Shown here: one piece after another, positions 1 through 64,000 of the stretch | Numbering within the stretch: the stretch's first letter is position 1 | How the letters are laid out: each line of letters begins with the position of its first letter | DNA from: Polytrichum commune | Lineage: Eukaryota; Streptophyta; Polytrichopsida; Polytrichales; Polytrichaceae | Reading direction: 5' to 3' | Assembly (NCBI GenBank): GCA_950295325.1 | Contig: OX485806.1 | Location: 5,828,001-5,892,000 of the forward strand | DNA length: 64,000 bases | Notes under the pieces: model-generated | Told to the model about the DNA's origin: nothing | Seen by the model: the letters and a program-made list of their open reading frames with translations, nothing else | Databases searched by the model: none | Translations under genes and position numbers: made by a program

Positions 1-2560
1 AGGTTGAGGTTTTTTTTGGTGCATCCAAAGCCATGATCAAATCTTATAGAGTTTGGGAGGTAATCTTGAGTTGTTACAAATTATATTAAAGTCCACTAAT
101 GTTGAGCCATAAAGAAGGCCTCCCAACCTCTCCCCTTTTTCATCCCCCTAGGGCGGGCTGGATGGATGGCACATGGGTGATCCAGAGCTCGTCCCATGCG
201 ACGAGTGCACGTCGCATGTGCAGGTGTGAGGTGGCGGGTATCAGATTCCGGGTATCTGGCAGGGCTGTCATTCTTTCCTCGCCCAACCATTTGTTGTTGT
301 CACACTTTGTGGGGGGGGGTCCTCTGATGTGGCGGGTATCTGAGCTCATGTATTTAGGACGAGTTGCTACACTAGATATTGTATTTAGTGTCACCGAGTT
401 CTGTTTGTCTTGCACAACACTGTTTGCAACCATCCAAGTAGTGTCACCAACACTAAATGTAAACCTAATATTATTTATCATTTTTTGTAAGAAAATGTAC
501 ATTATAGATTTCCGATGTTGCAATTATTGTCACTTATCAAGTGATATATCATCCAAAAGTTCAATCATCCATGATAGTAACTCATTATATAAATGTCAAG
601 ATGCATTATGTACCAAAAGTGGATGAACTGAAAGTAAAAGTGGGATGACATTTGTAAATTTATTCATAAGAAGTATCATTAGAAAAGTTACCACAATGAT
701 AGAAATTACCATTTAACACTTGTTACAATATTTGGTGTAGTCTTTCCTCACCCAACTTGTTGTTGTTGAGGAAAATACTAACTTGTTGTTGATACACCTG
801 CGTAGCAAGTATTGGAGGTGGGGTATCAAGGTGAATTGTGAGTCTTTCCTCACCTAAATGTTTGTTAGTAATGTTCTCATGTAATAAATACCTATCACGA
901 GGTAGGTGGGGCCTAATCTAGTTATGTTTTGTTGTTTGCTACCTTGTTTCTACTTGGTTTCACAAGGTTGAGGTTTTTGTGTGTCTGAAGCTATGATCAA
1001 TCTCATAGAGTTTTGGAGCAAATCTCAATTTTTTATGAATCACGAAAGTCCATTGACATCTAGCCATAAGAAGGCCTCCCAATGTCTCCCCTTCTTCATC
1101 CCACCTCGGGGTTAGACCTTAAGATGTTCCATGGATGATCTACGACTACTCCCACGCTACGGGTGCACGCTGCAAGGGTGCGTGTGTGCGTGTGAGAGGT
1201 GGCAGGTATTGGGCTCCAAGTATCCAAGCAAGTTGTGAATCATCCTCACCCACCTTCTTTGTTGTTGTTGTTGTTGTTGTTGTCGTCGCCATCTTCGTTA
1301 TGTAACTTAACTTAAAGTGGGTGAACTATCATGAAGGTGGATGGACCTAATTTGATTACTTTTTGGTTGTTTGTTACCTTCTTCTACTTGGATTCACTAG
1401 GTTGATGATTTTGTGCATCTATGAATGCATTTAAAGAAGTCATGATCAATTTTGTAAAGTTTTTAAGCTAATCTCAAATTGTTATGCATTATCAAAGGCC
1501 ATTGATAGTGAGTCATGAGAAAGCATGCACGTCCACCTCTCCCTTTTTCATCCCGCCCTCTAGGGTTGGATGAATTTTGCATGGGTGATTCACAACTTCT
1601 CCTTCGCGATGGGAACACACCAAGTGTGTGTGAGGTGGTGGGTATCGGACTCCATGGTCTATTGTGAATCTTTCCCCATCCAATTGTTTGTGGTTGCTAG
1701 TAAGTGCACCTATCATGAAGGTAGTTGGGTGTCATTTGGTTACTTTGGTTATATGTAACCTTATTCTACTTGGATTCACAAAGTTGACATTTTTGTGCAT
1801 CCACAAATCTATTTCAAGAAGTCATAATCAATTCTATTACGCTTTGGAGCTAATTTCAAATTGTTATGACTTATCAAAGTCCATCAATGACAAGATGTAA
1901 GAAGACTTTCATGCCTCTCCGTCTTCATCCCATCTAGAGTTGGATGGATGGCACATGGGTGAACCGGAGCTTCCCCCATGCGAAGGGTGTGTGAGATGAT
2001 GGGTATCAAAGTTCACGTATCCAAGTAGGATGCGAGTCTTTCCCTCCCAATTGTTTGTGGTTGTTGTTGTCATGCAACTTAAGGTGAGTGCACCTATCAT
2101 GAAGGTGGATGGGCCTAATTTGGTCATCTTTGTTGTTTGTTACGTTGTTCTATGTGGATCTGCGAGGTTGAGATTTTGTGCATCAACCTATGTATTCTAA
2201 AAAGCCGTGATCAATTTCATAAAGTTTGAGTTAATCTTGAATTGTTATGCATTTAAATCAAAATATAATAGCAGTGAGTCATAAGAAGGCATAGGGTTGG
2301 AAGAAGGATGGCGCGTGGGAGATATAGAGCCTCCTCCATGTGATGGGTACAGGCGGGATATGTGAAGATGGTGGGTATCGGAGTCCAAATATTTGAGTAT
2401 GGGTGTGGTGGTTTGTCTTTCCCATCCAACTGCTTGTTGTTGGTGGTGGTGGCAGTGCCATTAGTTGCCATGCCTTGTTGCCATGAGCAGGTGAGATGTA
2501 ACAGGTAATGCACAAGGGGGAAAGCATAATGGGGAACAAGGGCATCACATGAGCCGAGCA
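1..2560. repeat. Degenerate tandem array of ~400-bp units
   Basis: A block of about 400 bp recurs in the same orientation. Each unit begins near the text ggttgaggttttgtgcatcc, with anchors near positions 3, 966, 1399, 1780 and 2165. It then runs through a 'catgatcaat' stretch, a 'cattgatagtgagtcat' stretch, a 'ccctttttcatcccacc' stretch, a GTT-rich stretch and 'cctatcatgaaggtgg'. Spacings of the last four anchors are 433, 381 and 385 bp. The first unit is lengthened by a MITE at 367-740. Another isolated copy lies at about 22800-23020, so the family is dispersed as well as tandem. Short ORFs in it are broken differently in each unit, so I read it as non-coding. Confidence 0.75.
367..740 (+). 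mobile_element. MITE family M1, copy A
   Basis: This 374-bp element starts CTACACTAGATATTG and ends ATATTTGGTGTAG, an imperfect terminal inverted repeat. The interior text (for example gttgcaattattgtcactta and atcaatcatccatgatag-like) recurs at 29661-30036 and 54663-55039, and inverted at 58308-58691. No coding capacity is visible. It is inserted in the first unit of the tandem array. I cannot define a convincing target duplication, so the superfamily is open. Confidence 0.65.
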
Positions 2561-2879
2561 TAGGTGTCCATGTTCCTCACAATGTATTCTTTCTCGTGCA
2601 TTCCCAGTTGTAGAGGCCCACGGACAAATTTCAATGGCCGTAATTGGGTGAAGAAGGTATTGTCATGTCCAGAAACGTAATGCACTCCGAAATATGTGCG
2701 GTGCATTACGCAAAATAAGGGTACCTCAAATCACAAAGAGAAATTTGGCATGGGTCTTTATGTACATTAGAATGCCTTGAGTGGAGGGCTTGCATATGTC
2801 CAAGAGCACACTATTCTTTGCAATATGTGCAAGTTTTCTTCGTATCTAGAAGAAGAGTAAACCTTGCACTTAAGGTGGA

Positions 2880-3400
2880 CAGTCAAGCAGCCTAATAATT
2901 AGTAATTAAAGTGTAACAAGAAGTTACGTAACCCAAAAAATGATAAATTTTAAAATTGGCTAGTGATTAAAGAAGTCATTTAAGAAACAAACATACTTTA
3001 CTAGATACATATAATATATGTAACTATATATGTGTAACTATAGTTAACATCCACATTAACTTCGAATGGATAACATCCACATTAAAATGGAATGGACCAA
3101 AAATTGAAAGGACCAAATAGACCAAGACCTAGTAACGTATAACTATAGTTAATATCCACATTAAAATAGAATAGAGCAAAAATAGAAAAGACCAAATAGA
3201 CCAATAACTAGTAACGCATAACTATAGTTAACATGCACATTAACATAGAATGGACCAAAGATAGAACCAAATACACCCAAGAACTAGTAACGTTCAAGTG
3301 TGAACGCAAAGTGGTTAGGAAATTTGCTCTTGAAACAACAAACTTGATGCATAGTCTCTGATAACATCCTCCCTCAACCAACCGAGGAAACATGACTTGG
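2880..3400. repeat. AT-rich dispersed repeat with short internal tandem units
   Basis: Three partial units begin with aactatagttaa and the 'catccacattaa' text near 3035, 3141 and 3220. Each runs through 'ggaccaaatagacc' to 'agtaacg'. The tail 'caagtgtgaac...gatgcatagtctctg' (about 3293-3361) recurs at about 37355-37430, inside the nested transposon complex, so this is a mobile or dispersed family. No terminal repeats were defined. Confidence 0.55.
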
Positions 3401-4798
3401 CAAACACCAACGCCACAAAATCACACCTTATAACACCAACAAAACAACATTAAACGGCTGCCAGTTGCAGCTAGCTTTCTTTATTCGGTTTCTGACTACT
3501 ATAGTGTCCATCCTCGAAAGGGGAGAGTAGTATAGCCCCAATTTCCCTTTGTCATGTGGGCATCGGGTTATTGGCATTACGAACGGACACTTTATTCACG
3601 CCGGCCCCTACCCCAGGGACCGGAGTTTCTATCTATCTATCTGGACAGTCAAGCTTGAGTTTCTTTTGGTGTTTTGACTTTAGGTTTATGTGCTCCAAAT
3701 CTTTAATTTTTGGATTTGTGCTCATGGTGGAAAAACATTTGAACAAATCAAATAATACTTGAAGTTAAGTTTCTAAAAACAAATTTGCTCCACCACTCTA
3801 CGAGAGATGAAGAATGGGAATCATTATTATAATTTTTTGAAGAGGCTCTCTTTTAGGTTTTGATGAGTTGGGAGTATCTCCTACTAATTTTGGGGCCACG
3901 TTGAACCATGTGTTGCTCAACATCACCCACTCCTTGGTTGGACAATCAAGTTGCCATGTCCTCCACACCAAAAGGTCCTTCCCCACAAATTCTTATAAAA
4001 AGGCATCTAGGATCAAATGCAAAATGTACTGGAACGATTGCCATGGTTTGGTGCATGGAAAGTTCACTATGATTTATTTTGCCAAGGTAGATGAGGCTAA
4101 TTCAATTGGCTTTCTTAAATGAACACCTTTTTTTTTTTATTCCTAATCGATGTTAAGTCATTTTGATGGTGGGTGAGTAATAATGATGATTTAGCTGTTG
4201 CCTTCATGATATTTGGGTTGTCACCTTTGCAAAAATCAAACTACACACACCATCCTCCATAATGAGGAGTGTTATTCACCACACTATGACACGCTTGATT
4301 TTTGTGCCCGAGGTGGGCAAATTAAGAGGCAACATGTGGACGTGAGGTGGGGACCAACTTGTATTGTGGGCATTCTATAATGAATAAACAATTCGGCAAC
4401 ATTTTATCTTACATGTGACCACTTTAGAGACATGGCACAACTAAAATTGGCATTACACTTGGTTCTCATTAGCAAATGACCCATGTAGAATATGCTAATG
4501 ACACCTATTTGAGTGGTATGGGGTTAAATGTGACTCTAAGAATGGATACCATAAAGACATGTGTATAAAAGAGGTTGGATTACGTCTTAATTTGTCTCCA
4601 AGTGCATGGGTATGACCTTATTTGTGTTATATGGATATCCTGGCAATTGTGCATGAATGTCCCACACCCATGCTCTTAGACCCAACCAAAGACAAATTGG
4701 GTATGGTACACTAAGCACCGATTCACACATGGTTCCAAGTCACTTGAGGTCAATATGTCCAATCTCAAATGTTGATAGCATGAAAGATGGGATTTACC
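3400..4798. other. Intergenic, no gene recognised
   Basis: No ORF here resembles a known protein. A GC-richer patch lies at about 3470-3650. A copy of a dispersed repeat whose hallmark is 'aaagacatgtgt...gattgga' lies near 4500-4610. An oligo-T run lies at 4129-4138. Confidence 0.5.
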
Positions 4799-5071
4799 AC
4801 TTCACATGGGATCCCAAGTCCTAAGTCCCAAGTATTACATGTATGCCTACATGTCAAAACTTTTGGGAGGTGAGGCTTGGGACTTGTGTTGAGAGTTGGG
4901 TTGAGCAAATAGTAAGATCCAACTCTCAACACAAGTCATGCAATAATTTTTAACATGAAATAATGAATGAGCGATTTTAATGATTTCTTGAGGCTTAGAG
5001 TTGGGACTTTGCCTCCACATCAAGACTTGCTAACATGAATGGGACATTGGACTTGGGACCCCATGTGAACT
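4799..5071. mobile_element. Foldback MITE
   Basis: The left end ACTTCACATGGGATCCCAAG is the inverted match of the right end (reverse complement AGTTCACATGGGGTCCCAAG). The centre contains a perfect 18-bp hairpin at 4882-4936 (arm ACTTGTGTTGAGAGTTGG, 19-nt loop). No coding sequence is visible. The length and the absence of an ORF fit a non-autonomous foldback element. Confidence 0.6.
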
Positions 5072-6440
5072 AGCCTTGAGATTGTATGGATGTCCTAGGA
5101 ACATACGTGCCATCAAGTTTGGTGGAGGTTTCAAAGGTGGGCACATGGCCCAATTTGCCACTCTCCATATCAATGAGTCCCAACTCTACACCCTTTTGTT
5201 TGTGCTTTAAGTGTGTACAAAATGAAGGCACAAACAAGAAATATAAGTGGGTGTATTGGTGGGTTTAAACGCAATGTTGTGACCCTTAACGTTTTTAGCA
5301 TGTGCAAATCAAGTGTGTATTAAGTAGAAGATATAAATTATTCATCAAACTCTTTCCAAGTTATTTTGTGTCCAAGGGTCAAGAGGAATCACAAAATAAC
5401 ATGCTATTACTTATCTATCAGAAAGTTACATCACAATCTATACGTGCATTGTACATTTTTAGAGTAAGGTATGCATGAGAGGTCCAAATCGGGTTCCAAA
5501 AGTCTTCAGGGATCAACCATGTTCTAATGGGAATTATGAGGCAAACACTTAAAGAATCACCATCATTTTGCATTATTGGAATATGACTTTAGAATACATG
5601 AGTTTATATGACGTGTACTCTAGACCTGAAATTGCTCGGTTTGAGAATGATAGAAAGTGAATTGGACAATTTGAATAGAGGTCATCATCCACAAATTTTG
5701 CTTAAAAAAAGTGATTATGTAGGTGAAGTGTATTATTAATATTAATATTATTATTTCTTAAAAAACACATCACAAAAGCTTAGAATTGGTTTTTCATGCA
5801 TCTAAGGGTTAAGTTGCGTAAGGCCATTATAGTGTTTTGGTGGGTGACCTTTCTTGCACTTGATTTTCAATGCACCTTACCACCTATGGTCCATCTAGTC
5901 ATAGCGAGGGCATTTTGAGCGAACTATATATTTTTAGCCAACCCCATGGAAATCTAGAGGCTTGTCCTTGGAGGAGATAGGTGTCAGTTGGCTTAGCACC
6001 CATTCAAGGTGTTTTTCTTTGAAAGGAGGCAATATTCTCCGGGAGCCTTCCAGTTCTTGTGATGCTCGTTTCATGATTACATGATAGACCCGAACCAACT
6101 CAAAGATGAGACAACCACTATGACACTATAATTCACGTCAGTGGCAATATAGCACTCATCTCTTCTTATCCTTCATGGGTGTTTGCAGAGGGTAACATGG
6201 AAGGATACCAAATTACCAATAGAGCCATATCTTGCAACATTTTGGGATATATCTCTATTGTAGGAATACAAATATACAAGGAACACATGTGTCCCTAAGT
6301 TTGGGACATCATATCAAGGGCAACACATGCCCCCAATTGCCATTATCCACATCCACCACCAACTCCAAATCTACCCCTAGTTGATTGAAGTTGATGTGTG
6401 GACAAAATGAAGGCACGAGGCACATGTAAGCTATGTTTGC
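5072..6440. other. Intergenic, diverged dispersed-repeat fragments
   Basis: No gene seen. Stretches near 5085-5270 and 6290-6440 are diverged copies of the segment at 8980-9140 (shared text such as 'caactctaccc' and 'aaatgaaggcac'). A simple AAT-rich run lies at about 5731-5755. Confidence 0.5.
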
Positions 6441-6444
6441 AAAA

Positions 6445-7350
6445 GGTGTTCATGGAGGATATCTTGCAAACATTTTAGGAGGAAAAGAAAAACAGACATC
6501 AATGATCCACCAATGGAAATATGAGCTCGTCATGTATGGTGAGTCATTACAAGCATACGAGTCTTAGGCAATCATCAAGTGTCACTGGACTATCATTTTG
6601 TGTGTGTGGAAGAAATTTGCAAATCTATAAAAAGAGCGTATTTTCATGATGTGTCCACCAACGCAATACAATTACCTAGGACTCATATGCTGGAAGTGAT
6701 TGTAATTGTCAAGTTCGGGTATTTTAAAGCTTTGCCTCCCAGTTGAGGTGTTCGTGGAGGAAATCTTGCAACATTTTGGGTGAAAAAGTAAAACAAACGT
6801 CAATGATCCACCAATGGAATTACGAGCTCGTCATGAATGGGGAGTCATTACAAGCATACGAGTCTTGGGCAATCATCACGTGTCACTAGAATATCATTCT
6901 ATGTGTGTGGAAGAAAATTGCAAATCTATAATAGGAGCATATTTTCATATTGTGTCCACCGAAGTAAAGACGATTGCCTAGGACTCATATGCTGGAAGTG
7001 ATTCTAGTTGTCAAGTTTGGGGATTTTGAAGCTTTGCCTCCCAGTCGAGGTGTTCATGAAGGATATCTTGCAACATTCCGGGTACAAAAGAAAAACATAC
7101 ATCAATGATCCATCAATGGAAATATGAGCTCGTCATGAATGGGGAGTCACTACAAGCATATGGGTCTTGGGCAATTATCACGTGTCACTGAAAAATCATT
7201 CAATGTGTGGAAGAAATTTACAAATCTATAATAAGAATATATTTCCATATTGTGTCCACCGACGCAAGACAATTGCCTAGGACTCATATGCCGGAAGTGA
7301 CTGTAGTTGTCAAGCCCGGGGATTTTGAAGCTTTTGCCTTCCATTTGATT
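6445..7350. repeat. Three tandem 302-bp units
   Basis: Anchors of the text ggtgttc followed by 'atggagga' lie at 6445, 6747 and 7049, exactly 302 bp apart. The units share 'caatgatccaccaatgga', 'atgagctcgtcatg', 'aatctataa' and 'cctaggactcatatgctgga' with few substitutions, so the amplification is fairly recent. A single diverged unit lies at about 9130-9620. Confidence 0.85.
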
Positions 7351-8960
7351 CGGTTGTCACTTCCTGACTACTTCTGTAGGGACGTCCCAATCTGTACTGG
7401 GGATGTCACGAGTCTGTCATCGAGCTTTATGTTTGTCAAATGACTCAAGTCCGAAGTGGTATCGAAGTGACCATTGCTGCTTCGTTATTGTTATGAGTAC
7501 CATTCACGAAGCATCTGAGTACTAAGAAGATGCTCCCCAAACTCAAATATTCTCTGTGTGCTGTGTCAGTGCGAAGAGACGTCTCTTCAAATTATAAAAA
7601 AGGAAGCATGCAATTATAAGTATGCAAGGTCATCGAATATCGGACGAGAACTCAGATGACAGTTGATTTGTGGTGTCAAATGTTGTAAAAGCATGGTGGG
7701 GTTGAACGGGGTTCAAAACGTATTCAAACAAGAATTTTTTTTGATGAAGAGTGACCGAACATAACATTATTCAAAAGCAGGCCATTCAATAATGAAGACC
7801 AAGAATTTTGGGAGCATAATGTTTCTTATATGTTGGGCCATTCTTACAGATTGAACAATGTTCATCCTAAGTATTGTTCATTATGTAAGGGTGATCTGCT
7901 AGTTTCCCACACCCAAGGGTGCATTTGTTTGACATGCCAATAATATAATCATGATTTATTATTAGATTAATAGTTATTGTTGGCATCAAGGGGTAGTTGC
8001 ATGTTGCCAGGGACTTAGTAAAGAGACATGGCGGTTAGCTAGGTAAGTCCTTTGCAAAGCTTTCCCATTTAGGAGGGGTGTACATGAAAATAAGGGCAGT
8101 AAGAATGGCAAAGGCATGACCCTCACTTCCTGCTCCCCTTTTAGAAAGTGGTTACAAGTGAGGGTGGAAAAAAAATTAGGATATATATGATGACTCACGT
8201 CAAATTGAGCTCCTCAACACATGATATGAATTGTTGGCAAATTCAAAGACTTTCCATGAAATTATACACACTTAAGCTAAGTGAGGGTCTTCAACAACGT
8301 TTTGGCCACTTACCCTCCTCTTGGTTAGTTAGTCAAGAAATCTTAGTCTAGGTTTCCTTCCATATTTCAAATTGTGATACTAGGCAGTCTCAAGTCTTTC
8401 TCTCAATAAGACCACCAAATTGATATTAGCTTTCATCTCACGGAGGCCAGTGCACTCTGTTACTCTAGGGGATACCTTAATTGCTAACACGTTAACCTAC
8501 TTGCTTACAACAAAAGGCTAGGTTAACACAATGCCTCTTTAAAGGGCTTGCACACTTTGAGGAAAGGACTTTCTCACTCACTCCCCTTTAATACTACTAT
8601 TGTTTTGACCTTCTTCTTTCTAAGTATATATATGAAGCATTGCAATTCTTAATATTACATCATATAAGATTAAAAATTCTCTTACGTAAAGGAACTTGGA
8701 TTTGTTTCAATATTTTAGACCGATGAACTGTAACATGGTACTAAGGACGATACATGCCCACATGGGGGTCACTCTCACGTAGGTATAATAACCACGTGCA
8801 ATAAATGGATAGTTAAAGGGGGGGGAATTATGACGTATATTCATGGGATATTTTATATCTTTGAAGAATTTTTGGAAATATGCTTATTATGTTCTCAAAT
8901 TGAAGTTTTGGTATTTTAATGTTCTCTAAGACTTCTAAAATCTCGACTTCGGAACTTTAA
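7310..8960. other. Repeat-derived flank, no gene
   Basis: The first part (7320-7660) is a diverged copy of 9598-9870, sharing 'cttctgta', 'tgcgaagag' and 'cgtctc' in the same order. Together with the 302-bp unit it looks like pieces of one larger old element. The remainder, 7660-8960, shows no recognisable gene. Confidence 0.5.
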
Positions 8961-11307
8961 ACAAGATCCTATCTTCTATGACCTCACATTTTCTAATGGA
9001 ACGTGGGTCACCCTCTCCACATGGCATATGCCCAAATTGCCGTTATGCATATCCACCAGTTCCAACTCTACCCCTAATTAATTGTGGTTTTAGTGTGGGC
9101 GAAATGAATTTGGCACAAAGCACATCCGAGCAAGTGTTTGCAGAGGGTGGCCATGAAGGATATCACATAGCTCAACTCAATCTTGCAACATTCTTGGTGG
9201 AAAAATAGAATGAATAATCGTGATCCACAAACGTGAATATGAACGCGTTAATCTCATCATGTTTAGAAGCCCCCTTTGTTGCATGCATGAACAATGATAT
9301 GGGTATTTTTGTATTGTATCCCTAAGATTTCATAGGAGTTGTATCTTTGGGTTGAAGCTTATGATGTTTACATGAAAGGATTCTAGTATAAAAAAGACGC
9401 TTCTAAGTTGGGATCCAAAATATTCCACAACTAGAGGACTCACTACAAACATACGAGTATTGGACGATTATCATATGTCACTAGAAACATGTCCTACGCC
9501 AATGAAAAATCTGCAAATCTACCACAAAAATAGATTTACATATTTCTTCCACCAACGCAAGACAATAACCTAGGACTCAGATGCTGGTAGCGATCGTAAC
9601 CTTCAAGTTCAGTTATTTTTAAAGGTTTGCCTCCATTTATTAGGTCGTCACTTCCTTACTTCTGTAAGGGAAGTTCCATTGTGTACTGAGGACGTGACAA
9701 TCCTGTCATTCAACTTTACGTCGTCAAGTCTGAAGTAGTGAAGTGACCTTTGCTTCGTGATTGTTCACATGATCGAAGCATTTTGAGTACTGAGAAGGTG
9801 ATCACGAAAGTAATCTCTGCTTCAAGTGCGAAGAGCACGTCTCGTCAAATTAGAAAACGAAGAATGCCAGTTTGTAACAGTAGTGTCCAGGGAGATCTGT
9901 GGGCATAATGATCAGCCAAAATCGCAGTGTTTTTTTAAAGTCCCAACTGGTTACATGTTGTGATCTTTCGAAGTTTTTCTTCATGAAAAGTTGGGTATAT
10001 TCCCCATATTCCTATACACGTGATCGATAATCTTCCCGAAGTCTTGAAACTTCGGCCAGTTGTTTCTCAAACTCAACCGGTTAATCCGTAACGAGCAGTT
10101 GGTTCTCTCCGTTCATTTGAATTGTAAGCAAGAGGTCGTTGAATCTGGGACGAGAACTCAAACAACAAGCGATTTGTGCTGTCGAGTTTTGTGGATGCAC
10201 TGTTTCGAATCACGAGATTCGACAGGGTATCCACAAGAATTGAAGTCCCAGAATCCTAGAACATTGCAAGAGGTAAACGATTTTCAACATTGGTATGTGC
10301 CATTCATTACGCTGCCGGGGCTCATTCATCGACATTCCACGATTTCATATACTTATCACCACAATAACAAAATGTAATCTAATCGTTTGTTTACTGTGGT
10401 TGGCATACATACGGATAAATGAAAGTTATAAGTGTATTTGTGATTTGCTTTTGACCCAAGGTGATTTGCATTGTTAAAGAGGCAACCTATTCGCGAAGGT
10501 AACCTAATTGCATGTATCAGTGTAGTGTGGAGCTATGAATTGAGCAAGGTTCTATGTTAACCTACCTTGTCAATATGTTAAGCTTACCACTTGGACTAAA
10601 CAGTTTAAATTGAGGCCAATGTTGGACTTGTCTTGTGTATTATACATATATATATATATGTCCAAATGGCAAGTGCCAAATACAATGTTGTGAGTGGTGA
10701 AGTAATTCTAGGTTTGTTCTCATTTGGGCATGTAAGGAACTTGTGATTTGTAAGTAACAACGTGATGTTTGATGAACAACAAAGAGAGAAGAGACAAAAA
10801 AAAGACAAAAAAAAAGAAAAAAAACACACGATGTGGCCACCAATTGTGAAGTATGGTGTTGTTTCATCTTGGTCTAATTTCTATATCTGTACGGACATCA
10901 CAAGAATTGCATGGATTTTAAAGAACATCGTCTTTTGTCAACTATGAATATCTTGAATGGTTGCTGACAAGTTGGTCCACACTATATTGTTTGCAAGGTT
11001 TAGGTTTTCACATGGTTGGAGTGAAACATCCAATTCACCTAGATACCCCCGCCGTGATTGGGTGGACCATGGTAGCACCGGAGCCTCAGGGAAATGTTAC
11101 CCATTCTAACATTGTTTATCAACTATAAAACAACTTAACTTGGGACTTCCAATTGGACTAGAGTTAAGGCTTAGGCTTTCAGCCCAATTTTCAATATACA
11201 ACAATATTTTAGGTCTTGGCATGGTTGTGTTAATTTCATACTAACAACATTTCCTTTATGTTTACTACATTAACATTCAAGATGATTGCCATCAATACTT
11301 ATTGTAC
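8961..11307. other. Old dispersed repeat copy and intergenic DNA
   Basis: Positions 8980-9870 are a second diverged copy of the element seen at 6290-7660. Text at about 10130-10260 resembles 7625-7690 ('gaatctgggacgagaactca' against 'gaatatcggacgagaactca'). An AT microsatellite lies near 10646-10660 and an A-rich stretch at 10797-10823. No gene recognised. Confidence 0.45.
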
Positions 11308-11309
11308 TA

Positions 11310-12301
11310 CAGTCCTACCTCTTTAATACGACACTCGATAATACGACAACCTCGATATTATGACACAAATTTCGTAAACCAAACTTCCTAGTTCAAATCT
11401 ACCTCTATACTACGACTATGACAATGTTAATACGACACTCCTAGACCCCCCAAATGTCATATTATAGAGGTAATAAATGCATTTATATGGTGTGTCCCAC
11501 ACACTTATATATACATAAATACATAATTTATTTTAAATTCATAAATCTTATACATATGAAGTTTGGATTAAGGAAGTTTAAATGTAAAATGATGAAATAA
11601 ACATGAGAACCATGGGAACTAGGTTTTCTTTCTAAAACCCTACTCATGAGGACCAAAGAGAAAAATCGAGATTGATCAAGGAGTCCGAAGACCTGGCCCT
11701 TCTTATATCAAAACTGCAGCTTGGATCAGATGAGATGCCATTTGAAGAGTATGTGGTAATGGAAGGTGAAGACATCATTGAGGCTGAATATTGCATGTCA
11801 AAGCTGGTTGATATGGCCTTAGGACAAAGAATAGAGCCAGTTAGTTTGGACCTTACTGCTGAGACCGTAAACCCTTTAGATGTTGATGAAAGACCTCCAC
11901 CTATTGTGAAACTGACGGATGCTCAACAACATGCTCAGCTATTAGCTACATTTTTTATGGACAATTCATTAGACTTCACTCCCGCAAATATGATGAAATT
12001 GCAGGGCATAATAGAGAAGCTCAATAAGATATATGTTGCTAACTTGAAGTGGCAACATCAGCGGACTATTGATTCCTTCTTCAAGTCCACATAGGTTTAG
12101 TGAGGAGAATTTGCATATTTGTAATACATTTGAAAGAATACTCATTTTTACATATGGAAAAATATCTCAAGTGTGTTTTTATGAAGTACCTCGTTATTGT
12201 GACAACCAGGTCCAATTTGTCATATTATTGAATATGTGACACCTCGATAATACGACCTTTTTCTCATTTCCCAAACGTGTCATATTAAAGAGGTAGGACT
12301 G
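11310..12301 (+). mobile_element. Pogo/Tigger-like DNA transposon, internally deleted
   Basis: The element is 992 bp. The left end is CAGTCCTACCTCTTTAATAC and the right end is its inverted match, GTATTAAAGAGGTAGGACTG-like (here catattaaagaggtaggactg). Both ends are flanked by TA (11308-11309 and 12302-12303), the target duplication expected of Tc1/mariner/pogo elements. The terminal motif recurs inside the element at about 11325-11360 and 12180-12260. It carries an ORF (11672-12094) for the C-terminal part of a transposase. The catalytic DDE part and the DNA-binding part are absent, so the copy is non-autonomous. Confidence 0.85.
11672..12094 (+). pseudogene. C-terminal fragment of pogo/Tigger-type transposase
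   Basis: This open frame of about 140 codons has no ATG at its beginning; the first ATG is about 20 codons in. It is acidic in its first half (EMPFEEYVVMEGEDIIEAEY) and ends with QRTIDSFFKST. A terminal Q-x-T-I-D-S-F-F stretch after a variable acidic region is what I know from pogo/Tigger/jerky-type transposases. The same ending, QRTIDSYF, occurs in the related element at 43438-44266. No DDE catalytic core is present, so the frame is a remnant even though it is uninterrupted. Its persistence as an open frame in a deleted element is mildly unusual. Confidence 0.6.
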
Positions 12302-15300
12302 TAATGAAAATAACTAGTGTCGTACGGATATTGTTGAATTCATACATTAGTGGCTAAGGGTATTGGAATAATAATAATAATAATAATAACAACAACATGA
12401 TGGATAATAAAATTAAATATATTGACAAAATGTCCAAGGGTATATAGGTGATACCATGAAATTTTGAAGTGGTAAATGCGCATACATCAAATGGGTATCA
12501 ATATTGGTAATGAAGGATTTGGTGTTGGGTATTTTAATTTGTACCCACATGTGTACCCTTATTGATACTCAAGTTGACCATATACCCACACAACTTTGGT
12601 ACATTCAATAAACATACGTGCAATTGATTCAAGCGATGTTCACATCACCAAATTATCACGTTAAGATCACACTAAGTTTCCATAGTCAAAAACACACAAT
12701 AAGTAGTCTGTTTCAACTTCAAGTGTTGGATGTGAATGGTACATATTGGATTGATTGTAACATGAGCAATGTGTTGTGAGGCCCAACAATTGTCCATGGA
12801 AAAAGCGCAAACATGCCACACAAGTCTAGACTCATGCTCTTTGTGCTTCCACGCCGTTTGTTCTTTGTTCCTCTAATTTGTTGTTGTTCATGCATATCAC
12901 TCCACTTAGTCAATTATCTATCACTCAATTACTATGTTGAACGTGTTCTTATTCAATCATGTGTGGAATATCTATGGGTATGGGAATTAGTGAGGTGTAA
13001 TTGCCACATATTTCCCACATAACTCTCGGAAAGCAACTCTAATCACAATTCTAGTGATAATTACTGTCCAAACACTTCTTTTTTATTTTTTATTTTTAAG
13101 AACACTCCTCTCACAGTTAAAAATGTTATGGGTGGACTATGCGTAAGAATGAGATACAAAAAGGTTCATTCATAGTTTTTATCAATTCACCTCAAGATCA
13201 ATGTACCTATCATGGTTCATGATAAAGTCTCATTGTGAGCCATACATGAAATCAAAACATGTTGTATGAAGAGATATTCATAACACACTATGTGAAGTCA
13301 CGTACGTGTGTTAAAGCAATCTTTCGCACATAACACATCAATATCTCATGGTTTTCAAGGTGGTTTACGAAGATATCCAATGAATACAACTATAGTGTTC
13401 ATGTCGGGTGGAATGCACTCGAGCTATAGAGGGTCTAGAGAATCCCACATGTAAGAAATTCCTTCGGCTCCTAGCCTAGCATCACAAACTAGGAGTTATT
13501 TTGTTACATTGATTTGTTTACTACACCTACTAGTGTATAATATAATGATGCTATGATAGTTACACTATTTTGCCTAATTATTGGAAATTAGTGTGACCCA
13601 CATTAGTTTTTGAGTACTTGCCTTGGTTAACATCATTTTGGATGAAATTTGTATTGTCACCCCAAACACTTCATCCATGTGCATTAGGGTTCTTTGTGGT
13701 GCGCCATTGGACCAAATTTGAGCACAAATTGTATTGTCCATCTTGTCTTTGTTGCCAAGCTTAAGAGGAGGAGCTACTCTACACCGACTGAAGTAAGTAG
13801 GCATCTATCTTTAGTGTTGTGCTTTTGATTCTCAATTCATCTTTATTATTAGGTTGCACTTGTAATTTTGATCTTTGATAGAAAAAGTCCAGTTATTGGG
13901 TTGTTTGTTGGATGTTTTTAAGTTATTGGATTTTTGGTTATCAATAATACTCATCTTTGATTTTTCATTGGGTTATGCAGGCATGCATCTAGTTAACTTA
14001 TTAACATGTATGCATAGTAAAGAAGTATGTATTCCCCTTTTTCATATTCCAACATGGAACTTGTTGCCACCCCAACATGTTCCAATTTCGGACTCATCTA
14101 TCGATGGCCCTAAACATTTCTAACATTGAATGTTGCCATTTGGTTTCTTACTTTTAAGGATTATAAGAGTAAAACGAGGCGGGGCTTGGACCATACTACA
14201 AAGCTTGACTATGCATTAACACACAAATATATGATTCTATGATATGATTCTATGATATGATTTTATGATGTATGTTTTTATGTTTTCTTACACAACCACT
14301 TGATCCAACAAAAACATTGGTATTGAGAAGATCATCATATTATGCTCACAAAGGACGAGGACATGCTAGCCGTTCACCAATACACGAGCATGCTCGAGTC
14401 AAATAACTCTTGCCCTATTACCAACTATTGCCGTTGGAGGCACTATCACCAATTCGTATTTCTTCACATGTACAGACATTTCATGGGTGGCACGTGTAAG
14501 CCTGGCACATGCCACACTAAGAACCTAAATTTCACATATGTCAAGCATGGTCATTCCTACAAGATGACTATAAACGAGCAAGAAATGTGCAATCATGTGG
14601 AATTCGTGACAAAGAGGCTAGTGCAACATGCATGAGTTGTTGGTACAAAATTTAGACAAATACTGGAGCACACATCCAAACAAATGTAGGTTTTGAAATA
14701 TCACATGTGATACCCAATAGTTTTCCTTCCACATATATTGTGAATATGGTATTGTGAGAGCGTCACCATATTTGATATCAACCATGACTATGTTATTGAG
14801 ATTTTCTTTTTCTTTTTCTTTTTCTTTTTCTTGATGCAACTTGGATACCATTTTAAAAAAGGAACAATCATTCGAATGTCAACCATGTCTATGTACCATG
14901 CATTAACCTCTATACCCAAAACATATCTATTGACCCCAAGTATCAATATATTCGTACATTGCTCTTCAATCTTATGTTGCCAATTGGGTATTAATCTTTG
15001 CATGGCATTTTAATGTGAGTTACTTGTTCTCATAAACCATTGCACCAAAAATAGGTGAAATCCTACATTATTACACAACAATAGTATGGACCACTTGATT
15101 GACAAGTTTACCAATTAGCAAGGAGTGATTTGCACTTGTTCATTATGATTAGAGTTGTGAGTGCCTACAGGGCTAGTCATTGTTTGTTATAGATACTCAA
15201 TGTCGTGTGTGTCCATAATCCACCACCAACATGTGGCACTAGCCTTTTGGGTGAAGAGACTCTTCATGCATATTTGCCTCCTAAAAGGGAAACATTTCTA

Positions 15301-16844
15301 TTTATATGTGGCATGTGGCTACCATCTACAATGACACATTGAGGATTTAAAAATTCACCAAACAACAATAAATTCCATGTGTTAACAAAGTTTCAATGAC
15401 AAAAATGTGGAAACCCTCCACATGAGAGTGAGCACTAATTTTCCCTAGAAAACAAAGGTCATGGCTAACACAACTATAGGAGATACATTGTTTAAATTTA
15501 AGGAGGGGTACTTGACCTTCGCTATATTACAGAACCTCAAATTTGACTTTCATTTCAAGGGGGGGGAGGGGGGGATTTAGCTAATGCCATCGACTCTATT
15601 TTGCTCCACCGGAACACACACATGAAAATGTGCCCTCACTTACATCCTAAAACACGCCATTCCAACTTGCATACATGCGTGTGTGCATGCACACATGTGT
15701 GTGTTGTGGTTTTGCCAAAGTGCACCAAAAACAATAAGGTGGTTTCATTCTTGAATACCAAAACTTGAATGCAAAAAAACGACAAAAAAAACCAACATGT
15801 CAATTTAGATTGGTAGGTCACAACTAGTCCACATCACGCACCATGTACATGCCCTATGCCATTGCCAACACATTTGACATAGTAGCATGCCCCTTGTGAT
15901 TTAAACTCCACTTTTAGAGAAACTTTGCAGCCTATCGCCAACTTCAAATTTGGATTTTAAGAAACAACAAAAAAAACATATGTCATTCTTCATTGTGCAT
16001 TGTACAACCAATATGCATATATGAGTACGACTATTTTGTTTATATAAATATTAAAGTTAAATCTTATATCTTAGGCCTCTATAGACATGGAATTATGAAC
16101 ATCAATAGAATATTTGCATATTCAATCAATTTTATCAAATAAATCATGTAACAATGGATGTGTGAAATCCAATATATAATATATATACACTAGTCGATGT
16201 ATAAAGTGCATGTGTTGATGGCATTGTCCTAGGAAAAGAAGAAGATGAACTCTTGTCTCGACTAAGGGTCAAAGTGAATAGAGTGTTTGTTCCAATGACA
16301 ACATTGGAGACTTCTCTTTGCAATGGTAATTAATGAAAAAACATCCTCCTTTGTTTGAGTTGTTATTGTTTGTGGTATTTGATCTCAACTCATGTTGTCT
16401 TAAACACATGACTAGAGAGTTGTGAAAAAAAAATTGATCATTTAGGATTTCTCACACTCATGATTGGTTGTCCGAAGACCATGACCAGAAGAAATCCACA
16501 TCACTTTCTTAAAAGCCTTGGTCATATGACATATTGTAAAATGAACTTGGACCTAGGACATTTTATTTCTATGATTTTCTTTTTAAATAAGGTTATGTAC
16601 TCGGGAAAAATATCACTAAAATAGAATTCGACTTTTTTTGGGATCGTGGTTGCCTTCATTTTTGTTGAGACAACATATTTGGATTGCCTTGCTGCAAAAT
16701 CCAGGTTACCACAAGAACATAATCCTTTATAGACATGTAGGATTTCATGTCACTTCTCCATCTATTTTCCAATATTGTCACTTCCATTCCTGATGACCTT
16801 GCGTAAAAGGAAGTGATACTAGGCAACATTGGTCACTAGTCACT
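12302..16844. other. Intergenic, simple repeats only
   Basis: No gene recognised. Simple repeats are (AAT)n at 12368-12390, (CTTTTT)n at about 14801-14832, a G-run at 15559-15575 and a GT/CA-rich run at 15670-15705. The text 'agtacttgccttggttaaca' near 13614 recurs near 17950, indicating dispersed repeat DNA. Confidence 0.45.
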
Positions 16845-17172
16845 ACACTAAATAGAATATCTAGTGTTTGACTACATTTAGTGTTGTTAGCACCCTACCC
16901 TGCTCAACACTAATTTTCAATTCCTTGACAATTAATGTCAGACATAAATGTGCCACTACTTTCCCTATTGCCACCTCCTTTATTATATATATTTTTCATA
17001 TCCTTACTAACACTAAATTCAAATATGTAACTTCCACATATTACCATAGTTGATATTTAGTGTTTGAGTTTACACTCAATGTTACTTACTTTCATAGGTT
17101 TATTGATATTTAGTGTATGCATTTGTATTTAGTGTATCAAACACAAAATATCAACTAGTTAGTGCAGTGTGA
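16845..17172. mobile_element. Probable CACTA-ended MITE
   Basis: The left end is CACTACACTAAATAG and the right end reads as its imperfect inverted match, CACTGCACTAACTAG. The interior is rich in 'atttagtgt' motifs and is related in style to family M1. No ORF is visible. I could not see a 3-bp target duplication (left flank agt, right flank tga), so the assignment is tentative. Confidence 0.4.
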
Positions 17173-20100
17173 ACATGCCCTTTGACAAGGTCCCATTGTA
17201 TTTCGCATATTATGTTGGCAAATAGTTGTGTAATATCCAAGTGCAAAATTTCCCACATTGAGGTAGGGTGCATGAGGTACGTGGTCCTATCCTAGTCATA
17301 TTACCATAGGTGATAAGCATGTTCGACACTTTGGTCCCGAAATGCTATTTTGAGGTGACACATGGGAAATTGTAGAGGTTTTGACCAATAGAAAAACGGC
17401 ATGTGGTATTTTGCCCAAAACTTGAGTTGATTCGTGTCAAACTTGCTCATCACCTACAGTTAGCATCAACTATATCTATATGGTTCTATTGTGGGAAACT
17501 CCTTCTCCAATTAACAATTGTGAATCACAACGTGTACTTTGGGAATCGAAATTCACAAAGATGCAAGAGTTAGGAGAGCGTAAAGTGAAAATTCTCCTAC
17601 TAATGAATACTACCACATAGAATGATGTCTACATTTTGAGCACAAACCAATCCCGACATGTGTCTTGTGGTGTCTGTTCTTGACTACAAGCCTTGCCATA
17701 TACCACTTAGAGTCAAGTTAGGCATCCAATTAAGAAGCAAGACTACATTAGAGGACCAGACTACTGTAGAGGGCTCTCCGTTCTGACACAAAATAATTAT
17801 TTTCATCTCAAAATTTGCCATGTGTAATGCTCGCATTCGCTGAGCCCACTTGCACCCATACGTGGAAACTGCATTGTTTTTTCTTCTAATAGGGTTGGGT
17901 GGGAAATTCATGTGGGTTGGAATTTAGTCTGGCCCACATTAATTCTACAGTACTTGCCTTGGTTAACACTATTAACTTTATAGTACTTGCCTTGCCTTGA
18001 ATTTTCATCGAAATATGCAGACAAAAAAAATGACATTACTTTTTTACACTGGAAACTAAAGTGGGCCACTTCAAATCATGAATGAAAAAAATAGAGTGGG
18101 TTAATTGGGAATTAGTTTGGCCACACTAATTAGACAAAATATTGTACATTTTGACACATTTCAAAATGAAACAGAGGGCCCTTTACGGTACTGTAGATAT
18201 GGTCAACACTTATATGAAACCTAACACTTTATATGGGAACAGTGAACTAACTCATACATTCATGCATTGTTGGATGACTGCAGCCCTCCTCCAAAGAACC
18301 AATGTACGGGTTGTGCCGCTCTAGCTGGCTTTATATTTGTGTATTATGCTTTTCTAGTAGGGGGTAAAGCCTATTCCCCCCCGGTTCCCAATGCAGGAAT
18401 ATCGATGAACAGAGCTGATGAATACTCGGCCACAAGCTAGAGATTAGGATGAACGTCGTAGGATTCCATTCTTGTCATCCACTCCAGCACGGGGATTGGA
18501 TGAACGACGTTCCTCCCCTCGCGTGGTGGCCCCTCCTTCTGTTGAATTGGTCTCATCCACTTGCTGGATGAACCTCGTTTCCCTCAAAAGATACCCACTG
18601 TCCTTTTCCCTGCTCTTGCTCCGTTCCCGTGCCCTACCAATGTCATCCATCCACAGTATTTGGTGCCCGGATGTATTTCATCCATTCAACATCAACCAGC
18701 AGTGGGAGGAGGAGTGGCCTTTTATCGAAGTCGAGGATCAACTACATTATTTTGTCTAATTAGGGTGGGTGACCAAAGGCCATCTTCTTTTCCTTTTTTT
18801 ATCTAAAACACATGTTGATAGAGTTGCATGCATACAAGTCCACTATGACCATTGATTCATGCATAAGTCTAGATCTACTTAAGGAATAGTCGTTTGTTTC
18901 CTTTTGTGAACGTCGAATATTCTTGTATTGTTGAGCAATAAGAGATACAATTGCGGGTCCATAACATTAGTTAGCACATACCTTTAGTCGGGTGGGCCAC
19001 AGATCCTAGGAGCATAATCACAACATCTTGCAAAATTTTACACTTCGTGCTATAGTGTTAGCCTGATGATGTAGGAAGACCCTGACTATGTCGAGTATTG
19101 TTATGTCACTCCAAGTGTTTACAAGTGCATTCTTAACTTGATCCTTGTTGGATAAGAATTACACAATGCAAGGTTAGTTGGCGGGTGTAGAATGTGACGA
19201 CTGTGCTTCCAAAATTCAATCTTCCATTATCTCCTTGTTTTAAATTATTGAACGGTCTAAGTCTAGATAGTTGGTGGTGATTGTGTATTGAGATGTACGA
19301 TTTTGTATCAAACAATAGTTCACTTCAATGTGTGTTTTGTTTTTCAAAAAGTTGAAATGATTTTGATGACATAAAGTTTTTAAGTAGCGCGTTTAAAGTT
19401 CTAGAGGTTGGCATCCTTTCTCTCTCTTTTTTAGGTTGTGGTAAAAGCGGAATTTCTCCACTGATATGTGCAATTAAGTTGCCCAACACTAGGTTACTGG
19501 CATTTCATGTTACTTTACATATGTATTACGACAACAACAAAGATACAGTTGATCTAAGGATGAAGAAACAAAATTCTAAGTGCTTTGTGATACAGTTTTG
19601 ACCCAACATAATTTGCATGGGTAAAGATGCAATCTACTTGCATGCCATATCAACATGGGTTTTTAGGTAGTCTACATACCTCAACCTTTGATGTTTTACA
19701 TTTGAGACGCACCTTTGCAATTGAACCTTGGTATGTAGATGGAAGAAGGCTTCACGTCCAAAGACAAGCACACAATGAGGTGTCGACTAATGAGAGCTTG
19801 CCACTTGTCTATGCTCGACATTCATGCATGTACTCAAAGACCTCGATTCTTGAAGTTTTATTCTCGAATCTAAAATAGAAAGAGAATGTCCTTACACAAG
19901 AATGGTATGAAAGCATACACGAAATGTAGCCCATCTATTATGATATTTAATTTGGCCAAGTGTTTTTTTCTTTAGGCATGTGACATCAATAATCCAACTT
20001 AAACATTCTCCTTTGGATAACTTGAGACTTGGAGAAGAAATCCTAACTAAGGTAAAATGTAGATGCATGGAATCATGTGTTCTTGATGTAAAAATAACCA

Positions 20101-21691
20101 CAAAAAATAAACTGCATTGTGCAAAATAGATACATGGTTCCTTAGATAGAGATGCCATAGAGGGCTCCCTATTTCGTTCTTACATGTAGTTTCCACCTGG
20201 GGTACAAGAGGGTCGTGGCAAATGTGAGCATGACACATGGCAAATTTCAAGGGGAAATAATCAAGTTGTGCTGGAATATAGGGAGCCTCTACAATATGCA
20301 TGCGTTCCCTTGAGAACAAGCATGAATGAAGAGTATTTTTGTGTGCGAATTGTTTGCCCCGTTTAGGAGATGGGCTCTATTCAAGTTTGCAAATACACCT
20401 TCAATTGGTGCATTAGTATATTTTATCGCTCTCCTTAAAGAAATTAAGCTCATGACTTGACAAAGTTAGTGGTATAAATTTACAGTTACGTGGTGAAGGT
20501 TGACCCATCATAGTTGATTTTTGGAATCGACCGTAAGGTATTTGGCTGTAGTTTGGTTCATTGTTCATGTTCTCCAACTTCTATCCATCATATTTATGCA
20601 AAGAAAAAAGTGTTACATACAGCAAAGACCACATTGAGCTACAGACCCCCCCCCCCTTGATTTTGTTATGACCTATCGAAAGTGCATCAATGTTATTGGA
20701 TTCTTAAATGGAACACATAAGCCCACTGCGATTGTGCTGACTATTGAACCTAGCAGTGGTTGATAAATATCGAGACAACGTAGTCCAATCTCTTAATAAA
20801 TACATGTATGCGTTGAGTTCCGTTTTGAGATCTAACCTAACCAGCACACCACTTCAATGTACATGTCCGACCAAGATAAGTAAAACCGATATGTAAGTAA
20901 ATATTGGACTAAGTCCAAGTCCATCATCATAACATGTACAATTCTATTAGAGGATCTTACGATAGGGTTGTATGGTAGGATCCTCTAATAGACAATGTAA
21001 AACCGATTACGATCAACTTACAACAAATTGTTATGATTAGATCGTCATTATTCATCATTTTAATATACGTATTGATACTAAAAAAACAATATTCCTTTTG
21101 TCCCCTCATATTTTAAGAGCATAACATTCAAGACATCATTAGACAACATTCACATACCTCCCATGAACTTTAGATATACAATAAATGTATCAATGAATCT
21201 GCCCATTGAATTGAAGCAACCTAGAAGTCCAGATTTTGGAACACATGTCCAATTCTACTTAGAATACACGTTGTAACCGAATAAGGCCACCCATGTACAA
21301 TATGAAAGGTGAAAGAGGGGAAAAGGGATGTGGAGGCCATGCACATAGGTTCCGGAAACCGGAATATCATCCAATAATTCTCATTCAATAATTCAAGGAT
21401 AAGGGGTGGGGAGTGGCAAGTTCTCATCCATCCAAAACGGAGCCCTTATCACCATCCCAACCAAAGGCTATAATTCGCCCAGATGCTCCTTATCCCCCAA
21501 TGTACCCCAAGTACCGCTAGCCGCTAGTATAGTAGTAATAATAAGTTAGTTGTACCCACGAAGTCGAAGGAGGGAGGCTATGGCGACCAATTTATTGAGC
21601 TCTTATTAGACCCTAAAAGGGATTTAGTAGCATTCATAAAGTGCACTCGAGGTTCACCGGCGCCGCATCCACTTGAAGGAAAGCATGGCAC
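17173..21691. other. Intergenic, no gene recognised
   Basis: A GC-richer patch lies at about 18370-18790 with short open frames on both strands that resemble nothing I know. An 18-bp hairpin lies at 20943-20992. An oligo-C run lies at 20647-20656. No credible exon was found. Confidence 0.45.
20943..20992. repeat. Short hairpin, 18-bp arms
   Basis: The left arm TCTATTAGAGGATCTTAC pairs with the right arm GTAGGATCCTCTAATAGA with one mismatch across a short loop. It may be the core of a very small MITE. Confidence 0.6.
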
Positions 21692-22378
21692 CAGGGCTCA
21701 TTTTTCACAAAGTTTTTGCCCGTCCATGTCCAAAAACCTTGAATTGAAAGGCAAAAAAAATTGCAACCCGTCCCAAAACCGGTAATTTCTAAACCAACCC
21801 GTCCATGGAAAGGTTAAAGAAAATACAACCCGTCCCAAAACCGGTTTGGAAATGAAAAGACCTGTCCCGCAAGAGGTATAAATAAGTCTCTTACAATGTT
21901 GGTAAAAAATTAGTAAAAAAAACAAACAAAAAAAACCCGAAAGATGTCAACATGTGACTGGTTGCACTTGGAAACAATAGGATCTTGACAAATTATGCCT
22001 TCAATGTTCGTGAGTTATCTGTCTTTTGCTGTCGATTCGCATCTTTCCAGTCCACCCCATTCTAAATTTTGTGGTTGATGAATTAATGTATGCAGGTGAA
22101 TCAAGCACTTCAAGATTGATATATTGATTGGGTATTAGTAGTTTGATTGCATTATGCTTATATTCACATGTCATATATGACATAATGTGACTGATATTTG
22201 TACCATTTATTTTTTTTGGAAAAATTTATCAAACAATTTGTTATTTTTAGAACCCGTCCAAAGTGAATTTGACACGTCCAAAAACCGGTTCATTTTCTAA
22301 GAACCCGTCCACTGGAGATGTTTTTTTTAATGAACATGTCCCTGGACATGTTAGGGACCTTGTGAAAAATCACCACTG
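21692..22378. mobile_element. hAT-type non-autonomous transposon
   Basis: The element is 687 bp. The left end is CAGGGCTCATTTTTCACAA. The right end is its inverted match, reading CAGTGGTGATTTTTCACAA in reverse complement. It is flanked by a perfect 8-bp duplication CATGGCAC (21684-21691 and 22379-22386). An 8-bp duplication with CAGNG termini is the hAT signature. Short subterminal repeats of AACCCGTCC, often followed by AAAACCGG, occur near both ends (near 21768, 21798, 21826, 22252, 22273 and 22301), as is usual for hAT transposase-binding sites. No transposase ORF is present. Confidence 0.88.
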
Positions 22379-22429
22379 CATGGCACCCTCTTTCCTCGTT
22401 TCCGGCATAAAGTAGACATGCCTAATTCG

Positions 22430-22700
22430 GTTACTTATCGTTTTATTAGACACCTATAGTTGGAGTGGGGTGTGGTTCCAAAAACGAACAACGGAAGACA
22501 CGTGGTTGAAAGAGATTGGCCAATGTGCTCAAAATATGATAACCATTCTAGGGTTCAAGAGTCGACACAATTGGAGGGACTCTTGTGGCCGGTTTAATAA
22601 GCACGAGCATCTGTCACTTTGATAATGAATAAGATATCCACATGAGCTTTGAAAATTATGGAGAAAGTGCTATGTTGACCTTGATTTGCATTTGCTAATT
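22430..22700. repeat. Dispersed repeat family D, copy
   Basis: This copy shares an ordered string of motifs with other sites: 'gacacctat', 'ccaaaaacgaac', 'gattgg', 'aaccattctagg', 'atatccacatgagctt' and 'gatttgcatttgct'. Copies lie at about 32390-32640, 42170-42290, 57960-58240 and 62910-63110. Its ends are not defined. Confidence 0.5.
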
Positions 22701-25700
22701 ACCATCTCTTACTAAGTTAATCATGTGTTTCATATATAGGAGAAGTGTTGGCTAGTTGGGAAAATTAACCATTTAAGAGCCATCTACCTTGAGTTACATT
22801 AGGGCCTTTAAGGTAGATTGGCCTCATTTGCTATTTTATGTTGTTGCTACTTTATGCTACTTAGATTCACAAGGTTGAAAATCTTGCGTGCATCCAAATG
22901 TGTTGAAAAGAAAACAAGATCAATCCCATTAAGTTTTGAAGCTAATCTTGAGTTGCTATGAATCATTAGAGTTCACTGATAGTGAGTCACGAGAAGATCA
23001 TATAGGTCCCCCTCATTTAAGTTCACTTTTGAATCTAGAATGGTTGATAAAGTTTTTGAGCACATAGTCCAATCTATTTGAAACATATGTCTTTTTGGTG
23101 CTCGTTCTTAGACGTGCACCTAACCATTCATCACTCAAGTAGAGGTGTCTGATCAAGATATGTAACCAAATCATGCATATTTACCTTACACTGAGGTCAC
23201 ATGTGGGTGCCAATCAATTAGCCTTCTCATGTTCTCCATCTCCTATCAATCATACTTGCGATTTGAAATTTGTGTTGCAATAGTGAATCTTTGATAAAAC
23301 AACAACAAGAATTGGACTGAATATTGTACCTCCTTTGATTTAGTTATGGTCATGGGAGGTGCAAGTGTTTTTGACTCCTTAAATGGATACATATGTTCCC
23401 CCCCCCCTCCCTTCCCCCTCGACTATGTTGACTATTGATTGTAGAGTAATCAATAACATTTGAATACGGAGTCCAGTCTCTTTAAAACATGTTTCTTTGT
23501 GGTGTTTGTTCTAAGATCCACTTGTTACATCTAACCACATTCCTTTTCAAATATAGGTGTTGATTAGGATAATTCTCCGTCAATTTTAGGATTCCATGCT
23601 CATGGGTTGCACTAGGCTTGTGACCTATAGAGTTTTCGACAAACAACTATAATTTATCATGGTTTTTTTTAAAATAAAAAATAAAAAATTGCAACCACTC
23701 TCTTTGGAAAGAGACCATCATCTAGTTGTTTAGTAATGTTATGAAGGCTTAGAATCATCTTTTAGTTTAGTTTATTTGGGGGTATGAAATGTTACTTAGG
23801 GTAGTAGATTACATTTCCACTAGGATCTAGTGTTCAAGCAACCTACATGGAAACTGACCCTTAGTACACTATCTTATGTCAAGGATAAATGAAACAGAGG
23901 ATCAAGATATTATGTATTTGCATCCAAGACACCCATGTTGTGTATTGGAACCAAAAGATTCATGACATTAAGGTATTCAACTGATTCGAAAGGTGCACTC
24001 AAAAAACAAGTTAATGTTAAGGTTGGATCACTTTTGACACAATGAATGAGATATGAAAACATGTAGCTCAAACAAATGTTTGTCGGCATGGAAAACCCAA
24101 AGTGGTACTCATATTTGACATAGACGATCAAGATATCAAGTATCTATCTGCATCCAAGGGCACTCATGTTGTATACTTGAACTTCGATTTTCCATGCTCT
24201 TCGAGATATTCGATTGACTCAAAAAGTGGAGTGGAAAAATGAAGTTACTTTTAGATCATATCGTTTTTGACACAATGAGCAACATTTGAAAGTATGTAGC
24301 TCAAAAACATGTTTTCCCTTGCATGGAGAGGCCCAAAGTGGGCCACTTGGACACTTAGGGGTTTTAAAAAATAGGTCATAGTGAAATTTGAGATCCTTTC
24401 CATTTTTTCACCCACTATGTAAATTTGGAGCAATCATCTCCAACAATGACGAAACCCGGTGACAACAACCATGCCCTTATTTAAACCGGTCACATCATAA
24501 TAACTTTGAGTTCCTATCACTGTAAGTAACATGACTATGGGTACCACTATGAGCTGTCATTGATGTAGGCCACACACATACAAAAATGATTGTTTCGTCA
24601 ATTATCGTAGTATACCGGTAGTTGAGATCTTTTTAAATTGCCACAAGCCATTATCAAATCGGGTTGAGAATCTCATGTGGAATTAAATAATAAGGTAGGG
24701 GGTTGCTAAAACCGTCACTTTTGAGCTCTCAACATAGATATTAATATCTTGTCTCCCAAAAGACCACGATCTTTGTTTGCAATTGGAAGAATGGGGATTC
24801 AAACACATCAAAGTAGGTCTTAAGAAGAAGAAGAAGAAGAAGAAATTTGGACTTCAAAAGGGTACTGGAGTGAATAAAATGTAGGTTCGTAAGACATCTG
24901 TGGTCACGTCCTAAAGGACAATGACGTTGGATGTAGAACTGCTTCACCCTTTGTAGGGAGTAGACACTATCTTAGTATCCATACACCAATAACATGTAAA
25001 ATGAAGTTATTGGGTGTTTTCCTGGGGAAATAATATCATTAGAAATGGGGGTATAAGGGTATGTTTTGGTAGTCAGTGGACACCAAGTCATTAACTGCAT
25101 GCTGGTGAGGAGTTCATGTTAATTCCATTTTGTTTGGTCCGAGGTCAATTCATGAGGAACTCATTTGAATGGACGTGGATGTAGATTGACTTGGTGTTGG
25201 GCGCAAGCACGGTAAAGTGGACATCTATTGATCCCTACCCAGGTTCAAGTGAAAGTGATTCCAAACGATACACTCCTTTGAATTTTGTGAAGAAAAACAA
25301 TTCATAGACATTCAAAAAACACATTGATCTACAAAGCCAAGCAATTTATGATGACCCAAAAAAACTCCAATAAGAGTCTACATATTTTAGAAGACGATGC
25401 AAGTGGTGTGTAAGTAGGTGACATTGAACAAGTAGTTGTCTAAATTTTGTTTGAAATATGATAAAATTGCATTAAATTGACGGTTTTCTACATAGTTTTG
25501 TGATGATGACCTCAAGTATATAATGAATTCAAGGAATATGAAAAGAAAAATTCAACTTCAAAATATTTAAGGTCGTGAAATATGTGTTCAAAGCTAGATT
25601 CAACCATGTGCTTTTGAGCATCACTTTAAATGATAAGTTTCGAAGATCTCGACTTTATATTCTACATTTGAGTATTCAGCACAACAAAAGAGGTCATCAC

Positions 25701-25900
25701 AAGAAAAAAATTCAGTTTAAACATCACTTTGCTACCAATCTTAGGCCTTTGACCCAAAAAACAATGGTTTAAGTATACCATAGCACTATTTTGGTCCACT
25801 TTACCATGCTTGCACCCTACTGCTATGTTAGTACGTGTAGGAAAAACAATGTTAGCCAACAACCTATCCCTAAGAAATTTTGAAATGAGCTAGAAGCGGT
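22700..25900. other. Intergenic with one old tandem duplication
   Basis: Positions 22800-23020 are a copy of the ~400-bp unit from the window start. Positions 23898-24350 are a two-unit tandem duplication of about 226 bp, both units beginning gatcaagatat. An (AAG)n run lies at 24824-24843. No gene recognised. Confidence 0.5.
23898..24350. repeat. Two-unit tandem duplication, period ~226 bp
   Basis: The units start with gatcaagatat at 23898 and 24124. Both contain 'gcatccaag', 'ttttgacacaatga', 'atgtagctcaaa' and 'cccaaagtgg' in the same order. The divergence is considerable, so this is old. Confidence 0.6.
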
Positions 25901-25906
25901 TTGAGC

Positions 25907-25907
<1 letters not shown>

Positions 25908-25934
<27 letters not shown>
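25908..25934. repeat. (CA)n microsatellite, probable LINE 3' tail
   Basis: A perfect CA run. On the minus strand it lies immediately after the recognisable C-terminal coding remains of the LINE. That position suits a simple-sequence 3' tail of a non-LTR element rather than a chance microsatellite. Confidence 0.7.
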
Positions 25935-25937
<3 letters not shown>

Positions 25938-27985
25938 CCGTCCTTTGTAAGGCGGGTCTTGGAGGTCTGCAAACAATTTTTGGTTTTGTAGTCTTCATTT
26001 ATGGACTAATATGGAGTTGCATATTGCGTGGCTATTTTGTTGATTTGTTTGAATGTACTCCTAATATTTGTGGCCATGAATTTTAGTTTTGTTTCTAGAC
26101 TTTTCATTGATGGGGTATGTGTATTGGCTATTGCGCCATGAGTGGGGCTACGTTCCCACCTCTTGTTGTGATGTTGTTGACGAGCGGTTGATAATTTGAT
26201 GTTTTCCTATCAAGGGTTTTTGTGGGCAATCTATCATTATAGTATGTAATTTCTATTGTGAGTTATGGTGCAAGCCATTATGGTGGGGGGTGGTTATATT
26301 GGTGGCCCATGATGCATAGTATGTCTAGTTTAAACCTAGCATTGGGGTGACATCTTTGGGCACCAAAAGTGCACAATAATAGCCATGTTGGTACGGTGTT
26401 ATCTTGAGATATTCCATTGTAGGTACATGCGTTCAAAAGTATGCAATGTCTTGATACTTTGCTTGCTATAAGGAGTTTACGTAGTTCCCATACAACTTTG
26501 TTGTGCCTTTTTGTTATTAAGACATGAATGTGTTGTTGTTTGCATTTAAGTAGTACATGTGGCCATGTATCTACGTCTAGTGAGTTACACACATGGCATG
26601 TTATTGATGGATTGCATTCTCTACCACATAAGAGTTGTTTACGGGGATGGCCCATATATTGTCCCGTTTGGAATTTGATTAGGCTTGTTATTTGTTTATT
26701 TGTAATAATTGGAAATTTTCATAAGTCGTGTGATAATACTATATCTATGTCTTCGTTTTCAAGCCATTTATATAATTGGTGTGTTTGGTTTGCTATAACT
26801 GCTAAGATATATATTTTTTCATATTTAAGGTTGTGTTTATCAAGGTGTCTAAGGGGGCCTTTGTTAGTGTTTCTTGCATTGTATGCCATTGGTCATTTTG
26901 GAGGTATTATGGTGTGGGGTGTGCTTGTTCATAAGGTGCTACAACATTTTTGTGGTCTAATGTGCATCCCTTCTTGGCTAGTGTGTATGCTTGTTCATTA
27001 CCATTGATGTTAGCATGAGCTTTGACTTTGCGGAGTGCGGAAGTTTGTGTGTGGGATCCTAACATTTGGGCTGTAGATTCAAGGATAGTTTTGTTTGGGT
27101 GGATGCTATGGATTGTGGGGTGCTTGATTTGGGTATTTAGTAGATATATGACATCGAGGCAATTTGTGAAAGTAAATCCTATTTTTTCACGTTTCCAATG
27201 TCCATTAGTTATTTCTTTAGGTGGTTTGAATGATTGGGCTGTGTAAAAGCATAATTGTGGCAGGTATTTGGGGAGTAGGCACCATTCTAGATTAGTATTG
27301 GGTGTTTGCAGGTATAGGTGGTGGGGCTTGTGTGAATATTGTGGGGAGTTGTAAGGTGTTGGCCATAGCAAACATTTGATGTGTAAATTCATCATATCCG
27401 ATGGGTGTGTTTTATGGTGTATGCAAAATATATGGATGGCATTATTTTATGGTATGGGTTCAATTTTCAATTATGGTGGGATTGTTGGTTCTTCGTAGGA
27501 GATAGTATTTGCTTTGAAATGGGTTATGACATGCGAGTTTGGAAAGGGACCGTCATGGGGATTGAAGTTGTGATACCAATTATAGTATGGGGTTATTAGT
27601 ATTATAACAATGTTTGGGTCATTTTTGGTTGTGAGATGTGCCTAGTGGAGAGCTTGTTGTGTTTCGTTTTCTGTATGTGGGTGGGCATATCCATTACCCT
27701 ACTGTTTGTATTGGAGGTATTCCTTATGATCGAAATATTATGTCTTTGGGGAATGGAGAGTAGAATTGTTTGAGAGTTGGAGGGCACATGCTACTAGTGA
27801 TGTGAAGTAGGAGTGTGTTCTTTGAAAGGAGTCAATGATGTGGTCAAGGATGACATTTGGAAGTCTATATTGTGAGAGTTTGAGGGGGTTGTTTTCGGGT
27901 ATTCTATATTTACATCTTTGGTACAACCATACTTATCCCATTCAAAATGGTTGGGTAGGAGGCTTAAGGTTATGGGATTGACTTA
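25935..27985 (-). pseudogene. Decayed non-LTR retrotransposon (LINE), RT thumb to C-terminus
   Basis: The minus-strand reading, with several frameshifts and stops, gives in order three blocks. First is an RT C-terminal part around 27985-27740 (PNHFEWDKYGCTKD, YRIPENNPLKLSQYRLPN). Second is an RNase H region in the frame 27395-26907, with the C-terminal signature VKAHANINGNEQA. Third is a C-terminal zinc knuckle in 26655-26278 of the form C-x2-C-x8-H-x4-C (CHVCNSL...PHVLLKC). A further short basic tail runs to about 25940. It is clearly inactive. The 5' part (endonuclease and RT catalytic palm) is missing, as expected for 5' truncation. The order RT, RNase H, zinc knuckle is known from LINEs. 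The exact clade is not settled by what I can see. Confidence 0.7.
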
Positions 27986-29660
27986 GTGCTAGGCAATATT
28001 TTTGCTATAGCCATTGTAGTCTTATTTAACTTTTGTATGCAAGAGATATAAGGGTTCAAAGCTTCATTGATAGATAACCCAAACCCAACACAAGGACAAG
28101 TTTGACATTAAGGTGGTAGACATTCTCATAATCAATAAGTAATTTTTTATCTGCAAGATATTTATCGTTAGTGTTCATAACACTACCAAGCAACTACATG
28201 CTGGTGTGATTTCAAAGAAAGAGGCTCCGATTAAAATGCTCTAATAATTTACACCATCGCTTGTCGAAATGGTCATAATATTCAACTTGAGTGCTCCCCA
28301 TAATTGGAAGATCTTGGAAAGAAAAATAAAATATGCTCATGTAAGACATGATCCCACAAAACGCAACCAAGGAACTGTGTAATGTTATGTCGGGTGAATG
28401 TTACTTTTATCATATTGATAATAAGAATGTCCACCATCTTAACGTCATATTCCCGCATTGGTTTTAAGTCATCTACCAATAAAGCTTTTAGGCCTAAAAG
28501 TTACAAGGCCTTCCAATAAACCCCTTGTCAATTGCCAACAAACATTCAACTAAATATTCCAAATTGAATGATGCGATTCATGTTTAGAGCTTGTAAATGC
28601 CAGTTTTGGCACCATCTAACTTAGCCTTCCCTTGTGACATTTGTAGGCACGTTGACCTTGAATCCATCCACGAAGAAAGGCTTTGCAAGATAAGCTATGT
28701 TTGGGTGATGATATCTTTTGAGTACCTTTTTGCCCTTTATCCAAGAGATTGAGCTGACTTAGCAACAAGTTAACAATCACCATGCAAGTTTGATGATTCT
28801 TGACCTAAAAAACAAAGAAAAAAACGAGCGAGAATAACCCTTTACAAAGCCTTCGGCTAGAGGTCACATGTGACACATGGCACGTGGAGGAAGACCGGGG
28901 AGTGGCCCATTGTGGAGTAATTGTGGGCGGGGGAGTGTGTAGGAGGCACGCCATTGCACTTTTCGGAAATTACGAAGGCAATGTGTAAGCACATTCTAAA
29001 CTCCGTAATATCAACCCTCTTATTAATGCCACTCTTTCTCTTGTATCTTGAAACCCTAGGGAACGGATGTCCTCAGTTTAAATTTCGTTCCTTGTTGTCA
29101 TGTTTCCCTCCCATATATCACAAGGGTTTTTGACATTACAATAAAACACCAAAGGATTCATACTATATGTTCCCATGCATCGCTTTGTCATTTGATTCAT
29201 TGTAATTGTTGTCATTACGCAATGTTGATTTTGTGTTATTCCATAATGTCACATGCTACACTAATCCTCTTTTATCACACATCCATGTTAACACTACGTA
29301 ACGCCTTGATACCACGTGCACTTTGGTTGCCACGAGCGTGATATTATGGAGTTGAGAGTGTTAACTTTGTTTCTTGCACATTAAAGATCGTTAATGTTGT
29401 TGGTCTAACGATGGTTTTATAGTGAGGGCTTGGGTCCAAGAAACTTGGGGTCCAAAACACCCCTTAATCCCTAAATGCTTGGGCCTCTTTTTCAGAATTT
29501 TGGATCTCATAATTTTGGACCTCTGAAAAGAGTGTGGGTTACTAGTTACTCAAAAACTAGTGTGAGTTATTAGTCGAAGTTACGTGTTGCTATAACATTT
29601 TACCAACATCATCATTTTTTACCAACCAAGTTAATTAATATTCTTTGGTGTGCTTACTAA
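27986..29660. other. Intergenic, no gene recognised
   Basis: No credible exon and no clear repeat ends were seen. Short open frames on both strands match nothing known to me. Confidence 0.4.
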
Positions 29661-30036
29661 CTACACTAAATATGACGTTCAGTGTCTCCAATTCTAATCG
29701 TCTTGCTCGATACTAGTTGTAAACCATGGTGTAGTGTCACCAACACTAAATGTTTACCCAACATTATTTGTCATTCCTTGTAACTTTATTTTTGGGACTA
29801 TAAATTTACAGTGATGCAATTATTGTCATTTACCAAGTGATTCTCATCCAAATTTCAATCATCCATGACAATATCTCATCACAAGTTGACAAGAGAAAGT
29901 AGGGTTTTGGCCAATGGATGAACTCATTCATCATCCATGACAATATTTATTCACTTTTTTCATAAGAAGTTTCATCCAAAAAGTTACCACAGTGACATAA
30001 AATACGAAATGACACTAAATACCATATTTAGTGTAC
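29661..30036 (+). mobile_element. MITE family M1, copy B
   Basis: It starts CTACACTAAATATG and ends CATATTTAGTGTAC, an inverted pair, about 376 bp long. The interior matches copies A and C in order ('gtcaccaacactaaatgt', 'tttacagtgatgcaattatt', 'catccatgacaatat', 'aaaagttaccacagtgac'). Confidence 0.75.
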
Positions 30037-31994
30037 TTATATTATTTGAGTATGATAATCTTAGTAAAAGTTTATAGCAATGTGTAACTCCAAATGGTAA
30101 CGCACACTAATTAGAGAAAACTCTTTGGAGTCCATTGTTGTGATCTCGACCAATAGGATCGCATGGTTTTCTAGTTTCTTTAGTCCTACACCCTAGTGTA
30201 AGCCCACCCTAAGAAATATGGGTGGAGAAGAAGAATAATTCGGATCTTTGAGGAAAATGTTGGTATCATTCTTCTTTGATGAGATTGTTTCCATTTGTTG
30301 GTCCTACTTGTTGAGTAAATTGCATTATGTTAGAGAGGTGAACATCATCCATCATGTTCTCCCATGTTCCTCCATGTTCTCACATGGTTAATTAGGCATG
30401 GATAGCTGACCTAAAAATCCTCACCGTGTAATGTATGTGTGTTTTTCTAGTCAATAGTCTTGTGTTGGCTTATCATAACATTATTCAGGTCCATAACATT
30501 GTTATGTGGGATTGACAATATTCCACAAAATATTCCCCATATTCAAGTTGAATGTAGGAAGTATTTTGTGGAATACTGCCAGTCCCACAAAACACTGTTA
30601 CGGATCTCAATGATGTTATGATTGGAGGTGTAACACAAATTAAGTTGTTCAAATTTTGACTATATCACATGTTACAATTGATTCTAGGCATACAAAACAT
30701 AAACTGTCTTCAAATAATCGCCTATCCCAAACGAGACCCTGGGAACAAATTCCTTGGTCAACAAATTTTTAAATTAGAGTAAATGAAAGCACTGTTATAA
30801 CAAAGGGAGAACATAAGAAGCTAATAAATAACTAGATTGCATGTTTTAATTCATGTAGGTGGAACGAAGTAGGTGAAGAAACAAGGGCTCCCAACTTGTA
30901 GGTAGGGCCAGTAACACGCTCCACTACTCTTATTTTGTAACCAAGTTAGGACCAATTCCATGTAGATATTACAAGTACCTCACAAACAAAGTTGCAAATA
31001 TAACCCTTGCTTGTTTGAATATGGCAAAGTTTTTCAAATAAAAATTCAAAGGGTAGTAACATTTTCATTAAGATAAATTTAGTTTGATAATAATAGTAAT
31101 AATAATGACCATATTACACCCAAATAAGCACCCAAAATGCCATTTTAAACAGAAGTGAGCCTTGAAGTGACCTTCCCTACAAGAGCACTTAATGAATCAT
31201 GGAATTTGCATTTTGACTGGAGATTCTAGGAGCATACAAATTCTAATCACAAATTTCTCGTGACATTCTTCCTCCCTTAACCCACTGATCCAACAACCAA
31301 ATAAATATGTGAATCGGAAGTGCCCACAATAGGTACACACTTGACCTGAATATCCTCAACATGTCTTGTATTTTGTGGTGGAGAAGAGTTGGTGGCACCC
31401 ACAAGCCTCAAACACCACACCATTCACTTGATGCTTGGGGAAGACTACACAGGTGGTCATAATATAAAGGCCTCACATTGATGGTGTTCCATCAAAATAG
31501 AAAACTTCAGCATCAAAGTGTCCAACAACAATTGGACAAATTTGGAGTCTCTCATGCTAAATCCAATGTCATAAGGCTTACCTTTCTCTTTTCTTTTCCC
31601 CTCCCTCCCTCCCCCCTCCCAAATGTGGATGATTTACCATGGTTTTATTTATGTATCATTCACTTTGATTATCTGGGATGCTCAGTCGTGGACTTTTGAG
31701 ATTCTCATGGCGAAGAACCTCTTCTTTAAGTGAATTTGAGTCCTTTGATGTAAAGCTTAACATATAATAGTATAGCTACAAGAACACAGAAATCTGCTTG
31801 TCAAATTTTTGCACGTTTTAAATACAAGGACATGCTCAAGCCGTATATATATTTCTATGAGAGAGTCATTCTCTAACTTGAAGGCCTTGACAACTTAAAC
31901 AAATCAAGGGCTTGCTATTTGACCTCATTCATGATATATGAAAATTTGATTTCTGAAAGAGTGGAAGAAGTAGAAGGAACACAAAGTGGTCAAA
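30037..31994. other. Intergenic, downstream side of PAP8
   Basis: It holds the foldback at 30472-30622 and no gene that I can recognise. The 3'UTR and polyadenylation site of the minus-strand PAP8 gene should lie just below 31995. AATAAA-like motifs are common here and none is decisive. Confidence 0.4.
30472..30622. mobile_element. Foldback MITE, ~58-bp arms
   Basis: The left arm (ATCATAACATTATTCAGGTC onward to about 30530) is the inverted match, with several mismatches, of the right arm ending ATGATGTTATGAT at 30622. The loop is about 30 nt. There is no coding sequence. Transcripts would form an almost fully paired hairpin. Confidence 0.7.
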
Positions 31995-34900
31995 TCAGAA
32001 CCAGTTCGAGGTTTCATAATCTCTGAAACCTCGCAAATAATTCTCCATGTTTTCTCTAGTGCGGTTCCACTGAAGATCACCAATCACCTCGTCCGGAGTA
32101 TGTCTCAGTTCCTGAAAAAGAAAAGAAACAATGACTCATGCCACAAATATTTCTCAGTAATTGAAATGTAAGCTCAAATGTTGAAACCCATGCATGCTGC
32201 AAAAGTAGGCGTGTGTAATGTACGAACCGAAGGTATAAGTTTAAAAGAAGTTCCGTCGTCGCGCACAATCAAAGTCTCCTCACTGCGATTCCGATACTTT
32301 CCAGTTTTAACCTCCACCTGGAAAATCCCATATCATAGTTAACTCTGGAATTCCAACATGGGTATAAGAAACTTTGAGCACCTTTTCATTTATTAAACAT
32401 ACACCTGTATGTGAGTGGTATATGGTTAGGTGTAGACCTAAGAATGAAACAACAAAAAGACATGTATTTACAAGAGATTGGACTATGTGCTAAAAAATTA
32501 TTAACCATTCTAGGCTCAACAGTCAACATAATTAGGGGACCTATATGATCATTTGATAAGAAATCCATATGAGCTCTGAAAATTGTGAGGAAAATGGCTA
32601 CTGTCTACTGGCATGATTTGGATTTGTTAACCATCTCGCACTTGTCCTACAAGAAGTCGGTGCAGAACGAAAAGTGTCTGATGAAGGCCCACTTACCCAA
32701 TGTCAAATTGTTTTTATCAGTTTCATAAGATAGAGCAAAAAGATGCCTAATGAAGAACTCCATATTTAAAAAGCTGATCTGATATTGGGTATATGGTGAT
32801 TTGAAGAATACCTTGACATCAGCTCTTCTGATTGACCTTGTGGTGGAGTCAATAACGTAAATCTCTTCAAAATCCAGAACAAAATTTTCATCATCTTCCC
32901 GGAGATTGCGATAGTGCTTGATTAAAAATACCTGTTAACCAATGTCGTCAAAAATTGAGATCAGATCAATTTAAGTAGAAAGGGAGAAAAGGTGTTTCAC
33001 AACCAACCAACATCCTGCACTTGCCAAATCCATCCACCAACAATCCCCTGATTAGATCGTCCCACTTCACTTTGCATTAGAGCTTGGGGCCTAAGGGAAC
33101 AAGGGAACAAGGAAGTTTGAAGGCATGGAAATATCTATATGGAGTCCTACACGACATGCAAATGGCTAACTTTTCATGGTCTACCAGATTTTGCATCAAG
33201 CCCACCTCAAACAGCGGGTCTAGGACAAAACAGACACTTCAAAATCTCACAAACCTTGATTTACTATAACTTATTGTGTAGAAGGGCCCAATGAAGAGAA
33301 TGGCAATGAGATAAGATTTGGTTGAAAGCCCAGTTGTGTATTTCGTTACATTACACTTAAAGTCCTGTGACCACACAAACTTGGACTTCAATTTTCAGAT
33401 GAGTTTCAGGGGCCCTCACAAAATTCAGTCACGGCCATTGGCTGTAATGTAGAGTGGCCCTTAGAGGTGATGAAGAAAAGCAAAGATGAAAGAAAAGTGC
33501 AACCATCTAGACCTTCAAGCACTGGCTTCAAGTGAATTTCCTAGGTGACTTATTTGAGCAAAAAATGCACACCTACCTTCATGGCTTGGTATTCAGTCTT
33601 GTAAAGAGGTGCACGTGGAGTATCAACTGGGGGCTCTGTGACTGAGATATATTCGTAATTGCTCTTCATGCACCGTAGTGGCTGCATAGATTCACAAAAC
33701 ATCTTTTACTTGAAGAAAGCAAACTTTCACAAATTGCAGAGTTTGCTAACAAGAAAATGCAACAGGTGCCAATCCCATGTATGGGAGGCTGACTGCTAGA
33801 CCTACCTGTGAATGGAACCTCAATTTGCAACTTTGAAGTTTTTATTACTTGGAAGCATAAAAAGCAGAACTAATCCCAATTTGGGTTGCTAAAATTTTGG
33901 TGGTTGCAATATGCCTATGCATGAATCAAGCCAGAAAAGAAACTATCATGGCTGTGCCATCTTAGATGTGCACATGTCAAACTTGTAATAGCAAAATTGG
34001 TAATTCACATCTTTCTACTCTTGACCTTTGATACAATGGATTTATGATCAAATACTCAGGAAAATCATAAAAGAGCACTCAAATTTGAGCCACAAAGGGT
34101 GTAATGAAATGGGCAACAAACGTACCTTCTTGGGCATGTTGCCAACTACTTTTGGGATTGCATAGGTGTCTGTATCAGGATTAGTTACATACATCTGTAC
34201 ACTCACAACACACAGGTGTTTCTTTCAGCATGACCTGGAAACGTTCTCTTACAAAATTTAGGTGTGCAAATAAAGACGTTAGGAACATTCCAGGACTGGT
34301 CGTTACTTGACCTTGGCCTTGACCTTGATGTTAATGTTTCTCAGCAATGAAGAAAAATCACAAGTTTGACAACATCTATGATTTCACAAGAATGACTTGA
34401 AAGTCAGTTGATTACAGACCAATGTCACTGAACTACACATTATTGCGGACATACATCACCCACAAATATGGAAATTAAGATATACCATCTGCAAAATTGA
34501 TCTTGCAGTAGGTTCTTCACCCTTGCCAAAAATGTCTAACCAGTATTTTTGTTGTTGTAAGTTCTTATTTACAAAATGGTTTTGGAGGCACACTGTTGCA
34601 TGATTGAGTAATTTACTGCAGCTTGAATGCCATATTTCCCTACTCCTACAAATTGGAGCCAGGGAACAGGCGGTCCCACATAGTAGGTACTGAAAAAGGA
34701 CACAAAAAACATGCTAGTATTTTTTATTCTCCAGAGACTGGTTGAATGGGTAGAATTAGAAGGGCAAAAGCAATAGTTAGACTTAGCAATAGTCAATCAA
34801 GAGGGCAATGTCAATCAAGAGTGTATTTTTTAGGAAAGAAATGCTCTCAAAAGACAATGAGTCCCCAGATGTTTGGACAAGAACCGTGCATAGAATACAT

Positions 34901-36738
34901 ACGGCTGGACATTGATGCATATATTTTGGAAATTGGAGCAGGGCCACATGCACAAAGCAATCACAAGTTACAAGAAAGGGACAGAAAAAATTTACCTCTC
35001 TAAAATCGAAGACATCATCATCTTGATCGGGGACTCTTCTGATGAAGAAATCACAGTCATACAAAGTGAGTTTATGGAACTCGTCTTCGTCAATTTTGTA
35101 GTCCACAATCCTTTCCTCCTCTACACCTTCAGTAGATATGAAGGATTCACTTTCTTGAACACCATACTCCCCCATGGGCATATCATATTCGGTTTCATAG
35201 TCGCGTAGGTCACCTTCATCATCATCCTCCTCATTTTCTCGATCCATCTCATAGTCCACGGCGTCTTCCACCTCAAAATCATCCTCGGCTCCTTGTATTT
35301 CTCTCCCTCGCCTTTGTTTTCGAGGTTTTAACCAACTTGGACTTTGAGTTAATGATCTAGGGAACGAAATCCTTGATGACGTAGCCGCCTGCTCTGACAT
35401 CAAATAAATAAGAAACAACCTAATAATAAAATGATATAGTACCACTGACATGCGGTGCTGTGTCTACAAAACCACTCTGCATTTCCCTGTGACCTTTGAA
35501 CCTATCCCTGGGTCCAAAACCCAGAACCTAAACCCTAAACCCTTTTTTGCATCTAGTCTCCACTATGACGCACGCAAGTTAAACCGTCAACCTCCCTCAA
35601 ATAGCATAAAAGACAACCAACAAAACCCTTCGAACTGTTTGTACCAACCAAATGCTCGCCACAGAATAAATTCAGAAGAATCTTAACCTTGGAAGAGGAT
35701 TGAGGCTTCACAAGCAGAATTTCCTTTACCAAAACCCAGAACCCTAAGCCCTAAACCCTTCTTTGATCTAGTCTTCGCTATGACACAAGCAAATTAAACC
35801 CTTACCCTCCCTCAAATAGCATAAAATGTGAACAACAAAATCTTCCATGATGCTTGTACCAACCATAAGCTCACCACAATAAAGATTCAGAAGAAGCCAA
35901 AAACCTTCAAAGAGAATTGAGGCTTTACAAGAATTGGCCAGAATTTCATTTGCCAAAACCCTAAACCCTTCTTTGAATCTAGTCTCTACTATGCCACAAG
36001 CAAGTTAAACCCTCACCCTCCCCGAAACAAATATAAAGCGCGACCAACGAAATCTTCCTAGCTGCTTGCACCAACAAAATGCTCGCCACAATAGTAATTC
36101 AGAAGAATCCTAACCCTGGAAGAGGATTGAGGCCTCACAAAAATTGACCAGAATTTCCTTTGCCAAAACCATAAACCCTTCTTTGCATTTACTCTCCACT
36201 ATGACACAAGCAAAGTTAAGCCTCACCCTCCCTCAAACAGGATAAAGTACGACCAACAAAATCTTCCTAACCACTTGTACTAACCAAATGCTCGCCACAA
36301 TAAAAATTCAGAAATAACCAAACCCTGGAAGAGGGTTCAGGGTTCACAAGAATTGACCAAATTTTCTTTTGCCAAAAAACTTAACCCTCCTTCAAATCTA
36401 CTCTTCTGGTCAAATAGAGTTCACCACACCTTATCTGGAAGTAGCGTGAGTTAATGGGATGCAAGAATGCAGACCTCACTTTACAATTGCCAAAAAATGC
36501 CAAATATTCAAAAAAATTCGCAACATTTCAGAACCTGTGCGAAGAGGCGCATGCCGCGGCGAGTTGCTAGAATGGCAGCTGCTCGGCCATGCTCTGGCCC
36601 CGGAGCTGACAACTTAGAAACAATTTTTACTTTGGCTGCAATTGGGCCCGCGCTCCTTCTCCTGCCGCTGAAGCTGCTGGAGGCTGCGAATTGACAGCTG
36701 CTAGTGTGAGCGCAGGAGGCGATGCTCGCCATAGCCAT
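31995..36738 (-). CDS. PAP8: Plastid RNA polymerase-associated protein PAP8 (pTAC6), seven exons
   Basis: PAP8/pTAC6 is an essential component of the plastid-encoded RNA polymerase complex, needed for chloroplast biogenesis, and in Arabidopsis it is also found in the nucleus. Exons (minus strand): 36738-36535, 35388-34996, 34194-34126, 33681-33577, 32931-32812, 32317-32228 and 32111-31995. All introns are phase 0 and GT-AG, giving 365 codons; Arabidopsis pTAC6 is about 330 aa. Residues 1-68 are rich in Ser, Ala and Arg with few acids, a typical transit peptide starting MAMAS. A basic cluster KPRKQRRGR lies at 89-97 and an acidic stretch at about 99-137. The conserved family core then follows: LYDCDFFIRRVPD (177-189), DFREMYV across exons 2-3, PLYKTE, HYRNLRE, LDFEEIYVID, LIVRDDGTSF and the C-terminus SNWF. 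The exon 1 link rests on splice sites and phase. An alternative start MSEQ at 35400 would lack a transit peptide. Confidence 0.93.
32390..32640. repeat. Dispersed repeat family D, copy inside PAP8 intron 5
   Basis: This segment shares motif order with 22430-22700 ('aaaaagacatgt', 'agagattggac', 'ttaaccattctagg', 'atccatatgagct', 'tttggatttg'). It makes up about half of the 494-bp intron between exons 5 and 6. Confidence 0.5.
35460..36410. repeat. Tandem repeat, ~210-bp unit, in PAP8 intron 1
   Basis: Anchors cctccctcaa or its variants lie at 35591, 35806, 36016 and 36226 (periods 215, 210, 210), with a partial fifth unit to about 36410. Each unit contains 'accaac..aatgctcgccacaa', 'attcagaa', 'ggaagag.attgagg', 'gaattgaccagaatt' and 'gccaaaaccctaaaccctt'. 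It fills almost the whole of the 1146-bp first intron. The unit carries plant telomere-like AAACCCT motifs, doubled as cctaaaccctaaaccc at about 35529. Confidence 0.85.
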
Positions 36739-36805
36739 GGCTCCCCAGCCTTCTCGTCAGTCTCTCTTCTCTTCTCTGTTCTTCTCTCTCCCTCTCCCTC
36801 ACTAA
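36739..36805 (-). promoter_or_regulatory. PAP8 5'UTR / truncated proximal promoter
   Basis: Only 67 bp separate the PAP8 start codon from the end of a transposon at 36806. On the gene's strand this stretch is GA-rich (gagggagagggagagagaag), like a pyrimidine/purine-tract plant leader. No TATA box lies inside it, so transcription probably starts in or very near the transposon. Confidence 0.55.
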
Positions 36806-37019
36806 GGCCCACTTCACACACGAGCCAAGAGCCGTGACCATGAAAGTGTGAGAGCCCAAAAGAAAGTGTCCAGAGGCCGTCCCAAATCACTTCCAAAAAC
36901 ATGTAGTGTGGTCACGGGCCCTCAAGTGTAGTGTGAAGTTATATGTGAACGGCCCTCAACTATATGCTATTTCAATGAATTTTTATTTAAGCTGGGTCTT
37001 CACACATTATAAAATAAAA

Positions 37020-37490
37020 CAAGAAAATAGTAGAACCGTGAGGCTCTGTCCTCTTATGAAAGAATACAATTGTAGTTGTACACTTTGCTCATGCCAGTCC
37101 ATGGCTATTTGTTGCACCTATAATCAACTATAGTCAATTAGATTTTTTTCAATACATTCTAGGAAATAATTATAGTTAACTAGATATATATAACTATAAT
37201 TAACTACATTCTTTGGCAGGTTCAATCACGATCAACTATAGTTACGAAAGGCAACTAGTTAACTACTAGTTGAATTAGTTGGTTAGTTGCCCAAGGTATG
37301 CAAGCTTGCATCATCCATGTTAGATCAACTTGACTAAAAATAGCAGGGACAAGTAACGTGCAAGTGTGAACATAAAGTAGTTAGGAATTTTGCTCTTAGA
37401 ACATAGAAGTTGATGCATAGTCTCTGTCCTACAGACAACGCCAATAAATTAACAGTTGTGAGATTTCGATGTGCTATGGTCTATCAAATT
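37020..37490. repeat. AT-rich dispersed repeat inserted in the MITE
   Basis: It interrupts the MITE and shares its tail ('agtaacgtgcaagtgtgaac', 'gatgcatagtctctg') with 3290-3361. It has many 'aactatagtt'-type motifs, like 3030-3290. Boundaries are approximate and come from where the alignment with the intact MITE copy stops and resumes. Confidence 0.6.
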
Positions 37491-37859
37491 TGTATTAGGT
37501 CTACCTCCAAGAGATGGTTTTTGGAAACAATCTAAGTGACCATGAATATGATCCATTTGATGCCATGTAGCAATCCATGCAGACTTTACATTCATCTTGT
37601 GTTCACTTACTCCGTTGGTCCCTCAAGCATAGTGTGAAGCGAACTTGGATTGGCTCTGCCTTCCCAACCAATAAGGGCCGGTTTACACTACGGTGGAGAA
37701 GTCAACCGGTCATGAAAAAAAGGGCGTTTCTCAATTGTGATTGGTCGAAAATGCAACTCTTGACCGGTGGGTGTTTACATTAGGTGAAGAAAACAATGGT
37801 GGTGAACTTTTCTCATGGATGATAAAATGACATGGCCGCCTACATGGCGGCACTTTTTG

Positions 37860-37943
37860 GAGTTGGGCTTCTCCGGAGGAGGAGTTTCTTGTCCAGCCTC
37901 AAGAGGCCGGACAAGAAACTCCTCCTCCGGAGAAGCCCAACTC
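37860..37943. repeat. 84-bp near-perfect palindrome
   Basis: Forty of 41 positions pair (the one mismatch is 37895 against 37908), around a two-base AA centre at 37901-37902. The arm begins GAGTTGGGCTTCTCCGGAGG. It is GC-rich in AT-rich surroundings. It lies 185 bp from the left end of the Harbinger-like element. Confidence 0.95.
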
Positions 37944-38226
37944 AATAAAAATTTAATTTTCAAAAACAGACCTTGACCGTAGATTTCAGATCTGATTTTT
38001 TTCAAAACCTAAGGTGTTGGCAAGCTTCTCTCTCTCTCTCTCTCTCTACTTCTTGAAAATCTGGTACTCTGATACACCAAATATGCTATTCCGGGCAGCC
38101 CGGTTAAAAATAAAAAAGAAAAATTACAATACAAAAGGCCGAAGGGTTCGGGGAAAGCAAGTATGTTCCTCTCCCACAGTGCTAGTCTGACAGCAGTTCC
38201 TCTACCACAGAGTTAGCAGTCCAGTA

Positions 38227-39426
38227 CAGTCTAACCTTGATAATATCACACCATCCGTTTCACCATAAAGTGTGATATAAACAAGGTGTGACATGTTTGA
38301 TAATGTCACATTTTGAAGATTTGTGCATAATGTGATATTATCAAAAAAAAAAAGGTAGAAAATCAAAATGAAATTACAATGTAAAAAAACAAAAAAAACA
38401 AACACAAGACTTCAATGTTTTTGAATGTAAAATATAATTCAAAATTGTGAATAACAACATGAGCACATCACAATGTGTCATTGAGATCAGCCAATCACTA
38501 GCTTCCAATGTAGCAACAACAACAAAAACAACAACACAACGAAGAACACCTGCACTGCATGAAGAAACACAAGCCTATGATAGAAAGTGTGCATTTAAAT
38601 TCCAAATGAACAATGGTTCATTATATACAAGTGAGCTCGACCATGAGCTTGACTAACCTACCTAGGAGACTGTTTCTACTTATGAGCTTGACTAACCTAC
38701 CTAGAAGATTGTTTCTACTTATGAGCTTGACTAACCTACCTAGAAGATTGTTTCTACTTATGAGCTTGACTAACTAATCTAGAAGATTGTTCCTAATTGA
38801 ATGCCCACTTAGGATGAGCGGCTAACACTTATGATCTTACTAGATTCTCCTATGCGACTATTGACTATAGAAACAGTGAAGACCGTGCCACATATCTTGA
38901 GATTTCTACATTGCAAACCAATTGAACTAATTTAGCTTAAGTCGACACTACTCTGTACCAGCTCAGCTAAACCGTAGAACTTAACATCCTAAATTACTTC
39001 ACACAAGCTGAAACCCTCAAAGACACATAGGTGAACACATGTGACGGAAGGTGGGGTGCATAGAGGCCAAGAAGTCTTGGCAGCGCCGTCAAAGACAACA
39101 CCTTTGAGTGCCGTGTATAGACAGCACCGTTCAGGGTTGGTGCACAGAGGCGGCTCATGACCCTTTGAATAACATTGCATTTATCACAGGGGTGGCTCAT
39201 GACCCTTTTGGCTACTACAATATGTCCATCCAACCATCACATACAATCCATCCATATTTGATATTATCACATTTACACTACGGATTTTGGAAAAAAATAG
39301 TGACATTAACAAGGGTGATAGGGATAATAACGAGGGAGTTTTACACTAAGAAAATCGGTTTCAAACTTTTAGGTGACAATATCAAGGTGTCCCATTAACA
39401 AGGGTGACATTATCAAGGTTAGACTG
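38227..39426. mobile_element. Pogo-like element nested in the Harbinger-like element
   Basis: The left end CAGTCTAACCTTGATAATAT and the right end (reverse complement CAGTCTAACCTTGATAATGT) are nearly identical, followed by TCAC. Both are flanked by TA (38225-38226 and 39427-39428). The terminal motif 'ttgataat(a/g)tcac' recurs inside near each end, as in the element at 11310-12301. It is 1200 bp with no transposase fragment that I can recognise. It contains a 39-bp tandem repeat (38645-38800). Confidence 0.85.
38645..38800. repeat. 39-bp tandem repeat, four copies
   Basis: Units beginning gagcttgactaacctaccta start at 38645, 38684, 38723 and 38762, exactly 39 bp apart. The last copy is more diverged. 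Confidence 0.9.
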
Positions 39427-39995
39427 TAAACAGAGACAGGATATGGGGACTTCCCGTCTGTAGCTGCTTATCGAAGTACTGAGATTGTTCGAGTGAAGGA
39501 TAGCTTGATTTCTGATCAGACTTAGCAGGAGTACTGAAGTGAAGCTACTGTATCATCCACAGTAAGCACAGTATCGGTAGCAACTACTGATTTACTCCGA
39601 GGGAACAGCAGAAGACAGGAATTCGTGAGAAGTGGTTGAGTAACGGATTGAATTGTCCATTCTGATCATTAAAAGAACCTCATAGGTTCAAGAATTCACA
39701 GCAAGATGAGCACACCCAACTCATCCAAGGACGAGCTCAAGGTGGCAATTATGTTTTGTTTTTTCTAAAAACAAATCATGGTCAAAATGGTTCGGTCACA
39801 TATGAATGCTTGATATATATTTGAGATTTTACATATGTGAAATAATTCATATGGATATTTTAATATTTCCATGCTATATAAGTAGATAAAAAAGATATTT
39901 ACCTATTCCAAGGATGAAGTATAGCCTTGTTGACATCGATAACAAGTAAGAGGTCTTGTGACACCTGTTGTACGCTCTACTAACACTTCTTGTAA

Positions 39996-40268
39996 TTGTG
40001 GGGAGCATGGGCACAGGTGAGGACCTCTTCTACAAGTGCTATGCACCATTCGAAGAATTGTCTACTCATGAATAATTCCCCAAGAAAATTGTTCTTGAAA
40101 TATGGAATACTTACTACGAGTATATCTTTCTTGGAAAAAACAGTATCTACTATATACATTTTGACTGATAAAATACCCGATATAAGGGGATCTGAATTCT
40201 TTGTTATAGCTCAAAAACGCTACGCAGATATTGTGGATAATTCTCTGCTGAAATGCAATTTCCAATAA
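39996..40268 (+). pseudogene. Possible captured exon fragment inside the Harbinger-like element
   Basis: An open frame of 90 codons, with no stop but no clear ATG context, ends ...GSEFFVIAQKRYADIVDNSLLKCNFQ and then a stop. The last 30 codons look protein-like in composition, unlike the rest of this element. I do not recognise the family. It could be a piece of a host gene carried by the transposon, or chance. Confidence 0.25.
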
Positions 40269-41155
40269 AACAGACAGGACAATATATGATCTGCTATTTT
40301 TCTTTTATAGTATACGGTTGATGGACGTCTGAGACAAGTCCTCACCGATAAAGCAAATAACCAGATGAGAGTAAGGATGGGGGGTAGAGGAAAAAGGTAC
40401 TTAGGATTTCCCCTAAGTCCTCATATGGTGACCACCTGACTGACTGAAGTCAGAAGTTATGACTACTAATAAATTGGTCAAGTCTTTCTCATACTTTCAA
40501 ATGACTGTATTCAGTAGGCACAAAGTGACAATAACAAATGTCTATTAAAGTGTGCAGACATGCTAATCAATGTGTAGCAAGTCTGAGAGGAAACTAAAGA
40601 TGCAAAGGATAACACATAGATCTGTGCAACTATTGCCGATCTACAAATAGTTCAGAAAAATATCTGTGATAGAATTTTTACACACATACTTGGTACAAGA
40701 ATGTGGTAACAAGCTGCTATAGTCAGGAACGAAATTACGGATTTAATGCTTTTATAAAAGCTTCTTACGACAAATGGCTGGATTCTGACACTTGAAAATG
40801 AAGTAACTACCATTTGAGTCTAGGGGTCACCTGTGCTCGCAGAACAACTTCTGTTGATCAAGGTACAGATTAAAACATCACAAACCTCGGTAGTGACCAA
40901 GAGTGTTACCAAGGAAGGACAGAATGACGTCCGGCTCTAAAAGAATGTAAGAAATGAAGACATAAAGTACCAAGGGATTATCAGGACCCTATTCAAAATG
41001 GGATGTATGTTGTCATTACATAACCTGACTCTACAAGAGGGATGAAAGATCCTACTCTAACAAAGAGAATAATCATGACAAGATTGGTCAGCTCTCTCTC
41101 TCTCTCTGCTGTAGTAGCTCCTTAGCGATTTTTTTTTGTGCAATTTTTTTTCGCA

Positions 41156-41518
41156 ATGGCTGGTTACTCACAATTTCAGTTTGGTAGTAGCCAAGATGAG
41201 GACGACCTCATTGGTAGTGAGAATTATTTTGAGCCCTCAAGGCAATTTCCAGGAAGTGCTCTTAGGGCTTATGTTCAACACCCTTCTCCACTTGCAAGGA
41301 ATTTGAGGGAAGAGTTTGAAGGAGGAAGAGAGATAGAGGAAGAGAATGATGTAGAAATTGTGGAACGGCCGATTGAGACCACAAGGAAGAGAGGTCCAAT
41401 AGCAAAGAAGAAAGCTCCGGCCAAGAGGAGAGCCAAGAGGAGAAACGATAAAATACTTCAAAACCATAAAGATCATAAGAGAGCACAAAATCTCTCTTCT
41501 TCGATTATCCATGATTGA
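41156..41518 (+). CDS. Transposon-encoded basic protein, possible Harbinger ORF1
   Basis: The ATG at 41156 is preceded by a pyrimidine-rich leader (CT microsatellite at 41092-41107, then a T-run). The product is 120 aa: an N-terminus MAGYSQFQFGSSQDEDDLIG, an acidic stretch (REIEEENDVEIVE), and a strongly basic segment (KRGPIAKKKAPAKRRAKRRN) that would serve as a nuclear signal or DNA-binding arm. PIF/Harbinger elements usually carry a second, Myb/SANT-like DNA-binding protein besides the transposase. This ORF could be the start of such a gene, truncated or with further exons, but no SANT fold is visible. It lies 514 bp from the right end. A lineage-specific host gene is the alternative. Confidence 0.4.
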   Translation: MAGYSQFQFGSSQDEDDLIGSENYFEPSRQFPGSALRAYVQHPSPLARNLREEFEGGREIEEENDVEIVERPIETTRKRGPIAKKKAPAKRRAKRRNDKILQNHKDHKRAQNLSSSIIHD

Positions 41519-42786
41519 AGATCAAAGATAAGAAGAGAGAAATTGATGAGGATGATTAAGAGGAGAGCATGTCTTAAATAATACCAAAGAGTAGTGCTTG
41601 TCCAATGTGTATGGGTTTTCCCCTCTTCATTCTTAAACACCCAAGGAGACATTTATTTCCTACATGGGCCAAACTTGACAATTGGCAATTTGGCAATTTT
41701 CATTATCTTTTGAATAAAATTGAACATTATATTACACAATTCTTATGAACACAATTCTTGTTGAAATCTTTTGATACAATGTGAATGTAGAGAATTATGG
41801 TTTTTTATCACAAAAAATCTTCACCATTAGGTGAACTTCTCTTCACCGGTGGACTTCTCTAGTGGACTTCTCCTCTAGGTGTTTAGACTTCAACCGGTCA
41901 AGACTCCTTAAGAAATATTTTATTGCCTTTAATTCTTCTCCGGCACATCCACCATTTGCCTCATATAACCATGTCTTGGCCAAGCATTCTTGACCGACCG
42001 GAGGCCTTCTCCACCGTAGTGTAAACCGACCCTAAGAGTGCTTGAAGTGCAATGGTCACATGCCCTCAATGTCGTGTGTGGAGTGGCCCTAAGACTCACT
42101 CCATGCAAGTTTTCTTTCTTGCTAGTGTGTGGTGTTACGAATATAAAAGGTATGCAAGTGTTATTTTGGTTACTTTTCTTAGTTGAACACCTTTATTTGA
42201 TTGGTGTGTCGTTAGGTGAGGATCCAAAAACGAACACCATAAAGACACATGTTTAAAAGAGATTGGACTACGTTTTTAATGTTTATTCATTGCTCCACTC
42301 AATTGCGAGGACATATGTATTCATTTGAGGAATAAATAATAAACATGCACTTATGATAATCGTAACCAAAGTAGGGGAGCTCTGATTTACAATATGTTTT
42401 TTGTTGATACTTCACAGTAGATTTGCTAATGCAACATGAAGTTTGACATGTAGATCTAGTGAATGGGTAAAAGATATAGAAAAACGAACATACCGTATGG
42501 GTGAACTAGACTTTTTTTTAGGTTTCTACTTATGTAGAGGGTTGATTACAAAATGAAAATTACATGGCATATTAGCAAATTCGAATGAGGACATGAGAAT
42601 TGATCTAGCTTTTTGGGAATCGGTGTGAAAAGATGGATTCTTGATCTAATGAATGTCATAGATGATTTACACTAGTTTCCTTTTGGATATATACATGGTG
42701 GTATGAATTTCTAGAGGCCGGGCCAATTTGTTGTACGTGTAAGAGGCTTGAAATCCTCACTTGTGATTAGTCAAAATGTTGAAATC

Positions 42787-42935
42787 GGCCCCAATCCCTT
42801 TACACTCAGAGGGTGGGCCAATTTGGTGGTATGAAATTTTTAATCAAAATATGCATGGTCTGAAACAGCCTGAGCTCATTGAATTGGGTGCACCCAAAAT
42901 GGAAGGCCAATTCTTGGCCTCACAGCCAATGTCAG

Positions 42936-42974
<39 letters not shown>

Positions 42975-43242
42975 GTTTTTTTAGCGAACCATATCCATTG
43001 GATTATGTGGAAATATGAACGGCTCTATGCTAGATTATGCTAAATCTGTTGGATTATGCTAGATTTATTGAATCAGCCTAGCTTCTTGGCCCTAAGGCCT
43101 TTACATATGGGAAAATTGACCCCCATTATAATTTCATTATAATATGTAGTTGAGGCCAGCCTCCAACGCAAAGGAGCTGAAATTTCATGCAATCGACCTC
43201 AAGGGGAATTGGCCTAGCCTCTAGGTGTAAAGCGGCCCTAAG
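42787..43242. mobile_element. Probable Harbinger-like MITE with GGCC-CTTTACAC ends
   Basis: The right end read in reverse complement is GGGCCGCTTTACACCTAGAG. The left side reads ggccccaatccctttacactcagagg, a looser match. TAA follows the right end at 43243-43245. A CT microsatellite (42937-42964) lies inside. The left boundary and left duplication are uncertain. Confidence 0.4.
42937..42975. repeat. (CT)n followed by (TA)n microsatellite
   Basis: A run of CT dinucleotides passes directly into TATATATATA. Confidence 0.9.
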
Positions 43243-43437
43243 TGTTGCAAATCTCCTATCGGTCACAATTCATGATAGGTGCACTCCCCTTATATTGTGA
43301 TTGTTCAAGTTTGATGTCCAGACTAGAGGGAGAAAAGAAGATGCGATTATGATAGGTGTATAAACATTATTTGCACCTTTATGTGTACCACATCATACAA
43401 TCAATGCAACTATCAAGTAAAGTAGATGAGCTTACTA

Positions 43438-44266
43438 CAATCCACCCTCTATAAATGTTACACCTATAAGTGTTCACCCTCTCTAAATGTTAACTTTCTT
43501 CTACTCCCCACATATTGCACACTATAAATGTTAAACATGTTAACTGTTAACAAAATGATACTTCCTTCTTTGTAAATTTTACTCTATAAATGTCAACGAA
43601 TGAAATACAACCATAATATGAATGATAAAAACTACACATCCAGTTACATTCCTCTCTCTCTCATCATGCGTTAGACTAAGTTTGGCTACTAATAGTTCTA
43701 GTGATGGAAGTTTAAGAATGGAGGCACAAGAGTATGTGCAATACGAATTAAACTTTGATTTGAACAATCCATATGAGGTCACCGAAGAGGATGTATGGGA
43801 TGTTTTAGGCTCTATTGGTGGGACTTCTAATGTCTAAGATGATGATTGTGAGGGAGAGGAGTGAAAGGTGGAACCCATTCCATCTTATAGTGACTTGCAA
43901 TCTAGTTTTGGTACCATTAGAAGGTACATGGAATCACGTTCATGTGATGTGTCCAAGTAAGTGGGTTTGTTGGTGCAGATTGAGAAATATTTGCAAGTTG
44001 TGCATGCAGATGAATCTCACCAAAGAACCATTGATTCATACTTCACCCGTGATTTGTAAACTTGATATTGAATAAAGTTTTGATTGGGTTTGCAATTTTA
44101 TGAATGGTATTCTCTCACAAGGACTCTTCACAATTGCTTATATTTATAAATGTTAAGATTTGTATATTGCTCAAAATAGTAATTTTATAATTGTTAATTG
44201 TTAACACCTCTATAAATGTTAACTTTGATCCACTCCCGAGGGTTAACATTTATAGAGGGTAGACTG
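43438..44266 (+). mobile_element. Pogo/Tigger-like element, 829 bp
   Basis: The left end CAATCCACCCTCTATAAATG and the right end (reverse complement CAGTCTACCCTCTATAAATG) match with two differences. Both are flanked by TA (43436-43437 and 44267-44268). The motif 'ctctataaatgtta' is repeated inside near both ends, the same architecture as the elements at 11310 and 38227. It carries decayed coding sequence ending QRTIDSYFTRDL. Confidence 0.85.
43696..44059 (+). pseudogene. Decayed C-terminal transposase fragment (pogo/Tigger type)
   Basis: A first frame gives an acidic stretch (LNNPYEVTEEDVWDVLG) and stops at 43837. A shifted frame then ends with IEKYLQVVHADESHQRTIDSYF and a stop at 44057-44059. 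The end pattern Q-R-T-I-D-S-Y-F parallels QRTIDSFF of the element at 11310-12301. At least one frameshift or stop separates the parts, and the catalytic core is absent. Confidence 0.55.
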
Positions 44267-44425
44267 TACAGATTGGCCTCTTCTCCCATGGAAAAAAATC
44301 GTGAAAAAATCATCCTTGTCGCACAAAGAATCTTGTATGAAATTAATATAACAACAACAGTGTCAAGGTGCCAAAAATGGCAGTGTATGACAAACTTCCA
44401 AAAAGCATACCCTACCCTACCCTTA

Positions 44426-44924
44426 GGGCCACTTCACACATGAGACTGAGAGCCCATGTCCAGTACACTTCAAGCACTCTCATTGGTGGGAAAGGCAGAG
44501 CCCGTCCAAGTTCACTTTGCACTATGCTTGAGGGACCAACGGAGTATGTGAATGAAAGATGGATGTAAAGTCTACATGGATTCCAACATGGCATCGAATG
44601 GATAGTGTTTCATGGTCACTTGGATTATTTTCAAAAACCACCTTTTGGAGGTAGGTCTAACACAAAACTGGGAGACCAAGGCACTCCAAACACTCAAAAC
44701 CGTTGATTTATTCTATTTTATCGTGGGTGAGGACCCACATGAATTAAAATTCATCGAAATAGCATTTGATTGAGGACCCGGTCACATATGACTTCACACT
44801 ACACTTGAGGATCCGTGACCACACTACATGATTTCGGAGGTGTGTTGGGATGGCCTTTGGACACTTTCTTTTGGGCTCTCACCATTTCATGGTCACAGCT
44901 CTTGGCTCGTGTGTGAAGCGGCCC
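44426..44924. mobile_element. Intact copy of the PIF/Harbinger-like MITE
   Basis: This 499-bp element has left end GGGCCACTTCACACATGAG and right end (reverse complement) GGGCCGCTTCACACACGAG, flanked by TTA on both sides (44423-44425 and 44925-44927). It is an inverted, uninterrupted paralogue of the MITE at 36806-42089. At the position where that copy carries the 4.36-kb insertion, this copy reads continuously (gagtgcttga against ttccccacc on the other side). Confidence 0.88.
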
Positions 44925-45000
44925 TTAGTTCCAACATTTGCTGGTCGGATAATTTTTGTTTTGGAACATGGATATCCAACACCTCATTTTTAGGGTTTTA

Positions 45001-46700
45001 GGACGTCATCACTTAAAGCTCCAGGTTGTTCACCTCTTCCTATTCTCAAGCTTCTTATCCAATTACGGGGGACGCTAAGTACCCCCCCACGAACTAATAG
45101 GGATTCCATATTCGGGCGGGGGCAGCCCTCCCACGAAATTTCTGGCCCCGCCCGGATTTTTTCCAAACCCGCCCGAAAATAGCTGCCCGCCCCGCCCGAA
45201 AACGAAAAAAACATTGCTCTTCCATTCTTCAAGGCCGCTTGACTACAAATCCCATATTGAGTGCACTTCACCTTCAAGGTCTCAAATCCAATATATATGT
45301 GCACTTCCACCTAGTAAATAAGGCATTAAATGGGATTTCATTCCGGAAGTGAAACCATCAACCAAGAATGCAATTAACTTGGAAGTCAAAAAATTAGAAA
45401 ATCCTCATCAACATTGAGGTTATAATTTTTATGACTTACCATTTGAAATTGTCTTCGTCATTCTTAAATGACACTTAAATTTAGTGTGCTGATGTGGTAT
45501 GTATATTTTATAATATTTTAGATAATTCTGGCTACTTTCAAGAATATTCATACGCACTTATTTATAAAATATACTTAATGGAACTAATTAATAAATTATT
45601 TTAATTACCGGATTTAATTGGAGTTAATTCCATTAATTAAATTGTCATCCAATGCATAAAACATTGCTTCTATAAATTCATCAATAATTGGTGGAAGTGT
45701 CCTACAATAATACCAATTCAATGGTGCTCGATCTTTGATTCAAAATAATTTTCCTTCTAAGGATATGTAGGAAGAAAAATGAATAGGGCTTGCATTTGAC
45801 ATTAGTAAGCATTGACCTTCAATGAGTACTGCATGCACATTTACATGTTCAACTCCTTAATGCGCTTCCCACATTGGTGGATAGGATTGTCAAGAGATGT
45901 GCAACACATGTGAGAGGGAGAAGACTAGGGTTTCATGATTAGGGTTTAGGGTTTAGAACAAATCCTCACATGGGAAATCTACAGTATCATAACACATACA
46001 CAATCCATCTTCACATGTCAACCTCCCACTTGCCTTCCCAGCCAATGTGACAAATTCATGCACCAACAATTCAACAAGTGACAGAAGAAGAAGAAGAAGA
46101 AGACACTCCACATATTGACATGTGGCATAATGCGAGGGTGTGGGTTAGCTTCTTTAGTGGTTTGCATTAATGTCAAAATCCGTGAAGGGAGATGAATGCG
46201 ACAATAAGGAGTGGGATTTGAACAAAGAACATCCATTCCCTAGGGTTTTGGGATATTAGAGAGTGAATGACATTACAAAGGTCGATGTTATGGAGTTTAG
46301 GGTGTGTTTGTTCACTTATTCACGCATCCGAGAAGTTGCCATAGTGACATAAACTAACATTTGACACTAACCCTTATATTTAAACTGATAGACACTTGCC
46401 TGTTTATGCAATTCAGTCATTACTTGAAAAGATTCTTCCAGGTGACCAAAAAACTCAAAATTACATGGGAGGTCTTTCGGGCCGACCCTCACCTGTGTGA
46501 ATGCCTGAACCAAAAGGGCTCCCACTAATAATGCTTAAGAATGTCTTCTGTCCACGTGGCACTGTGCCGCCAGATAGGCACTTTAGGGTAATGATGTGGC
46601 GGAGTAAAAGTGTGAGGTGGCAGAGCCCAGCACAAGAAACCTCTTCTCTCTCATACAAGTGATCATCTCATCTGATCTCATCAAGTGGCTCCCTTGAGCA
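45001..46700. other. Intergenic upstream of the oxidoreductase gene
   Basis: A GC-rich patch lies at 45062-45205 with repeated CCCGCCCGAAAA-type text. An interstitial telomere-like run (tttagggtttaggg type) lies at about 45931-45957, and an (AAG)n run at 46083-46102. A fragment of MITE family M1 lies at about 46305-46385. No gene recognised. Confidence 0.5.
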
Positions 46701-46773
46701 ATGATTCAAGTATGTTAGCTCAGTTCAGTGCTTGAATTTGTTGTTGTTGCATCACAATTGCTTGCTGCTCGTG

Positions 46774-46780
46774 TATATAA
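46774..46780 (+). promoter_or_regulatory. Putative TATA box of the oxidoreductase gene
   Basis: TATATAA in the context gtgtatataaggc lies 119 bp before the ATG at 46899. A start about 30 bp downstream gives a leader of roughly 90 nt, a normal plant length. Confidence 0.55.
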
Positions 46781-46898
46781 GGCAAGTTGTGGTGTTTTTT
46801 AGTGGTAAGTTATAAACTTGTAGAACACAATCTTGTAGTGGTAAGCTAGTCTTTTTTCGCATCAACCAGGCTGTGATTTGCTCAAGGGGAGCTAAGCT

Positions 46899-49800
46899 AT
46901 GGCGGAGGAAGTAGTAGACATTGTGATCCTGGGAGCCTCAGGGTTTACAGGAAAGTATGTCCTGCGCGAGCTTCTCAAGTTTGTCAACCCTCCCAATGCC
47001 CCTCCTCGCCGAATCGCCATAGCCGGCCGCTCCAAGAAAAAATTGGCCGCTGCCTTGACATGGGCATCATCATCATCCGGGGACCAAAACTTGTCTATGA
47101 ATACTAATAATAATATTAACATCCCTATTTATGAAGCCGATGTGAACAGCGTGCAATCCCTCATCTCTCTGTGCAAGAAGACCAAGGTGCTGGTGAGCTG
47201 TGTGGGCCCTTATAGAAAATATGGGGAGCCTGTTGTCCAAGCTTGTGTGGAGGCTGGGGTGGATTACCTTGACATCACTGGGGAACCCGAGTTCATGGAG
47301 AAGATGGAGCATCTCTACCACGAGAAAGCTAAGCAATCAGGTTGGTTTGTATGTAATCAATACATTTACCTTATTTTTTTCCCATATATGCATCAGATCC
47401 AAAGAGTGCACAAGGCGGATTGAGTTGAAGAGGGTTTGATCTTTTTTTCTTAATCTTTTTTTAATTTATTTAAAATATTTAACGTATGTGTGTGAGAATG
47501 TTGTGAACAAGCCATGCAACCATGTGTTGGAGCGTGTGAGGATGTCGTGAACAAGCCATGCAACCATGTGCTGGACCGTGTGAGGATGTTGTGAACAAAC
47601 ACAAGGGTGATGGGTTTCATAACCAAATTTCGCTTTAAACTGGAGATGGCATGCACATCTGCCGTCTTTTGCTTTAATTGATGTTTCGGCATGGAAATGT
47701 CATGGCTTCAGAGATTGAACATATAAGCCTGTTTTGTTTCCATCAGAGCATAATTGTGCCTTTTTATGTGTGGGAAAAGCGATCATGTGTTGGACCGTGT
47801 GAGAATGTTGCCATCAAAAACAAGGATGATGGGTTTTATACCCGAATTTCAATGTAAACTGGAGATGACATCTACATCTGCCATCTCTTGCTTAGTTGAT
47901 GGTACATTGTAATGTGGCTTCGGAGACTGAACATAGATGGGTTTCTTTCCATTAGTGCAGAAGTCTGCCTAATGATGAAGAAGGTGCTCTGCTTTTTATG
48001 TGTGGGAAAAGCAACCATATGTGCCGTGTGAGAATGTTGCAAACAAAAGCAAGGGTGGGTTTCATACCCGAATTTAACTGTCAACTGGAAATGGCATCTA
48101 CATCTGCTATCTCTTGCTTAGTTGATGGTTTGGCATTGAACTATGGCTTCAGAGATTGAACATATAGCTTATTTCGTTTCCATTATTGCAGAAGTTTGCC
48201 TAATGACCAAGAGAGTGCTCTGCTTTTGGGCCATGTGGGAATGTTGTGAACAAAAACAAGGTTACTGGGTTATATACCCGAAATTCACTGTAAACTGGTG
48301 CTGACACTTACAACTGCCATCTCTTGCTTTAGATGATGGTTTGGCTTCAGATATTGAAAATGTAGCTCGTTGTGTTTCCGTTAGTGCATAAATCTGCTTA
48401 TTGAAGAAGCAGGAGAAGAAGGTGCTCTGTTTATATGTCCTGTTAGACTTGTTAAGCCCTTCATGGCTGATGGACGTCACATGTGGTAGATTTGTATCTA
48501 GTAATTTATGCCACACAACATCTGATCAGAGTTTCAGATTTATGTCAATGTTTTGACATCCAACTAAGAGGGGAGCTTGTCGAAGATTGCCCTCCTAGCA
48601 AAAATAGGATGCTTTCTTGTATAAATATACTTCTGGCTTTTGTTTTCCTACCTCAGATTTTTGTCTTGTCTCTCCTGATTTCCTTGTGTCAAAGAAAATT
48701 GAGATCTATTTCATTCTAGTTTTTATCGATTCCTTTTGATTGGTTTGAATTGGGTATGTCACTCTGAAAGCTCTAGATAAACTCTCTCTGTCTTATTTTG
48801 TGATTTACTGGTTACGCATATATGTAAGCATTTTTTGAACCTTGAGACTTACAAGGGTTTTTTTGTTCACTGATGAGTGTCCAGTATTATTAAGCTCCAA
48901 TTTTTTTGGGTAGCAGTCCTGAACATCGTCTATTCTGCCCAAACTTGAGTATTGAGGAGATTGCCGAAGTTATTTGGCAGCAAGCAATTAGATTACTCCT
49001 ACACACACACACACACACAGACTTGGCTGTGGTATCAACAGTCAGTGGTTGAAATGAAGTTATTTTAAAGCCTTGTGCAGATATAGCCTTGATTTTTATG
49101 AGCCTATATGTTTTTAACAGCAGATTTATGCACTAATGGAAGCAAGACAACCTATATGCTCAATAAGTGAAGCCAGATTTCAATGAACCATCAACTAAGC
49201 AAGAGATGGCAGATGTGGATGCCTTCTCCAGTTTAAAGTGAACTTCAGATACAAAACATATCACCCTTGTTTTCGTTTGCAATGTTCTCACTCAGTCCAG
49301 ACTCCAAACGGTTGTGAACAAGAACAATATATATAGCCCTGTGCACATATAGCCTTGATTTTAATCCTCTCTAGTGGGACTATATCATCAATCACTTGTT
49401 CTCTTGGACTATTTTAGATTAGATTTGAGTAAAAATGATGACATGTTTTTCCATACAGGGTCTCTGGTGGTTAGTGCGTGCGGATACGACTCGATCCCAG
49501 CGGAATTTGGTGTCATTCACAACACCCAGCAATGGGATCCTCCCTCTGTCCCTAACAGTGTAGACTCTTACCTTGTCCTTGAAACTTCTGGTAAGAGCAT
49601 CAAAGGCAATTTAGGGACTTGGGAATCTGCAGTTCTTGGTGTTGCGAACCAGGCGGACCTTCAGAAATTGCGCAAATCAAGGCCTCGCCGGGCGCGTGCT
49701 CAGGTTTGTATTTCCATCAATGCCTGTACATCATTTCACTCAACCTTTCTTGAAACTAGAGCACATATAATGAAGATTTTACAGTTTTTAAAATATTTTT

Positions 49801-51949
49801 TAATGTTGTGAGGGTATGGGTATTTGAGGATACTTTTGATTTTGATACCATTCGGGTCAATATACCATGCAAAAACCTTCATACCTACGTAAAGTTACCC
49901 TAGTATTAATATGGTATTGACCCAAATAGAAACCTGGGTATACAAGGATCTGTCATCTTGTGATACCCACCAAGTATCAGTATCTTACTACTCATTATCA
50001 CAATTCCGATACCAGTTGGGTAGGTTCTTGGATACTAATATTGATATTGTGTATTGATACCATGCATTCACTTATATACTGGTCCAACATTGGTGCAAAC
50101 ATATAGGTCAAGGATACTTCAAGATAAAATTAAGGTGCACATTGTAGTCCTACCCATAGTATATACCATCGGAGGCCTACATTGCAGGTCACAATTTTTC
50201 AATTGGATGAAAAATAGTGTGCATTTGGGAGACTTCCAACAAATTGAGATTCAATTCATACCCATCATACCTGGATGGTTTCAAATTTAAATTAGAATAA
50301 GCTATCTATGTACAAAAATGTATTTCAACCAATTGAAAAAAATCATTATCCCAAATTTTCCTTGTTAGTTGGTACTAGAATTTCTGTGAATTTTGGTTAT
50401 GTGGAGAGATTGATGCAAAAACCATTCCCTGAAGTATAAGGTTCCACACTAGTTGAATGCGGGATTGCACATACTGTGGGCCATACTCTAGTACATCAAA
50501 GGGTAAATCACACTAAAAGTATGCCCACAATATTAATTATAAAAAATGTAGACTTTTGGATTCTTGACTGCTATATAGGATTTTGTGCTTTAGATGTTTG
50601 AGCATGTATTTCATTATTATCATTGTTAATTCAATTCTTCTGAAAATAATTCCCAGTGTGAGTCAGATATTGATGCGCTTCCTCAGGTAACATTTTCAAT
50701 TGGACTATCCTCTTGAAACTGATGAAATTTTGGAGCAAGCCACAACTTTGAACCTTAATCCCAGAATAATCATATCGACACTTGGAATTTTTTCAGGTAC
50801 CTGGAGGCACTACAAAGAAGCCTGGGTTAATCCATTGGGAAGAGAGTGCTGGTGGATGGGCTATACGGTTCCCAACAGCAGATGCAACAGTGGTACGTCG
50901 GACACTTGCGACTGTGGTTGAAAATCCTAATGGGTTGGTAAAACCAGGAGAGGAAGCGCCCTCAGGTGACAATCCATGGGCATCTATCAAGCCAGTTAAC
51001 TATGGGTGCTATGTAATACAGAAATCAATTGTTGGGGTGATTGGTGTGTTCATTATTGGCTTCCTTCTTGTTGCACTGGGGATGTTTAAGTTCGGCCAAA
51101 AGCTCTTGATACAGTACCCGGAGATTTTCTCCCTGGGAGCTTTCCACAAAGAGGGTCCCAGTGAAGAGGAAATACGACAGGCTTCGTTCAAGATGTGGTT
51201 TGTCGGCCGGGGTTACAGCAATGGAGCACAGGTGACTACTGCTGAATTCAACATCTTGACATGACAAAAACCCATGTATAAGATTTTGGTTCCAAAATAA
51301 TTTATAAGCAATTTTTAGCAAGGTATTATTACATGAGATTGTGTTGCAAGTCTCCAAAATAACTTGTACAACCTATGTGGAAAAAAAGAAACAAATACAA
51401 TCATGTGTAGAAACGTTTGCTTAAACTACTAGATTTTGCATAGAACTCTACTTTGTTTTCCTTTGCGTATTTGACAGTATTTGCACCCTATTTGAACTTA
51501 TTGTTCTGTTTGTTGAACAGTATTGCATCTGTTGTTGGAGAATCTCTTCAGAAGATTAAAGCTGTTTCAACAAGGGTTACTTTTCTAAGAAATGACTAAA
51601 GATCAACGATAAAAATTCTCTTTTCGTGTCTCCAATGCCCTGTTTAGGCTTTATAGACGTTAGAGGGTTAAGCCTGGACTAATCTTATTAATACTTGATA
51701 TTCTTCCAGGTGCATGCTGGTAAGAAGCCAGATAAGGAGATTGTCACGCGGATTTCGGGCCCAGAAATTGGGTATTTGACTACTCCAATTGTGTTGATTC
51801 AAGCGGCTCTTATTATGTCAGATGAACGGAAGAGGTTGCCCAAAGGAGGGGTACTCACACCTGGGGTTGTGTTTGGTGGAACTGATTACTTGCAGCGTTT
51901 GCAGAAGAATGGGATCAGTTTTGATGTAATTAGTACCAAGAAAATATAG
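46899..51949 (+). CDS. Saccharopine dehydrogenase-like oxidoreductase, four exons
   Basis: Exons: 46899-47340, 49459-49703, 50797-51231 and 51710-51949. The introns of 2118, 1093 and 478 bp are all GT-AG. The first junction splits a Gly codon; the other two are phase 0. The product is 453 aa, close to the Arabidopsis homologue I recall (At5g39410, about 454 aa). The N-terminus has a Rossmann dinucleotide fold, ILGASGFTGKYV (about residues 10-21), then AGRSKKKL, VLVSCVGPYRKYGEPVV, YLDITGE, and SACGYDSIPAEFG just after the first junction. A hydrophobic segment lies at about 308-327, and GPEIGY and LTPGVVFG are near the C-terminus. The family (SCCPDH) is named for its similarity to lysine-degradation saccharopine dehydrogenase. 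Its members are usually membrane or lipid-body associated and their substrate is unknown, so lysine catabolism should not be assumed. Both terminal exons are clear. Confidence 0.95.
47490..48480. repeat. Tandem repeat, ~220-bp unit, in intron 1 of the oxidoreductase gene
   Basis: The anchor tgggtt(t)(c)ata followed by a 'cccgaattt' stretch lies at 47611, 47830, 48056 and 48266 (periods 219, 226, 210). Each unit includes 'gtgagaatgttg', 'aaactgga', 'catctgcc(a)tctcttgctt', 'gatggt', 'cagagattgaacata' and 'ttccattagtgcagaa'. Confidence 0.8.
49000..49020. repeat. (CA)n microsatellite in intron 1
   Basis: A perfect run of AC dinucleotides of about 19 bp. Confidence 0.9.
49085..49320. repeat. Inverted copy of the intron 1 repeat unit
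   Basis: Text such as 'gcactaatggaa', 'catcaactaagcaagagatggcagatgt', 'ccagttta', 'atcacccttgttttcg' and 'caatgttctcac' is the reverse complement of the tandem units at 47490-48480. The pre-mRNA could therefore fold back on itself within the 2.1-kb intron. Confidence 0.75.
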
Positions 51950-53102
51950 AGAGGAGAGGACAACCAGTAAGCCCCTGCATTGAACGAGAATTTCACATAC
52001 TTTCAGGTCACTTTGGTGTAATGTATGTGAGTTGATGTATATGCCAACCTGTTGTCTGGTGTCTCAGGGACAGAGCAGATATGTAAGTAAAATGTACTTT
52101 CTTATGTTGGCAAAAAAAAATGTCTCTTAGATTGCAACACTTATATGGGATATAAAACTACAGCTCTTAGCAAATAGAGTGTCATTGATGTCATACATAT
52201 CTTATTTTATTTTACTTCACTTTTTCATCAGTTATGTTTAGTGTTCTCCCTCTATTCTGACGATTACACTACATTTCTGGGTTTCTCTAATGAACAACAT
52301 TTATGAATAATAAATTCTTTGTGTAGGTAGTTGAGATCTTTGTGTAGGTTGACAACATTGTCTTCTCTCCTGCTCATAAGCAACGCCTGGCTGGACTAGT
52401 ATGTTTTTACTTGCTGCAAAGTGACCATGTTTTCCTCAGAAACACATCATTGAAGAGTAATTATGTATAAAGTTCTGCACTACATTCTTCCTGTCCTATC
52501 TGTTGTAGAAAATAAGTTTTTTTCCCAAGAAATATCGACTAAACCGTCATTCCAATGAAGAGTTTGCACTGACATTTTTCACTATGTCTGTATTCCTAAT
52601 TGGTCAAAAATGACCCAAAACCCTGGATGAGAACTGCAGCAATATGTTCTGAGATTTCCTAGCCACGTAACTTCTGATTGATGAGGTCGTCCTTTTGTGT
52701 TTAATCAATGCACATGTTTGTGGTACAAAAGCCAGGCGGCCTTGCAAATTCCTAATATTAACATCTAAGGCTGCCTGCCTTCTTCCCTTGTTTGGGAAGA
52801 AAGTAGACCAGTATTGGGTGGATCATAGTGGGATCACAATTTGAAAGCTGTCAGTATGATCTTTGTTGGCGCACTTGCTTTGCTGATCACTGTGTTGTAA
52901 ATGACTCTATGACCTTAGATTGTGGGGATTCAAAATTGCTTTTGCTACTGTTACAGTAACCATAGACAGGAATCATTGTTGAGAAACCCACCTAGGTTTA
53001 TGGCGCCCATTTTGTTGCTTTTGTCCTGGGATTAAAGACTACTGTTAAATTATGACCATGAAAATTCTTTCTCACCTATCAGTGGTGATTCTACCTATTT
53101 CC
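51950..53102. other. Convergent intergenic region
   Basis: It lies between the 3' ends of the plus-strand oxidoreductase gene and the minus-strand glycosyltransferase-like gene and should hold both 3'UTRs. AATAAA-like text occurs at about 52308-52313. No exon or defined repeat was seen. Confidence 0.5.
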
Positions 53103-56100
53103 TTAAAACTTCCCAAGGAATTTTTTGTGAGGATCCCGGTAACATGTCGTAGGGTCCACTCCTACCAGAGTTTCATCGTGATTATCCATGTGCTGACCAA
53201 CCTCGGGGGGGATACCTTCACACTTGTTTTTCGTCAAAGCTGCGAGTACGGTGAGAGCCGCTTGGTCTTGTCTATGGTTACTTCTGTCGGACCCATCTGG
53301 TGCTATACATTGCCTTGTAAGAGAGCACAGGTACCACGGGCGAACCAGTTCTTTGTACCTGCAAGAACATGGCTTCAAAATATGTAATTTGATTGTTCTT
53401 ATTTTAGGGTTATAAGGGCAGTTCAAGGCTTGGAACCTATACATCATGTAAATTATATATATCTGCAATTCAATTAGTGCAGAATACCATTTTGGAATTA
53501 TGTAGTCCCTATAAGTTAATGTAAGTTTTAACCACAAAGTTTTGTTAGGTTTCTAAAGTAAATAACATCTATTTCTGTTGTAGTTGCGAATGATTCCATC
53601 CTCAGTAAACCGGTTCTTTGTACCTGTGAGCACCTTTGTTTCAAAATGTGGGACTTGATTGTTATTCAAATTCTGTAAAGTTCAGATATGTAGATATATT
53701 TCAACATGTGGATTATCAAATGAAATTATGTGGTGCTATAACCTTTTATAAAGAATACCACTTTCAAGTATTAAAGTTATGCTACATTCTCTGAGGTGCA
53801 CAATATATATTCGTGTTGTAGTTGTAAAAAATTGTTTCTCAGTAATAAATCACAACACTTTGTAATTGCAAATGGTAATCTGCACTGATTGAAAGACAAG
53901 GTGTAGCTAGGTACTACAAGCATGACAGATTATTTTGCCAACACATTATTGTTCTGATGAGCAAGGATGGATTTTGGACCTTTTCAATGTGAAGCCTATC
54001 GAGGAGCCATCACAATTGCTCTGCGACAAGTCAATGGTTGATGCCCGGAGGAATTGAAGCTGAGCTGGAAATGTCCAATCCTTAATTGAACCGCTGGTTG
54101 CTCTGGAAGCAAATCCATGCTGGGAAGTATAATCCAAAGATTGTACGAGGGATTGGGTGGTCATGTACCTGCATCCAGCATCTTGCCAAAGCACAAAACC
54201 CCTCTCCACTAGAACTCTGTGTATCATGATGGCCTTCCATGCGTATTCCCCTGCACCCATGGATCCATCCACACCATCATCAATTATTAGATTGATCCAA
54301 CACATTGAATTCGAATCGGAGGGTTTCGTTGACAGTTACACTAATAATGCCCAAACCACACAGCCATAAAGCAAGGGATTTCTTCTTCCTCTAGGATGGC
54401 AACCTTGTTGGCATCATAAAGGAAAATGTCCGATGAAAATGTATCTCTTTTCCAATTCTTAGCTTTTTTTCGTCATTTCTTCATAAGATTTTTGGGCACT
54501 ACTTTGCCATGTAATCATTCTAACACAAAAGATTCTCAAACCTGAAACCCAAAAAAACAAAAGTATTGATGCGTCATCGAGGCCACAGCATCGCCCTTCC
54601 TGTCTCATGTGGTAGCTACTACTTGCCCCTCTTAACCAATGAATGCTCTCATGTTTACAAATCTACACTAAATATGATATTTAGTGTCACCAATTCTCAT
54701 TGTCTTGCTCAATACTAATTGTAAATCGCAGTATAGTGCCACCAAAAGTAGATGTGAACCCAACAATATTTTTCATTCCTTGTAATTTTTGGGGGGATTA
54801 TGGATTTACAGTGTTGCAATTATTGTCACTTACCAAGTGCTTTTCCATCCAAACCCCAATCATCCATGACAATATATTATCACAAGTTGCTGACAAGAGA
54901 AGGTTTGGTTTTGGCCAATGGTTGAACTCATCCATCATCCATGATAGCATTTGTTCACTTATTCATAAGAAGCGTCATCTGAAACATTACCATGGTGGCA
55001 TAAAATACCATATGGCACTAAACATCATATTTAGTGTAGTCATGTGGTTTGCTTTTCTCAACTGCAGCGGTAATCTGAAACCTGTGCTCATTGCAAAGGG
55101 AATCACAATGGCCCACACCTATTGTAGCATGCAACATTACATTACTTACAATCTAGACAAAAGTGGTCGCATGGGCTGCCATGATAGGTAGGCGGAGGTG
55201 AGAACAACGTTATGGTTGACTGTAATTTTGGTCTTTTTTGTTGTTTTTTATATTGAACTCTTCATTTTTGAAGGCCCATGTTTACCATTATTAGCCCATA
55301 CAAGTTGTTGGGGCTCTAGCTTTGTGCCTTCAGCTCAATGCATGCATTGTAGGCAGCATGTGTAGTAAGCGTGGGCAACATACCCGGGCCTCATGTGCCT
55401 TGGCCTTCTGTACAGCTTGGGTTTTGGTGACCTTGCATGATTTTTTTCACGATCATTACAAGTACAATTGTTTCGTTTTGACATCTCCCTGCCCTTCCAA
55501 AATAGACAATGGATTTAACGAGGGAATGAAATCAATAGATGGAGCAGATTCTGAGGACAGAAACTTGAGAGCATGTGTCTCCTAGTCACCCAAGAGTTTC
55601 AGTGTCCTGCATTCAACCGGGAACGCAAAGATATCGAACTTGTGTACCTCGGTTTGCATGTCTACTGTTGGCAAATCAATTATCTTGTTACCCTTCTTGG
55701 GCTTGTATGGTTCCATTGCGCGTGCCCTCAGAGTTTCCCCTTTCCTTCTTAATCTCTATTTCAGGCTCCGGTGATCATGTATGATTTTTTGGCAATGAAA
55801 TAAAACTGTTTGATTTCATAACATTATTCAACGTTATGGGTTTGTTGTGTGGGTCCTAGGAATTGAATCATGGGATGTGAAAGCCTCCGCACGGTGACTC
55901 AAGATTCAGATTGAGCTCCCAGCATCCCATGGTTATATTTCCATGACCCCCAACGCTGAAGAATATTATGTTCTCACCTCCACAACAACAAAAATAAGAA
56001 TATTGGATTGAGTGCGGGGATGAAATAAAACTGATGGAAAGAATTATTGTGAGGAAAGGATTTATGAACCTGTGCCTCCCATCCACCCGAGAGCTTGATT

Positions 56101-56556
56101 GATCCGCATCCAGTCGGGGAGCGCGGAGAAATCGAATTCGCGAACCTCGGCCTGCACGTTCCACTTGAGGTTGAGCTCCCTCACCACGCACCGCAAATCG
56201 TCCGCGTCTGCGCCCCTAAACTTTTCCATCGCCCACACCACGACCGATGGCACGCGGAAACCACTATTACTTCTTCTTCCAGGGCTAGATTGATTCAAGC
56301 TGCTCATCGTCCGGGCTTCTTGGACCGCTTTTCCGATCGAGCGAAGGAAGAGCAGCCCGCTCGGGAGATGGTTGCTGCTGAACCCTGTCACTATGGTGGG
56401 CCGAACTTTGCTTGCCCGTAGTTTCGGCGGCTCGTCTCTCGGATCCGGAGTGTCCAGGTCCACAATGTGAGTGTTCTCCAAATCCGTGGCCAAATTGTTC
56501 TCTGTTTGTGTGAGGTACCGCCTCGTCCTCCCTACCACCGTGTCTTTGCAACGCAC
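53103..56556 (-). CDS. Uncharacterised glycosyltransferase-like protein, 3' three exons
   Basis: Exons (minus strand): up to 56556-56070, 54250-53980 and 53358-53103. The junctions are GT-AG with matching phases (1, then 2), and the three exons sum to 1014 nt, 337 aa plus stop. Motifs in order: PTIVTGFSSNH (53-63), VPSVVVWAMEKF (102-113), REFDFSALPDW (139-149), NQALGWMGG (153-161), EYAWKAIMI (164-172), VLWQDAG (182-188), DWTFPAQL (220-227), NCDGSSIGF (241-249) and SNHRQDQAAL (279-288). This pattern (YAWK, L-W-x-DAG, N-H-R-x-DQA) is that of uncharacterised plant and algal proteins with a nucleotide-sugar-transferase look. I recall it as DUF1647-like, unverified. Secretory location and sugar transfer are inference. 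The first exon begins at an acceptor (ag before GTG at 56556), so the N-terminus with any signal anchor lies upstream and was not found. Confidence 0.72.
53320..53700. repeat. Tandem duplication spanning the last-exon splice acceptor
   Basis: Text around 53343-53395 (accagttctttgtacctgc, gcttcaaaat, ttgattgttctt) recurs at 53609-53665 (accggttctttgtacctgtg, gtttcaaaat, ttgattgtta), about 263 bp apart. On the gene's strand this duplicates the intron end and the first bases of the last exon, giving a decoy acceptor. Confidence 0.6.
54663..55039 (+). mobile_element. MITE family M1, copy C, in an intron
   Basis: It starts CTACACTAAATATGATATTT and ends CATATTTAGTGTAG, 377 bp. It is the best-preserved copy and sits within the 1.8-kb intron of the glycosyltransferase-like gene (between 54250 and 56070). 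Confidence 0.8.
55575..55745 (-). pseudogene. Decayed duplicate of a glycosyltransferase-like exon
   Basis: On the minus strand this stretch reads ARAMEP...TEVHKFDIFAFP before a stop. That parallels VWAMEK...AEVREFDFSALP of the functional exon at 56070-56556. Plus-strand text matches in order ('cacccaagag', 'tgcattcaaccggga', 'gcaaagatatcgaactt', 'acctcggtttgca'). It lies inside the intron of the same gene, so it is a local tandem duplication that decayed. Confidence 0.6.
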
Positions 56557-57292
56557 CTAAGGTTCCACAACTACCAATGTTAGAGAATGTTTTGTAGAGA
56601 GTGAGAGAGTGAGAGAGAGCATTGACGTCAACTTGCATGTGGTTGAGGTAAATGAGAGATGCTTTACCCATTAGTATAGACTTTGTTTGTGGGTACATAT
56701 GTAAACCCGGGATGGGTAAATTCACGGAGCTAAACTTTAAGCGGAGTCCTACTCCTGCTACCTCGTGTTGGAGGTGGTGTCTTTTTTGAAAGCATTTTAA
56801 AGTTTGTTCAGTCGCTTGGTTCATTGCTACTAGTTGTATCGGCCCCTCGACCATGTCAAAGCAGTTTTGCAAAAGGCAACAACAACGAGGGAATGCATGG
56901 ACACATCATGATCAGAGTGAAGTAAGTTTTCCTTGACTCGGGCCATGTGCCAGAAGTGCAAACTTGCGATGATCGCACTCTTGAAGAGGAGAAGTCCTCT
57001 TGAAGAAGGTTGTTGCTCTCTTATGTGTATGTGCATAACTGCATGCTACCATTTCTCAAGCATTGAAGTCATGCTGCGATGATCGACCTACATGGATGAC
57101 TGGCCTACCTGTGTACTCAATTGCCTTCCATTCTTGAGCATTTAAGTGATGCGGCAAGTGGCCAACTTTTGAGTCATTTTTAGCTACTCGCTAAATTACA
57201 TTATCCTCATACAATAGGTTCCAAGTTCACCCGCAAGTGATGCTTCCTCAAATGAACTGATCACCAATGGGAGATGATAGAGTTATACTTTG

Positions 57293-57605
57293 ATTCAACC
57301 GGAGTTTTGGTTGGGAGTTGGTTGTTTTGCAGAGGTCAAAACTTTTCATGTTCAGTGAGTTCCGGTGCATGTTTTGAGTCGGTGTGGAGGTTTGAACGAA
57401 AAACAATCCATATAGGTTCACTGCCAACCAAACACATTGAACACCTCTTGAAATGCCAAAATGAGTTTGGCCCTCAATGAACCGACATAGATTGTTCTTT
57501 GTTCAACCCTCCACACCGACTCCAAACATACACCAAAAACCTCCCAAACATGACAAGTTATTGTATCCAAAAAAACCAACACCCAATCAAAACTCCAGTT
57601 GAATT
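57293..57605. mobile_element. Foldback element with ~125-bp inverted arms
   Basis: The left arm (from ttcaaccggagttttggttg to about 57415) pairs with the right arm (about 57482-57605, ending caaaactccagttgaa). The arms share, inverted, 'gagtcggtgtggagg.ttgaac' and 'aacaatc.at'. The loop is about 65 nt. No ORF with support was seen. It could be a MITE or a source of small RNA. Confidence 0.7.
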
Positions 57606-57954
57606 AAAGGATTATTCTTATATGTCCCATGTGTTTCTTTACTTCACCTCTACTTCTTGTGCCCCCATTTCAAAAAGCCCCAGCTCAAAGAAAGAGAGAG
57701 ATCAATCCCACATGTACTAAAGAAAAGCTATGAAAGCACGGAAAAGGGATAAGCATGCTAGCAAAAGGTCATCCATTCCAAAATCAATATGACTCCCAGC
57801 TTGTTGTTTGCAGTGAAGCGATCAAATACACTATACTAAAAACTATAGTGTCCAAACAACCAATTTGAGATATTGCATGAGATATATATAGTAAATAAAT
57901 ATAGCATTGTGTGTAATTATAATAGTGAGTGACACTAAATATGATATTTAGTGT

Positions 57955-58240
57955 ACTAATAAGATTGACATGCCTAATTTGATTACTTGCTCAATCAGAC
58001 ACCTATGTTTGAGTTGTTAGGTGTGGATGCAAAATTGGACACCAAAAAGATGTGTGTTAAAAAAGACGAGACTGTCTTCTCAAACTCCATAGTCATCAGA
58101 ATTGGGGGGCCCAAAATGACCACTTAATGAGTACGGAAATATCCACTTTGATAGTGAATAAGATATTCATATGAGCTCCAAAAGTTGTGAGGAAAGTGGG
58201 TACGGCCTAGATTTGGATTTGCTAGCCATCGCGTATCCAT
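57955..58240. repeat. Dispersed repeat family D, copy
   Basis: Same motif order as 22430-22700: 'ttgattactt', 'gacacctatgttt', 'accaaaaagat', 'gacgagact', 'ttgatagtgaataagatattcatatgagctc', 'gatttggatttgctagccatc'. Confidence 0.55.
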
Positions 58241-58307
58241 TGCATGCACTTTACAAAGTGCATGGAATACTTACAAAGTTTGGTATATTCTGCATCATAA
58301 CATTTGT

Positions 58308-58691
58308 GTACTAAAACATTGTCATGGACAATTGAAATTTGGATGAAAAATCACTCAGTAAGTGATGGCGATTGCACCATTGTAAATCTATAGTGCCCAA
58401 ATCGTTTTACAAATGACAAACAATGTTAGGTTTACATGTAGTGTTGGTGACACTACATGGGCAGTTTACAATTAGTATCGAGCAAGACAAACATAAGATC
58501 ATTCAAACATAGAAGCTTGTCCATAATCCTGAGCACTTTTCGCGAATCTCTCCCAGGATCCACACCTGGGGGACTAACTCAGGCTGAATCTGAGAGCTTT
58601 TTCTGGTGACAGGGTGTGTTGTTTGAACAGAGTGCACCATCTGAATAATGTTATGATTACAATTTGTGACACTAAATACAACATTTGGTGT
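58308..58691 (-). mobile_element. MITE family M1, copy D, inverted and interrupted
   Basis: Reverse-complement matches to copies B and C run from about 58308 to 58495 ('ttcatccaaatttcaa', 'aacctaacattgtttgtca' and 'tgtcttgctcgatact' in the sense reading), with the terminal part at about 58660-58691 (gacactaaatacaaca). About 160 bp of unrelated DNA separate the two parts. Confidence 0.55.
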
Positions 58692-58716
58692 GATTTTCAA
58701 GGAGGAGGAGAAGAAA

Positions 58717-59235
58717 TTAGGAGGAAATCATGTGTGAAGATTGTACCTGGGACGTGTTGATGAGCATCTTCTGTTGGATCTGGGTGGTGTTCCAACACTT
58801 GGCCTCTGATCCCAGTGAGTCCCGAACCATCTTGCAAGCAATATCGGAGTAATCCACCGAGACGCAAACTGTGGCCCCAGCCCTCAACCTTCTCTTCAAC
58901 CTCTGAACCTCCTGGAAAAGCCTGGGGAGCAGAGTGAAAGGCAGATTCTCCTTACTGGGTGCTTGAAATTTAGTTGAATCTCCGACTCTCATCACAAGGC
59001 ACACGTCAAACTCCATAATTTCTACCGGAGCCAGAGATAGACCTGTGATCTGTGCTATTTTGATGCCTACAGGATAAGCTGTGAGGGCGTAGAGAGCGGC
59101 CATTGTTGAAAAAATGAGGAGGAGGATGCATCCCAGAGGCATTTTTCGAGTAAGTAGTGATGGCGGTGAGGATGAGGGTGAGAAGGGCGACCTCCATGCT
59201 TTCGATTGCTTGAATACAGAATTGTGTTCCAACAT
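58717..59235 (-). CDS. Unknown protein with N-terminal membrane segment
   Basis: An ORF of 172 codons from the ATG at 59235. A second ATG at 59142 (residue 32) begins MPLGCILLLIFSTMAALYAL, a hydrophobic stretch fitting a signal peptide or signal anchor, and I think it is the better start. The rest has regular protein composition: APVEIMEFDVCLVMRVGD, then a basic helix-like region FQEVQRLKRRLRAG, then VCVSVDYSDIACKMVRDSLG and two possible N-glycosylation sites (NTT, NTS). I do not recognise the family. A good donor (ACGTCCCAG then gtacaa, exon end 58747) could splice to 58640-58503, which would replace the last ten residues by 45 others, but that downstream piece lies inside a MITE. The tandem repeat at 59255-60240 lies immediately upstream. 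Confidence 0.55.
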   Translation of the reverse strand: MLEHNSVFKQSKAWRSPFSPSSSPPSLLTRKMPLGCILLLIFSTMAALYALTAYPVGIKIAQITGLSLAPVEIMEFDVCLVMRVGDSTKFQAPSKENLPFTLLPRLFQEVQRLKRRLRAGATVCVSVDYSDIACKMVRDSLGSEAKCWNTTQIQQKMLINTSQVQSSHMISS

Positions 59236-59254
59236 GGTGGGTTAACTTGCTGCA

Positions 59255-60240
59255 AATTAAACTTCTACCGAGATGTCCAGGGTGATGAATTCATAAGCTG
59301 CCGACGAGCATGTGATCACATGACCACAATTAAGGTGTTCCTGCTTGAATGCTCTTTGCAGATACCTTCCAGAACCCAATTCTGAGGGAAGAAGTTACTA
59401 TACTAAGAATTTCCTGCTCGGCCGAATTGCTTCCTAATGATGGCCTGCAAAGTTCTACCGACAAATCCAGGGTGATGAATTCATAAGCTGCCGATGAGCG
59501 ATTGATCACATGACCATAATTAATGTTTTCCTGCTTGAATGCTCTCTGCAGATAGCTGCCAGAACCCAATTCTTAGAGAAGAAATTACTATGCTAAGAAT
59601 TTCCTGCTCGGCCGAATTGCTTCCTAATGATGGCCTGCAAAGTTCTACCGACAAATCCAGGGTGATGAATTCATAAGCTGCCGATGAGCGATTGATCACA
59701 TGACCATAATTAATGTTTTCCTGCTTGAATGCTCTCTGCAGATAGCTGCCAGAACCAAATTCTGAGAGAAGAAACTACTATGCTAAGAATTTCCTGCTTC
59801 GCCGAATCACTTCCTGACTTTGACCAGTAAAGTTCTGTCGAGATATCCAGGGGGGATGAATTAGCCGATGTCAGATGAGTATGTGATCACATGCCCATAA
59901 TTGATGTTTTCCTGCTTGAGAGCTCTCTGCAGCTAGCAACCACGCCAAAATTCTAAGGGAAGAAACTAAAATAAGCAAAGAATCTTCCCGATTGGCCGAA
60001 TTGCGCCCTAAGTTTGACCTTCAAAGTTCTGTCGAGATATCCAGGGTGATAACTTCATAAGCTGCGAGAATAAGCCGATGACGAGCACGTGATCACATGA
60101 ATAACCATAAGTTTGCTGCTTCAAGCCGGCACTCATGGAAGCAGGAAAATTAGCAGCACTGCAGCCGAAGAAAGTAATTTGACCCAAACGCCCTGGTTTT
60201 GAGCTCCACCTGTGCCGAGACATCCAGGGTGACAAAGATT
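59255..60240. repeat. Tandem repeat, ~189-bp unit, about six copies
   Basis: The anchor '(a)gttct..cg(a)..atccaggg' lies near 59264, 59451, 59641, 59829, 60027 and, more diverged, 60200. Units share 'gatgaattcataagctgc', 'gatcacatga', 'cataatt', 'ttttcctgctt', 'ctctctgcag', 'agaagaaa' and 'aagaatttcctgct'. Copies two and three are nearly identical, so amplification is recent. The array directly precedes the minus-strand ORF at 59235. Confidence 0.9.
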
Positions 60241-60343
60241 CAAGGAATAAGGTGCAAGAAGCCAGTGATGAGAATGTCATCACAGGGGCGTCATCTTTTT
60301 CCTGCTTCAGGACTGGCATGACCCTGATTCTTAGGAGAAGAGA

Positions 60344-60526
60344 CTAAGAATTCCTGGTTGCCCAGAGATTTTTGACTTGGGAGACAGCGATGGCGTGTTT
60401 TCCATAGCCCGATGCCATGAAGCTTGCGAACATTTCTAAGAATGTTCTGATCGAGCAGACGAAGAGTGGGAGAATCTGATTAACTTCAACACGTGCGACG
60501 ACTCCTCCCAATTCTTCTGACTCCAA
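60344..60526 (-). CDS. Small ORF of unknown function
   Basis: A 60-codon frame with ATG at 60526, MESEELGGVVARVEVNQILP to VKNLWATRNS. Its composition and GC content look more gene-like than the surroundings, and it lies just upstream of the 189-bp array in the same orientation as the ORF at 59235. It could be a leader exon of that gene, although no GT donor suits its end, or it could be chance. Confidence 0.25.
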   Translation of the reverse strand: MESEELGGVVARVEVNQILPLFVCSIRTFLEMFASFMASGYGKHAIAVSQVKNLWATRNS

Positions 60527-63500
60527 TTCACTTAACCCCTCAAAGTCAATGCACTTGCTGACTGTGGAAAGGGGCTAATTAACTCGATGACTTCGGCTTA
60601 ACGCATGTTTAGTGGAATTTAATTGTGTGGATGTGAGGATTTTCTGTTAGTATATAAAAGTCACAATGTTTTTGTGGTCATCCATGTGTCATAGTTACTT
60701 AGTACATAGATTGTAAGAGTTTTATAGGTGGTGGTAAATAAAATAGGCAACACTCACAACTTTGTTTGGGAGTGGGAACCAGAGTTTGGGAAGTTTTTGA
60801 AGCCTTAGTGGCTAATTGCCGGTAGTTTCTATGAAGGGTCGGATTTTCTCCAATTTACATCGGCAAGAGCCGGTCTTTTGTAAAATCAATCGGCCAATTG
60901 CCTATATTTTCATATTTTCATTGGCCAATATCCAATTAAATGGAATTCATATTGGCACTAATTGTTTAAAAAATGTGTGAAAACTTGTTAGAAATCATTT
61001 CTTAGTACAAAATCTTGAATAAGTGAAAAGAAAGGCATGTTCAAAACTTTAAATTTGAAGTGTTAATATCCTTGGAAGGAATTGAACCTAGCAATGCCTT
61101 CACCGCTTGAAGGCCAAGGGTCCCCCAATTCTTCATAGAAGCAATTGGATTTGGTCATGGAAAGGTTGCATAATTCAAAAAGTTTAGGGTACTTCCTCAA
61201 GTGCATCATCAAATGCCCCAGACAAATAGCGCTATGGATTGCTATACAAATAGCAAAACTAAGCAGCATCCTTCCAAAGATCTAGAGCACTTGTTAGAAT
61301 GTCATCAAAATCATTGTCTGGGTATTCTATAGCAACACACATCATACTTTCTAAGTTAGATGTAGACACGGGTATCGGCCAGTATTTGAAATTTGAATAC
61401 TTCTTCCGGCTGAAATCCAGTAACTCACAAGAAGAATCGGCTACATTTCCGGGACATTTTATGGTCCATCGGCTAATTGCCGGAGGATTGAAATTACAAT
61501 CGGATTGCCATCCGATGGTTGGAAATTTGGACTGGCCATGAGGGGAAATCCATCGGCTAATAATGAACTAGCCGTCAGTTCTCCCCGATCATAGGTGGGA
61601 ACAAGTGATGGATTCCCTGTGATGGATACCCTGTGGAATCCATGATTTCTACAAAACATTGTCAACAATCTTTTCATTATTTCAATACCAATAAATTACA
61701 AAAATAAAAGCCAACTTAAATGTTGTTGTTGTTGTTGTTTTCCAAACATAAAAAAAAATTAAAAAAAAATTAAAAAAATCTAAATGCTTGCAATGCCCTT
61801 TACCCTGAATATTGCCTTGGAGGAGCCTAGAACTTCAACTAAATGGATGGAGATTGAAAAAAAAAATGGAAAATTCTAGAAAGGTGGGTGTTCTTCAAAC
61901 GCCAATCAATACTATCGTATGAAATTACAGCCCAATTGCCCAAGATTTGTTACGTGAAATCAAGTTCAAAGAGGTGAAACCTCGAAAAGTTGTATGCCTA
62001 TGTGTTGCCATGGGTTTAGTGAGGTGAGGTGTCATTGCATGATTTGTTGACATGTAGACCAATGCGAGTTTGAGCACATGACCTGACCAAACAATGCAAC
62101 TCCCTTCCCACATTCAAAATAATATTTAAATAATAATAAAATCACTCTCATGCTAATTAAATATACTACTTAATTAATACTCAAATACTCCAAAAAAAAT
62201 GACGGGGGAAGATAACTGGGATTTAAGTATATTTGGATTCCAACCGCCGATATGATATACACTAGATCGCAAAACTACACAAATATGATGGTTGGAAAAC
62301 ATGAAATACAAACATTTGAAGTTGTGGTTGTTGTGTTGTTGCTTTTGTTGTTGTCGTTTGATGTTTGATGTTTTTGTGCCCACAAGTGCACATCCCCTAT
62401 TATTTATAGACAAGTGACTTCTCCAAATATACTTAAATATCAATTAGATGCTTCATTATCATTTGTAACTTTTGACCAAAATTCATACAATTTTGGATAG
62501 ATCAACTATATGACACAAAATTCATAAGAAACTTGGAGTCATATCTAACCCCAAATGCATTTAGGGCTTAAGAATAGACACCAAAAAGACATGTGTTATG
62601 CCTATACATGTGTTATGTGCACATGTATAGGCACCATCATGATTTCCAAAGGTGAAGGCAATTGGGAGCGACAATTCTAAAGAGCAAGAGAATCTTCACT
62701 TTGGACTTTTCTAACATTTGCATCTCCATTCCGATTATAAAAGTTTCAAAATGACAATCTCCATGATTCAAAATTGTTGAATGGATGACACAAAACATGA
62801 CCTAATCCAATGGTCATAATATATGTGGAGTTGGAAGTGCCCACAATTAGATTCACAAACCATGATATAAGGGTATATGAGTCTTATGTGGTCACTCTTC
62901 TTAATTCAACACCTATGTTTTAAGTAGTACACGGCCAGGCTTGTAGTCAAGAATGTACACCGAAAAGACATGTGTTAGGATGAGGTTGGACTTTGCGCTT
63001 AGGAAATAGACATTGTTCTAGGTGCAATAAAGAACACAAAGGGGAGGGCCAATGTGATCATTAAAGGGAAGGAGAATTTTCCACTTTGGCCATTTATTAC
63101 TTGTGCATCTTAACTCCAATAAAATGTCCATGTTACACTCATTTTAACACTTGAAATTTGTGAGGCTTCTAGTTAAAGATGGACAATTTCCCATCTAATT
63201 CCAAAGGGTGAAGTGTTTCTCATTCAAGCCATCCCCAAGTTGGTGCAATTTGTTATCTTTCTAGAATGCATTTTGACATTGATGATCTAAAATTTGGGAA
63301 CAAAGTGATCTCTCTCTCTCTCTCTTAAACTATATAAATAGCAAATTGTGAGACTCCTAACAAATTGATTAAAGGTCCTACAAAGTTTGAAATATTTAGT
63401 AGACCAAATTTGTTAGACACTACATTGTACTTAATCATGAGTATACTAACCATGATCAAAGAAGTTACCAAGCTCCATGATTTAGGGTTTTCATGACGTA

Positions 63501-64000
63501 AAGCAACCATTGCACCTTACTAAACTAATACTTCAACCCTAAACACCTTCATGTGAAGACTCTTTTACATGCTTGGGGGGAGAGATTACTTGGCTTAATT
63601 TATTCATTGAGGCTCAATAGATATGCGCTAAGTGTGGAAGCGCATGGTGTTTGGTGTACACAAGGTTTTTACTTACTACTCAAGAAAGTTACACAATATG
63701 GCAAAAGAGCATATTTGTATACTCAATATTATTTATTGAAGGTAAATGTTTGCAACCTCTCAGTGAATTTGATAGGTGATATAAATGTGTGATATGATAT
63801 ATAATTGATCCTAGTTGAAGACAACTAACACATGCCTTTTTAATGTACAAATGTATGTTTGGGTTGGCACGGGTACAAGTGATGCTAGCTCTTCACCTTT
63901 TGAACACCATCAATAGTGCATTGCTCATGTTTGAATGATATTTTAGTCTTGAAACATTACACTAGTGAAAGTTATTCTTTTGCTTTGACTAGTGATTTGA
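60527..64000. other. Intergenic, simple repeats and dispersed repeats
   Basis: Repeated 'atcggc(c/t)aattgcc' text occurs between 60815 and 61560. (GTT)n lies at 61721-61738 and near 62326-62355, A-rich runs at 61750-61785, and (TC)n at 63310-63326. Copies of dispersed family D lie near 62570-62610 and 62910-63110. No credible exon was found. The 79-codon frame at 63553-63792 resembles nothing I know. Confidence 0.45.

Follow-up and report, generated by a model that had tools for sequence, protein, structure and literature searches.

PAP8 is needed for chloroplast transcription in Arabidopsis. In the Polytrichum commune window analysed here (the whole stretch of 64,000 nt, to which all positions refer), a nest of repeats flanked on each side by a TAA duplication extends from 67 bp ahead of the PAP8 start codon to 42089, which raises the question of which DNA serves as the promoter of the gene. 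A preliminary description of the locus proposed that at least four insertions, 5.3 kb in all, had displaced the promoter. The features of the locus are collected in Table I.

Table I. Features of the PAP8 gene and of the repeat nest upstream of it
Feature	Position	Strand	Remarks
PAP8 exon 7	32111-31995	-	stop TGA
PAP8 exon 6	32317-32228	-	read by eye; absent from searched protein
PAP8 exon 5	32931-32812	-	
PAP8 exon 4	33681-33577	-	
PAP8 exon 3	34194-34126	-	
PAP8 exons 3-7	31995-34194	-	all GT-AG, in frame, stop TGA
PAP8 exon 2	34996-35388	-	three adjacent acceptors; first base 35391 or 35388 keeps frame
Intron 1 tandem array	35514-36392		about 4 x 209-210 bp; units with telo-box-like AAACCCTAAACCC
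PAP8 exon 1	36535-36738	-	68 codons; start and probable transit peptide; ATG 36738-36736; donor CAG|GTTCTG
Leader, GA-rich (sense strand)	36739-36805	-	67 bp between ATG and E1; includes TAA duplication 36803-36805
E1, gene-proximal part	36806-37016		PIF/Harbinger-like MITE end; GCCCA cores 36807 and 36854; minus-strand ATGs 36841, 36902, 37007
E2	37017-37449		about 430-bp high-copy repeat inside long E1 subfamily; borders approximate
E1, middle part	37450-37670		extends to E3 insertion site
E3	37674-42033		4.36 kb; 38-bp inverted repeats; TAA duplications 37671-37673 and 42034-42036
E4	38225-39428		1204 bp, inside E3; inverted repeats, TA at both ends
E1, far end	42037-42089		53 bp; then TAA duplication 42090-42092
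Pre-insertion flank	42093-42146		about 50 bp without repeat match; then old repeat ~42147-42444

The gene on the minus strand below 36739 is PAP8/pTAC6, belonging to the plastid-encoded polymerase complex. Its exons match the PAP8 chains of the PDB with an E-value of 2e-71 to 8qma_K, in two stretches covering residues 27-267 and 295-334 of this chain of the mature protein, and exon 2 alone gives 2.4e-23. Exon 1, whose open frame begins MAMASIASCAHTSSCQFAASSS, has no match to these chains and was assigned from the frame and the donor splice site, while the borders of exons 3-7 were read by eye. PAP8 can be read as seven exons with GT-AG borders, the frame staying open between the ATG at 36738 and a TGA whose last base is 31995; the preliminary description correctly took the coding sequence and splice sites to be intact. 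It had also asked for a genome-wide search for a second PAP8 locus, which was run. A probe of exon 2 gave a single match in the 407.8-Mb genome, the PAP8 locus itself (four candidates scored), and a probe of exons 3-5 and 7 gave four matches, all at the PAP8 locus (five candidates scored). These exon probes found no second PAP8 locus in the 407.8 Mb, in which gaps and withheld stretches leave absence short of proof, and the suggestion that a silent copy is covered for by an active second PAP8 is disfavored. Homozygous pap mutants of Arabidopsis are reported to be albino and without progeny (PMC8954402). Since PAP8 is intact and no other PAP8 was found, the gene has most likely been expressed with the MITE upstream of it.

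The nest contains three pairs of inverted repeats. The outer pair (36806-36823 and 42072-42089) is 86% complementary over 22 nt, flanking bases included, and is flanked by TAA at 36803-36805 and 42090-42092; the inner pair (37674-37711 and 41996-42033) is 89% complementary and likewise TAA-flanked; and the third (38225-38249 and 39404-39428) is 96% complementary. Each block of the nest is repetitive in the genome. The inverted repeats and TAA duplications confirm that the nest is real, that 67 bp separate it from the ATG, and that its extent is as first described.

The gene-proximal part of E1 has at least 40 matches in the genome, the window copy included (all 40 scored, of 1871 candidates), and among the matches scored the best family members are 88-91% identical to the E1 of PAP8. 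The family is about 500 bp long: of 39 copies fetched, the 34 in which both ends are present measure 484-509 bp, the five others being left out of the analysis of ends. Identical 3-bp flanks were found in 23 of the 34 full-length copies, 20 of these 23 being TAA or TTA, and the copy at PAP8 is flanked TAA/TAA. E1 thus combines a TWA 3-bp target duplication, a terminal inverted repeat, and a uniform short length; we take the TWA duplication as the mark of the PIF/Harbinger superfamily, hence the label used here. Tourist-like (PIF/Harbinger) plant MITE families share with E1 the length of about 500 bp, TWA duplications, inverted-repeat ends with GGGCC, and high copy number, but the long E1 subfamily, to which the PAP8 copy belongs, differs from them in carrying an extra repeat, E2, in its middle. 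The full E1-E2 composite is present in 13 of 21 loci examined (locus L003 and 20 fetched loci out of 36 junction-pattern hits, which further comprise the PAP8 copy and 14 more), and 8 of the 13 have identical 3-bp flanks. E2 was also found outside E1 in the genome search. A separate insertion of E2 at PAP8 was rejected as the simplest reading on account of these 13 loci, and E2 most likely arrived together with E1. Because the same arrangement recurs in 13 other places, only three insertions are needed at PAP8 (the E1-E2 unit, E3, and E4); four repeats are indeed present, as the preliminary description had it, but four or more insertions are not required.

The left end of E3 (177 bp) has at least 40 full-length matches, the window copy included (all 40 scored, of 798 candidates), and is 99% identical to the 39 other copies among the matches scored. 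At least 25 full-length 1204-bp copies of E4 exist, the window copy included (25 of 40 scored, of 899 candidates), and among those scored the 24 others are 98-100% identical to it. E3 has two PIF/Harbinger-like features, a TAA duplication and inverted repeats; its 120-aa ORF at 41156-41515, the single E3 frame scanned, has no Pfam match at E 0.1. E4 has the ends TACAGTCTAACC... and ...GGTTAGACTGTA, with a TA duplication and inverted repeats, and is presumably Tc1/mariner-like.

These comparisons also set the relative ages of the blocks. The E1 at PAP8 differs from the long-subfamily consensus at 17 of 203 proximal sites, whereas dozens of copies match the E3 end and E4 at 98-100% identity, which argues that the latter two are recent and that E1, judged by divergence, is clearly the older resident here. 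E1, most likely with E2, came first; E3 then inserted into E1 about 0.94 kb from the ATG (E3 starts 936 bp upstream of it), and E4 into E3. A single recent displacement of 5.3 kb is rejected in view of the differing ages. The recent growth of 4.36 kb entered about 0.94 kb out, so the leader, E1, and E2 were in place earlier. What survives of the preliminary reading is therefore an intact PAP8 with no second locus found and transposon DNA from -68 outward; the displacement of its promoter by the whole nest does not.

From 42093 onward no clear or conserved original promoter is visible, about 50 bp without a repeat match being followed by an old repeat. The latter (~42147-42444) has matches of 73-78% identity (40 scored of 4329 candidates), and two of 39 other matches to it begin a few bases inside 42093-42146. 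Parts of 42.7-45.6 kb are filled by further repeats. The site II core (GCCCA/TGGGC) is absent from 42093-42450.

On the gene side, two such cores lie within 36739-36865, at 36807 and 36854, a density of at least two that is reached in 2.2% of the 127-bp stretches of the window. Among sampled members of the family, the GGCCCA box in the terminal repeat of E1 is seen in only 3 of 39 and 0 of 34. GCCCA is described as the site II element and occurs in the promoters of genes for chloroplast, mitochondrial, and cytosolic ribosomal proteins; in Arabidopsis ribosomal protein gene promoters GAAGAA is described close to site II (PMC3212954). A GAAGAA occurs on the sense strand at 36779, in the leader. 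PAP8 being no ribosomal protein gene, this comparison is an analogy, and the motif matches at the MITE end are candidates rather than proof of function. There is no TATAWA on the sense strand in 36739-37016, and a lone TATAAT at 37011. A core promoter reaching 40 bp upstream would, by geometry, avoid the MITE only if transcription started less than 27 nt from the ATG. Transcripts starting upstream of 36841 would carry one or two MITE start codons: the ATG at 36841 (-103) begins an out-of-frame ORF of 46 codons and the one at 36902 (-164) an out-of-frame ORF of 91 codons, both running past the PAP8 ATG. A third ATG, at 37007, meets a stop soon after (by eye). Because the out-of-frame ORFs overlap the PAP8 start, translation from leaders that begin beyond 36841 would probably be poor. 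The ATG at 36841 has T at -3, which is a weak start context, so leaky scanning is possible.

From this layout, the following course of events is proposed. An old E1 of the long subfamily, carrying E2, would have inserted at a TAA that lay 64 bp ahead of the PAP8 start codon, the copied TAA extending the distance to 67 bp. PAP8 has most likely been expressed with MITE DNA directly upstream of it. The promoter would be TATA-less. Transcription would start no more than about 100 bp from the ATG, either in the GA-rich leader or in the last 35 bp of the MITE, and the MITE end would supply the region upstream of the start, both GCCCA site II motifs included. E3 and E4, much later arrivals some 0.94 kb from the ATG, are expected to have little effect. 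We put the probability of this reading, a partly MITE-derived TATA-less promoter with a start within about 100 bp of the ATG and a minor role for E3 and E4, at roughly one in two. Co-option of the MITE is plausible and indirectly supported; the narrower proposal that its terminal part acts as the PAP8 core promoter, bringing site II boxes missing from the pre-insertion flank, is put forward tentatively, at somewhat short of even odds.

Retention of CpG in E1 was examined as a possible trace of such a role, with 13 of 21 loci kept for the composite comparison of proximal and distal divergence and CpG, and 8 left out. At PAP8, proximal E1 keeps 5 of 5 CpG sites and distal E1 5 of 13; the corresponding sums for the 13 other composites are 32 of 59 and 140 of 207, with cells set aside where they show neither CpG nor a product of its decay. 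Counted against the 500-bp consensus, PAP8 retains 5 of 5 proximal and 3 of 10 distal sites (Fisher p 0.026; one gapped and one odd site set aside); the five proximal sites would be six but for a gap in PAP8. The difference between its halves is larger than in any of the 34 copies selected on the distal half, a selection favoring distal retention, and is exceeded by 2 of 34 copies chosen by their proximal half for likeness to the proximal end of PAP8. In one of the sets used here, set B, 4 of 38 copies were left out. C-to-T or G-to-A changes affect 6 of 99 proximal and 21 of 135 distal positions (one-sided p 0.019). The ratio of proximal to distal decay is 0.39 at PAP8 and 0.32 in copy L107, placing PAP8 second of 13 (12 of the 13 other copies used, L117 left out). 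Across the 13 other copies total proximal divergence spans 3.9-12.3%, and the 8.4% at PAP8 falls inside this range and so gives no sign of purifying selection. A profile of observed/expected CpG over 34.8-48 kb stands at 0.48 over 36801-37000, the window median being 0.42; the E1 end lacks a clear island, and the profile lends no support to the promoter reading. With five sites, copy sets biased by their choice, and L107 more asymmetric, CpG decay was rejected as proof of an unmethylated promoter; the pattern agrees weakly with an unmethylated gene-side end of E1.

Elsewhere in the family, both 3-kb flanks of seven copies (14 stretches) were listed for long open frames, with the question whether preserved E1 ends face genes. 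L003 fits that idea: its less decayed E1 end (9/138 against 19/100) is the one turned toward an RRM/RS-like gene at a distance of 667 bp, a single case.

The MITE could instead be a neutral spacer, the host core promoter lying within the 67-bp leader and regulation coming from inside the gene, for instance from the telo-box array of intron 1. The leader does hold the GAAGAA at 36779, an element near site II in Arabidopsis ribosomal protein promoters, and the array, about four 209-bp units with telo-box-like sequence, is specific to this gene, with no match found in the genome except itself. This arrangement requires either that the 5' leader be under about 27 nt or that the core promoter lack an upstream part, however, and what PMC3212954 relates of telo-boxes places them in promoters near the start codon, and not for chloroplast ribosomal protein genes; we regard it as unlikely, though worth keeping in view.

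A spliced leader would remove the MITE ATGs altogether, and an AG is present at the E1 border (TTAG|TGAGG), as expected if the nest were part of an intron in the 5' UTR and the original promoter lay past 42.09 kb. The stretch preceding this AG is not pyrimidine- or AU-rich by eye, however, and the flank outside the nest offers about 50 bp without a repeat match, then an old repeat, with no site II core in 42093-42450, making such an intron improbable. Least credible is a PAP8 that is silent or poorly expressed in the sequenced accession, for instance because young, polymorphic E3 and E4 bring silencing. Many near-identical copies do mark the E3 and E4 families as apparently recently active, but the frame and splice sites of PAP8 are intact, a second PAP8 locus was not found, and E3 stands about 0.94 kb upstream of the ATG, to be compared with the 1-kb PAP8 promoter used in Arabidopsis complementation fusions (PMC8954402); we consider it very improbable.

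The partly MITE-derived promoter favored here can be set beside known systems. PAP8 of P. commune and Arabidopsis PAP8/pTAC6 belong to the same protein family. A 1-kb promoter drove the Arabidopsis fusions used for complementation (PMC8954402), whereas here transposon sequence occupies the upstream region from -68 on. MITEs commonly lie near plant genes, and mPing of rice is a PIF/Harbinger MITE. Insertions of mPing close upstream of rice genes can change expression; as far as PMC3782648 describes them, these were de novo insertions that mostly altered expression under stress and left it unchanged in normal conditions. By comparison, E1 is old and would form part of the basic promoter. MITEs in promoters are thus already known as a kind, and the specific proposal made here is that a MITE end may serve as the core promoter of PAP8. 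The locus also illustrates how nests can mislead, the big recent insertions lying far out and only a small old MITE lying near enough to matter. If the proposal is true, a nuclear-encoded gene of the chloroplast transcription machinery would run on transposon-derived DNA.

The saccharopine-dehydrogenase-like gene and PAP8 lie head to head, about 10 kb apart, and the gap between them consists mostly of repeats. Judged by sequence comparison, one of these is likely to be a second copy of E1, the old PIF/Harbinger-like MITE that adjoins the PAP8 leader, placed in the same intergenic region as the PAP8 nest. This segment is 89% identical to C3:17512172-17512680, an interval that overlaps an E1 copy fetched from the genome (L084). 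Two more repeats lie in the region and, given the identity of their best copies, were amplified recently.

Features in and around the PAP8 intergenic region and at one further locus
Feature	Position	Details
Tandem array, PAP8 intron 1	35514-36392	~4 units of 209 bp; units carry telo-box-like AAACCCTAAACCC
Hairpin inside E3, adjoining its left end	37854-37949	arms 47 bp, 94% complementary; loop 2 nt
Tandem repeat of E4	38643-38795	39-bp unit x 3.9
Two more repeats	43433-44269, 45061-45643	best copies 97-99% identical
Likely second E1 copy	44421-44928	
Start of divergent saccharopine-dehydrogenase-like gene	46899-47420	Pfam PF03435, E 1.6e-17
E1-E2 composite	L003:1436-2410	667 bp upstream of ATG of RRM/RS-rich protein gene

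The array in intron 1 had no match elsewhere in the search of the 407.8-Mb genome, almost all of which is held in seven large contigs of 42-78 Mb each. The PAP8 of the window is fairly distant from the PAP8 chains in the PDB. E3, the 4.36-kb element inside E1, contains a hairpin, and E4, nested within E3, a short tandem repeat (see table).

In the long E1 subfamily, which carries the E2 repeat, the central part exists in at least two versions. One is common to the PAP8 and L003 copies; the other is common to L107, L109, L111, L112, and L113. At L003, where the adjacent gene was named by eye, the less decayed end of the composite is the one toward the gene.
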